Shown in pieces: positions 1 through 64,000 of a DNA stretch of 64,000 bases (the stretch's first letter is position 1; each line of letters opens with the position of its first letter). The notes beneath the pieces were generated by a model. It saw only the letters and a program-made list of their open reading frames with translations, was not told where the DNA came from and did not search any database. The position numbers and the translations under genes are program-made. The stretch is from Glomus cerebriforme (Eukaryota; Glomeromycota; Glomeromycetes; Glomerales; Glomeraceae): NCBI GenBank assembly GCA_003550305.1, contig QKYT01000001.1, forward strand, positions 539,094-603,093, written 5' to 3'.

Positions 1-520
1 AAATCTCATATAGTAAGCAAGACAGAATATCGAATCTCACTTGCTAGAGACGCATTCAATGATCCAATCGAGTTGCGCAAGAATGTGAAAAGGATTTTAG
101 CCGAGGTGATAGTAGGCTTGTTAAAAGATAGGGTATCTGTTACCTGTTAGCGATGAACCATCATCTAAGAAACGTCGCGTGCATGAAAAAATCAAGGTGA
201 TATAAGTCCAAAATCATTAGCATAGAAGCGTCATGTACTACGGGCTGCGTCCCAATCCATTTTTTTGCGTGTATTAATAAAAATTTTTCTTTCAGTGTGA
301 CAAATGGTCACGCGCACGTGACTTTTTTTATTTATAAAAAGTGTGGTTGGAAATGGACAAGAAAATGCCAGACTTGTGGTCAAAATTACGAGCTTGAGGC
401 CGAGATAGCAAAGCTGAGGCAGCTTATTGAGAAGAATGCCAGGCATAATGAACTAGAGCGAAAAATACAGAGCTTGAGGCCAGACTTGCGTCATTGGAAC
501 AACTGTTACATATAAAATAA
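1..520 (+). pseudogene. Broken coiled-coil / nuclear-signal protein remnant
   Basis: The window opens inside a reading frame that runs to a stop at 148-150; shifting by one base there continues into a basic KKRRV patch that resembles a nuclear localisation signal. Downstream, pieces of a leucine/glutamate-rich coiled coil appear in different frames: MPDLWSKLR from about 366, ELEAEIAKLRQ from about 389, and ELEARLASLEQ from 470 to a stop at 518-520. The heptad-like L/E/A pattern and repeated frame changes indicate a decayed copy of a lineage-specific coiled-coil protein family. From memory, similar ELEA-type tails are common in Rhizophagus proteins, but no family is claimed. Introns could explain some frame changes; I saw no clean splice sites at them. 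Confidence 0.4.
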
Positions 521-673
521 TTTATATGAAGAATATATTTATTCTTGATACAAAGAGTTCTAAATGAACAATTGAACATTCTGTGCTTTTGGTCGAGTAA
601 TATAAAAATCATTTATTTATGTCAAATAATTTAATTTAAAATCGAAACATAATAAATTTTTTTCTATACTAAA

Positions 674-2542
674 TTATTCATTCTTCTTTTGATATTGTTC
701 TAATATCTGTTCATATTTTACTTTTGTCCATTTACAAGCTATTTCATAATAAACTTTCGCCATAGCAAACATAATACACAATATTTCCACCCATATTTCA
801 AACCCGATCCAAAGTCTCTTTTGTACTTTTTCAATCGAACTTAATTCAGCTCGTTTTCCTCTAATATGAGTGGCATCAATTATTTCGAATGGTGACGTGG
901 CACCTAAAAATTCCTTGGCAATTTTTAAACCCGAAGTGAAACCATCCTCGTGAAATCCATACTTTGTCCAGGCTCCTGCAAATGTTGTAGCAAGATTTGG
1001 AACATTTTGAATGGTGTGTAATTCAGCCTGTGCTACAATTGTTTCTGGCGTGTATTGTGGGTGATCATACGACCATGAACCTACGACTTTTGATGGATCA
1101 GGTTCGTAAAGAGGATTCAAGGTTACAAGAACTGGTCCGTAAATCGATTTATCGATCGATTGTAAAATGTTCATGTCATAAGTTCTAAAAAAAAGGAAAG
1201 AAAATTAATATAATCTGAAAATTACACTTATAACTCTAATATACAATATTGATGATCCATACAATGAAACTTGATCATTATTGAGGGAAGTTTCGGTAGA
1301 TTTGGTAATATAATTCCAAGATGAAAACGCAAGTCGACGCTTCGGCATCGACTATTTTACGCAATTAAAAAATTCTGTAAATTTTATCAATAAAAAAAAT
1401 CAATTAATTTAATAATTTTTCTTACCGAAAGATCAGAATGTAACACAGCGCGATTTTTATTAAAATGGATGCTTCCCAAAATTCGCTTTTCGTCATCGGT
1501 GGCTTGATCACCCAAAATTTGTAATGCTTGATCAGCGTGTGTGGCGAAAATCACGTGATCAAACTCTCCGCGTTCCCCATTGCTATCCGTTATAGTGATG
1601 ATTGGTGGTAAAGAAGGATTTGATGGTTTACGCGTGATCGATGTTACTTTTGTTGATAGGCGCACACTATCAATATGAGGAATGATCGTTTCCAGATATT
1701 TGCGACTAAGAAAAAAAAAGGTTAAGTCCGAAAATTTGCTCATTGGATAATGCAACTTGCACACTTTCAAATTTCTAACCTTCCATTTTTTATAGTAAGC
1801 CATTGAACACGATTCAATATTTGGAAGAGAAAATGATTGTGCATAAATTGTATTAGCGTCAATGCTGGAAAATCAAGCGCACACTTATCCGGTGGAGTAG
1901 ACCAAATTGCCGCAGTCATTGGCTAATTAATCGAATGAAACAAGAATTCGTTAAAACTGTTAGAATTTTCCTATTTTATTCCAAATGATTACGTACCAAT
2001 AGATAATTATCTTTAAATGCCGAAGAGTATCCATGCATGTCTAAATATTCTCCCAATTTCATTTTTCTTTCGGGATGATCATCTTCCAATTCCAATAAAT
2101 CAGTTGCGTGAAAATTAAATCTCATAATATCAAAAAGAGTTTTCCACATATCCAAATTCAATAAATTCTTTGGCTGTACAAAAACTGTAAATAAATTTTT
2201 TCCAGCCCATTCAAATTCTCCTTTATTTCTTGATACGCTAAAACTCATTTCAGAAGGAATATATTCAATATTTTTATATTGAAAAAATCTAATAAGATTC
2301 GGATACGTAACGGGATTAAATACAATGAATCCGGTGTCAACTGGCGTTGTAAGTGGAGAATCAGAGGACTTTGTGGAAGGAACTGTAAAATCAACAGTAT
2401 GAGTATGACCTCCCAAATAATCATATTGTTCGTAAAGAGTAACATTATGTGGAGAATGTTCTGATAACAACCATGCTGCTCCCATTCCAGCACTACCACT
2501 TCCAATTATTGCTATTCTTTTACTACTTTGCTCTTGAGACAT
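674..2542 (-). CDS. FAD/NAD(P)-binding amine-oxidase-like protein
   Basis: Five exons on the minus strand (2542-1997, 1922-1780, 1705-1426, 1351-1263, 1184-674) join in frame to about 522 residues, a normal family length. The N-terminus has the Rossmann dinucleotide signature GSGSAG near residues 13-18 followed by an acidic strand end (TLYEQ), typical of FAD-binding amine-oxidase-type flavoproteins. Further family blocks are VDTGFIVFN, LPMTAAIWS, GSRKYLE, FATHADQAL, MPKRRLA and the C-terminal FAGAWTKYGFHEDG, which matches the FAD-contacting end of the fold. It probably oxidises or desaturates a lipid-linked substrate, which is inferred from its neighbours: a DUF1365 gene and a cyclopropane-synthase-like gene lie within 9 kb. 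The divergent gene on its 5' side starts 232 bases away. The intron 3 acceptor (1353-1352) is the least certain join. Confidence 0.9.
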
Positions 2543-2553
2543 TTTGAAAATTA

Positions 2554-2566
2554 GGGGGGGGGGGGG
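2554..2566. repeat. 13-base G homopolymer beside a start codon
   Basis: A run of 13 G bases on the plus strand lies 11 bases upstream of the minus-strand start codon of the flavoprotein gene, so it would be a C run in that gene's 5' leader. It stands out strongly in AT-rich DNA and may be length-variable or mis-assembled. Confidence 0.9.
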
Positions 2567-2774
2567 ATATATTAGATATATTACTCATATTTATATAAAA
2601 TTGCAATCTGCATTTTCAATTTACACACGTTTCAGTTTATTGAAAATCCCTCGGAAAATCAATTATGTGACTCACGGTATCACAAATATTTAACTTATCA
2701 TTTTGCAAGATCCGTCAACCATTTCTTTTGAAGATAATTTGTATGTAGGAGATATTAAATTATAATTTTTTTGA

Positions 2775-4810
2775 ATGGATTTTTCAGCAGGAAGCTCTAG
2801 TTCTTCTATCTCAAAAGTCTTTTATTCACAACCATCTGCTAATCAGTCAAAAGTGTATGAAAGTTCACAAAAGTGTTTGGCTATTACCACTCCTATGACT
2901 TCTAATAATTTCACCACTTTTCCTGATAATGAAATTATAGTGCTTTCGTCTTCAGATTCTGAAGAAGAACATGAATTGAATAGCAGTGATAATAAACTTG
3001 TGTTTCATAAAGATAAAGGTAAAGAACGAGAACATAGTACTGGACTCGATTTCGGTACTGCTTCCGCTGTTAATATGAATGAACTTGAACTGTTTTGTAC
3101 AAGTAAACGACCTGTAGTATATGATAAAGGTAAAGGTAAAGAACGAGAACATAGTACTGAAAGATCTTTCAATACTGCTGTTTCTTCTGTTAGTTTAAAT
3201 ACTACGCAGATAGATGTTCCTGATGATGAACTTGTTGATATGGAAATTGATTGTGACATTCCGCAACCTTCGACAATTGTTTCGAATCAATTAATACCTT
3301 GGGCTATAGATACCGAACTTGGATTTGTGGTAAATGAAACATTAAGAGAGCAACACTCAAAGGAGCCTAGTTCTGTTGAAAAAGTGATTAGATTTTTTAA
3401 TTTGTATAATTACACATTTGATATTTTTGATATTGTAATTGATTTATCAAATAAATATCAAGAAATATTTCAAGAAGATAGGGTTCATCTACAACTTTAT
3501 CATAATAATCCTTGCGTATTACTTGAACTATTGAGTAAATTTTTGTCGAATAGATTTAATTCAGGTAAAATTTTCGAATTAAATTACATTATTTATAAAT
3601 TTATGATTTTTTTTTTAACTTTTAATATTTTGTTATTAGCAGATGTTCATGGAACGGATTTTATTAGTTTGGAAATGTTGGCAGCAGAATATTATGAAAA
3701 GCTAAGAAATGCAGGTAAAGGGATTTTGTTACTAAAATGATTGTAATATTGTTTATATAAAACTAAAATACGTACACATTTTTAGAAATAGGACGGCAAG
3801 GGTTATATAGGACTTCTTTTCGTAATAATACATTTCACTCCACTGCTAATTCCCTTAATGAAGAAAAAAGGTCAATTGCAAAGTCTCGAGTCGTCAATAA
3901 TCCACCCGCGACACGAGAAAAAAAGAAGCCGCGTAAAAAAGCCAAAAAGAGCAAAGTTTTAAATGAACCTAGAGTAGATCTTGAGAAAATGTTGAGTTCT
4001 GTAGTACAGTCACCCCAAAAGGAAATAGAGACTAAAGAACCCCCTTTATCTATAACGGAACATCTGAATAAGTTTGTATTTAATCAAGGAGGCTTTATAA
4101 ATTCAATAACTCAATCGACAAGTAACCTTTCATTAAATGGAAATTCCGACTTGTCTGTATCATCTCAAGGAAATAGACAGACATTTGATAAACCTATATT
4201 TCCCACAATAGATACTAATTTTTCAACACTTTATGGAGCTTCTAATAAGCAAACAGTGCAAACAATGACTTCGACATCATCAAATACAGAAAAACACGCT
4301 GTAGAAGTTTTTACCAACTCAGGTTCACAACCAACAACAACGACTATTTCATATGAAACCAATCCGAATCCACCAAATAATGAAGAGATAACGGAGGTAA
4401 CGGAATATAATATACGTAGACATGTGCCCCGTGAAGAATGGCCAATCCCAGATCGGTCTTTTGAAATGGGAAAAGAATATAAGAGAATGATGGCAGATGC
4501 TATACAGAAATTGGCAATTACAAATCTTGCTATGAAACATAATCCTGAATCAGGACCTGGTGAGTTGGATAGCATTGTAAATAAATTTAAGATAAAAAAG
4601 ATAGCTAAAGATTCTGGTTCGGCAAATGCCTATAATGAAACTTTGATTAATATCTTTAATCATGGTGGTATTAGTACGGTTATGGAGAGATTAGAGGGAA
4701 ATATTTCTTCTTACTTAAAAGTTAAACCGAAAGAAAATAGAAGACAGAGAAAGAAACGTCGGCTTCTGCAAAAACAAGCAAAAGGTGAAATGTTGATGGT
4801 AGAACAATGA
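2775..4810 (+). CDS. Unrecognised Ser-rich protein with Lys-rich segments
   Basis: Three exons (2775-3564, 3640-3714, 3786-4810) join in frame to about 629 residues; both introns are 71-75 bases and start with GTAAA. I do not recognise a family. Residues 1-180 are Ser/Thr/acid-rich and contain a duplicated motif (KGKEREHST at about residues 81-89 and 119-127). Residues 200-300 look folded and helical. After that comes a strongly basic segment (EKKKPRKKAKKSK, encoded around 3920-3957) that could be a nuclear localisation signal. The C-terminal 130 residues are conserved-looking, starting RHVPREEWPIPDRSFEMGKEY and ending in a basic tail (RRQRKKRR). It sits between the flavoprotein and DUF1365 genes, sharing a 232-base divergent promoter region with the former. 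A nuclear role is only an inference from the basic patches. Confidence 0.75.
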
Positions 4811-5098
4811 TAATTGCTGATAATGATGAAGTTAAAAGATTTTGAATTTTATAAGAAATCTAAACAAGGACATTTATTAGTATTTATTGGATATAAAGAA
4901 TTATTTATATTTTTAATACTGTATATGTAATATATTTATAATATAAATTAATAAATATTTATAAATTACTTTTTTCATTATAAGTGGATAACATAATTTA
5001 AATAATATACAACATAAAAATAATAAAATTTAAGATATTAATTAAATCGAATTTAACCCACTAAAATTTAATATCTTGTTTTTAACTGTACATAAATA

Positions 5099-7989
5099 TC
5101 AATCCGTTCTCAATAATACTACTTCCCTAAAAATTTTTATGAATAACCATAATCTTTGTTGTCTGTCTTCTTCTATCACAGGATTATCATTAAATATTTT
5201 AGAATCATTAACTTGTGTAGATGGCGGTGGTAGAGATGGTGTAGATATTGGTTTTACTCTCTGTAATGTATCCTTATCATCTTAATAAATCACGTGAAGA
5301 AGAGCAAATAAATTAGTAAATAAAAATTATGACGAAAGTGATATACTTAATTAATAATACCATACCTATTCTTTCATAAACAACCTCCCAGCCATCAAAT
5401 ATATATTTTTTTCCTCCTTCAACCTTATGGTATTCACTTGAACTTTTAATATTGATACTTTTAACACTTTCAACATCACTTTCACATTCAGCCCATTGTT
5501 CCTCTTCCTCTTCCTCCTCCTTTCTTTCATATCTTTTCAATAAATCAACAATACCTTCCCATAACCATTTTTCAGCAAAATAATTATTACCTCTAGGACC
5601 CTCAACAAATCTTGTTGTCATTTGCCATAATACAGCATCAATCTTATAACCCAATACCATTAGCAACATCATCCAAGTATATTTTAATTTTTCTCTATTA
5701 GTGAATAATTTGTTTGAATGTATAAATTTATCTATTGGATGTTTTAGTGGTTCTTTATTTTCATAGGGGAGATATCTTGGTGGAAATGGAAGTAAATGAA
5801 GTTTTGATGCTATAATCGGTGAAATATTTGATAATGTTGTTGAAGAAGGAAATGTAAATGGTGATAACATGTAAAGATGTGTATAACCAAATAATGCTAC
5901 TATATTATTTTCATTATTTATTGCAAATAAATCTCTTAATGCTACTGCTACTTCTTCATGCGAATTTATCTAGATTGAGTTTAGTTAAAATTAGCTAAAA
6001 AAAATAATTTTTTTTTTTTAAAAAAAAAAAAATACGTACCATAGCATCCATTCTAATATCAAAACAAACATCATTTTGTATTACGGAAGCAATAAAATCT
6101 CCATCTACTCCTTTAGGAGGCCACATGTTTTGTAATAATTGATCAAATTCTTTTTTAGCTCTTTCACCTGAACTTTCTTTATTATTGAATAATTTTTTCC
6201 AATACCATCTTCTTAATGTTGATATTCTATTTTCAAAATTACTTAATTTAATTTTATAATCTCTATGTAAAGGTTCCTTCACATAATCTTTCTTTTCCTT
6301 ATCCGGTTCATTGTTAAAAAATAATTTTAATAATAATTCTAATTCACCACAATCCCAAGATTTTTCAAAATAACCTATTAATAAAGCTCTATAAATATTT
6401 TGATTTATCAATAAATTTGTGAAAAATGAATAATCATGAAGATCTATTATTATATTATTTGAGTATGGTATTATTGTAAGAATTGATGGTCGAATTATTA
6501 TTGGTGACTTATTTTTGTCAGGTAAATTTATTGTAACACAAGTTAATCTTGATGAATTTTCTATTAAATAACGTAAATAACTCGTGACAATTTCTTGAGC
6601 GTATCTATTTAAACACAAAAAGGAGACTATAAGTTAGATATATCGAATTCAGATTTTTGAAACAAAAAATAAAATAATACGTACAATTCAATTGAGTTTG
6701 GTTCCAATTTAACAACAGTTCCTTCAATTGGAATTGGTCTATGGTAAACCCCTAACCTTTTGTTATAATGTAACTTATATGCTTCTTTTAATATTCTTGG
6801 AAATGTTAAAAATATGTCAAAAGGATATGTTATTATGGCATATAATAAACTATTCATTGATAATATGTATGAAGGTCCTGATACAGTAGCAACCATTTTC
6901 TTTTTCTTCAATGGTAATTTGTCGCTTTGATCCATGTACATTATAACTCTCATATTTAAATATCCTGATGTTGGATCTTTACAAAGAATTTTGTAAATTC
7001 CTAAACGATCATTAAACGGTGATACATGAAATGATCGTTTTATGGTAAATGTCATATCATACCTATTGAGAGATCAAAATCAGTTTAAACTTAAATTTAA
7101 ATTATGTAATCGATTATAAAATATCTTACCCATTTCGTAATTCTTGTTTCGCATCGGTATCTCTATTTAAAACATGTAAATGTTTTTCTCCAAAAGTATT
7201 ATTAACTTCTAATACAACGACTTTAAGTTCATTATTTTTATTGTAACAATAATAAAAACTAACTGGGTTAAATGCGTATCCTAAAAACCTTGGCATCGTA
7301 ACTAATTCAAATCTATTTAAATCATCTATTGGAATATTCTTAAAATATATATGTATATATAAAAAGTTATTTTGATAATAAAAAGATTAAATCATCATCA
7401 GTAGATTAATATATAATACTTACATGTTGTTCTATATGCCATAATAATTTTTCTTTGATCGATTTAATTTGTTTTTTTGGTCTTTGGATATATGGATTTT
7501 CTAAATTATCATCACCAGCATTTATTTTTCCAAGATAATCATCGTCGTTTATATTAAATAAAATTGAACTATTATTGTAACCAATTTCAAATCTATTCAT
7601 AAAAAAAAAAATAAAAATTTAATCAAATAAAATTCGAATTCAAATAAATCAAAATAATAATAAAAATCATCATCATACAATTTCTGTCCATCTTTCTTAT
7701 GTTGTTGTTCTAATAAATCTAAATTAACTCCAACAAATAATACAGGATATGTAAAAGAATGTTTAATAGGCCAAAATCTAGCATGATAAGTTTCACAAAA
7801 ATATATTTTTTGACGGGTTTTAACTTGATTTAATGATATTAACGATGATTCTAATGTTTTATATAATATTTTAATGATACATATGAAAAATATTACCTCA
7901 AATATATTAATATTCGGAAATGGAATTTTAAATATATGAAATAATGAAATTGTAACAATAATATATAATAATATTTCTATCTTTGACAT
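5099..7989 (-). CDS. DUF1365 family protein with long C-terminal extension
   Basis: Seven exons (7989-7679, 7592-7424, 7338-7130, 7062-6685, 6604-6040, 5969-5366, 5280-5099) join in frame to about 805 residues. The N-terminus has one or two membrane segments (residues 5-50). Residues about 70-375 carry the DUF1365 domain: YHARFWPIKHSFTYPV, FEIGYNNSSILFNINDDDY, the very typical MPRFLGYAFNPVSFYYCYN, GEKHLHV and KRSFHVSPFND. The remaining 420 or so residues are not part of bacterial DUF1365 proteins, which are about 250 residues long; they contain an acidic stretch (EEEEEEE), other hydrophobic helices, and no domain I recognise. The biochemical role of DUF1365 is unknown; in bacteria it lies beside cyclopropane-synthase-like methylases and FAD oxidoreductases, exactly as here. 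It faces the methyltransferase gene across a 997-base divergent region. Confidence 0.88.
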
Positions 7990-8986
7990 TTTGCTTCTTT
8001 ATTGATACTAGTAAAGAAATAATTTCTTAAAATAAGAAACATTTGCGGTTATTTATATGAAATTCATGGTTATACAGCGCCATTGTTTATATTTGTCTAA
8101 TATTTGATTATCAAATACAGATTTTTGTCGCGTAAAAATAATTTCACACCCCTTTTTGTAATAATGAAATCGTAGATTTACAAATATGTAAGCGAATCAG
8201 ATATCCAAGGAACTATTTATGGTTTCAAACTTTTAATACCTGGTTTCCGAACATTATTAGATCTACACCATTTTTCACCACAACAAAAGATCTCTAACAA
8301 TAAATTATTACAACGTCGAGTCTGGGAAACTTACATTACCGTTACAGAAATTATATTTTCAACTTACACATTTTGTGTACCCCCATGCGATTGTTGTTTG
8401 ATGAAATAAATGTATGTTAAATCGTTAAATCAACGCGTTTCGCGCATTGTACAACATTTTCATCAAACTGTAATACTAAAACGGTGAATGTTTTATCCGA
8501 TATATTCCATACAAGTAGAATAGTAGTAGGAATTCCCAAAGAAATTGAATCGTTTCAATTTCTATTAAAATATGCAACCATAGCTTTTATACCCAAAACA
8601 ATAATTACACATTTAATAATTATTTGTATTGGTTGTACTAAACAGATACACAAAAAACTGCATTTCTTATTCACCAGTTCTAATTGTCACACTAATGCAT
8701 AATATATAAAAATATTTTACAATACTAATTTCAATCAGGGCGTGATAATTAATGCAGTCCAAACCGATATTTTTTGCAGTTTAATAATTGTAATAAGCAA
8801 TGTAGTACTAGTGGGGCATTTTTTCAAATCAAGTAAGATACGTCATTCCGATATCTCGAAACTATCCTCATAACCCAAAAAAACAATCACACCATCTGTG
8901 GCTATATTTATATAAATACCATCGAATTTGCCTCCCCGAGTTTTTGTTTAGAACCATCTTTTTTCACGAAAACTTCTCTTCGCGAC
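7990..8986. promoter_or_regulatory. Divergent intergenic region, DUF1365 / CFA synthase
   Basis: No gene is visible in these 997 bases, which separate two divergently transcribed genes of the putative lipid cluster. An open frame at 8484-8702 has no recognisable product. The arrangement would allow shared regulation, but no specific binding site could be identified by eye. Confidence 0.4.
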
Positions 8987-10985
8987 ATGTCTTTTGAAAA
9001 GAATCATTCACCAAGCAAAGTTATCGCGACTGTTGACTCTTATTTTCAATATGTAAAAGAAATTATCATTTCAAATTCATGGAAACCTTTACTCCGCTTT
9101 GGTATATTTCAATTCCCTAATGTCTATTTATTGTAAAGTTCTTGAATTTTCAATTTCGAAATTCAACTTTTGAAAATATATGGTTTATTGCGAGAAACAA
9201 TTCTGGTTCTTCAACAGACCACCAATATTTACTAATTAATTATTAATTATCTTAAACGATTAGCTCAAAATACTCTTCTTTCGCTAATGTCACGAATTGA
9301 TGTTGGACATCTTCGCGTACTTAGTAAAGATCGTATTTATGAATTTGGCCCAAAAGATTCAAAGTTAAAAAGTGAAATCAAGATCGTCAACGATACTTTT
9401 TGGATTCGATTGCTACTACTAGGTGATTTAGTAAGTTGATATGATCATTTCCAAATAAATTTCCTTCTAATATTACACAATGTTTGACAAGATGTATTGT
9501 GCATTAGGTTTTTTTTTTTTTGTTATACAAGTTCATTTACTTGTGTTCACACTTCATACCTTTAATTTATATGCGCTTCACGTGATTTAAGATCTGCAAA
9601 ATTTTGCGCGATTCACGCGTCTTATCTATGAAAAAAAAAATCATAAATAAAATATATCTCACATTTTGACCCTATTTTCAAATGTTAACTTAATAGGGTT
9701 ACGCTGAAGCATATATGTTAGGTGACGTGACTTGCGACGATTTGATAACTCTTATCAAGGTATTTATAAATAAACGTTAGTTTTTTATATTAAAAGCTTT
9801 AGACATTCATTCAACTTCTTTTATTCAGATTTTTGTAGCAAATAGGTCTCACCTTGACGAATTGTCAACGGTTCCTTCATACATTTTCAATACAATAAAT
9901 TATGTAATGAATTTTCGCTTCGCCAACACAATTTCTAATGCTATTAATAATATTTCAGCTCATTATGATATAAGCAATGAAGTGTTTGCTGCATTTTTAA
10001 GTAATGATATGACTTATTCTAGTGCTGTATTTGCAAGTGAAGAAGAAACTTTGGAGGAAGGTCAATATAGAAAATTGAGAATGATGATTAATAAAGCCAA
10101 AATCACTGAAGATGATAATGTTTTGGAAATTGGTACCGGTTGGGGTTCTCTTGCTATCGAGGTATTTGTCTTAGGTTTGGTGTGTTTTAAAAAAAAAATA
10201 TCAAAATCTCGCGTTAATTACGTTTTTAATGTTAGGCTGTAAGATTAACAGGATGTCGTGTTACAAGTTTAACACTTTCAATTGAGCAAAAAAATCTTGC
10301 TGAAGAACGTATCGCAAGTGCAGGATTTTCAGATCGTATCACTGTATTATTATGCGATTATCGGAATTTACCTGCTTCTCATCAGTTTGATAAAATTATA
10401 AGTATTGAAATGATTGAAGCTGTTGGTCATGAATATCTTCAAACATATTTTGAATGTTGTGATAAATTTTTAAAAGAAAAAGGTGGTATTTGTGTATTTC
10501 AAGTTATTACTATGCCTGAAACAAGATATGATAGATATTGCAAAGAAGTTGACTTTATAAGAAAATACATTTTTCCAGGTAAGATTCGAACATCTTAAGA
10601 AAAATTGATTCATTTACCAAAAAAATTAACATGAATTTTTTTAGGAGGTCACGCTCCTAGTGTGACAACCTTAGTAGACGCGATTAACAAGGGCTCAAAA
10701 GGTAGACTTATAATTGATCATATGGAAAATATTGGACCTCATTACGCACGTACATTGCGTTTATGGCGTGAAAGATTTCTTTCAGTTTTTGATGAACTCA
10801 TACATCCTGCTTTATTAAAAAGTTGGCCCAATATGACTCAAGAAGAAATTAAAATATTCAAAAAGAAATGGGAATTTTATTTTGCTTATTGCGAAGGAGG
10901 GTTTATTTCAAGAATTTTAGGTAACGTTCAAGTTGTTGTTACTAGAGAAGGTAATGAAGCTTTTCTGGATGGAATACCGTTATAA
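8987..10985 (+). CDS. Cyclopropane-fatty-acyl-phospholipid synthase-like methyltransferase
   Basis: Six exons (8987-9101, 9264-9430, 9697-9759, 9829-10161, 10236-10578, 10645-10985) join in frame to about 453 residues. The protein matches SAM-dependent cyclopropane-fatty-acyl-phospholipid synthases throughout: an N-terminal FWIRLLLLGDLGYAEAYMLG block, a hydrophobic middle, HYDISNEVFAAFL, the SAM-binding motif VLEIGTGWGS (near residues 213-222), VTSLTLSIEQ, the SIEMIEAVG catalytic-region block, and the C-terminal FPGGHAPS and ARTLRLWRERF motifs. Enzymes of this family transfer a methyl group from SAM to the double bond of a phospholipid acyl chain, giving cyclopropane, methyl-branched or related fatty acids. 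Which product forms here cannot be read from the sequence. The start codon is the first ATG ahead of the conserved region, and the first exon is short (38 codons). Confidence 0.93.
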
Positions 10986-12062
10986 AAAAAATATATATAT
11001 ATATTAGGTGATACTAAATAAATTATATAAGTAAATAAGAAAATAACTTTAAGATAGGTATAATTCCTTGGTGAATGGTTGAATGATTCACTAGAATTTC
11101 TTCTGTATCATTATTTTATTTTACATAGTTTTAATAAAATATTAAAATATAATGTAAAATGAATGCTGTGTGACGCTTCAAATATCACATGAGCTGCATG
11201 TACTGTAATAAATCTGTAATCCGTTACATATAGTTTAAAAATTTTATTGTTCGAAAGTGGATACAATGTCTCCTTTTGAAAACCAACGAAAAAAAAAAAA
11301 TTTAAAATCTTTTTGGATTAAAAAAAAAAAGTGGTTTTTTTTGATCGATTTGTATTACTGTAATACAGTATAATTGTTTACAATGGAATAAATCAAAGGG
11401 ATGAAATGACAATGGAATAAAAACAAGGTAAAAAATTTTTTCATTAAAAAAAAAAAAGTATTTGAATTATATACTATATACTATATACACGTAATTTTAT
11501 CTAAAACAAATGGATGAATAGAAAAGAAAAAAAAATTTACAATTTATTTACTTATACACAATGGACTCAAAAAAAATTATAATGATAAGAATCTGGGTGA
11601 AACCATATTATAGATTTATATATTATAAGGTTTAAATATGATTTCAATTCTTTTTTTTTTGTCGGTATTTTCTAGCTAAACAATTATAACTACTACCTTT
11701 TGCTAGTGACATAATATTCCCTGTTTAACCTAACCAACACCTTCAGACCATTTTAATCACTCTTCGTTCTCTTTCAGCTTATTGCATATTCAGATATTCA
11801 GCGATAATATTTTGTATTGCAAAATTGCATAAGCAAAACTTACTCACCAAAAATTATTTCATTTTTTTTTCCTTTACATTTACATGGTGAGTGTTATATT
11901 AAGAACCACTCACTGGTTCTGCAAATATTTTCTGAATAATCAAGCTTTTTTTTAATAGAAGGGAAAAACTATCCCTAATTAATTATCTTCGGAAAAAAAA
12001 TATTAATATAAAGTTCTTGCTAAAATAAATCCTTCTCTCCAAAAAAAAATATGTATAGCATT
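10986..12062. other. Intergenic region, convergent 3' ends
   Basis: This 1.1 kb lies between the 3' ends of the CFA-like gene and EPL1. It is AT-rich with many short homopolymers and no open frame that looks coding; I see nothing else in it. Confidence 0.6.
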
Positions 12063-15000
12063 CTAACGAACAGTTCTTTGTTCTGCTTGAGGTTGTGGAG
12101 AAGGTGTTCCAACAGAATTGTTTCCGCCATTCGAAGTCGATACACTTGCTGGGCTTACGTTATTTTGTCTTGGACTTTGACTTGGAAGTAAAATATCACC
12201 GTAGTTTAAACCTAATATTGCCATATTTTGTCTCATCATTGGTCTCATCTGGTTCAAATTAGTATGTCCAAAGTTAGCACCATTATTAGCTAATGCATTG
12301 GTGTTAATAAATCCACGTATAGCTGCGCCAGATACCTGTCGAAGATTTGGAGTGGCATGTCGATTAACCGTCATGTTAGCCAAATGAGACCCGTTACCTG
12401 GTAATACGTTCTGTCTGATACCAGCTCCGTTAAGTACCATATTATTAGCTCCAGAAAGAATATAATTCCGTGCTATATTGTTGTTTCTCATAGGAGCCGA
12501 TTGTCCATTTGTTGGAATGACACTGGGCTGTTTTTTTTTTAAAAAAAAATGCGCTTCGTTAATTAGGTCTACGGAACCATTTTTTATAATTAAAGTTAAT
12601 ACATCCGTTAACGTACCATATTATTGATGTTAACCATACCATTTGGATGAACGAAGGCTTGTTGAGAACCGTTGGTACCAATTGTGACATTTGGATTCAC
12701 ATTGATCGTCTGCGAGCCATTATTACCAATAGATATGTTAGTGTTCACACCAAGAGAAACATTTTGATTCATATTGATGTTATGTCTTAATACACCATTT
12801 GATTGTATAACATTCTGTCTTACATTTGACGATCCGGATGTTGGTGACATATTGAACCCATTAGCAAGGGCAAAATTTTGAGGTACTGAACCACTCGATC
12901 CACTTGATTGAACTATGTTATTCTGTCTCATAACAGATGTAGAAGGGGATTGAACCATCCCAGATGGAAGAACAATGTTTTGCGAAACAGCGGAATTAGA
13001 AGGTACGTTTGATCCAACACTTGGAACTGTAATGTTTTGTTGTCTTGAAGTTTGAACTAATTGACGTTGATTATTTTGATTATTTATTTGTTTAGCAGTA
13101 CTCGTAGAAGGATTCGATGTTGTTTTACGCAAGGATAATATTTGTTGTATAATAGATGGATCTTCAGTAAGTTGATTAAATTGTTCTGGTGTAATCATCG
13201 CAGTATTATTAGATTGAATTGAAGCCTGCTGCACTCTTTGACCTTGTTTAACCATATTATTGATCTTTTGTACTTCTATTGGATTTGCTGAGTTCACAAG
13301 ACCCGCACTGTTAACCATAATCTTACTTGGATCTATCATCTGACCTGCAGCATTCATCAAAATCTTTGCGTGTCCTGAAGGCATAAAAACCTTAGAAGGA
13401 TCTACCATTTGACCTCCGTTCGTAATAATTCCTGGATTAGATGATGTGCGTGTAAGCCCATCTCCATTTCCTTGGCCATTTGTGTTACCATTACTTGACG
13501 ATGGTCTTGCTGGAGAATTCATTTGTGTAACTGAAGTATTTTGAGCAGTCGCATGATTTTTAACAAGCGAACTGGCAGCTGACATACTTGTATTGTTTGA
13601 TCCTGACGTGAGTGTCATCCCATTTGGAGTAGATACAACAGTTGTGACACCACCAATAGTATTGTTATTGGGATCATCGGGATTCCTAATATTTCTTGGA
13701 ATTGGACGCCTATACGGAGTCATGTTATCGCGGTGATTCATCGTAGTCACAGGAGGTCTTAAAATAAGTCCGTTATGAGCTCGTGGGTCAATATTATTAA
13801 CATTATTGACTAATCTTGAACCTGTACGAGTATCACTTAATCGCGGTGTTGATGGAGAATTAGAATTCAAACGAAGATCCCGATTCGTACTTGATTCAGT
13901 ATTGACATTATGATTTCGATTCACACCATTAAAATCGATATATGTACGTGAGTCAACATTTGAAGCGTTATTAACATTCGCACGGGGTTCTATACCATTA
14001 TTCCTCATGTTGATTCGAGAATCAGCGCTTGAGCGGGGATCTATTTGAATATTTATGATTATTTGTTAGATTTTGGAAAAAAAATTATGAAGTACATTAT
14101 CATAATATAGAAAGAGGGATTTACCTGAATCTGATTTTTGACGAGAATCTTGATTCGTGCGATTGTCTGTAAGGGTACTAGAACGAGGAGTAAACCGTGG
14201 GTCATTTATTGTTCGTTGATCTACAATTTGTCTAGATTCAGAATTTGCTAAAGGTGTATGTTGAGGATTTTGAGCAGGGATATTGTTTCCCGTCAAAGCA
14301 TCTAAACTTTGTTGCTTTGTCGGAGAAAGTTGTTTTTCTTTCTGTATCCGACGATAGACACCAAGATTTTGATAATCCTCATCTTTGAACAAATGAAACC
14401 GAATTATACTGAATAAAGAGAAATATTCAATAAGATGGTTGATTAATTTTAATCATATCATATCACTAATTAAAAATTCATACTTTTCTGTGAAATCTTC
14501 TTCTTCTTCCTCATCATCATCTATCTGATTCATCTCATCATCACTGAAAACATCTTCAATTCCATCTGAATCATATTTGTACCTTTCGTTGGTCTCACGT
14601 ATGCGTTGATAAGAAAAGACATCAAGACGATCGATAATTCTACGTCTACGACCTCCTCTACCAAACCGACTTCTGAAAGCTGTACATGAAATTGAAGATC
14701 GATCTGTTGGTTTGAGAGAATCAAATTTTCTGAAAAAGGAGGCAGCTATTGGCTTTCGTTGAATAAGGTATGGGAACTTTGAAAAATAATAAAAATATCG
14801 ATATATTATTTATCGGAATTATTTTAAAATTAGAATGTTTATTAATTAACTTACATCTGTTATATCCGTCATTGGATATTCATCATCCTTTTTGGAAAGT
14901 TTGATACCAGATTTTGTTTTCGTTACACTAGTGGTAATGAATTCAAAGGTATTTATATACGTTAGGTAAAAATATTTCAAACAGAAAACATTAAAGAATA

Positions 15001-16592
15001 TCTTACCCTAACGAGTCCATCGCAAAAGATGATTTTCGAATCCTCTATTAAGAGAAAGTTGTAAAAACAACTTTAATAATTTGTAAAAGATTATTGATCA
15101 ATCAATAAATAAAGTGAATATATTACCTTTGGTTGTTCATGACTTGTTTCATTTCTAATACCCAACTTCTTTCGCAACTCTCTAGCGGTGCATTCCTTCT
15201 CAAAAATTTTACGATCTAATTCAATCTTCTGTTTCTTTGTTTTTTCTCTTACCGTTACATTGACCATTAAATGACGGCCAGAATGTATATCTTTTCTTAT
15301 TTTCCTTAATTTATCAAATGACGCTGTCTCTGTACGGCGTGTTCTCCTTATAGGTTTAAGTTCACGACGACGGAAACAGGTCCATGGATGATCTTCTTCA
15401 TCCTTACCTTCTTGTGTCTGGAATTAAAAGAAGCAAAGATTTAACAAGCATCTGTGTAGCTTTTTACAAAATTATATAAGAATCTGACAAACCTTTATTT
15501 CAAACATTAAAGGACCAACTTTTTGGTATTGCTTCATACGTTCCCAACGTTTAGTCTTCCAATATTTATGCACTATTTCAGCTTCACCTTTCAAGCTATG
15601 TAATGATTCTGGAAGGCATACTTCACAATCTTGCCAAGATGGTAATTGTTTCTTTGCCTATTATATAGGATGAAATAAAAGAACATTATGATCACGCGAC
15701 ACAAAGAATCAATCATTTACGAAAAATATGATAAAAGGATTGTTTTTATTAAGATAATCATTACGAACCAATAATTGAGGTTTATTTTTTGCAACATTTT
15801 CAAAGTGTTGCATTATTTCCTCAAATTGATCTTCGTCTAACTTTGAATTAGGTTTTTGTTTGTGATCTGCTAGCCATATATCATCTTTTTCGTCCATACA
15901 GTACAAACAACCTATACATTCTTCAACAGGCCAAGAAAATTTAACATATGTTGAAGGTTTTTTCCATTTGTGTGTCTGATATACATCTGCATAATATGAA
16001 ATACGTCGACTTGACGTTGGTACAGGAATCGTGGCTTTTCCAGAAGCTGTGGCTCCTTTTTCCATTGATTCTGTACGAAGTTTTAATGCATTTACTAAAT
16101 GCCATTCCTATTATCAATTTAATTATTAAAAAAAAAGAGGAAATTTTTGTGAGTCGATGTGTAAAACTTAAAATTCACTTTGAAATCATGAATCTCTAAT
16201 CCTTTGGATAAGGTTCATTAATTTAAAATACATGTGACGATAATTTTGATGACATAATCTTGCCGCAGTACAATACAAAGAAAAAGACACTTTCAAGAAA
16301 GTTTTTTTTTAAAAAAAAACAAAACCGATTTATTCATTCCATTAAGAAAACTATTCGTATTTATTCTTTGAATTTTAAACTATACAGTACATTTTAGCAA
16401 TGAAACAGTGAAACGAACCTCTTCCTCCTCCTTTTCTACCCCTGTCTCTATTTCTATTCCTGCTCTACTGACTGGTATACAGTCATCTTCGTTTATTTCA
16501 CCTGGTGTATAGATTCGTAGTGGTTTCTTATTGTCAACCTTACGGTGACGAAACGACTTTCGATTGATTGTATTGCCTTGTAGAAATGTCAT
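12063..16592 (-). CDS. EPL1: Enhancer of polycomb-like protein (NuA4 subunit)
   Basis: Ten exons (16592-16419, 16107-15769, 15657-15493, 15417-15127, 15044-15007, 14927-14855, 14776-14484, 14408-14125, 14040-12617, 12527-12063) join in frame to about 1181 residues. The N-terminal EPC domain is clear: FRHRKVDNKKPLRIYTP near residues 14-30, GVEKEEEEWHL, IPVPTSSRRISYYADVY, DEDQFEEIM and HKYWKTKRWERM, then WTCFRRRELKPIRRTRR and an EKTKKQKIELDRKIFEKE helix. A basic FGRGGRRRR patch and an acidic DDDEEEEED patch follow. The last 630 residues, mostly one exon, are Asn/Ser/Gln-rich low complexity. EPL1 bridges the catalytic and scaffold parts of the NuA4/Piccolo histone acetyltransferase on chromatin; this is known for the family. 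The long tail is lineage-specific and repeats phrases such as QMVDPSK/QMIDPSK. Confidence 0.93.
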
Positions 16593-17325
16593 CTTGGCGT
16601 GGCGCAGTCTGAGGTGTAAGTGTATTTGTAATTTACTAAAGTTTATGAGCTTATTACAACAAGACGAAAAGCTTTTTCAAGCAAAGTATAAAACTGGGAA
16701 AGTTGTTTTAGATTATTAGTCCTAAGAGAAATTATAAAAAAGTTTCAAATGTTTTTTTTTTTTTTTTTTTTNTTNTTTTCCCGTCTTCCTTCGGATATGG
16801 GAATATTTTTTTTAATAGGTATTTTTTTCGTCTCCCTTAGTAACTTAGTTGATTGTTGGGGCAAAGCATAAAAAAACCGGGTACCACGTTAGGTACCCCA
16901 TCATGGAGTATAATATTGTAAAATTTGTAATATTTGATGATATGATTTCAATGAGTCATAAGGCACAAAAAGTACAACAACGTGACACAATTTATGGTGA
17001 CGACTATCCATTATTATTTGTCAGACATCAACAATTTTGGTTGGTTACACACCCCTTTATCAATATGGGTAATATGGGTTCACTGTATAAATAAAACTAA
17101 AATATTTAAAATATTAAACCAAGGAAAACGGGATAGATTTTCGGGTATCCGTTCAATATTATATATATAGGTTTAAAGGTAATAAAGGCAATGAACGGCA
17201 GTTACTGTATCATAAAAGTTAGATAATGCAAAAAGTAAATAATGTACAATTTATACTCACCATTTTTATCGTTAATATTTAAATAAATTTTAGTTTTGTT
17301 CAATTATTTTATAAATAAAATTGAA
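16593..17325. other. Intergenic region with homopolymer and N bases
   Basis: Between EPL1 and the 3' end of ALG12. It contains a poly-T tract at about 16752-16779 interrupted by undetermined bases at 16772 and 16775, and a short palindromic GGTACC pair near 16880-16899. Open frames at 16849-17094 and 16982-17170 overlap each other and resemble nothing I know. Confidence 0.5.
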
Positions 17326-19510
17326 TTAAGATTCAATAAGATCTGAATTCCTTCTCATAATCCAGATCTTTGGCTCAGTAATAATATGTATTGGCAGCCA
17401 AGATATCCATAAATTTACGTTTTCGTCATAATGTAAAAAAACAATTCTGAGGAATTCCAGCCAATCATGAATGAGTTCTTTTGGCATTTTCAACTTTAAC
17501 CGTTCATAACCATCTACTATATGTATAACTTTAAAATAAGTTTCATGATATTGAGGTGTCTTTGTCAACAGATGTGTATAACTTATATAGTCAGATGGTA
17601 ATGAATGGGATTCGTTTTTGGAATATATCCAATCATTACGAATCTGACCAAATCTTGATGCACCGGTCATCGCTGTATAAGCATCAAGATGGATTTTTGC
17701 TAATAATATATACATATATATATATTTTTTATATATGTATGTTTTTTTTTTAAAAAAAAAAAAAATATTGAAATATAATAATAATGTATAGAAATCGAAA
17801 TTCGCACTCACCATCGTTATAATCTTTTTGAATATTATGAAGTCTTTGTAACGCAATTCCACCAGGGTAATTTTTACTAGAAACAAGTACCATTGATATA
17901 CTTGCTAGAAAGCTTATGATTATCAAAAATACAATAATCCAGTTTATAAGTTTTAAACCTTTTCGTTCTCTTTAACGTATTAAAAAAAACATAATTAATG
18001 AAATGAAATATTTAAAGAGCTGAAAATTAAATATATTAATGAAATCCAAATTATACATACACCCAAATCCATCCGACAGCTGCACACATATTAAAGACAG
18101 GTACAACATAAACGATAAATCGCCATTCCTTATGGCCAAGGAAAGAAAATCCGGTTACATAAAAAAGCATAAAGAATAAGAATTTAAGTGTACGCTTATC
18201 AGTAAATGCGGAAAATATGCTTAACGGTAAGGATACTAAAAGTAGACGTGGGAGGAAGGAACTGAAATATGCGTGAAAAGGCAAAACCTAAAGTATTTTT
18301 AAACAACAAAAAAAAATTTAAAATAAATAATAAAATAAATATGTTAAACAAAAAAAAAATGAATATGCAAATAGGAAACTCTTTTTATACATACACCCCA
18401 TTCAATACTTTTTCCAAGTATGATGTTAAAATAAAATACGTAACCTTCAGGCCACATCCTTTCCTCTTGCCAAAAATAAGAATCAACTGATAAAGACAAC
18501 CCTATTAAGTTATAAAACATGTATTATATAATATATTCCTCACATATAATAAATTATAACATGGGTACATTACCTAAGCTAAACAGACTGGTGAATATTC
18601 CAGTTTTAAGAGCATCAAGTAACTTCAAGTTACCTAACCACAATTCCAATAACGTAATCGGGACAAGTAACAAAGCTACTTCAAATCTAAACACTATCAT
18701 AGTGAATGTCATACATCGAATCATTGATAATAATTTCTTATTTGATTCGGAAGAGGTGACCGCAGAAATCCAGTATGAAAATGCAAGAATAACTGGTAAT
18801 AATAAATCGCTTGACCATAATACAAATGTAGACTATCAAATTGAACTTTGAATTAGAATTGCTCATACTTAATGTAAATGCAAACATATTGGGTAAAGTC
18901 CTGCTTGCCCAGAAAATAGTATGAAATTGGCACGCACTAAGTATACCAAAAGCTATTGAAATACGACGGCCAAATGATATTTCTATTGATGATCGAAGAC
19001 GAGAGAGGGTGTATATATTAAATAATCCAAGAATGAGCCGTACTATGTTTAGAGACCGATAAGTTTAATTTCAAGGAATAAATTATTTTTTTTTTTTAAA
19101 CATTTTTTTTTTAATATCTTACCAACATATTGAGAAATAAATTTGTTCGGGTTAGGAACTATAAAGTTCACAAATTTAATAAATGGTAAGCTTGCTCCAC
19201 TTAATACCAATGGTCCAACAAAAGTACGTGGAACAACTCCAGGAAATTCGAAGTGGTCATACTTTAAATAATAATAAAAAAAAAACATACATATATATAT
19301 ATATATTAAATAAATTTTTCTATAGAAATAATAACACAATAACTAAATATTAATCTTTCCCTCTACCTTCTTTAAGGCTTCTAAACTTATTCCATACTCC
19401 AAAATATCATGTGTCGCTTGTAGGTTAAAACTCTCTTCTACTTTAGTAAAGGGACAGAGAAGAATGTACATTGCTACTAAGCAACTCAACAATATATCAT
19501 ATTTATCCAT
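17326..19510 (-). CDS. ALG12: Dolichyl-P-Man alpha-1,6-mannosyltransferase
   Basis: Eight exons (19510-19367, 19261-19123, 19042-18869, 18792-18574, 18501-18395, 18287-18061, 17969-17812, 17699-17326) join in frame to about 513 residues, the usual ALG12 length. Glycosyltransferase family 22 signatures are present: [19 protein letters not shown] at the N-terminus, with the acidic pair thought to be catalytic, [38 protein letters not shown], the HKEWRF motif near two thirds of the way along, SSKNYPGG and TGASRFGQ. Many hydrophobic segments fit a multi-pass ER membrane protein. ALG12 adds the eighth mannose to the lipid-linked oligosaccharide in the ER lumen, using dolichyl-phosphate-mannose. 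ALG9, PIG-B and GPI mannosyltransferases share the family, but the N-terminal block favours ALG12. The exon 4 start (18792) was chosen because only that acceptor keeps frame. Confidence 0.92.
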
Positions 19511-21235
19511 ATCATTAAGCATTCAAAGTATACTTAAAGAATTTATTATGAACCTAATAAAATATAATAAAATTTTGCTTTCGATTTGAAGCAGTGTGAA
19601 AATTTAAACACGCCCTTTTGAATGGGGGATCGGATCTTATATATAGGTGGCTTAGTATTAGTATTGTATTGTATATTATTATTTATTATATAATAATAAT
19701 TGTAATATAATACACATCTTTGATCTACAATTTTGCTTGAACATGCAAATGATGCATAGTTCCGATGGTAGCACTTAATAAAATGCGTCTTTTTGACATC
19801 TTTTATAGGAATTATTGTCCATTATCGAAGTTAAGTTTGGAATTTTGATGATTAATTAACCTTTAAAGCATGAAAGGGAGAGTTGGAAAACATTTTAAAC
19901 ATTTTATAACAACGATTTTTATGAATGATAATTTTAGAATTGTTTTATGCACAAAGAATTTGTGTATCAAAATCTTACAAACATTTTAAACATTTCGTAT
20001 GTAATATCGCAATGTATGAATTAAATGAATTATTTAGTAATGGTCCAGTAATTTACCTTAAAAAGGAACTTTTAGTATGTTTTAAATATATTTGTTTGTC
20101 GTACAATATTACACAAATCTTGGATTAATTTCCTGATTCAAACATGAATTAACTTAAAGCTTTTACGTTTATGATAAAAAATAAAAATCAAATATCTAAA
20201 TAATAAAGAGTTATGATTATCGAATAGTTGTTATCATGGCTGTGTTAGTATAACGTTATAACGTTTTACCATCAAATTCTTTGCCACATTTTGGCTTAGC
20301 TATTTAATAAACCAAGGCGGGCTAGCCGTTGGTCCGCAAGGCTTATTAAGAAAGTTCTTTTGAGAAAATTTGTGCAGTTTTTCTGTCAATGGGCGTGTTA
20401 TCATATTATTATAACGTGAACGTGATTAAAAAAGAAGGAAACGCAAAGGTTATATCGTAGGTGAAGGCCTTATAAACGCATTATATATAAGATACATAAA
20501 TGAATGGCATATATTTAATAATTATTAATCTACAAAAGTAGAAGTTAGAAATTTGTTATTCTAAGACTACCAGTAATTTGCCTGAAAATTTGTGTAATCA
20601 AATATATACTCAGCTATTATTTATATTTTTCTATAAAATATTTTTCCTTAAAACTGATCCAAATTAAATATATTTTAGAATCTGGATTTGTTAATAAATA
20701 AATAAACCTTTTGTATTTTCACATATATAAGTAATATGTATAACTTGAATTACTAATAAATAATTAGCTATATGCTATTATTCTTTTAATATTTAATTAA
20801 ATAAACTAACCAACAAAGTATTTAATAATAGTAAAGTATTTTAAATATATTTAGTTTTGAATTTCAAAGAAATCAAAATTACCAATATTTTTGACAGTTG
20901 AAAATCCATCATTTGATTTTCAATTTTTTTTTTTTTTTGTTCCTTTTTTTAAAAATAATTATAACAAATGATCTTGATTTGCATAAAAAGAAATAACTAA
21001 CCTTTTGTGTATTTTCATGTATGCATAATATAAATGGTAGTATTTCAAGTGGTTAAATAAGGGATATGATAAATTATGCAATAATAATAAAAAAAAAGGG
21101 TCCTTATTCTAATTTAGGAATCAAAATGATTTCATATTTTTTTCCATAATAAGGAATTGTATATAATATTATCATTTATTCTTTTAATCGAACCATTTTT
21201 TACCCTTTTAAAAAATAAAATAAAAAATTCAAAAA
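19511..21235. other. Intergenic AT-rich region
   Basis: This 1.7 kb separates ALG12 from the first F-box gene. The open frame at 19925-20128 has no recognisable product and an AT-driven composition. I see no RNA gene or mobile element. Confidence 0.6.
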
Positions 21236-22798
21236 ATGGCTAAAGAAACACAAATAAGAACAAATTTTACTACTTTTCCGATAGAAATTTTAAATAATAT
21301 TTTTCAACATCTCGAGAAAGATATACGTACATTATATTCATGCATTCAAGTAAATCGAAATTTGTGTAAACAAGTGATACCATATATTTGGAGTAACCCA
21401 ATGCCAAATACATACTCTTCAATTAATATTGAACTATTTATTTACTTTTTTGAAGAAAAAGAAAAGAAAGAGTTACGACAACAATATCAACTTGATATTA
21501 ACGATTCTTATCAACCATTATTTAATTATGTGAGTTATTTAAAAATTCTTGATCCAAGGGGAGTTCGTCGTGCAGTATTTTATTGGTTAAAAAATTATTA
21601 CGTTGAAAAATATCCTTATTCTGATATTTATGTTGATTTTAAAAATAATCAAATAATTGATTTCACCGAAAAAGCATTATTAAGATTAATCTTAAAAAAT
21701 TCATCAAAAATTGAAAAATTAATATTGGATTTGGCAGAAAAATATCAAGATATTCCTAATTATAGTATTTTTAATGAATTACAAGAACAACAAGGAGAAG
21801 GAACGAATCATGGTATAAGAGAAATAACGAAATTATCAATCATAAGTTCATCAGTAATACAATTTGATAATATTCAAGGATTTCTCTATATTTTACCAAT
21901 AATTTGTAGAAAGATACAAAAAATCAAATTACATGACTTATTTTTAGTTGATCAAAATATGGAATTAAAATTATATAATATAATTAGAGAACAAAAGAAT
22001 TTAACATCCATCAATTTAGCTTATAATTTCGTTAATATACTTAGATCGATCTCATCATTAAAATATCATGCCGCTTCTCTTAAAAAATTAGTATTAAAAT
22101 ACATTTATCACAATGATAGGGATTTACTTAATACATTTGATCAATTAATTAATTTAGAATATCTTGAAATTAAAGAATGTTTTCCTATTAAAATAATTTT
22201 AGAACCTTTGATTAGAGCTAACCTTAAATTAGTAACCTTGAAGATTAATGATAACGAGTCTAGATATGATTTGATAGAATCAATTATTAAATCATCCGGT
22301 TCAACTTTAAAACAATTAGAATTAAATATTTTTATTGACATGATAGAAAATAGATCAACTCTCTCAAAATTATGTCCAAATTTAACATATTTACATTTAA
22401 AAATTAATAATAGGGTGATTTGTGATGATAATGATAAAGGTGAAAAACATTCCATCTTTTTTAATTATATTAATAATTTAGTATATTTAAAATATTTTTA
22501 TATGGAATTCTACTTAATTTACATGATTGGAGATTTTGATCAATTAATTAATCTTTCTTCTTTACAATTCGTTTCTTTAAAAGATCACCATTATTCTTTG
22601 GATTCCTTAAAAAAATGGTTTGATTATTTTACTACAATCTTTAACAACATCACTTTTTATATTGATAATGGATTAGAAGATTTTCATAAGAATGTTTTGG
22701 AAGATTTTGCTCAAGAAAAGAAGGATGATGGTTTTAATTTAGTTTATACATTAGATGGGTTTTATAAGTTTGTAGCGAAAAATCAAATTTTGTATTAA
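21236..22798 (+). CDS. F-box-like protein with LRR-like repeats (1)
   Basis: A single uninterrupted exon encodes 520 residues. The N-terminus is F-box-like: FPIEILNNIFQHLEKDIRTLYSCIQVNRNLCKQVIPYIWSNP-type spacing of Leu, Pro and Trp at about residues 14-55. The rest contains irregular leucine-rich segments (for example LKKLVLKYI, LEYLEIKECF, LKLVTLKIND, LKQLELNIF) as in F-box/LRR proteins. Such proteins usually pick substrates for SCF ubiquitin ligases through SKP1; here that is inferred. The gene shows the same layout as those at 24865 and 54048: an F-box-like start, a YVSYLKIL / YVSFMRIL-type block around residue 100, then LRRs. From memory, intronless F-box families of this style are strongly expanded in Rhizophagus. 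Confidence 0.85.
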   Translation: MAKETQIRTNFTTFPIEILNNIFQHLEKDIRTLYSCIQVNRNLCKQVIPYIWSNPMPNTYSSINIELFIYFFEEKEKKELRQQYQLDINDSYQPLFNYVSYLKILDPRGVRRAVFYWLKNYYVEKYPYSDIYVDFKNNQIIDFTEKALLRLILKNSSKIEKLILDLAEKYQDIPNYSIFNELQEQQGEGTNHGIREITKLSIISSSVIQFDNIQGFLYILPIICRKIQKIKLHDLFLVDQNMELKLYNIIREQKNLTSINLAYNFVNILRSISSLKYHAASLKKLVLKYIYHNDRDLLNTFDQLINLEYLEIKECFPIKIILEPLIRANLKLVTLKINDNESRYDLIESIIKSSGSTLKQLELNIFIDMIENRSTLSKLCPNLTYLHLKINNRVICDDNDKGEKHSIFFNYINNLVYLKYFYMEFYLIYMIGDFDQLINLSSLQFVSLKDHHYSLDSLKKWFDYFTTIFNNITFYIDNGLEDFHKNVLEDFAQEKKDDGFNLVYTLDGFYKFVAKNQILY

Positions 22799-24864
22799 AT
22801 AAATAATATTTGTAAATGAAATTATTTACACAAATAATATGTTATAATATTAATTTATATTAATTATATGACCAGCATTATCTTAAATCTTCCGTAACGT
22901 CAACCTTTCCATTGGCTGAATGAATGCTTGAATATAATGAGATCTGTATGATTTATTGCCTTAATTATTAAATCATTCAAATGCAAGTTGGCTGAAAATT
23001 TTAATGAATCATGTGGAAATCTTTGATGCTTTGTTCATTTAAAACCTTGCTGCTTTAACTGTTAAACCGAAAAAATGTTTGTCGATCTTTGTTTTTTGCG
23101 TGAGAAAAATACTCGTGAGAGAAGAATTCTAAATTAGAATGGCGCAGTAAACAACCATAATAATCCTTTTTGTTTATTCGAATGAACCTTAAAGAATTAT
23201 CTATTATATAATTTAATGACAAATTACGATAATAGATGAAAAAAGTTCACCAACGATATAAGAGAAATTAAATAGGGTTTTAATTTAAGGTTAGATCTTT
23301 AATTTAGTACTTATAAGATGAGATACAGTACATTAGTTTTAGGTTAATTGTGATTTAATCTATTTTTTTTTTTGTAAGCAATGATAAGAATAAAAAACAA
23401 GTTTGACATGAAGGATGAAATATAATAATCGAAGAAGAATCGATTCAAAATTCGAGAGAAAATAAAATTGATTATTTGAATTCACTTAATTGGAGTAATA
23501 AACGGAATATCAGATATACTTACGTTAAGCGTGGTGAAATTAGTGACAAGATCATATAACATAAAAATTTGAAGATATATCTAAATTATTTATATCTGAT
23601 GTGTTAAGTTCAAAAAAAAAAAAAAAAAAAAAAAGTAAAAATCAGATAATGGATAATTGGATATCGTAGAAAACCTTCATACTATGAATTACTTTCCAAC
23701 GCGTTGATATCCGATAGTATGTTTTTTGAGGTATATGTAGTACCAAATCATATTTTAAGCGCATAAAATAAGACAAAAAGTGTTTCATTCGTGTATTAGC
23801 CACAAATATTAGTAATGCGTGAATTAGAGCATCAGGTATGGATTTATCGGAGCTGATACGATTTCGGATATTTACTAATTTACAATTTCGGTTATAGGGC
23901 AATTAATTGGTATGCTTATATTAGATATTACCGAATACCCATTCTGGGCGCTCACATTATTTTATTCTTTATTTCTGAAACACAACGGAAAGAAGGCTTT
24001 TACTACAACAGATACTTATACATGTTAAAATATCCAATAAATATTATTCTATTCTCGATAATTTTTATCAAAACAACTTTATTACCAAGAATAAAAATAA
24101 TGAATAATAATTTTAAACTTATATCCGAACAAAGCATTTATAATATATGGCTACCCTAGTTTTTTGTCGCGTATGGATGGTTAATAGAAAAAAAAGTTCA
24201 TATAACGTTACCATTATTTTAGTGAATATTGAAGGAGAGTTTTCAAAAAATAAATGGTAGATTCAGCAAATGACAATATATTCTTCAACGTCAGCATATT
24301 TAACTCGCATACTTTTAAGAAGTGTAGTAGCGGTCATTATTCACAAGGTTCGATCGGATTAGGTTGAACATCTACTTTAAAGTTTTTTCTTGAGTATCAG
24401 CATTAATTGTTGAATATTATAAAGGTGCCAAATGGAGAGAGGAACAAATCACAAATCTTAAATAATTAGATTCTTTTTTTTTTCATATTTATCAAATTGT
24501 AATGCGCGTTCTTCTTTTTAATATCCGAAAATAAAGGTTAAGCCACATTTTGATATACAAAATAAGTATCCACGTGTAAATAAGCCACATTTCCCTTAAC
24601 GTAAATATTTTCATTATCAGAATTTATAAATGTGATAGTGTAACAGTGTAAAATGCTCTTTTTTTTTAAATTTAAAGAATAAGGAAATTATAATAGGAAA
24701 TAATTTATGCGATGTGTAAACATTTACGCAATCCAATATTATTGGTATTTAATAATTATATATAATAATATAGGATCAAAATGTTTCTCATCAATCGGCA
24801 TAAAAAAAAAACTTTTTAAACCTTCTTTCTCCTCGCTTAAGAAAATAATAATTATAATATCATA
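22799..24864. other. Intergenic region between two F-box genes
   Basis: Two kilobases of AT-rich sequence. A poly-A run lies at about 23611-23634. The only stretch with coding-like composition is the minus-strand frame at 23642-23902, listed separately. Confidence 0.55.
23642..23902 (-). pseudogene. Possible coding remnant, unknown
   Basis: An 86-codon open frame on the minus strand has no ATG at its beginning (it would start at TTG) but shows balanced codon use and a protein-like run including FMRLKYDLVLHIPQKTYYRIS and RWKVIHSMKVFYD. Surrounding DNA does not extend it with obvious exons. It may be an orphan exon of a decayed gene. I do not recognise the family. Confidence 0.25.
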
Positions 24865-26520
24865 ATGAATTTACCAAAATTACCCAGTAAATGTGTAGAA
24901 TGTATCATAAAACATATTGACGAAAATGATATTAAAACTTTACATTCCACAACTTTAGTTAATCGTGATTGGTGTAAATTTAGTGTAATACGTTTGTGGA
25001 AAACCCCTTTATCATTTTCAAATTTAATCTCGAATTTAAATTCAAATTCAAAATTGGAATCGAAATCGAATTCAATAAATTCAACTACAAATTTAACAAA
25101 ATACCCTTTCAACAACTTTTACAAAATAATACCAATATTATTATCATTCCTCGATGTAAATTTTCAAAAAGATTTAAATAATTTATCAAAACAATTTTAT
25201 ATACCAAAAAATACCTTAAATTTTTATCCAAAATTACAATATGATTTAAAAATTCCTATTGATGATTTAAAAATTCCCACTCACACAATATTATCATTCG
25301 ATTATCCAAAATATATTAAACATGTTAATTTTGTTGATTTGGTGGTATTGGCAAATAAATGGTTAAATAATTTATTGAGTGAAACATTATCATCATCTTC
25401 AATATTTCTTAATTTTTATTTATATAAAAGTTTGGGTAGATGGGATTACATTCGTTATATGACAAATTCAATTAATTTTCATTGTCCTTTTATTCATTTT
25501 GATAAAAATCCTCAAATTTTTTTTAAATTCATACTTGAATCTTTATTTAAAGTATTATTTAATTATTCCCAAATTAATTCTTTATCTATAATGGATGTTT
25601 CCGTTACACATCATCCTTGTAATCAATTAAATCGATTAGACCATAATCATTTTTTATCAAATTTAACTTCTTTTAGTTTTTGTCAAACTATTGATTCAGG
25701 ATTATTAAAAAAAATATCCGGATTGATTCATGATACCATAACAACAATATCAATAAGTATTGTATCAGATGAATCATTTGTAGATGTAATCGATTTCATT
25801 AATTCTCTTCATTCTCTTCAATCCATCTCTATACTCGGTAATAATACAAATGTCACTTCCATCATTCAATCTTTACAAAATCATACTTCAACGTTAATTA
25901 AACTTAAACTCAATCTATGTATAATTGATGATGATGCGATTGAAAGTTTATCAGAGTGTGATCATTTGCAAGAATTAATTTTTCATCAATTACATTTTAC
26001 ATTTGATGATGAAATTGATAATATTTCAATGAATTATTTATACTTTCCTCAACTAAAAAAATTAAATTATTGGGAATATAGTTCAACAAGTTCACTAATT
26101 ACATATATGATACAAATTAATGGTCATAATTTAACTCATCTGAATATTCATACAAGCATGGAAAGATGTATAAAATTATTTGATATAATATCAAACCATT
26201 GTCCTTCACTTATTTTCTTAATCACTCCAATATCTGAACAAAAAGATTTTCTCGCTTTATTTTCTATTCTTGAACATTGTAAATTCTTGAAAAGTTTATA
26301 TATTTATGAATTTAATATCATGATTATTAATGAAGAGATTATATTATCTTTTATTGAATTTATACCAGATTCTTTATTATATTTAAAAATTAATAAATTA
26401 GAATTTTCTCAATCTAAGTTAGGTTATAAATTAAAAAATTGTAGTATTATTTCTGAAGTCTTACTTGGCAAAAATTCTTTGGCTGTAAGAGAATTTTTTT
26501 CATCTATAGGAGGTTTTTAA
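24865..26520 (+). CDS. F-box-like protein with LRR-like repeats (2)
   Basis: One exon of 551 residues begins MNLPKLPSKCVECIIKHI and continues DIKTLHSTTLVNRDWCKFSVIRLWKTP, the LP...I...L...VNRxWC...W pattern of fungal F-box domains (residues 3-52). Residues 52-80 are a low-complexity Asn/Ser/Lys run. Leucine-rich segments follow to the C-terminus (for example LTHLNIHTSM, CKFLKSLYIYEF). It probably acts as an SCF substrate receptor, inferred from the family. Sequence identity to the gene at 21236 appears low, so the two are old relatives rather than a recent tandem copy. No intron is needed. Confidence 0.85.
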   Translation: MNLPKLPSKCVECIIKHIDENDIKTLHSTTLVNRDWCKFSVIRLWKTPLSFSNLISNLNSNSKLESKSNSINSTTNLTKYPFNNFYKIIPILLSFLDVNFQKDLNNLSKQFYIPKNTLNFYPKLQYDLKIPIDDLKIPTHTILSFDYPKYIKHVNFVDLVVLANKWLNNLLSETLSSSSIFLNFYLYKSLGRWDYIRYMTNSINFHCPFIHFDKNPQIFFKFILESLFKVLFNYSQINSLSIMDVSVTHHPCNQLNRLDHNHFLSNLTSFSFCQTIDSGLLKKISGLIHDTITTISISIVSDESFVDVIDFINSLHSLQSISILGNNTNVTSIIQSLQNHTSTLIKLKLNLCIIDDDAIESLSECDHLQELIFHQLHFTFDDEIDNISMNYLYFPQLKKLNYWEYSSTSSLITYMIQINGHNLTHLNIHTSMERCIKLFDIISNHCPSLIFLITPISEQKDFLALFSILEHCKFLKSLYIYEFNIMIINEEIILSFIEFIPDSLLYLKINKLEFSQSKLGYKLKNCSIISEVLLGKNSLAVREFFSSIGGF

Positions 26521-29500
26521 GTATTAATTTATTAAATAAAGTTATACAAGCAAATATTATTACCTTAAAATCAAAAAATTTTTTGGTTTTTCTAATTATT
26601 TACAAATAAAAGTTGTAAATGTCTTTTAAAATTGCAAAATTTCTCTTATCAATAATTTCTTCTATCTTGTCAAATCTTAGTATTTATATTGCAATTAATA
26701 TATCTACCCTTTTTGCAAATATAATTACAATAGTATAATAAATATTATAAAAGAAATTATCTATAACTAAAATAGTAAATATTCTTTTTGGATTGTATGA
26801 ATAATAAAACATCTTTAAAATAAAAGTGCAATAAAGATTATATATAAATGTAAGCTTTAATAATAAAGCAAAAAATTATAATAATTAGTATTTAACTTAT
26901 AATAAACTATAATTAATATATAAAACCTAATACAATTATATTTTAATTAAAAAAATACTAATAATTTTCTCAATATTTAATGTATACTTATAAAAATTTA
27001 TATATAAATAGATTTGAATCTATTAAACAACTTTACTTAATCTTAAAAATTACTTTACTTATTATCAAAATATTAAAATTATACTTTAATATTAAAAATA
27101 AAAAATCTGAAAATTAGGATTATTTTATTTTAAAAGTTTTTTAAAACTAAAATATATACAAAAAAATAGTAAAAAAGTATTAGTAAATATTCTTAAATAA
27201 AAAAAATAAAAGAATAAGTTATTTATTTTTTTTAGAATATAAGATTAAAATTTAATTTATAAAAAAAATTAAAAAATTTAAAAAATTAATATAATTTTTT
27301 TAGTAATATTAAATAAAAAAATTATAGTTTAATTAATATTTTTTTTTAGATAAGTTAATTGTATTTATTGTATTAAATTAATAAAATAAAATATATAAAA
27401 TATAAATAATGAATACATTTTTATAGAAATGAAAAGTATAACTTATTACAGTTTAATTTATATTGAATCTCAAAAAACTTTAAAACCAACTCATAATTTT
27501 TTTTATTAATGAATTTTAGCAAATTAAACCAAATTTAAAGAGTTAAAAATCAGTTTTTTGCAATTATCTTACTATTCAGTAATTCAATTTACCTAATTTA
27601 TTTTTTAAAATATAACTTTAAATAAGCTTTACAAAACAAAAAAAAATTAATACAAATTGGATTACTAAATAATAAGATAATTGCAAAAAACTATTTTAGT
27701 AAAAAGTATTAATTTTAGTATATAAGTCTATTTATATTAATAAATATTTACTAATATATATATAATTTATTAAATATTATAATATAAAATATAAAATTAC
27801 TTTGATTAGCTATATTTTATTATATTTTAAAATATTAATAGAATAAAAAAAATTATTAGTTAAAATATAATTTTTATAATTTACTTTAGTTTAATTATAA
27901 ATCTATAAATCATATTCATTTAATATTACTTAAATAAAAAAAATTTATATATATATATAATAAAATTTATACTAATTATTAAGAAAAGGGTCATATGACA
28001 AAATTTTTTATGTATAACTATAATATAAATAAATGAAAATTACTATAATTTATGCAAAAATTATGAAATTATAAGAAATTACATTAATCAAAAAATACTA
28101 TTTTATTTTAATAAAAATATATTATAAAAATAAAAAACAAAATATATTAAGTTAAAGAAACTAATATAAAATATATATTAATTTTACTATAATAGTACCT
28201 TTATATATATTTATAAATTATAATAAGTAAAGTTTATAAATATATTATTAGTTATATTATAAAATAAAGTTTTTTAAGCAATTTATATATTGCTTTACAT
28301 TTTTTATAATAAAGTTTTATTTATACAAAAAAAAACTCCATTTATATAAATATTACTATTTCATATTTTTATTATTTTAAATATAAAACTATTAAATAAC
28401 ATAAACTTTTCTTATAATAAATAAATAATAAATATTTCTGAAAGATATTTAATAAAGTTATAAAGAGTTTTTAATATTTTTAAAAAATTTTTTATCTTGT
28501 ATAAAAATTATATTACTTTTTAAACATTTTTAGACAGTAATTTATTAATTAAAATGATTATCATATATACTTTTAATATATATAATTAGGAACAATTTTT
28601 TTTTATAATTTTCTAACTATTTTTTAAAGCTTTCTTATAGGAAGTTTTAAAAGTCTAAATAAAAATATTCTTGTCTTTATTTTATATATAAATTTAGTAG
28701 TTTAAGATATTTATATAAAATATATTCATAACTTTTTGTTTTTTCTTTAAATAACAACTTAACTATTTTTATATTAGTACGTTTGGTTATTTTAAGTTTC
28801 TGAAGTGATCATTTTTGCTTTAACTGTTAGACAAGTAGAATTAGAAAAAGTTAAAACTAAGAAGATTTTATAAAAAAAAAGTAATAATAACAGTAAAATA
28901 ATTTTATTTTTTTTTATTTCTTTAGTATTTTTTATTAAAAAATTTAGAAGAGATTCAGAACATATTTTATTTAAGAAGGCTTTGCTATTAAATTTTACAC
29001 TATCTTCTATATGTAATGACTAATGAGTAATATTTTTTCATATATTGGAATAAAGAATATATTGCAAATGCATTTCTCATTTAAATTTATATTTTATTTT
29101 ATTATAAATTTAAATAAAAAATTTGATTTGAATTTGACTTAGACTCAGTTTAAGATTTAAAAAAGCTATCTCATAATCTAGTAATTTGATTTTAATGATT
29201 TTTTTTTTATTTTATAAATATCATCATACTCATTATAAAAAAAGATCATCTATATTGGATGCATAGATCATGAGATATTCAATTAATCAGGATTATGCTA
29301 TATCACAAATCAATTTATACAGAATTCTAATTATAATATAAAATATAATTTTAAAAAGTAATAATAAAAATTTAAAATAAAAAACTAATTAGGTAGTAGT
29401 TGATTTAAAAAGAAGAGATGAAAAGCAAAAGTATTTTTTAATTACTTTATTTTAGATATACCAATAATAAAAATTTTTTGAATAGAATGATTTATCACCT

Positions 29501-30994
29501 TAATATCACATAAATAATTAACTTAATTTTGGAAATTTATCATCAGAAATTAGTTGTAAAATATAAGGTATAAAATTATTATATAAATATAATAATCTAA
29601 ATTTTTAGATAAGGTTTTTTTTTAAGATTATATAAATAGTTAATACTTAATTCAATAGTATTATATTATTATATTCATTATATACTTATAAAAAGTATAA
29701 AGTAAATTAGAGTATATATATTATCTAAGATAACTTTTGCTGAAAGCTTATTTTCATAATTTAGCTTTTATATATAATGAGTATTATTTACTAAATGATA
29801 AAAATAAATTATGTAATTCTAAAAATTTTATTATTATTGTATAAACTATTTTTAAATAAAAGAATATTATATATCTATATAATTAAAAAATTTGTAATAT
29901 TTAGAGTAACTGTATAAATAAATGCTTTAAAGTTGTGTAGTCTAATCATATTATATTATATAAAGATCTAAAAAGGCAATTTTATTTCCTATAAAAATTG
30001 GATCAAATGGTAATACAAGATTATACAAATTTTCAAAAAAGAAAATCGATGTATATATATATAATTCTAACCAGAATTAAAAATTATAAATAAAATTAAA
30101 ATATTACTAATAAAACCCATTGCAAAGCAACAAGTAGCAAACTAATATTTATTTAAAAAATATATATATAATTTTAAAATTTAATTTTAAATTTAATTAA
30201 ATTTTAAACAACTTTATTTTAAAAGTAAATTTATTTTTATTTAGAATAAAAATTTAAAATTTAATTATTTCTTATTTTTATATTAATACTATAAATCTCA
30301 AAAATAGTATTTATAATATTTTTTAAAACTTTAATTTGCAATTCGTAAGAAATAAAAAGATCTACATTAGTAATCAGTGGGGCAATTTTATAATTAAATT
30401 TATTAGTACTCATAATCTGGAGCTATCGGACAAATATTGGTATATTTTAATAATTATTTTGGATTTTAAAAATAATAGATTAATTTATAACTTTTTGGCT
30501 ACCTTTCATAAAAAAATTATAAGAATATCTTTGAAATTGCAAATTCTAAATGAGGACTGAAATTATGTAATTAGACATTTTTATTAAATTTTACTATTAA
30601 AATTGACAGTTGGAAATTATGTATATGGTAGAATAATAAGGTATGCTATATTTTTTTGCCCTTTTTTTTGCAATTAATATTAGCCAAATTATTTGTAATA
30701 CTAATTAAAATTATTATAATGCAAGTCAGAGGTGCTTTGCTTAATTCAGCAACATATAGATTATAGCTAAAATGCCCGCTAATCACTAATGTTGATCTTT
30801 CTGTTTCTTACAAATTGTGAATTAAGTATATTTGTAAAGCAGGTAAAATTATTTATAAATTATAATTTTAAAAGTTATATAAAGTTTATATTAAAAAAAA
30901 AATTAAAAATTTTTATTAATAACTATAATATATTATTTCTAAAAATAATCAATTTAAAATAAATAAATATCTAACATTTTTAAAAAACCTTTAA

Positions 30995-31032
<38 letters not shown>

Positions 31033-31760
31033 GCAAATGATTAGCATAATGTTATATTTATATTAAATTTGATAAATAATGAATTATATTTATTAATATT
31101 TACTTTAAGTATTATTATAATATTCATTATTTAATTTAAGATCTTGTAAAACTATAGGTATTTAATTTTAAAAAAATAAATAATTTAAAAACACTTATCA
31201 AATTTAAAATTATATAGTTGTATTTTTAATTTTTTTTAAAAAAAATTAATACCATAACTTTGTATAAATTTTAATTTTTAATGTTATAAAAGAAATAAAT
31301 TAGAAACTTAAAAATGATCATTATATCATTCATATAGCAACAAAAAGAAACCTTAATTATTAAAACTAAAAAAATTTTTGTGTTATTTAATTTATTTTAA
31401 TAAAATATTTGTAAAGAATAAATGTAAATGATTATTTATAAAAAAAATCTGATTTCATTTCAGTCATTTCAGAATCTTGAAAACTAAAATATGGATCAAA
31501 ATAATATAAAACTACTAATGTTAGCTAACTAATTTTCTCTTATTTCACATGTATTATTCAAGATTATTATAAACATTTAGATAAATATTAACTAAATATA
31601 TGATAAGTAATCCAAAAAAAATTGACTTTTGCTATCCAAAGCATGTCATTGACCTCATATTTCATATAATGAGATAATTTGAACGATACAAAGTTTTTTG
31701 TCTGAATAAATGACCGATAATATTACATACTTTAAAGACTTAAATTTTACAATACCAAAT
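26521..31760. other. Extreme AT-rich desert (1)
   Basis: About 5.2 kb with almost no G or C and no credible gene. The open frame at 30336-30560 has no ATG start and the composition expected by chance. The stretch 27020-27100 resembles, in a more AT-shifted form, the tandem repeat unit found at 39165-39640, so part of the desert is decayed repeat. Confidence 0.75.
30994..31032. repeat. (AAT)n microsatellite
   Basis: Thirteen or so uninterrupted AAT/ATA units lie within the AT-rich desert. Copy number is likely variable between strains. Confidence 0.9.
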
Positions 31761-31762
31761 AA

Positions 31763-32268
31763 CTGAAATATTTACCATTAATTCCAACAGATTGTAAGTC
31801 TTCCCACCATACTTTTCATCGATTTGTACAATATTTATTTGTCAATTCAATAATTAACCGCAAATCAGTTGTTTCTGATGTTAAAGGTATTTTTGAATGC
31901 CGTGAAAAGGCATCATGATTTTAATTAAAACTAGAATATAAAAATCTCTCAGGTGATAAAAGTGGATTAAAACTTTCAAATCGGGAAAATGAATCATTTG
32001 TCATTTCATTTCACTTGTAAATTCATTAATTCATCAAATGCCAATATTTTCAATTTCTATCTGTGGTTCAAAATAAAAATATAAATTCAGAAATAAAAAT
32101 TATTCTTATGTACAGTACCAGCTAAGTCTCGATATTGGTCATCATTAACAATTGATTCAAACTAGTTTGATTATTTGAAGAATGTTCAACACGATGAATA
32201 AGTTGCATTGAAGGTGCAGCTATTTCTTCCGGTGACCTTTTACCTTTATTAGAAGTTTTCCCGGACCT
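31763..32268 (-). pseudogene. Decayed gene of unknown family
   Basis: Two protein-like blocks lie on the minus strand. The first, from about 32266, reads SGKTSNKGKRSPEEIAAPS and on to HSSNNQTS; the same base region then reads SIVNDDQYRDLAG in another frame, ending at a possible donor near 32118, so a frameshift separates them. The second block, 31998-31763, is one frame with two internal stops: NDSFSRFESFNPLLSPERF, then DAFSRHSKIPLTSETTDLRL and KVWWEDLQSVGIN. GC content is clearly higher than in the desert beside it. I do not know the family. The disrupted frame and stops argue for a dead copy rather than an exon series. Confidence 0.5.
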
Positions 32269-32325
32269 TTATATTTTTTTTTTTTCAACTCGCTACTGAA
32301 AATTTTGAGCAAATAAAAAATTACT

Positions 32326-32349
32326 TGTCACGTTATAGTGAACGTGACA
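32326..32349. repeat. Short perfect hairpin
   Basis: The 9-base arms TGTCACGTT and AACGTGACA are perfect inverted repeats around a 6-base loop. It lies between the decayed gene and the 3' side of the membrane protein gene at 32742. Its function is unknown; it could be a binding site or chance. Confidence 0.5.
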
Positions 32350-32741
32350 TGTCCGGTGACTTTTGCATTTAATATATATAGAAAGAATCAGTAAAATTTA
32401 TTTGTAGAATTTTTCATGAATCTGCTCGGTCTACATTCTCATTTCTCACTTAAAAAATACCGAATTATAAAATTTACAATTATAAACAAGAATAATGTAC
32501 TATTAAATTAACCCTTAAATTGTAGGCAAATTTGCCTGCAATTTTCATTCAATCAGATATATAAAAAAGGTTCATATTCTAATGAGTAAGATAAATATAT
32601 AAAAATCATTATACATTGTTCTTTTAAATGCTCTACGTAAAATCAAATCCTATTCTAAATCTAAACAAACAAAATTAACCAAATCTGTATATAGTATAAG
32701 ATTGATATAGCTACAATAAATCCAAGCGATCATTATTCATT

Positions 32742-33545
32742 TTAAAACTTGGAGGCAAATTTTTTTGCTATACCGCTTAAGAATGTTGTTATCGTATCCA
32801 TAATAGCCAATACCAAAGATACTACTTGCCCAAAACCCCAATCCCAAGTTCCTGATATCGGATTTTTTTGTACTGATATTTCAACGCAGGCTATTAATAA
32901 TCCCATTAATACAATAGATACAATAGTGATGCAATCTGATGAATCTGGTTCAATTTCTTCTAAATCTGAACCACTTTTCTCCCGAAAATCAGGACGATGT
33001 TTGAACCCGTATCCCAATAGAATTGATACAATAATTAATGCTAATCCTAGTGCAATACAGTTTAATATCAACGCAAAGTTTCGTAACCAGCCAGTTGGGC
33101 TGAGTGGAACAGGTAATAGATAAAGTTTCACGTCATTGCCACATTGTTCTGTGGGTAATTTCTGTTCAATACGTGCCCATAACCAAATGTTAAAGGATAT
33201 AATTACTAAATAAGTTATATAATATATCAAAGTTGTAAAATATGTCTTCTTAATATTCTTTTTATAGTTCTTATAATTTATAATAGATGGATACAAAGTT
33301 GCTAACATTAATATCGATACAAATTGAGATACTTCTATTAGGAACACACTATGTAAAGTTTTGTCAATTACTGCAGATATTACTAAAGAGAAGGATGTTA
33401 TCGCTCCGAGTAATGTTGATTCTGCAATCTCTTCTCCTTTAGCCAATGTTTTAACAAGTACTAGTAAACATTGTAGGTAAACTGATATTCTTACTCCTGG
33501 ACCTGTTATATCACCGTTACCGTCTATGCTGCAAGTAGTGGACAT
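32742..33545 (-). CDS. Multi-pass membrane protein, paralog A
   Basis: The start was set at the ATG at 33545 because the protein from there aligns with its divergent neighbour; an open frame extends upstream to 33767 but that part is not shared. The 267-residue product has about seven hydrophobic segments. It begins with ITGPGVRISVYLQCLLVLVKTLAKGEE and ends with EISVQKNPISGTWDWGFGQVVSLVLAI; both blocks recur almost unchanged in the gene at 34420. The GxGVRxxxYLQ start and FGQVxxLxL end resemble an uncharacterised fungal membrane protein family, from memory; no function is known to me. A Ser/Glu-rich loop (SGSDLEEIEPDSS) precedes the last two membrane helices. Confidence 0.8.
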   Translation of the reverse strand: MSTTCSIDGNGDITGPGVRISVYLQCLLVLVKTLAKGEEIAESTLLGAITSFSLVISAVIDKTLHSVFLIEVSQFVSILMLATLYPSIINYKNYKKNIKKTYFTTLIYYITYLVIISFNIWLWARIEQKLPTEQCGNDVKLYLLPVPLSPTGWLRNFALILNCIALGLALIIVSILLGYGFKHRPDFREKSGSDLEEIEPDSSDCITIVSIVLMGLLIACVEISVQKNPISGTWDWGFGQVVSLVLAIMDTITTFLSGIAKKFASKF

Positions 33546-34419
33546 AGTAGTAATAATAAGCTTGAATCTTGAGTGAAATAAACGGTAAATTTGGCAAATC
33601 AAGTGGACAGGAATAGGATATATATACAAATTCAAGTTTTTTTTTACTTTTCTAATATGGTAAGTTATGATTACACCAGATGTTGTGTGATCGTAATCAA
33701 AATAGGATAGATTATCAAAAAAAGTAAAATTGACATCATTTTCTTCCCTTCTTCGTCGAAATAACAATTTTAAGAAATTTCGAAAAACGGGAATCTAATA
33801 TGTTTTTGATTATATATTTTTCTTTTTGTTATATCAAATCTTTATCTTTTAGTTTGGCAATATTATATATTTGTTTCACAAACCAGGTTAAATACAATTG
33901 ACAGAAGGTATTGAAATTCCGGTTATAATTTTTTAAGAATTTCTGGATAGATTTTCTTTCAATTGTCGCTAATTTATTTTTGGTTGGTATCTTCTATTTA
34001 GAAGTCGTGGCAAAGAGAGGATCTTTAATTGATTTTATATTATATTTCACGTTCGCTTTGTCAAAAATCCCTGTTATGAGAAAAAGCATTAAGATGGCCT
34101 GATTTTCCAGACGGATAATTCACTCCGCTTACATAATCAACTCCTTAACTTTCGTTTTGTTTTGTGACATGGAAGGATTCAATAATTAGTAACTGTAGTG
34201 ATCATCATTTCACTTCTATTTACACAACATTCTGGCGTAAAAAAACATTTTAAACTTACTATAATTAAACATGTAATCATAAAAATGAGCTGGTACACCT
34301 GGAATTTTTTTTTTATGTACGTAAAAAAAATTCAATTACAATATAAATACCTATACAATTTACATTCTTGCAAAAGTATTTCTGTTTTTTTCTCATTTCT
34401 TATTATTAATAATATCACT
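33546..34419. promoter_or_regulatory. Shared divergent promoter region of membrane paralogs
   Basis: These 874 bases lie between the start codons of two divergently transcribed paralogs. Both strands have open-frame extensions into this region (33546-33767 minus, 34198-34419 plus) that do not resemble each other and are probably leader sequence. No specific element was recognised. Confidence 0.4.
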
Positions 34420-35367
34420 ATGAGTTGCGTGATAACTGGTGATACTGATATTATAGGACCAGGAGTAAGAATATCGGTTTACATACAATGTTTATTAGCA
34501 CTTTTTAAAACATTGGCTAAAGGAGAAGAGGCTATAGAATCAATATCAGTTGGAGTAATAACATCCTTCTCCTTAGTAGTATCTTCCTTAGCGGGAAATT
34601 TACATCCTGCATTCCTATTGGACGTATCTCAATTTGTATCGTTATTAATGATAGCAAATGCTATAGCATATAAAACTCTTACATATGATAATTGTAATAA
34701 ATATATCAAAAAGTTATATTTTACAACTCTGTTTTACACCGTAGTGGATTTACTCATTATATGCTATAACATATGGTTATGGACAACTATTAAATGGAAA
34801 TTGCCCGCCCAACCGTGTGGTCATGATGTGAAATTTTTTCTATTCTTTTTTCCACTTGACCCAAGTGGCTGGATACGAATCATCATATTAATATCAAACT
34901 ATTTTGCATTACTACCATCATTAAAATCAGTTATATGGATATTATTACCCTTTATATTCGCACTCCATGAACATTTAAATCCAGAAAAACCAGATAATCC
35001 GAATATGTCTGCCAATTTAGATCCTAATGTAGAGAATATAGATGATTTAGAGAATCCAGATATTTTAAATATTTTAGATTTAGAAAGACCAAAGTCTTTA
35101 GAAGAAAAATCAAATAATTCCGAACATAATAATTCTGAAAATGATGATCAGTCGCAAGCAAGATTAGGTTTGGCATGTTGTCTTTTGGTAATAAGTGTAC
35201 CATTGATGGCAATATTTATAGCCTCAACTGAAGTATCGGTACAAAAAAATCCAATATCAAACATATGGGATTGGGGATTTGGGCAAGTAATGGCTTTGGT
35301 GTTGGCCGTAGCAGATGCGATAAGAACAATAATTGTAGTTTATGATAATGTTAGTTCAGTTATTTAA
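34420..35367 (+). CDS. Multi-pass membrane protein, paralog B
   Basis: This is the divergent paralog of the gene at 32742. From the ATG at 34420 it encodes 315 residues: IIGPGVRISVYIQCLLALFKTLAKGEE at the start, SQFVSLLMIAN and LWTTIKWKLPAQPCGHDVK in the middle, and EVSVQKNPISNIWDWGFGQVMALVLA at the end. It differs from paralog A by a 45-60 residue insertion rich in Pro, Asn, Asp and Glu (around residues 190-245, e.g. LENPDILNILDLERP) before the last membrane helices. About seven membrane segments are expected. The upstream in-frame extension from 34198 is not shared with paralog A, so it was left out. Function unknown. Confidence 0.8.
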   Translation: MSCVITGDTDIIGPGVRISVYIQCLLALFKTLAKGEEAIESISVGVITSFSLVVSSLAGNLHPAFLLDVSQFVSLLMIANAIAYKTLTYDNCNKYIKKLYFTTLFYTVVDLLIICYNIWLWTTIKWKLPAQPCGHDVKFFLFFFPLDPSGWIRIIILISNYFALLPSLKSVIWILLPFIFALHEHLNPEKPDNPNMSANLDPNVENIDDLENPDILNILDLERPKSLEEKSNNSEHNNSENDDQSQARLGLACCLLVISVPLMAIFIASTEVSVQKNPISNIWDWGFGQVMALVLAVADAIRTIIVVYDNVSSVI

Positions 35368-38300
35368 TTCGCATAGTTTTTATATTATAATTCTTGAGTT
35401 TTTTTTTTTTTTTTTATATACAATATGTAATCTAGTGTAATATATATATATTAATAAACGATGACAGAATTTTTAGGAAAAAGAAAATAATTATCAATGG
35501 CTTAACAATGCTTTCATAATCGGTCATTATTTTCAATGAAAATATTAAATCCTCATGGACTGCTAAAAGAATTGTTATATTTTGGAAATAATGAATTAAA
35601 AATCCATAGAAGATTGGATAGGATTTAAAATGATTATTACAAATAGTTTTTCTTCTAACAATATAGAGATTACAGCTATTTTCAAAATGTCCCAATGATG
35701 AAATTTTTTTCAGACGCGCGGGATTTTATTGATCGGGGCCAGATTTATAATTCGGCCAGAGTTACAACATAATTTCCTAATACGGGGATGAGTAGTATCC
35801 GCCGTAATTTGATGAATTTTTTGGCCGGCATTAATATATTCCGTACAATTCCTTGACTAATATTCTCTTTTTTGCATGACTTCTAAAGATAACCCATATA
35901 ATTCAGCAAGTGTTAGTTCCATAGGGGCTTGCTTTGATACGGCATATGCCATTGTTAGTTTGCTATTGCCATGTTTCTTCAGAATTACTATTATTTTTTT
36001 TCCAAATATAAAACAACTCATAAATTTTAGTGAAATTTTTTCTGAATTTTTATTATATCCTTCTTTATATATAATAGCTATTCATATAAATTAGCAAATA
36101 TATTTTTGCCAGATTTATTAATATTGATATTTATCATAATTAATATAATTTTATATTCAATGTTTGAAATACATAAGATAGATCTGGAATACCAGAAGTG
36201 GTAATCATTAGCTTAAAAGATTTTTTGCTAAGCTATAATGCATATATACTTCTATATAATAAAAATAGGCTAATCACATAGCAGATAGGATATATATTAA
36301 AAAGAAAATATAATTAACCTTTATTTTTCCAAATAAATGTAAAAAAAAAATATGAAAAAATGTTTAATTGTGATATAGAACTTATTCATATATTATAAAA
36401 GACTAAAAACTTATTAATCCAATTTTGCATTTTACAAAAAAGATCTCTGAAAATTTATACTGAATATATTTATATGCTTTCATAATTTTCTTAATATCAT
36501 CCAATAATATTAATTATACTTCTTATTTTCTTTTTCTTTTTTTTTTTAACAAAATATAAAATATATAAAAATTTGTAAAAGTTCCTTGCAAAAAAAGCTT
36601 TATGTAAAAAAAAAAGTTAAAGTATATATATGCCAGAAGTTATTCTTATATGAAAGTAAAAGTTTTTTATTATAGGTTTTATATTTAAAAAGTAAAATAT
36701 CTAATAAGAATAAAGTGTTTAATAAGTTTAAAATATTATTTAAATTTAATGCTATTACAAATAGTTATAATATTACTCTTAATTGTTTTATTTTTGATAA
36801 AAAAATAAAGAATATCTTTTTAGTAATAATATTTAATGCTATTGATTTAATTATATAAGGTTGAATTTATAGCTAAATTCATATTTTATACTTTAAAAAA
36901 TAATAATAAATTTGAAGTAAAGAGTATATATAATAAGAATGAAATTGCAAAATACAATTTTAAATATTTTCATATTAAGATGAAAGATATCATAGAGATT
37001 GTTAGAAGGTTCTACTACTTTATTTTATTAATGAAAAATAAAGAAAAATATTTAAAATTATAAAAGTTGGTATTCTTATAAAATTGATTGAAGATAAATT
37101 AAAGATAAAGGAAATATATAAAAGAAATTTAAGAGTCAAGAATTCAGATGAAATAATTAATTATTTAAAGATAAATATCTACTTCAGCAGGTTTATAAAA
37201 CTTAAGGTTTAGGCCTTTTTAATATTTTATTTAAGGCAATTAAAATTTATATTTTAAGTGTATTTACTGTATTTATTTTATTAGTTTAGTACTATAATTA
37301 TTATAATTAAATTTTAATTGATAACTAGATAATATAGAATAAAGATGAAATTAAGCTAAAACTAGGAGGTTTAGGTAAATTGACAAAATGCCAAAAAGTG
37401 AAACCTATCAAAACTTCTTATGAATATTGTGCCAAAACTTTGCTAAAATTATAATAAAGCTATAGTAAAATCTTGCTAAAACTAATCATAGAATTTTGAG
37501 AAGGTTTAGTAAGCAACTATAAGTAAGATAGCTATTGTATTTATATTATTATAATTACTTACTTTCATATATATTATCCTGTTTTTTTTTACATTCCTTC
37601 TTTTCTTTTACATTTTCTTTTTCTAACTATTACTTTCTCATATGATTCTTATGTTATTATTATGCTATTTAATTATATGTAATTATTATGATATTTAACT
37701 ATTTACTTAATAAATAACTACATAATTAAATAATATATGTATATTTATATTCTAAGTTAAAAATTATAAAGTGTTTTATTACAACCACTTTACTAATTAA
37801 TCATACTTACAATATAATTATTTTATCCTTCTTTTTATTTCTTTTTTACTATTATATCTAACTATATACTATATTACTATTTTTCTATTATTATATATCT
37901 TTTAACTATAATGATATTAGATATACTAATTAAAGATAATAAGTATTTTTATTTATATTATATAATATAATTTTTTTTATATATTATTATTATATTATCC
38001 CTGTTTTCAATTTAATGTGACTAGCATTTTTTTAGATTGTATTATATGAGAAAATCGATTTTCAAGTTTATATGTGATAATAAACCAATAAAATTATATT
38101 TGTACATATATTAAACAATAAGAAAATATTAATAACCAATGAAATTATTGGTATCACATAATTAATTTTGAATGAAAAAAAATCTTTTAAAAAATATAAA
38201 CTACTTAATATACTTAAAAATCCTATAACATATAAGTAAAATTGCTAATAAATACTTCATCTAGCTTTGTAAAATTAATAGATTATAAATATAAAATTTT

Positions 38301-41300
38301 TATTTTAAGAGTTTAGCTTTTTTTTATGTTAAATTATCAAAAAAATATTTTTTAAAGTAGAAATCAAGGAAATCTATAAAACTTTATAATTTAAAAACTA
38401 CTACTTATTTGGTAAATAACTTTGTAAATATATATTTTATTGTTAAACTTTTGAATAATCAGAAGAAATCATAAGAAATCAAGCAAAATAAAAAAGTTTT
38501 ATTAGAAGTTTTTGTAAAAAAAATAGAGGAAATTGGAGTAATCAAATTAGATTTTCTTTTAGTTATACAATCAGGCTGATCGCAATAAATTGAAAATATC
38601 GATAATAATATTTTTTATTTTACAAATACTATATATATCATAAATTATAATACTCTAAATATCTTGCAAATTTTAAAGTATTAATCTTATACTACCAAAT
38701 ATATAATTTAAAATTTTATTATAAATAGTATATATTTAAAAACTATGATTAGAAAAATATTTATTATATGTAATTTCTAAGTAAAATTAGATTCTTAAAA
38801 TAATAATATTAATAAAAAATGAACTTTTTTTTTTATATAAAAAAGGAGGATATTATATATAGTGAGTATTATATGTTCATGATATATAGTAATAAAATAT
38901 TATTAATATATGGGTAAATTTATTCTTCATCCTGAATAAGAAATTTATTACTTACCCCTATAATTTTTTCTAAAAATAGATAATTATTTTTATTGATAAT
39001 TTTTAAAGTTTTTTTTTTTTATAGAAGTTTTTAATGAATTTTATTTGATTTATTTTATATTTTTAATTAAAAATACAAATAAATTTATTTGAATTTAATA
39101 ATTGCATTTTATTAGTATTACATTAATATGAAATTTTTTCCAAAAACATGTCTTTAATATTATTACAAAAAAATTCATAACTTCATAACTACTTAAGCTA
39201 GCTTTATGAAAATTAATATATAATTATTTTCATACCTGTTGAACAACTTTACTTAAGCTTCTTTTACTTATTTTTTTTGGCCAAAATGTTCAAATTATAC
39301 TTGAAAGTAAAAAAACAAACCATATTTAAGTATTTTTACAAAAAAATTCATAACTTTACAAACATTTGAACTAGCCTCATAAAAATTAATGCAATTATTT
39401 TCATATTTGCTAAATAACTTTACTTTACTTATTTTCTTTGACCAACATATTCAAATTATGCTTGAAAGTAAAAAAACAAAATATGTTTAAGTATTTTTAC
39501 AAAAATATTCATAACTCTACAACCACTTGAACTAGCCCTATAAAAATTAATATATAAGTATTTCCATACTTGCTGAATAATTATTTTAAGTATTTTTTAT
39601 CTATTTAGTTTAACTAAAATAACAAAATTGTGTTGTGAAATCTCTATATAATATGAAAAGCATTTGTTGAAATTATTAAAATATAACTTTATGATGATAA
39701 AATTTTATACAACTTCTAAAATAAATTTTTAAAACAAAAAGAAAGAAAAGAAAGAAAAGAGAAAAAGATTTGAAAAGTTTATTATTGAAATAATAAACAA
39801 ATATTATTTAAAAGTGATGCCAAAAATAGAAATATAATCAAGAGGTGAGTAATATTGATCTCACCCCAAGATGAGTAAATTTTCCCTTAATATATTAGAA
39901 ATAAAGTTATATTTAATTATATTTGAAATTAAAATTAAAATTCAAAAATTAAATATTTAAGTTTAAAGAACTTAAATTAAAATTAAAGTTAAATTATATT
40001 ATATTATATAATTTTAAATAGTTATGTAATATGTAATAATATACAAATAATATAAAACTTCAAATTATAATAATTTTATTAATATTAATACTACAGTCTA
40101 CAGATATAATATTTATATTATATATGGTACCAGAAGTCTATACTTGACAATCATGTGATTTTATTTCAATTTTATGAAACTCAGTTTTAATCATGTGATA
40201 TGATAATTAGCCAATAAAAACATGAGATATCTTATATAATACAAATATAAAATATTATTTGTTCAGTTATTTTTAAATTTTAATAGTGAACAATTAGATT
40301 TCAGCAACATGAAAATAACTAATATATTATAATTCTAACAATTTTACCTTTTATTCTTTCAATAATTTTATTATTCATCTATTTTTCATTTTCAACAGCC
40401 TTTATTTTAGTTTTTGCTTAATTTTTTAATATGTAACATCCTTTTTTCTAAATATTCTGCTAATCTGCATTTGTCTTTTTATTTTAAGTAATATTTTTAT
40501 ATTTAAATAAAATTTATCATTTACATATGAAAATTTAAAAATTTTTTTATAATTACTTATTTCTTTTATGAAAATAATTCAAATCAAACATAATTTCAGC
40601 TCGAATTATGAAAAATTTTAACCAATAAAATTATATTTATATGATCAAATTTAGGCTAATAATATGAAAATTATTTAATTTTAAATGCTAATAACTTTTT
40701 ATGTAAACATTTTTTTGAAAAACTGACTAGTAATTTAATAGTACTTGTCTTGAAGAACAAAGTTACCAGTTTATTTTTTTTAAAATCATATTTTTTAAAA
40801 ATTTGAAAGTTTTTTAAGTATTACAATTTTTATTGTCTAGTATAAACTTTCAGCACTATATTATTTATTAATTATAAAAAATTATATAATATATATAATA
40901 TAATTTTGATTACAGTTAAATCTTTATATATATAGTTACATCCTATATAGTCATATTATATACAGTAAAATTTTTCTATAATTATATCTTTAAAAAAACT
41001 AATTTATATAAAGATTATATAAAAAAGTCTCTATATATATAGTTATAACTTTTATATAATCATATTTTATTATATCACTAACTCTATAACTATATAGAAA
41101 TCTAATTGTATTTTAATTTTTAAAAAAAAACTAAATTAAAGTTATTTCTGCTATTTTGGCTATTTTGATTATTTTAATTTTAATTTTATATATAATTTTA
41201 ACTATTAATTTATATATATATAATTATCACTAAATATAATAAATCTTTCGTTCCAGAGAATTTAATTTGATATAGAATAAATTTGTTATATAATATACTG

Positions 41301-42366
41301 AACTTCTAGTAATTTTGACTAAATTTATAGTACTGGTCAGAATTATAATTTCACTTAATATAAATTTTTAAAAAAAAAGTTATATATTAATTATTAATAA
41401 TTTTGATCAGCACTATAAATTCATATATATACAGTATAGTTACATGATTGTTTATTATAAAAAATAAAAATTAATATATAGTTTATATATTTAGACTGTT
41501 AAGATAGGTTTAGTATATAATATATAGCATTTTATTATGGCAATTTGCTATAACCAGTATAATTAATTATAAATAAAAAATTTAGTTCTAAAAACTTTAG
41601 TTCAATATAATAAGTTTTTAGTATATATAAGTTTATTATAACCAATGATGACTATATAAAACAGATTTTGAAGTACATATTCATATATTTTTGGAATTAA
41701 ATCTACATTAAATAGTTTATAAAAATTTATTAAATTTTATAGTAATTAAGTTTCAAAATTCAAATTGAAATTAACTACATAATCATTCATTATATATTGA
41801 TTAGAAGATCAAAGAAATTACATCATTTTAAATTGAAAAAAATATATTAGTAAATACCAACTTCAAATCTATTAAATTATTCTAAATCCATCAAACTTTC
41901 AAATTAGAGTAAACTGATAATTTCAAGTAGTTACTAATAAGATTTGAATACTCTTTATAAACAGATATTTAAGTATAGAATATTACTATAAGTTGTAAAT
42001 ATTTTTTTTACAGATTTAAAAATAGTTTATTAATTATTTTTAGTATTTCTTTTATTTTTTTGTAATAGTGCTATATTATATATAGGTTGTATTAATAAAA
42101 TAAATAAAGAGTTTTGCTTTTTTATTAAATATTATTATAATATAAATTATTATATACTATATAGTCTTTATATACTGAAAAAAATTCCAAAAATACATGC
42201 ATATGATTTGTTTGGTAAGTCATGTAATATCACTAATCATTTGATATAATTGTATGATATAAAAATATTTAGTTTTTTACAAAAATAAATTTTTTCTCAC
42301 TTTGAAACATAAATACATTTTCCCTTAATTCCTAACGTCAAACATTTAGGACATCCTTAAAATGTA
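35368..42366. other. Extreme AT-rich desert (2)
   Basis: Seven kilobases, largely A and T, without a credible intact gene. A slightly more GC-rich island at about 35700-35985 includes an open frame (35876-36094) whose first 37 codons look coding (MTSKDNPYNSASVSSIGACF) before running into desert sequence; it may be a truncated exon. Recurrent phrases such as AACCAATAAAATTATATTT (38082 and 40621) and a tandem repeat at 39165 show that the desert contains old repeats. Confidence 0.7.
39165..39640. repeat. Tandem repeat, about 160-175 base unit, three copies
   Basis: Copies begin near 39165, 39338 and 39499, each opening with ACAAAAA.ATTCATAACT, then a block around CTAGC, ATTAATAT and a block around CTTTACTT...TATTCAAATTAT. 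A partial unit precedes the first copy. More eroded relatives occur near 38265 and 27020. It has the look of a decayed satellite or of repeat arms; no coding potential. Confidence 0.75.
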
Positions 42367-42370
42367 CCCC

Positions 42371-42468
42371 AGGTATAGGCTATTATCCTGTACATCCTGT
42401 ATAAATAATTTTTAGAGTAAATATCACGTGATTAATACAGTTGCAGAACAGGATAAGAGCCTATACCC
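42371..42468. repeat. Imperfect inverted repeat, 21-base arms
   Basis: Arms at 42371-42391 and 42448-42468 (AGGTATAGGCTATTATCCTGT and its near complement) pair with two mismatches around a 56-base loop. It lies at the GC-shift between the AT desert and the 3' side of the NIPA gene. A related AACAGGATAA phrase repeats at 42473. It may be a hairpin or an eroded small inverted-repeat element. Confidence 0.6.
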
Positions 42469-42980
42469 CCGGAACAGGATAAATTTGCCCCAACATTTAA
42501 TGATGTAATGCCGGCTAAAAAGTCACGTGAAAGTGAAAAAATTTTATAGTGTACAGCTGTACCAAAATATGATTGGTATAGTCGTCTTCTTTTCGTTTCG
42601 TTAGAAACTAACAAAAAGGGGTTTTAATTTATTTTTTGTTTGTAAAAAAAAAAAAAAAAATTTTATTATTATTATTAAATTAATATTTTTTTATATTAAA
42701 AAAAAAATTCTTTTTTCTCAATACATTTTTTTTTTTGTTATATTTACAAAAAAAATTTTTAAAATAAATAAATAAACAAGTACAAAAATCTTATTACAGA
42801 TTTACAGTAAAAAAAAAATAAATAAATAAATAAAATACATGTAAATAAATAAAAACAAAAAAAAACCATACCATATACTGTACATATTCTTTTTTTCAAA
42901 TAAAATATTTATTATTATTAATTATTGTCTACTTCCAATATACAGTAATAAATATACCTTCTTTCTTTCTTTTTTTTTTT

Positions 42981-45243
42981 TTAATTTGAATTTACCAAAT
43001 TTTCATCATCATCGAATTCATTATCATCACTTCCACCACTAGCATGTCTACCTAATTTTAATTTATCAACAAAATTTATAGAATTTTGAGATCTTCTAGT
43101 TGAACCAAAACTATTTTCCCTTCTTAAATCAGGAATACCACTATAAGTTTCACTATTAATTGTACCGTTATCGGAAAAAACTGAAGCAGTTGGAGATAAA
43201 TGTTGTTTTATATAATTAATTGGATGTTGAAGAGGTGAAGGTGGTGAAATATTTGGATGATAATATCCTTCTTGTTGAGAAGAAACTTTTGAAGGAGAAA
43301 ATGAACCAGTAATCGTAGCAGAAGAAACAGATGATGAAGTAGTATGAATAATAGGAGTTTTTCTTTGTGTACCATTAATATTATTCTTTTGATTATCATC
43401 TGTTGAAGAAGATATTGAATCAATTGAAGAAGAAGAAGTTGGAGATGAAGAAAATCTAATAGTAGAATTTCTAGGTTGATCTTTTATATCAATTGGATCA
43501 AGTTTAGGATTTGTTAAAGATCTTGTTGTTGCTTTACGTCCAATATTTTCATTAATAGTAGGTAATCCACCTTCACTACGTAAACTATCTTTTCTATGTC
43601 CAAAATTAAGACTTTGACTTCTTCTATGTAAATAATTATTATTACCAGATTCTTTATTAGGTATATTATGATGTGGTAGTGTTATTGGAAAAGTTTTACC
43701 AGTATTCATAGAATATCTACGAATACTACCAAAACTAGCTCTAATTTCTGAAGCACCAGGTTCATATTCACTTCCACTTAATCTTTGATCTCTACCAATT
43801 GATTCAGTTGGTGAACCAACCAATGTTCCTGTAGTATCTAAACCTGCAACTTTTGAATATTGTAATAATATTATACCACTACAAATTACGAGAAATCCCA
43901 TTACAACTGTAATAACACTTTTAGGTGGAGCTTCAAAACCTTGTGATAATATTGCAGAACTTATTATCGTTAAACTTGTAAATGTAACATAATATACTGG
44001 TGTGACCATTGCCGTATTAAATAAATTTAATGCCTTATTTAAATAATTCACTTCGGTTAACAATGTTATTATTACGAATGCTATAAGTATATAAAGAAAC
44101 CAATGAGTGAATTGATTGTCACCCTGAATTGTTTTTACTATAGCAGTACCAAGACCTTGTGTTGTTACAACCGATAATGATCCAATTAATGAACATATTC
44201 CAATATATACAAGCATATATTTTGTTCCATATTTTGGTGCTACTTTCCAAATTATTACTAATGATCCCAATATTGATAAAATTGCGTATGTCAAGAATAC
44301 TATTATTAAACAAAAAGAATGGTAAGTAAAAGAAAAAAAAAAAAAAGGAAATTTATTAAAAAAAGAATTTTTTTTTTTAAATACCGGGAGCGAAAAACAT
44401 CTTTTTAAAATCTTCAATATCTGTCGCAACATGCTGATTAGGAGCGTGTAAAACAATAATGGTCGCTCCAATAATGCATTGCGCACAACCTAGTTTACCC
44501 TGGTTATTTAATCTTTCTTTTAAAAATATGGAAGATAAGATGGCACTATAAAAAATATAAATTAAAATTTTGTAAATTTTTTTATATATTAGAAAAAATA
44601 TAAATGTAAAGAATATTTACCTAATGACTACACTAAGGGCACCCAAAGGAGTAACTAGGATAGCTTGTGTAAAAGCGTATGCTACAAAGTTACATATTTC
44701 GCCAATAATCACTAATAAAAAAAAAAAAAAATTAATATAAAGTTATTTTTATAAATGGAAACAAAAGTTATTAAGTTAAATTCATACTCAGTATCATTCC
44801 TGTCCACCATAATCCATTTGAAAGATAACTATGACCTTTACCCGCTTCAGATCCGGCTAATTCCATAAAAGGAAATTAACAATGAATTAATACCAAAAAA
44901 AAAATATTAATAATAATAAAATTAATAAAAATTGAAATAAACATAACTAACCTTGTTTTTGAGCTTGAAGAAGACCTTTTTTCTTAAACACAAAAGATGA
45001 CCCAATGAAGACACCTATTTTTATATATAAAACAAAAATTTAAAAAATAATTCCGAATTAGTGTATAATAATACTTAATAAAAATTAAAGATATACAAAA
45101 AACGGTTTTAACTTACCACTAGTTATTGCTAAAGCCAAACCGACAGATTTAAATACAGGATCATCTTGATTCAATGATATTCCCTTAGTATTAACTGTAT
45201 TATTTGGTTCAGCTCTCCGAATTAATTCAATAAATTCATTCAT
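42981..45243 (-). CDS. NIPA-like magnesium transporter
   Basis: Six exons (45243-45117, 45014-44952, 44856-44788, 44711-44621, 44545-44385, 44299-42981) join in frame to about 609 residues. The first 340 residues show the NIPA/DMT-type fold with around nine membrane helices and the family blocks GLALAITSGVFIGSSFVFKKKGL, WWTGMI, GEICNFVAYAF, LVTPLGALSV, LKERLN and GATIIVLHAP, followed by YVTFTSLTIISSAI. NIPA proteins carry Mg2+ (and some other divalent ions) across plasma or endosomal membranes; that activity is inferred. The last 250 residues are hydrophilic, Ser-rich and probably cytosolic and disordered, with likely phosphorylation sites. Length beyond the usual 350-450 residues is due to this tail. 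Confidence 0.9.
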
Positions 45244-47840
45244 TTTATTATTATTATTAATATTTTTTATTTATTTAAATATTTCTAAATTGAATATATA
45301 TTTAATTTTGATATTAGTGATATTAGTATGATTTTTTTTTTACGAATATGAATGATATAAACTACAAAAAAAAAAAAAGTATAAGCTTATTACATTTTAT
45401 CGTTAAAAATATTTGGTATATGATACGTGAGTGAGTGAGAGAAATGAAAGTGAAGGAGAAATATATATATATATATATATATATTGTTTGGTATTTTAAT
45501 AAAAAAAAATTTTTTAAAGTTTTGTTACGAAAGGTCGTAAAACAAAAAATAAAAGATTCGTTATCAATTAATAATTTTTCCCCTTAATTTTTATTCTTTT
45601 TGTGCTTGTGTTATCCTTCAATTTTTCAATCAAAGGATAAACCAAAATATTTTCCTTTTTTCTGGAAATATCAGATAAAAAGAATGATCTAAAAAAAAAA
45701 AGGTTAAAAATTTTATTTAAATAATTGAATCTAAAAAGGCTACCAGAGCCTTCAATTCTTCTATTAATGATGAATAAAAAAAATCAAAGAGAGAGAAAGA
45801 AAAGAACAAAAAAAAAAGGGATGAAAAAAAAGGCGGGAAGCTGTTTTATAAAAAAAATTGAATTAAATTTATGTTCTTTTTTTTACCTTTTTTTTTTTAA
45901 TGTTCAAACTCGGGTGAATAAAAAAAGAAAAAGGGGTTGAAGATAATGAAGTTTTCTTACACAATTGTAATTTTGTACACTTTATAACAATTAAAATCGT
46001 TGTTAACGAAAAAAAAAAAATAAGGGGCGTATTAGAATAGGGCTGAGGTTATATAGTTATATATATAATAATATATATATCAATACAGTAATAGTAAACA
46101 AAAAAAAAAGAAAAAAAAAAATATTCGGGTAAGCGTGGATATGGTACCTAATTTTATATTATGATGATCACATTTTCAATATTACATCTGTTTCCTTTTG
46201 TGAATGAAATCAATTTTGAATCAAATAGAAAAGGGCATTGTACGGATTATTCCACTGGATTTACTAAAATGTTTATACCGTAATCTTCCCTAAAAAATAC
46301 TGGCTTGGCTTAAATATATATATAAAAAGCCATCGAATCAATCATAAGCCTCTTCGTGACATGCGAATGATTAAGACTTGAAGAAATTCTATTAAAGTCA
46401 ATTAAGACAAAAATAAAACCTTTAGACGATTGCATAATAACCGGAGTTCGGTTGTTATAGTCAGCGATTCTCGGATAATACCAAAGAAAATTAACATATC
46501 GTGCATACGTTAAGTGTTTCATAATGCATAACAGGTTACCTAACTGTTACCGTATTGTTTATTTTACAGTTTTCTGAAACATCATTCTTGTTAGAACTGA
46601 TCCAATCAATTGATTTGTTGAATGCTGATTATGCTGATTATTTTCATTTAGAAATTAATACATAAAAATTTGTCATATGTTTAATATTTCTTTTTAACAA
46701 ATTGTGGTTGAATTTTGAACTGTTAATAATTCTTTCCTTCTTTTTAGGGTTTAGATTTTTTAAAAAATAATTATTATTATTTATTAAAAATAAGTAATCC
46801 AATCTCAATTTTACCCAAATTATCCAAATAAGCTAACTAAATTTGAACCAATTAAATTCAACGTGGATGTGAATCTTCCTGATTCTGTTAAATACCGTCA
46901 TACCATCTTAAATAGAATTTTCTGCAGAATACAAACAAATTTTTTTATGCTACCGAGATAATTTTTTTTTTACAAAAATTTAAAATTTTTTTCTTTTTTT
47001 AAAAAAAAAAGTTTTTTCTTTAAATTTTAATTCATTACTATAAATGTCAATTAAAACAATGAAATTACATAACATATACTGACTTTCCTTTTTTATTTAT
47101 CAAATGGATAAATCATAAACGACGTTTCATAACATCTCACGCGTTATATTTCAACAATAATAAACGATGTTTCACTTTGCATATCTAATTCGCATACGAA
47201 TCTTAAACTTCATCATGTATCGCATTTTTGTCCCCTCTTTTATCCTGCTCACGCTCTCTTCCGATATCGGAGATCTCCTTCATTGTTATTTATTTATTTA
47301 ATATGTCTTAAATTGTTTGGTAATTGGTATTACTTTTTTTTTTAGTAATAACTTTTGAATAAAACTGTGTAAATTTTAACCGATCTCACACGTACAGTAT
47401 GTGTAGTACCCTGAAAGAACCACGCCACGATTATGGTTTGTTTGACCTGAATTACAAATTTCCTGAATTGTCTCGTATTACATAAAATTATCCGTATCAT
47501 CACGCAAATGACGCAATCATATTCAAACCGTTGTACGGAAATGAATATGTTAATTTACCACCTTATTTGACTTTTTTGAACCTATTAATCAAAGTTTTTT
47601 TTTTTTTTTTTTTATTATTTTCATTGTTTTTCTTATTTAAATTCCAAAATTAGGTTAATAAATTACCTGTTCGAAAAAATGTCGGAGTTATTTGTAAGAT
47701 TATCGAAATTCCATCAACAAATTGATTTTACAAAATCGTCTTTAAATGAACCTTCTATTTTTTCATTTAAAACTTTTTTAACCTTTTTTTTTTTTTTAAA
47801 AAAAAAAAAAAATCTTTTCATCTTTTTATCATAAAAAATT
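45244..47840. other. Intergenic region, divergent genes
   Basis: These 2.6 kb separate the 5' ends of the NIPA-like and S9 peptidase genes. They hold an (AT)n tract at about 45464-45484 and many homopolymers. An open frame at 46310-46522 on the minus strand has an ATG and coding-like composition but no recognised product; the Lys-rich frame at 45725 is A-run noise. Confidence 0.5.
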
Positions 47841-49549
47841 ATGCCAACAATTCCAATAATACCACGTAAAATCCTTTTTGGAAACCCTTCAAATATCTTA
47901 CCTCAAATTTCACCGGACGGAAAATATTTAGCATTTATTGCTCCTAAAGATAATGTATTGAACATTTATGTTTCCGATAATCCCAAAGATGCATCATCTG
48001 CAAAAGCAATTACTAATGATAAAGTTCAGGGTATTTTAAAATTTTGGTGGAGTTTTGATCATCGAATTGTTTATTCACAAGATAAAAATGGTGACCAAGG
48101 TAAAAAAAAATATATAATTTTTTTTTTCTTCTTTTCTTTAATAATATTAATTTATTCTTTTTTTTTTTTAGATTTTAAATTATATTCGGTTGACGTAATT
48201 ACCGGTGAAGAAATTATATTAACACCATTTGATGGAACAAGATCTGAACCTCTTAAATTTTCTCCAAAATATCCTGATGAAGTTATTATTTCTATAAATA
48301 AACCTGATCCAACAGTTTTTTCATTATATCGTAGTAATTTGAAAACTGGTGAAATTAATTTAATTGAAGAGAATAAACAACCATTTGAAAGTTATCTTGT
48401 GAATGATGATTTGGAAGTTTGTTTTGCTAGTAAATTTACTGATGCTAAAGGGAAAAATGTTTATAGAAAGGTTAATGATGAATGGGAATTGTTGATTACT
48501 TTTAAGTTTGATGATTCAAAATCTTCTCAATTATATCAAATTGTAAAAGCTGATGGGGAGGAATTAATTTATTTGACCGATTCATGTGATAGAGAATATA
48601 ATTCTTTATATAAAATTAATTTAAATGATCCTGAAAAGAAATTTCATATAGTAGTAGAACCAAATAATCAAAAATCTGATATAATTGACATTTTATTTGA
48701 TCCTATTACTCATATTCCTTTAGCTTATTCATTAAATTATTTACGTACTACTTGGAATCCAATTTTTCCTGAAATTTCTTTGGATTTAAATTTTTTGAAA
48801 AGTGTAGATGGTGGTGATTTTTCAATTTTATCTCAAACTTTAGATAATAATATTTGGATTGTTTGTTTTGAAAATGATACTCAATCTGCAAAATATTATT
48901 TATATAATAGAATTGGAAAATGTATACATTTATTATTTAATTCAAAACCTGAATTAGAAGATTATCATTTAGTTAAATTATATCCTATTGTTATTAAATC
49001 TAGAGATGGTTTAGATTTAGTTAGTTATTTAACTTTACCTCCAAAAAAATTTGATCCTTATAGTGATTATAAACCTACTCATCCTTTACCTATGGTACTT
49101 ATCGTTCATGGTGGTCCTTGGGGGAGAGATAGTTTTATTCCTTTAAAAACAAATCATCAGTTCTTGGCCAATCGCGGTTATGCTGTTTTAAGTGTAAACT
49201 TTAGAGGTTCTTATGGTTTAGGTAAAACTTTACTTCGTGATGGTAATCGTGAATGGGGTGCAAAAGCTCAGGATGATTTAATTGGTAAGTTTATCTTTAT
49301 GTCTGAATATTAAGTATGGTGAAACACATATAAATATTTATTTTATTTTACTTTTTTTTTTTTAAAAAAAAAGATGCTGTAAATTGGGCAATCGAAGAAA
49401 AGATTGCAGTGAAAGATAAAATTGCTATTTGTGGTGGTAGTTATGGAGGTTATTCTGTTTTAGCAGGATTGACCTTTACACCTGATGTATTCGCTGTCGG
49501 TATTGAATTTTCTGGTCCTTCGAATCTTGGTAAATATATATATTTTTTT
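47841..49549 (+). CDS. S9 family serine peptidase, 3' part lost in assembly gap
   Basis: Three exons (47841-48099, 48172-49284, 49374-49529) give about 509 residues, after which a donor site leads into the gap, so the C-terminus is missing. The N-terminal half is a beta-propeller-like region ([26 protein letters not shown]). The C-terminal half is the alpha/beta-hydrolase domain: [54 protein letters not shown] and the nucleophile motif GGSYGG with Ser at about residue 480. This order is typical of acylaminoacyl-peptidase / dipeptidyl-peptidase-like S9 enzymes, which cut short peptides in the cytosol. The catalytic Asp and His should lie in the gap. The family's usual length of about 650 residues fits the 765 unknown bases. 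Confidence 0.88.
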
Positions 49550-50314
49550 NNNNNNNNNNNNNNNNNNNNNNNNNNNNNNNNNNNNNNNNNNNNNNNNNNN
49601 NNNNNNNNNNNNNNNNNNNNNNNNNNNNNNNNNNNNNNNNNNNNNNNNNNNNNNNNNNNNNNNNNNNNNNNNNNNNNNNNNNNNNNNNNNNNNNNNNNNN
49701 NNNNNNNNNNNNNNNNNNNNNNNNNNNNNNNNNNNNNNNNNNNNNNNNNNNNNNNNNNNNNNNNNNNNNNNNNNNNNNNNNNNNNNNNNNNNNNNNNNNN
49801 NNNNNNNNNNNNNNNNNNNNNNNNNNNNNNNNNNNNNNNNNNNNNNNNNNNNNNNNNNNNNNNNNNNNNNNNNNNNNNNNNNNNNNNNNNNNNNNNNNNN
49901 NNNNNNNNNNNNNNNNNNNNNNNNNNNNNNNNNNNNNNNNNNNNNNNNNNNNNNNNNNNNNNNNNNNNNNNNNNNNNNNNNNNNNNNNNNNNNNNNNNNN
50001 NNNNNNNNNNNNNNNNNNNNNNNNNNNNNNNNNNNNNNNNNNNNNNNNNNNNNNNNNNNNNNNNNNNNNNNNNNNNNNNNNNNNNNNNNNNNNNNNNNNN
50101 NNNNNNNNNNNNNNNNNNNNNNNNNNNNNNNNNNNNNNNNNNNNNNNNNNNNNNNNNNNNNNNNNNNNNNNNNNNNNNNNNNNNNNNNNNNNNNNNNNNN
50201 NNNNNNNNNNNNNNNNNNNNNNNNNNNNNNNNNNNNNNNNNNNNNNNNNNNNNNNNNNNNNNNNNNNNNNNNNNNNNNNNNNNNNNNNNNNNNNNNNNNN
50301 NNNNNNNNNNNNNN
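49550..50314. other. Assembly gap (765 N)
   Basis: A run of 765 undetermined bases. Sequence after it (50315 onward) shows no S9 peptidase coding, so the rest of that gene, including its stop, should fall inside. The true gap length may differ. Confidence 0.98.
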
Positions 50315-50814
50315 TATATTTAAATTAAATTATATGTAAAATTCTGTATCACATGATCGAATTGACATAAATTAGCGTGTCATTGTCAAAATCAAAATCA
50401 TAAAAAATGGGTTGTTGGTTCGAGATCGGATAAAAGAGTGTGATATTATTTATTAAAAAGATTTTCAAATCAAATTATTCCCAAAGAATCAAATCATCAA
50501 AAATTCATTCAACAAAAAAAAAAAAAACTGAACATAGTAATTTTATCATCTTGATGCTTTCGGTATTGTATTGGATTTATGTGCTGTTCCTGATGGGAAT
50601 CTTTGGCCATGAACAAATTAGCAGTAAAAATGAACAATAAGATGGAGGGATGGTGCATCTTATAAGAATTTTGTAAATTCAATAAATATGGCATGTCAAA
50701 AAAATGATTGTTTTACGTAAAGTTTAAATATATAAATAAAAAAATTTATTTATTTCGAAATTTTGCTATATCATCATATCAATTACAATAAAGAATATTA
50801 TTATAATGTCTTAA
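50315..50814. other. Intergenic region, convergent 3' ends
   Basis: Between the gap and the 3' end of the M1 aminopeptidase gene. Open frames here (50440-50640 plus, 50509-50694 minus) are antisense to each other and look random. Confidence 0.5.
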
Positions 50815-53392
50815 TTAAGCAGACCCTTTTAAAATATCCTTTTCAATCATAGTTGCCGCAATAGGGTGGTAGAAGGACCTATTATCGATAAAAGTTTTCT
50901 TGGCTAAATCCGATCCATTCTTGGTATTATTCAACAACCTAAAATAATATAATAAACCCATTTAGAATTGACTATTAACATTTATTTTATGTTTAAATTT
51001 TTGGACTTACCTATATAAAGGCCTAACAAATTTCATTCTTCCTTGTTCAGTTACAAATTTAACAACATGAGGGAATATGGGTTCATATTCTGCTAGTAAA
51101 CAGATTTTTTGCCATCTAAAACGAATTTCGGAATTATGAACCGTAGTAAATTTGTAAACTTTATCCATTGCAACAATTGCTGGATGAGGCAATGGTGGAT
51201 ACTCTGATACTCGTTCTAAGAATACAACTTTTCAAAACATTTTAAATAAATTAAAATTTTTTTTTTTTTGTTTTTAAAATTACTTCATTTATAACTTAAT
51301 AATATTAACTTACTCTTTTGACCAGTAGTAAATTTCTCAATGTCTGATGGTAAGAATTCAAATTTATCATTATTTCTTGCCGAATCCCATCTAATTTAAT
51401 AATTAAATCAGCCATTTAATCTTCACTTCCAGGAAAGAAAATTAAAATGTTCGAACCTTTTAGCTAATTCATTACATGCTTTTGCAAGTGTTTGGTCAAA
51501 TTCATTTTTTACCGGTGGCTAAAGTGTAAATAAGATATAATTTCACTTTAAAGAAACCTATTTACAATCAAAATTGATCTAATTAAAAATTACCATTCCA
51601 GGAGAATGCAACCAGCCATTCCAATCAATTGTATCTAATAAATCCTTTTTTTCGGTTCCAAAGTATGAATATAAGAAATTTTTCCATTCTTCTGTGGTAA
51701 TAGACTTACCAGCAAATTCTTTAACATGAGCTTTCATATAAGGCTCAAAAAATTCAGGTCCACCAATTACTTTCTGAATATGGTATAAAAAATTAAATCC
51801 CTTTTCTATAATTATAATTATATCATTAATTTGCTAATTGTAAAATCTTAATCCTTCATTTGAAAGAACACTTTACCATATGGAACAGAAGAAAAACTAT
51901 CGTCAGGATCTACTCCTTTCAATATAGGTTGTAAAGCAGTAAGAGGATTGCTCTCACCAAAACGTTTAACGTCTTCTTCTAATGCATTCCATCCAATAAT
52001 TGCATCAAATTCCATTTCTTTTTCGCCATGCAAGCGACCCGTGATCTTTCTTTCAATAAACATGGTCCATCCTTCATTGAGCCAAAAATGTTCCTAAATA
52101 ATTATTATTAAGGATTAATTTTTATCTTTTTTTTCCCCCGATTAATTGATATTGCCTTTATAGATTACCCAATTGGCTGTTGTGACAAGATTTCCCATCC
52201 AACTATGAGAAATTTCATGTGCAACTACATCTACAAGAGATCTGTCTCCAGCCAATAACGTAGGTGTAACAAATGTTAAACAGGGATTTTCCATACCTCC
52301 GCTTTAAATTAAACCAAATAAATTATTTTATTTACAATTTTTTTTTAAAAAAAAAAGGAATATAAATAATGATAACTTACTAAGGAAACGAAGCAGGAAG
52401 AACCAATAGATCATACTTTCCCCATTCATAAGGAGTCAAAAGTTCTTCTCCAGTGGCAATAAATTTTTCAGTATCTTCAAATTCCCATGCAGCATCTTTT
52501 AAAACTTCTGGTTCAGTCCATACAGTTGATCTAGGACCAATATCTTTGCCCGCCAAATTTCCAACCGCCAAAGCAATTAAATAAGAGGGAATTTTAACTT
52601 TTTGCTCAAATTTGTAAAGTTTATTATTATCATCAAGCTCCTCCTCTCCAACACCAATAGCACTCATCACAGCTCTAAGAGGATGAGAAACTTGAATGTT
52701 GGCGCTATATGTTAATTTGATGCACGGTGTATCTTGGCATGGCAAAAGGGATCGTGCATGAATCTAAAAAAATCGCAAAAAAAAAGCAATTAACTTATAA
52801 TAATTGTAATAGATTCTGATATATATATATATTGATTTGATTCTTACTGCTTGACATTGTGTAAAGAGGTAAGGGTGCTTTTTTCCGACAGTTTGGCTGC
52901 GGTGTTTATTTTCGTTAGATTTTAATAGAAAAGATTCACGACATTATTTACTATTAAAATGAGTAAATACCTCGGTTCTAACCATTGGACTGCAGTACTT
53001 TGTTTTGTAGTGTTGTAGGTTATTTTCAATTCGAATTTGGTACCAGCAGTTAAAGGTTCACCAAGCTCAATGTGCAAGGCTTTCCCAAAACACTTAGTTT
53101 CTTCACCAAAGAGAAACTTGAATGAAAATAAAATAAAAATTAGGTTAGTATTCCCAGTATGTATTAACCCACATAAAATGGTTACCTTTAATTCTTTTCC
53201 ATCTCGCGAAACTGACTTAACAACGAGATTTCTTGTGTCAAGAGTAACTTTGTCAATATCAGTTATAGCAATAAGACTTAATATAACACTTCCATCAAGA
53301 ATTTTATGTTCAAAGTCGACTTTTAAGTTTAATTCAAGATGAATAGTTTGTACTTCATTAATATTTGATAATGTGTTTGGATCATAAATCAT
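50815..53392 (-). CDS. Leukotriene-A4-hydrolase-type aminopeptidase (M1)
   Basis: Eleven exons (53392-53186, 53116-52971, 52896-52848, 52763-52381, 52301-52169, 52093-51877, 51805-51594, 51518-51457, 51390-51314, 51227-51011, 50938-50815) join in frame to about 608 residues, the normal length. The substrate motif GGMEN lies at about residues 263-267, the zinc site HEISH at 290-294, and the third ligand Glu at 313 in FWLNEGW, with the expected 18-residue spacing. SSVPYEKGF holds the conserved Tyr of the active site. The C-terminal helical domain seen in LTA4H is present. Family members are zinc aminopeptidases, and some also hydrolyse the epoxide LTA4; epoxide activity in this fungus is not shown. 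An in-frame ATG 39 bases upstream (53431) would add 13 residues. Confidence 0.93.
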
Positions 53393-54047
53393 TTTGAATT
53401 TTATCGTTTCTAACTGAACTTTGAATATCAACGGACAAAATTGATCCGTGATAACATCTCAAATGTCCAAAAATGGCATGAATCAAATTGAATCATTAAT
53501 CAGATCGCATAAAATTGTGCGATAATAATAAACTTTGTTTCTTTAATTATGATTAATGTTTCTCATAAGAATCTCTATATTTACGTGATTTATTCTTAGA
53601 TTTATCATTGTCCTATCGCGCAATATAATGGACGATAAATAAAATTCTCTACCTATATCAGATATACTGTATCTGGTCGAGATCTGAATTTAAATAAATT
53701 TATTTCGCCTCCTGGCTGTCATATCATACTCATTCATTGTGTTCAATAATATTATAATATTCCACCATCTCATATATCTATTATATTTTGAATCTCTTTT
53801 TATTATTAAAAAAATGTGAATAAATATAGTTTCGGGATTAGTAATCATCGTAGTACAAAATGACATTCCGCCGTTAAAACTGAAGTGCGGGAACAAAAAA
53901 AAAATATTTCTTCCTTTTTTTCAGGTTAAAAAAAATTCTTAAATAAAAGAGTAAATTTTAGATTCCTTATATTTTCTATATGCTTCATTGAGATATTAAA
54001 TATTTTTTTTATAAATACTAATTCTTTTCACAATTATTTAGTTTATA
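53393..54047. promoter_or_regulatory. Divergent intergenic region
   Basis: These 655 bases lie between the 5' ends of the M1 aminopeptidase and the third F-box gene. No gene or clear motif was identified. Confidence 0.35.
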
Positions 54048-55604
54048 ATGATGTCCTCTGTTCTTCCAGAAGATTGTTTATTTAATATCTTTGAATATTT
54101 ACGAAATGATTTCAGATCTTTGAATTCCTGTGTTCGCGTTAACCGGATTTGGAATGCATGTGTAATCCCAATGTTATGGTGCAATCCCTGGGTTATTGAG
54201 GAAGTAAAAAGCAAGACAAAAAGTCAAAAAGGGCAAATTAAACTTATTGATATTTATATTTCATCTTTGCCTCAGCAATCCAAAAGTTTTTTACAGCAAA
54301 ACGAGCTTGCGTTACCAACATTATCTCAACCATTAGTATATGATTATGTGAGTTTTATGAGAATTCTCAATGTATCATATTTTGAGGGATGTGTTTGGAA
54401 TTGGATGAAAAATCAAAAAATTGGATCGATCAAAGAATTTATACGTAAAGTTGAAATGGTTACGCTTCATTTATTACAATTAATTTTGGGAAGATCTAAT
54501 ATTCGAAAGTTCATCACATATTATGTTTCATGCAACAAAACTACACTCCTTCAATTAGTTAATGTTATAACAAAGATTCCGGAAATTGGTAGTTGTTTTT
54601 CATATCTTCAAGAAATCGAATGTGACAGTACAATTCCAATAATTTCTGAAGTATTTGAAATGTTAATACCACACTGCAAAGAAATTAAACGGATTGTAAT
54701 AAAGAAATATGAAGATTCAAAGGAATTGGGAAATCTAATTACAGCTCAATCTAACTTACAAGATATAATTATATATCATGATAATTACAATGTTTTAATG
54801 GAATTAGAGAATCAAAAAGTTTTTGAAGCTATAAGAATACAATCAAAAAGTTTATTGCGATTAGAGCTTTGTTCTTTTGATTTTCCGATTCATGTCCTTA
54901 GAGAATTTGAGAATTTAGAAGAATTGAAATTAATTAAATATGGGTCAGCACTTACAACGCAAGATAATTTGGCATCATTAGCAACAATTTCATTAAAGAG
55001 ACTTAAAAAGGTTCATTTTTATAATTGGTTTTTGATGCATTTGGATTTCTTGGCGGGGTTCTTTGAGCACACTAATAAAGAATTAAGAGAGATAGTAATT
55101 GGATCAAGTTATTCAATCATTGATCGACAAAATACGGGAAAACTTATAAGTTCAATTGGAGTTCATTGTCCCAATCTTGTCACTTTAGAAGTTCCTGCAT
55201 TGCCTGAAGATGGTCAACAAATGAAAAATTTATTAGAATCATGTGATAAATTAGAGAAAGTTGTTATTTACAATATTAAGTTTCATTTAACACCCATACA
55301 TACAGGAAGTTTATCCATTCAAGAAATTGGGATCAATCTTATACAAAAAGAATTTTCAAAAGAATCTGAACAAGTTAAAGAAAATTTGTTACAAGTTTTT
55401 ACAAATCATTTTTCTCACAAATTGATTAATTTATCAATAAGTGGAATTGAGTTTTCAATTAAAGATATTGAATCATTTCTTGAATATCGTTCATCAATTT
55501 CTAGACCAATTTTATTTTATTTAAGCTTTGGAATTGATAAAATTGATAAGAAAATTACTAATCTATTAAATAAATATACAAAGAGAGGAATTTTGATTAA
55601 TTAA
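54048..55604 (+). CDS. F-box-like protein with LRR-like repeats (3)
   Basis: One exon of 518 residues. The F-box-like N-terminus reads LPEDCLFNIFEYLRNDFRSL followed by SCVRVNRIWNACVIPMLWCNP (residues 6-47). A block around residue 100 (YDYVSFMRIL) matches the layout of the gene at 21236 (NYVSYLKIL), and leucine-rich segments follow (LQEIECDST, LLRLELCSF, LEELKLIKY, LKKVHFYNW). The family suggests substrate recognition in SCF ubiquitin ligases; the target is unknown. A second Met directly after the first leaves the exact start open by one codon. Confidence 0.87.
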   Translation: MMSSVLPEDCLFNIFEYLRNDFRSLNSCVRVNRIWNACVIPMLWCNPWVIEEVKSKTKSQKGQIKLIDIYISSLPQQSKSFLQQNELALPTLSQPLVYDYVSFMRILNVSYFEGCVWNWMKNQKIGSIKEFIRKVEMVTLHLLQLILGRSNIRKFITYYVSCNKTTLLQLVNVITKIPEIGSCFSYLQEIECDSTIPIISEVFEMLIPHCKEIKRIVIKKYEDSKELGNLITAQSNLQDIIIYHDNYNVLMELENQKVFEAIRIQSKSLLRLELCSFDFPIHVLREFENLEELKLIKYGSALTTQDNLASLATISLKRLKKVHFYNWFLMHLDFLAGFFEHTNKELREIVIGSSYSIIDRQNTGKLISSIGVHCPNLVTLEVPALPEDGQQMKNLLESCDKLEKVVIYNIKFHLTPIHTGSLSIQEIGINLIQKEFSKESEQVKENLLQVFTNHFSHKLINLSISGIEFSIKDIESFLEYRSSISRPILFYLSFGIDKIDKKITNLLNKYTKRGILIN

Positions 55605-56075
55605 TTTATTAAAAAATTGACCATTTATAGGTATGTGATACCATTTTTTTAAAAAAAGTCTTCATAGCATTTTAAAAAAACCTATTATAAAATTAATTTA
55701 TTTTGAGATGGCTTCCTTTTGAATGTTTGTATATCGGATATTATCATGCAATACATAAAAAATTGGAATTCCATAAAAAAACTTTGTGATAAAAAACCAT
55801 GTATTGAAATTTTTCAATTTTGAATTTTTTCAGTAATACCATAATTTTGGCCAAAAAGTCATATGAAAATGAAGATTTTGGGCGATAGTAGTTTATAAAT
55901 CACATGATATCAAATGTTTGATATTGACAATACTATATCTTTGAAAATAAATATTAAATATTACAAAATTTCTTGTTAAAGTTAATCTTAATAAAAATAA
56001 AATAAATTTGAAGTATAATATTTCAGTAATTATAATAAGAAATATATATTTTCTTACTTGCAATAATTCCTTTAT
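55605..56075. other. Intergenic region
   Basis: AT-rich sequence between the F-box gene and the inverted-repeat element, with no coding signal or repeat noticed. Confidence 0.5.
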
Positions 56076-56248
56076 ATATATATGTTGTGCCTCAGATCGA
56101 TTCTTGCCTGAGATCGAATCTGACGCACCTCAGATTAAAATCGTCAGGTGAGGTGCCTGGTTTGAAACATCGATTATCTGAGGTGCGTCAGCTATAATCT
56201 GACGCATTTTTATTTTTTTTTTTATTTTTTTAAACTTTAATTTTTTTC
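56076..56248 (+). repeat. Left terminal inverted repeat
   Basis: The left arm begins ATATATATGTTGTGCCTCAG. It contains a perfect inner inverted pair at 56120-56135 and 56176-56191 (CTGACGCACCTCAGAT and its complement), so the single strand could fold on itself. Confidence 0.85.
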
Positions 56249-56461
56249 AAAATAAATATTGGCACATTTATTTACATTAAATATGGTCAGTCAAATTATT
56301 AAATAGAAAATACTCATAATGTATTACATGTAAAATTTATGAAATAAATAAAGGAATTGAATTTTAAAAGTACATAATATTATGTTATAATTTATTTATT
56401 TAACTTAAATATAATTTTCATTCTCTAAATTCTTTACAAGAAGCCCAAATGTTTAACTCGA

Positions 56462-57229
56462 TCTATAAAAAAAAAGAAGAAAAGGAACAGTTACTAGTGT
56501 TCCTTGATGGATGAAGCAATGAAAATTAAAAAACAATAAAAACTCTTACCTAAAGAAACTGAATTGAGCCGCCCACCAGTTCCTGTAAAGAAAAAGAAAT
56601 AGGAATGATTAATGATGTTCATCAATGGATAAAAAACAAAGGAAACTAAAAAAAAAGCTTTAACTTACCTAAAGAATTCAAATTGAGCCGCCCACCAGTT
56701 CCTGTAAAAAAAAAGAAGAAAAGGAATGGTTTAGTGGCGTTCCTCAAGGATAAACACAAAGAAATTTAATAAAAAAGTTTGTTCTTACCTTAAAGAAAGT
56801 GAATTGAGCCACCCTGTAAAAAAAAAAGAAAAAAGGACTGTTCCTTAAAGGATAGAACACAAAGGAAATTAAAAAACAATAAAAACACTTATTAAAGGAA
56901 CTGAATTAAGTCACCTACCAGTTCTTGTAAAGAAAAAAAATAGGAATGATTAATGGCATTCCTCAAAGGATAAAACAAAAAAAAAGCAATAAAAAATACA
57001 AACACTTACCTTAAAGAAGCCGGAATACCTAACCTGTTCCTGTAAAGAAAAAAAGGAATGATTAATGGCATTACTTAAAAAGTAAACTATAGGAAAATAT
57101 AAAGTACATTTACCTTAAACAGGGTGTCCTAAACCATTCCTATAAAAAAAAAGACAGTTAATAATGTTTCGAAAAAACAAGAATTAAAAAAAATTATATA
57201 TCTTTAACTTACCTAAAAGACAGCCCGTT
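56462..57229 (-). other. Tandem array of splice-bordered mini-exons
   Basis: On the minus strand, seven short units repeat every 75-125 bases. Six have splice-like borders on both sides: 57229-57213 (17 bases), 57139-57114 (26), 57039-57010 (30), 56813-56789 (25), 56701-56669 (33) and 56582-56550 (33). Five are preceded by pyrimidine tracts ending ACAG or ATAG (the first only by TAAG) and all six are followed by GTAAG or GTAAA. A seventh copy near 56925-56889 has lost both sites. A last exon could begin at 56462 (after ATAG). The core is GAACTGGTGGGCGGCTCAAT. Joining the 26-, 30- and two 33-base units leaves an open frame with repeated NWWAAQF; another frame of the two 33-base units gives TGGRLN repeats. 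No start exon was found. It may be a relic or part of a repeat-protein gene. Confidence 0.6.
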
Positions 57230-57256
57230 CTTANAAAAAAAAAAAGGTTTTTTAAA

Positions 57257-57424
57257 GAAAAAAATTAAAGATTTAAAAAAATAAAAAAAAAATTGCGTCA
57301 GATTATAGCTGACGCACCTCAGATAATTGATGTTTCAAACCAGGTACCTCACCTGATGATTTTAATCTGAGGTGCATCAGATTTAATCTCAGGCAAGAAT
57401 CGATCTGAGGCACAACATATATAT
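57257..57424 (-). repeat. Right terminal inverted repeat
   Basis: This is the complement of the left arm. All six differences in the outer 131 bases are G/C in the left arm and A/T here, five of them at CpG positions. The inner hairpin pair at 57309-57324 / 57365-57380 has one mismatch. Confidence 0.85.
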
Positions 57425-57829
57425 GCTAAAATTTGTATTGTTATACACATTTTTCAATATTTTTATATGCATTTTTCAACTAATAATATCCATTTTTTAA
57501 CTAACCTAGTGTTGTTATATGTATTTTTAAACTGCTATTATTTTACTGTATGTTATTATATACCTAAAAATGTGTTATGCAACATATTTTTAATCATGTT
57601 AATTGACAAAGAGTTCATTGCATAATACTTTTTTGGTATTAAGCAACACATAGCGTATATTAACACATTATACACCTGTTCAAAACTTCCTGATGTTGCT
57701 TTTGCCTAAGTAGTAGCAAAATAAATGTTATGCTTATTTTCTGAATAAAATCAGTCACTCATATAATTAGATTTTATTAGTTTTCATTAATGAAATGATA
57801 TGTTTTATAATATCTAAAAACTTCTTATT

Positions 57830-59290
57830 ATCAGAAGTACCATCATTTTTCACCACCTTTCAAATCTATTTTGCCAAAGATTTGGATTTCTTTTTGTAAT
57901 GTTGGATAACTATTGCATAAAAATTCTCAAACTGATAGTTATATTATTTCGCAATCAAGAATCCCTAAGATCATTTTATTGATCTTTCTGAACTTCTCGA
58001 AAAATACTTTATTAAAATAGTTATAGATTAGAGAATCTAACCCAGAATAGGTAAATCATATTTTTTGTCTAGCAGGTGATATATATATGCAGATTATATA
58101 TGCAAAAAATATAAATATTATAAATATACTGTAGTTAAGACAAATAATATTATTTTTCAGTCAAATGATATTAAGTCTATCTCTTTCCTTGCATTTTTTT
58201 GCAGAGAATTAAAATATTTCTCAGTATCAATCAAGATATAACTTTTTTCAAATCTATAAGCCAAAATCTCAGGTATGCTTGCATTATATTGCATTAATGC
58301 AACTGGTTTTGGTGGTAATAGAGGAGAAATCAATAAGTATAACTCATTTCAAAATTTACTAATCAAACTAGGCATAAAGTTTTTGGTTTTCACAGACTTG
58401 ATTGATGTTATATTTTTGGATTTAGTATACTTGCTAGGTGCAGTATAGTTGTATTATATTATATTTCTTACTATGGCTAATCTATCAGATAATTGGCTTT
58501 GAATAACTTATATAATCATAAAGTTATTTTTCTGAAATATAATAAGGTCTATACCCTCCATTAATAGAATACTATATTTCTAAGTTCATAGTGCACATCA
58601 TACTCTACAAAAACTAGTGCTACTAATACGTGATTACTTTAAATACCACATACATATCATATTTTACAAAGCAACGAATTTCTCTACCAGGTATGTAAAG
58701 GAACTTCTTTTCCTTAGAAGTATTATTATTTTAACCACTTTTTAAATTTGTTTTACTAATGAAATAGGCCTTCTCCTGTAATTTCTATAAGCTCTTTGAA
58801 TAAACCAAGTACTTCTATCCTCAGTTTTAGCTTTGGAATATTCATTATTCAAATGAAGTTTTATTAAGTCTTTTGGTTTGACTTTATAGCCATATCTGCA
58901 CCATTCACTGAAATATGTCTTTTTTTTGGTTTTACACCAGTGATCTTTACCAATTTCCAGCAATTAAAACAAATAGCCATTTGACTTTTATGGATCCTGG
59001 GTTTGTAGTATCCATTATTTGTCACCTTATCTTCACCAAATCCTGCATAAAGACAGTGTACATCTCAGCTAACAGTGTTTGTACAGTACCTCTTACTCAA
59101 ACAGCCCATTGCTGTGAAGTTTCACACAATCTAATAATGGATAAATCATCATATAATTTTTCTGTTTTGATTATTTTTTCAAAATCAGTACCATTATCTA
59201 TAATTTCTCATATATGCACTAATATATCTCATATCATATCCAGGTCAATTATTAATGAGTTTAGGTACATTCTTATTAAATTTCTTATCT
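57830..59290 (-). pseudogene. Decayed gene of unknown family
   Basis: Protein-like blocks lie in order on the minus strand, broken by stops and frame changes. From the 5' side: DDLSIIRLCETSQQWAV and VQTLLAEMYTVFMQDLVK (about 59150-59035), MDTTNPGS, then the open frame 58963-58742 with SEWCRYGYKVKPKDLIK and WFIQRAYRNYRRRP, and further on a frame at about 58430-58163 with FMPSLISKF, a stop, then LLISPLLPPKPVALMQYNAS and YILIDTEKYFNSLQ. Weak traces continue to about 57830. The open frame on the opposite strand at 58915-59292 is a shadow. I cannot name the family; a multi-copy or mobile-element origin is plausible given the neighbourhood. Confidence 0.45.
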
Positions 59291-59727
59291 AAAATGATAT
59301 TTATACTGAATCCTGATATAATTATTAATGTTGTATAGCAAACTACTGATTTATAGTGAATTTAACGATTTATAGTAATTTATAGCAAGTATATTATAAT
59401 AAAATATCAGATTCATTTTTATTTGATTATCTTCTTATTCAAAAAACTTCTGGATGAAAACAGATATGATTTGGTTAAATTAGACCTGATCACCATGGTC
59501 AAATTTGTATCACATGTGATCTCCCTAAATCCCTGCTGAGTTCCAGGCTGGCGAGTTTCTATAAATCACGAGATGGTCAGCCAATCAGATTTCACATTCC
59601 TTGATCTATTAATCATTATATTGATCAAATTAATTTTTCTCGCCATCATCCTTACACATCACTCGATATTTTTTTATAAAACAGACCCCCTAGAGAATCT
59701 TCTCACCATGTAAAAAAAAAGACAACT

Positions 59728-60367
59728 ATGGAGTTCTCTGATGCCCAGTTTCGCAATCTCATTGATGAATGAAAACAGAGGAATGCCGAATACCATGCTA
59801 CCACAAATAAGAAGAAATATCTCTTTTGGAACGACATTGCTAAAAAAATAAACGATCAAGAAAATACCAATTATTTCACCGGCGAGGAAATAAAAAATTC
59901 TTAAGTCTCACAAAAGCTTTTTACGTAAGTAGTGCTGGGTGAACGCTTGATACTGCTTGTGTTCTACTAAGATCTGTTTGGTTAATATATTTATTATTTT
60001 ATAGATGGCGAAAAAAATATAGAGAAGGAACTGGGAGTAAGAGAAGTTTGGTTAGAGAGAAGTTATATGAGGAGTTCTTAACAAAGTTCTGGCAAAAAAC
60101 AGGTAATTGTATTTCAAGAGAAAATATTTTGAGGGGTTTTTCATTATTAATAAGACATATCCATTATCATTTGCTAGAATCACCATTCGGACAAGTATAT
60201 AATGAGAATGCTAGGAAATCAAGCAGAGCGAGTTCATCATCTCACCATCCGTGAAAACACCAACATCTTCTAGGCCTATAACACCCACAATTCCTTCATT
60301 TTTCCAAAGCGCGAATGTGATAAATGTCACTATCAATTATGGAGGCAGTTCAGAAGAGAAGGATTAG
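59728..60367 (+). pseudogene. Broken Myb/SANT-like DNA-binding gene
   Basis: From an ATG at 59728 the frame reads MEFSDAQFRNLIDE, an in-frame TGA, then EYHATTNKKKYLFWNDIAKKI and FTGEE. A one-base frame change then reveals FLSLTKAFY before a GTAAGT donor at about 59930. A second exon after 60003 encodes WRKKYREGTGSKRSLVREKL and EEFLTKFWQKT, and a third has SPFGQVYNENARKSSRA. Another frame change leads to TPTSSRPITPTIPSFFQSAN and VTINYGGSSEEKD with a stop at 60365-60367. The FWNDIAKKI and FLSLT patterns are those of Myb/SANT-like domains in domesticated or transposon-linked fungal genes, inferred from memory. One stop and two frameshifts indicate a dead copy. Confidence 0.6.
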
Positions 60368-60830
60368 ATTCTTTTTAATTCATAAATTAGCTATTTTTTA
60401 AAACTGTATGTAGAACAACCTGTTTGAAAAAATATGTGAATAGTAAATGCACATATATAGGCGCTGTAGTTCTTCAAAAGCAAATGTAATAAAAGCATCA
60501 TATATCACTTGCAAAATAAACACACGTATATTTTTAAAAATCAAAATAAAGCTCTTTATTATATTTTTTCGTAAAGTAATATGTGAGAAAGGACTAGCCG
60601 GCTAAGTAAAAAAATGCGTATATATTGACTTTATTGGTGAAAATGATAATCATACATATTTAGATAATGTTAAAACATGGAAAAACTTCAGTATACAAAT
60701 GCTGTAAAATAGCCATTTACTAGAATTTTTTTTTTTTTTGAGGTATAAGTCACGTTGAAAATAATAGAATAATACTAAACTAAAAGATTACCAAACCTAA
60801 TTTGCTATTGTTGACATGTAAATTGTAATA
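60368..60830. other. Intergenic region
   Basis: No gene or repeat was noticed beyond a poly-T tract near 60729. Confidence 0.5.
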
Positions 60831-63253
60831 TCATATCATAAGAATTTCATCAATATCCTCCAGTATAGGTTTTAAATCATAAAAGAAGAAATCTTCGGGT
60901 AAATATAACCAATCTCGTACCCTTTCACTATTTTCAATTGGAAAGGAAGAATAGATTTTCTTACGCAACTCCTCCTGTTCCTTAAATTCAGTTTGAATGA
61001 TTGCGAAAAAGTTGAAGATTTTTTTGTAATATGAAATTGAATCAAAAGAAAATGGAATCATATAAGATGCCATTTCAACGGCCAAGTACTTCTTTTTGTC
61101 TGCGAGTGATACGAAAAATAATGTAAGCCGATCACCAACAATTTGAATGCTATAAGTCTTTATTCCTTTAGCGTCCTTGACATTACAATCTAAGTTATTG
61201 CCAAGGATTCGGCAAAGACTACAAAGAGACATCATCAATAACTTCTTTACATCTCCGACTGTGTGTGTAATTGTGGCTTTAAATGGAGGACCTAATACCT
61301 CAGTGTTCATCACTTCCATTCCATCTGACAAACGTAAAACAAGTAAATCTGTCTTTCGCGGTCCAATATCATCTGCAAACATGTTATTAGCTTCTTTTAT
61401 CGAAGTGATGTTCTTCTCAATCCACTCGTACTTAATGTCTGGAAATGCGTTTCGAAATGCTCGGAATATAGGAGATAAACATTCGACAATAAATGTTCGC
61501 TCAGATATATCACGATCTAAGACTCTTGGTAATCTGTATTTAAAGTTTGCAGTAAAGTCTAAAAGTGCGTACCATATAAAGAAGTTGAACCTAGCCTCCT
61601 CTGTCTGGTTATCCCCTTTAACAATTGTATCATTAAAGATCTTTGATTCGATTTGTGCATATTCTGTTTTAAATATCGATTCAAGCTTCTTAACCAAAGA
61701 TTCCTGCAAAACAAATCGATCTTTCATTAGAAACAACTTTTCGATTTCTTCATAAGCTCCCTCTTCGACAGTTTCCTTGACATAATTTATTGTTATGCGA
61801 AACGCACAAACAAGATATGGTGAATATTTATCACACATCTGTTTTGTTACAATTGGTTTGTTTGGTGTATTGATCAAAACTTGTTGTGCCGGTTGAACTA
61901 CTGGACATGGTGTAGACTCACGTGAAGTGAAAAAATCTTCTGAAATATCAAATGATGTCAGGATTTGGGGTGTACTTTGCGCGATAGTATTATCTTCTGA
62001 ATTATTTAATGATGTTATGGTTGGTTGAGCTTGGAATGTACTTGGACTGATTTCAACCAAAGTAGTATCTTCCAAGGTATTTGATATCATGGTTAGTTGA
62101 ACCGAACTTGGAGTATTTTCATCTTCTAAAGTTTCTTTTTCATCTTTGTCCATACCATCACGCTTCGCTTTTCCACATGATCGGTTTGAACTTAGTTTTT
62201 TATTCTTAATAGACTCCGAATCAGAAATCAGAACATTTACGATCGTTGCAAAACAGTAAAAAAATATATATCAAAATTACTTGTTTTTCTGTGTAATCTG
62301 GATCCAATGAATGATCTTCTTCTTCTGAACTCTCAGTATAACTTATTAATTTCCTTTTTCTAACCGGATTCTTTCAGCAAGAAAAGTTATAAATCAGTTT
62401 CAATATAATTATTATTCAATCCTTAACTAGACCCACTTTTTTTGTCAGCTTCACATCACGATCAATAATGGTGAGATCTTCAGCGATGTTCTTATGGAAT
62501 GCCACTACTGTGGTGGTATGTTCTTGCAAATATTTTGACTGTACAGAAAATAAGGGTTAATAAATTCCAAAAACATAAATCATTAATAAAAAAGGTACCT
62601 TAATCTTAGCTAGTTGTACGGCTTCCTAGCTTTTTATCTGTGCCAGTCGAATAGCTTCCTCGTTTTTGATTTTCTTCAAATTTGGCATTGATTTAAAATA
62701 ATAACTTTGACTTCTGGATAACTTCCAAGCCTAATATAAAAAGAAACAAATTTGTAATAAACATTCTTTTTATTTTTCTTTATTTCATAAATGAGGAAAG
62801 CCTAATAGTTCAACACTCCAGCCGACTAATAGTCCTGAAGTGTGTTACAGAAGTTTAAAAGCTCAAATGATATAAGAAGTTGTAGCGGACTAATAGTTCA
62901 ATACTCCAGCCGACTAATAGTCCTGAAGTGTGCTACAGAAGTTTAAAAGCTCAAATGATATAAGTTGTAGCGAACTAATAGTTCAACACTCCAGCCGACT
63001 AATAGTCCTGAAGTGTGCTACAGCAACTTAAATCATTCATTCTTTACAAACTAATACTCACTTCAAAATCCTCGTACATTTGGTTTACTTTCATTTTTGT
63101 TCCTTCCAAAAAAGATTGATTAAGCGTTTTCTCCATAGATTTTTTCATATAATCTAAAATTCTTTTCTTTTTTGAAATGTTAATGGTGCACCACTCAGCA
63201 AAGTGGTTAAGAGACCAACTTTCAGAAGAGGTGGTATCAAAATATCCGTCCAT
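60831..63253 (-). CDS. Lineage-specific multi-copy-family protein, interrupted by one stop
   Basis: The 3' exon, open from an internal ATG at 62153, encodes 440 residues. Upstream exons fit in frame: 63253-63062, 62730-62599, 62538-62428, 62370-62281 and 62213-60831, about 635 codons in total. A TAG interrupts exon 2 after LAQIKS, where the matching half of a duplication (EEAIRLAQIK / EAVQLAKIK) has GAG. So either the copy is damaged or only the shorter product is made. The first exon reads SWSLNHFAEWCTINISKKKR. The C-terminal region has ERTFIVECLSPIFRAFRNAF, DIGPRKTDLLVLR and MNTEVLGPP; the D...E arrangement recalls PD-(D/E)XK nuclease-like domains, but the catalytic lysine is not evident. 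That assignment is weak. Two donors are possible for exon 3 (62428 or 62437). Function unknown. Confidence 0.6.
62802..63023. repeat. Minisatellite, 85-88 base unit, about 2.6 copies
   Basis: Units start at 62802, 62890 and 62975 with CTAATAGTTCAA.ACTCCAG and are nearly identical; the third is partial. The array lies inside the first intron (62731-63061) of the minus-strand gene. Confidence 0.9.
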
Positions 63254-63284
63254 TATTTGAAAGCGAGCTTTGTCAAAAGTCAAA

Positions 63285-63354
63285 ACGCGTAAATATATAA
63301 CATTTTTTTTTTTGCAAAGCCTAATTTCGTCACTCACGCGTGAATATATAACAT
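63285..63354. promoter_or_regulatory. Duplicated ACGCGT-containing motif upstream of a gene
   Basis: Nineteen-base direct repeats at 63285-63303 and 63336-63354 (ACGCGTAAATATATAACAT, one mismatch) lie 32-101 bases upstream of the ATG at 63253. ACGCGT is the core of the MluI cell-cycle box in yeasts; a regulatory role here is inference only. Confidence 0.35.
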
Positions 63355-63676
63355 ACTGTATTTATGACATAAAAAAAATCATGTATGCGTGACACGTGTG
63401 TGAAATTTATTTTAACTACCCCGACAAAAATAACTACCCCTGCATTGCCATAAAAAAATCACTATTACGTGATATTGCATATGTTTTTTGTGTGCCAGGT
63501 TGGTGGCGCATGCGGTGACAAATAAGCGTGATAAATAGGGTTCACACCACCATAAAAAAACTAATAAGTCCCCCAGATAAATAGTAATTTTGAATCACAG
63601 CTGGATGTCACGCCAGTGACAAAAAAATATGCAGCTACACATGATATCACGTGCAAGTCCATATTATATATGCATG

Positions 63677-63995
63677 ACCTAAATGTGTGACAGGTTATGC
63701 CGATTATACTGTTTGATGTATATGATGCATGTTTTTAAAAAAACGTGTATAAGTCAAAATTTACAACAAAAACCTTCTTTATCACTTTAAGTAAACTTGC
63801 AGAGTAACCAAAAATACACTTCTAAACATAATTTCAAAAGGTAAAAATAGTTTATTAAAGTCTTTTTTTTTGAGAAAATAAATTTTTTGTAAAAAAATTG
63901 TTGCGGCTCATGTACCGAACATTTTGTTGATCATTTCTAAAAAAGTATTTTAAAGTACAATATATCCTGCAGCATAACTTGTCACACATTTAGGT
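63677..63995. mobile_element. Probable small inverted-repeat element (MITE-like)
   Basis: Arms at 63677-63700 and 63972-63995 (ACCTAAATGTGTGACAGGTT onward) are inverted and match at 23 of 24 bases, spanning about 320 bases of non-coding sequence. The right end touches the window edge, so outer boundaries and a target duplication cannot be judged. Confidence 0.55.
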
Positions 63996-64000
63996 TGTCA

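Follow-up and report, generated by a model that had tools for sequence, protein, structure and literature searches.

Within the 64,000-nucleotide stretch of Glomus cerebriforme DNA analysed here (the window), a small DNA transposon carries a row of mini-exons on its minus strand. The feature is probably a transposon-borne transcription unit of tandem introns and mini-exons, processed by the spliceosome and mostly non-coding. Judged from their sequence, such arrays would probably be spliced by the cell like a gene, most likely without a protein product, and they appear to form a class of mobile elements, ready for splicing, that has been overlooked and is present in more than one kind of transposon. 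If spliced as their signals predict, they would be, to our knowledge, the densest known chains of tiny exons in a fungus, and would allow direct tests of introns as a shield of transposons against silencing, of the fungal spliceosome on serial exons of 20-45 nt, and of the multiplication of exon-intron units.

The window array and its host element

The original prediction had placed seven minus-strand units, six of them with splice-like sites on both sides, between transposon-like arms. At 56462-57229 the units were borne out with the lengths it gave, and so were the arms, as 177-nt inverted repeats on either side (Table 1). Intact units follow the order of a pyrimidine tract with AG, an exon of 17-33 nt and a GTAAG-like donor. 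One unit, e4, had been described as having lost both splice sites; its donor is indeed lost, the acceptor is altered and not plainly lost, and in copy C447 both sites are present. That description had passed over the terminal exon as well as a donor-like site in the arm, at 57352. Inspection by eye of the element and of the public gene models P0008-P0011 revealed no signal peptide.

Table 1. Coordinates of the window element and its parts, with array-bearing places elsewhere in the genome
Feature	Position	Strand	Remarks
Whole element, classed as a non-autonomous Ginger2-like DNA transposon	56083-57417	array on minus	TGTTG...CAACA ends, TATA on both flanks
Inverted repeat, 5' side of array	57248-57424	minus	177 nt, 88% complementary to 56076-56252
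Putative first intron	57230-57352	minus	123 nt; donor CAG/GTGAGG at 57352 within inverted repeat
Mini-exon e1	57213-57229	minus	17 nt; weak acceptor TNTAAG containing N
Mini-exon e2	57114-57139	minus	26 nt; one frame EWFRTPCLR, near ERFRTPCLR of gene model P0010
Mini-exon e3	57010-57039	minus	30 nt; splice-like sites both sides
Unit e4	56893-56924	minus	32 nt; donor lost (TTTA/ATAAG), acceptor altered (ACAAG), AG one base later
Mini-exon e5	56789-56813	minus	25 nt; splice-like sites both sides
Mini-exon e6	56669-56701	minus	33 nt; splice-like sites both sides
Mini-exon e7	56550-56582	minus	33 nt; splice-like sites both sides
Terminal exon, start to first in-frame stop	56434-56462	minus	short open frame DRVKHLGFL-stop
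Tail, terminal exon to 3' inverted repeat	56253-56433	minus	AATAAA-like runs
Inverted repeat, 3' side of array	56076-56252	plus	177 nt, 88% complementary to 57248-57424
hAT element	C138:175300-182000		~1-kb inverted repeat, 81% identical; array at each end, both inward
Array family	C63, C130		exon type GTTACCGGACTTCTTGG
Array family	C167		exon type ATTCAGCTCTGG
Array family	C169		exon type GAAACGGCCTTGTAG
Array family	C143		exon type TTCCCTTCCAGC; chain of 22 introns
Array family	C327		exon type GTTTCAGGAAACTG

Ginger2 elements are described as having TGTNR ends, 4-bp duplications in RTATAY-like targets and inverted repeats of about 50-180 bp, with a transposase that combines an H2C2 zinc finger and a DDE core (Bao et al. 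2010, PMC2836005). The window element is classed as a non-autonomous Ginger2-like DNA transposon because of its TGTTG ends, 4-bp flanks and 177-nt repeats; a weak match to an H2C2 integrase, in a relative, fits this as well. TGTTG...CAACA ends, which conform to TGTNR, were found in the window, in C447 and in others, some copies being decayed (TATTA in C267). Matching 4-bp flanks stand at all five loci with both ends found, as TATA in an RTATAY setting at the window, C447, C608 and C525 (a small repeat pair without an array) and as TTAA at C267. The arms, which as matched take in a few flanking AT bases, fall within the described range of repeat length. Six relatives carry the inverted repeat at 70-79%; one relative's piece gave a weak Integrase_H2C2 match (E 5.4e-5, 23.7 bits, below the Pfam cut-off of 25.5), and Pfam found no DDE core in the six pieces searched.

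In its ends, 4-bp duplications and repeat length the element is like Ginger2, and the relative's weak H2C2 match may be a further likeness. It differs from Ginger2 as described in that source (PMC2836005) by its interior, a tandem mini-exon array, and by its array copies, since no transposase was recognised in the window copy or in the other array-bearing copies. The three scanned Ginger2-like loci with transposase pieces (L040, L042, L043) have no array, so a role of the array as transposase leader is unsupported in this group. Rfam gave only two matches in the element, with E values of 0.59 and 0.78, far under gathering, and a search of a plasmid collection gave no match. The neighbouring F-box protein shares 82% identity with an R. 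irregularis F-box protein, and one Glomus cerebriforme protein agrees with this genome at 478 of 478 positions, so that the host is Glomus (Rhizophagus) cerebriforme or very close to it.

A search of the genome yielded nine further good array copies (C447, C608, C267, C489, two in C911, C249, C445 and C344) plus fragments. Each of the nine has at least one inverted-repeat match beside its array on the same contig, and all ten listed matches of the tail, at nine places including the window, lie at array-bearing copies. A donor-like or decayed counterpart of the 57352 site was found in related repeats of C118, C407 (two) and C367; none was found in that of C334. The two copies of C911 (C911:21500-26750; L006, L007) stand less than 3 kb apart in opposite orientation, one of them with its inverted repeat and first units tandemly duplicated. 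In C267 (L004:1078-1359) the far inverted repeat continues into a copy, in inverted orientation, of the array's first unit, an extension that recalls the long repeats of the hAT element described below.

Arrays elsewhere in the genome

A pattern for two successive mini-exons, TTTTNYAG-N18-46-GTAAG-N55-85-TTTTNYAG, was searched in the genome with the reversed pattern as control, and matched 685 times (339 and 346 by strand) against 64 (38 and 26). Among the first 100 pattern places listed, 69 fall into 24 runs with gaps below 1 kb; the remaining listed places include single matches, possibly ordinary genes. Similar arrays recur throughout the genome, and the window array is accordingly not a single relic gene. 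The exon families of these arrays, told apart by eye, look unrelated.

Eight other arrays were tested for flanking long inverted repeats, the flank of C143 being too short. The repeat flanking C153 scored 55, where the highest of 30 shuffles reached 46, yet it consists of A/T runs; that of C169 scored 45 against 40. Nothing above shuffles was found at C63, C167, C184, C24, C327 or C138, the last having escaped the test because its array lies inside the inverted repeat. In C138, transposase pieces between the two arrays, interrupted by stops, match DUF659 above the cut-off (E 2.3e-15), on which match they are assigned to the hAT type; the Dimer_Tnp_hAT match (E 0.079) lies under its cut-off. 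With its DUF659 region and this weak dimerisation match between inverted repeats, the element is like hAT; its repeats of about 1 kb, composed mostly of inward-pointing mini-exon array, are unlike hAT. Parts of C350 are similar to C138, and among the 139 DUF659 places listed these two adjoin arrays, others standing farther off at C249 (~3.5 kb) and C110 (~4.2 kb).

Several smaller observations concern these arrays. The array at C327:64090-66870 (L044, L037, L045) comprises about 25 mini-exon units by eye, with 8 introns in the scored chain and exons unlike those of the window family; the remains downstream of it, by eye, resemble what we take to be a Plavaka-type transposase end. A 55-nt terminal module is common to C138- and C327-type arrays (L048:1728-1880, L055-L065), and in most of the 24 listed places it includes a motif, GTTGG-TTCGATT-CCAAC, that resembles a tRNA T-arm in antisense; in 12 sources of the module Rfam found nothing at gathering score. 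At L035 and L049 a further small element with many AAATCAAATTTG/CGAATCGAATC-type repeats interrupts the arrays, and at L069:3685-4083, about 1 kb past the C84 array and on the opposite strand, lies what appears by eye to be a Tc1/mariner-like transposase piece.

Splice signals and the branch-point hairpin

The chain score is that of the best-scoring series of introns and 12-60-nt exons, compared with 8 dinucleotide shuffles. The window scores 30.8 on the minus strand, 3.1 on the opposite strand and at most 7.1 in the shuffles. Its best chain takes in the repeat donor, e1-e3 and, farther upstream, two introns that are doubtful; e5-e7 are left outside because e4, with its lost donor, breaks the chain. 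Of 20 array sequences, 19 score higher than every one of their 8 shuffles, the exception being the truncated copy C325, although outside the window family these scores are not independent, since most of the arrays there were chosen by means of that very splice pattern. On the opposite strand no score is above 13.2 apart from that of the hAT element, whose arrays occupy both strands. The median intron measures 86 nt in the window family and 79 nt in the other families, close to the 74.5 nt of 20 putative ordinary coding introns of the window.

Conservation was measured on 42 units from eleven window-family sequences, units with N and those scoring below 55 (including most e3-type units) being left out. 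Conservation along the donor GTAAG is 0.90/1.00/1.00/1.00/0.88, at the acceptor 1.00 for A and only 0.79 for G, and at the branch-point T/A/A 1.00/0.98/0.97. The intron means by base are 0.59 for G, 0.80 for A, 0.84 for T and 0.63 for C. In the window family the donor, the branch point and the A of the acceptor belong to the best-conserved columns for their base, a comparison between columns and not an independent count, because the units share a common ancestry. Some other exon and intron letters are conserved equally to the splice sites, and the exons are better conserved than the introns. Splice sites varying at random beside a conserved spacer, the pattern named in the original prediction as speaking against splicing, were looked for and the opposite was found, the splice sites outlasting most intron sequence. 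The suggestion in the original prediction of a mobile element that bears a chain of splice-ready mini-exons is supported. A spliced retrocopy with an e7-type join was sought in the genome with up to 3 mismatches; the one match was an acceptor site and not a true join.

In several families the branch point lies in the loop of a small intron hairpin, for example GAAACG-TTATTAAC-CGTTTC. For 154 array introns the stem score is 11.0 and that of their shuffles 8.2; the same comparison gives 9.5 against 8.6 for the 20 putative ordinary coding introns. In stems with CG, TG or CA, 87 of 115 arms are compatible against a shuffled mean of 79.3 (P 0.0036, relatedness ignored), a modest covariation effect; the abundance of CG/TG/CA variants among the arrays is consistent with methylation in the past. 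The hairpin is not a universal trait: it stands out clearly in C63, C153, C167, C169, C184, C24 and C138, is weak throughout the window family, and is lacking from C143 and C327.

This palindrome bears on another reading, that the units are transposase-binding sites near the element ends and their splice-like look is secondary. Such subterminal repeats have precedents in other hAT and CACTA elements, and the arrays do adjoin inverted repeats, at both ends in the hAT element, with a palindrome in many units (GAAACG..CGTTTC). The reading is rather unlikely, as it leaves unexplained the ordered donor, branch point, pyrimidine tract and acceptor on one strand, the unlike exons and the better conservation of the splice signals, and the arms of the palindrome show poor conservation in the window family.

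Coding capacity, gene models and proposed course of events

The original prediction had seen in the array the logic of a micro-exon gene, one that encodes repeat proteins diversified by exon choice. Among the 42 window-family units, the synonymous, non-synonymous and stop changes observed in the three frames are 9/25/1, 6/21/5 and 11/21/1, and those expected are 10.0/23.3/1.6, 5.4/22.8/3.8 and 9.7/22.5/0.9, so that no frame has an excess of silent changes. Exon length is divisible by three in 25 of 52 cases in the window family, which would favour such a gene, and in 18 of 100 in the other families, which speaks against it, one third being expected. After removal of three weak chains (C325, C445, C63) from 26 array sequences, none of the remaining 23 arrays has a joined frame longer than the longest of 30 shuffles, and 9 lie above the shuffle mean. 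The join of the C138 right-end mini-exons is open for 81 of 82 codons, and the longest of 30 shuffles is likewise fully open. The aligned arms of C138 are 83.6% identical, exons at 0.838 and the rest at 0.835 (exons outside the chain counted as rest), with gaps of 9-10 nt between aligned exons; coding constraint is thus unseen in these arms, exons being no better conserved and the gaps falling in exons. Protein coding by the arrays is not supported. A protein-coding repeat gene was rejected on codon changes, exon lengths, joined frames and the hAT-arm comparison.

Four public gene models read through such arrays, a point in favour of micro-exon genes, as is the short open frame in which the terminal exon of the window closes. 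The joined and translated C138 right-end mini-exons match two Glomus cerebriforme hypothetical proteins (E 2e-24 and 1e-19; 70% over 99% of the query). The start MPNGRT of P0008/P0009 corresponds to ATGCC/GTAAAT in the hAT repeat once the first mini-exon is attached to it across an intron of 59 nt (46 nt at the C138 left end). Concatenated window-exon peptides match C1645_805252 (E 1.4e-12) and C1645_821097 (E 5.4e-6), and e7 joined to the terminal exon reads TGGRLNSVSLDRVKHLGFL-stop, the C-terminus of P0011 and exactly the end of C1645_821097. The Glomus cerebriforme models P0008-P0011 join array mini-exons; if the genome belongs to that species, they are models of the genome's own array copies. 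They hold their frame open only through odd alternative splice sites, and may be computed predictions rather than cDNA. As such frame-keeping sites are unlikely, the models are taken as agreement on splice-site positions and not as RNA evidence. At least four arrays stand in public databases as hypothetical proteins, which may distort gene counts of mycorrhizal fungi.

Schistosome micro-exon genes also have tandem tiny exons; the present arrays are unlike them in their transposon setting, their often non-triplet lengths and their want of codon selection. Taken with these results, the micro-exon reading appears distinctly unlikely. The SP7-like effectors are likewise repeat-bearing genes of arbuscular mycorrhizal fungi, and in the SP7 genes of Rhizophagus a shared, conserved intron precedes the first repeat and the encoded repeats are hydrophilic (PMC11333574). 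Identity with them was set aside on the differing structure given in that source, the comparison being one of descriptions.

The array might also act as an introner or exon trap would, so that a copy sitting in a host gene could be removed by splicing or could contribute exons. Introners bring one intron per insertion, inside genes, whereas many introns are chained here inside a transposon, and this reading is very unlikely. In its favour, the splice sites lie within the element, and the N-terminal peptide of P0010, unmatched in the fetched loci, could be host sequence. Many introner families are described with the inverted repeats or target duplications of DNA transposons (Gozashti et al. 2022, PMC9860276), and the splice signals of the arrays are similarly carried by DNA-transposon-like units.

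For the preferred reading, a spliced and mostly non-coding transcription unit, the following course is proposed. Transcription would begin in or beside the inverted repeat, which carries the first donor, and the RNA would run inward through the exon-intron units to end in the terminal exon near the far end. About 70% of the array would be taken out by the fungal spliceosome, and the spliced RNA that remained would be short and mostly non-coding. Arrays may lengthen as their exon-intron units duplicate and may be dispersed by transposition, the window family as a non-autonomous Ginger2-like element and another family inside long hAT inverted repeats. Once made and spliced, intron-rich transcripts may escape silencing by passing as those of intron-rich host genes, and the element would stay expressed and mobilisable. 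In R. irregularis most transposon families are described as having high CG methylation, and small RNAs are also described (PMC8647823), which makes silencing pressure plausible in a relative. A bolder version, possible but doubtful, would see in the arrays mobile spliced RNA genes common to unrelated superfamilies (Ginger2-like and hAT at least), in which the inverted repeat supplies promoter, first exon and donor, the units multiply themselves and many carry branch-point hairpins; the transcripts would pass as those of intron-rich host genes, and splicing of the long inverted repeats would remove most of the self-complementary sequence that feeds silencing.

No publication describing such arrays was found by title or abstract, in a search that covered subscription journals thinly, and term searches of the R. 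irregularis papers on transposons or gene models PMC8647823, PMC11075540 and PMC10234402 gave no passage on them. Elsewhere in the window, a gene that appears peptidase-like by eye contains a stretch of N at ~49541-50310, and a tandem repeat of 88 nt occupies 62802-63023 in 2.6 copies with 94% matches.
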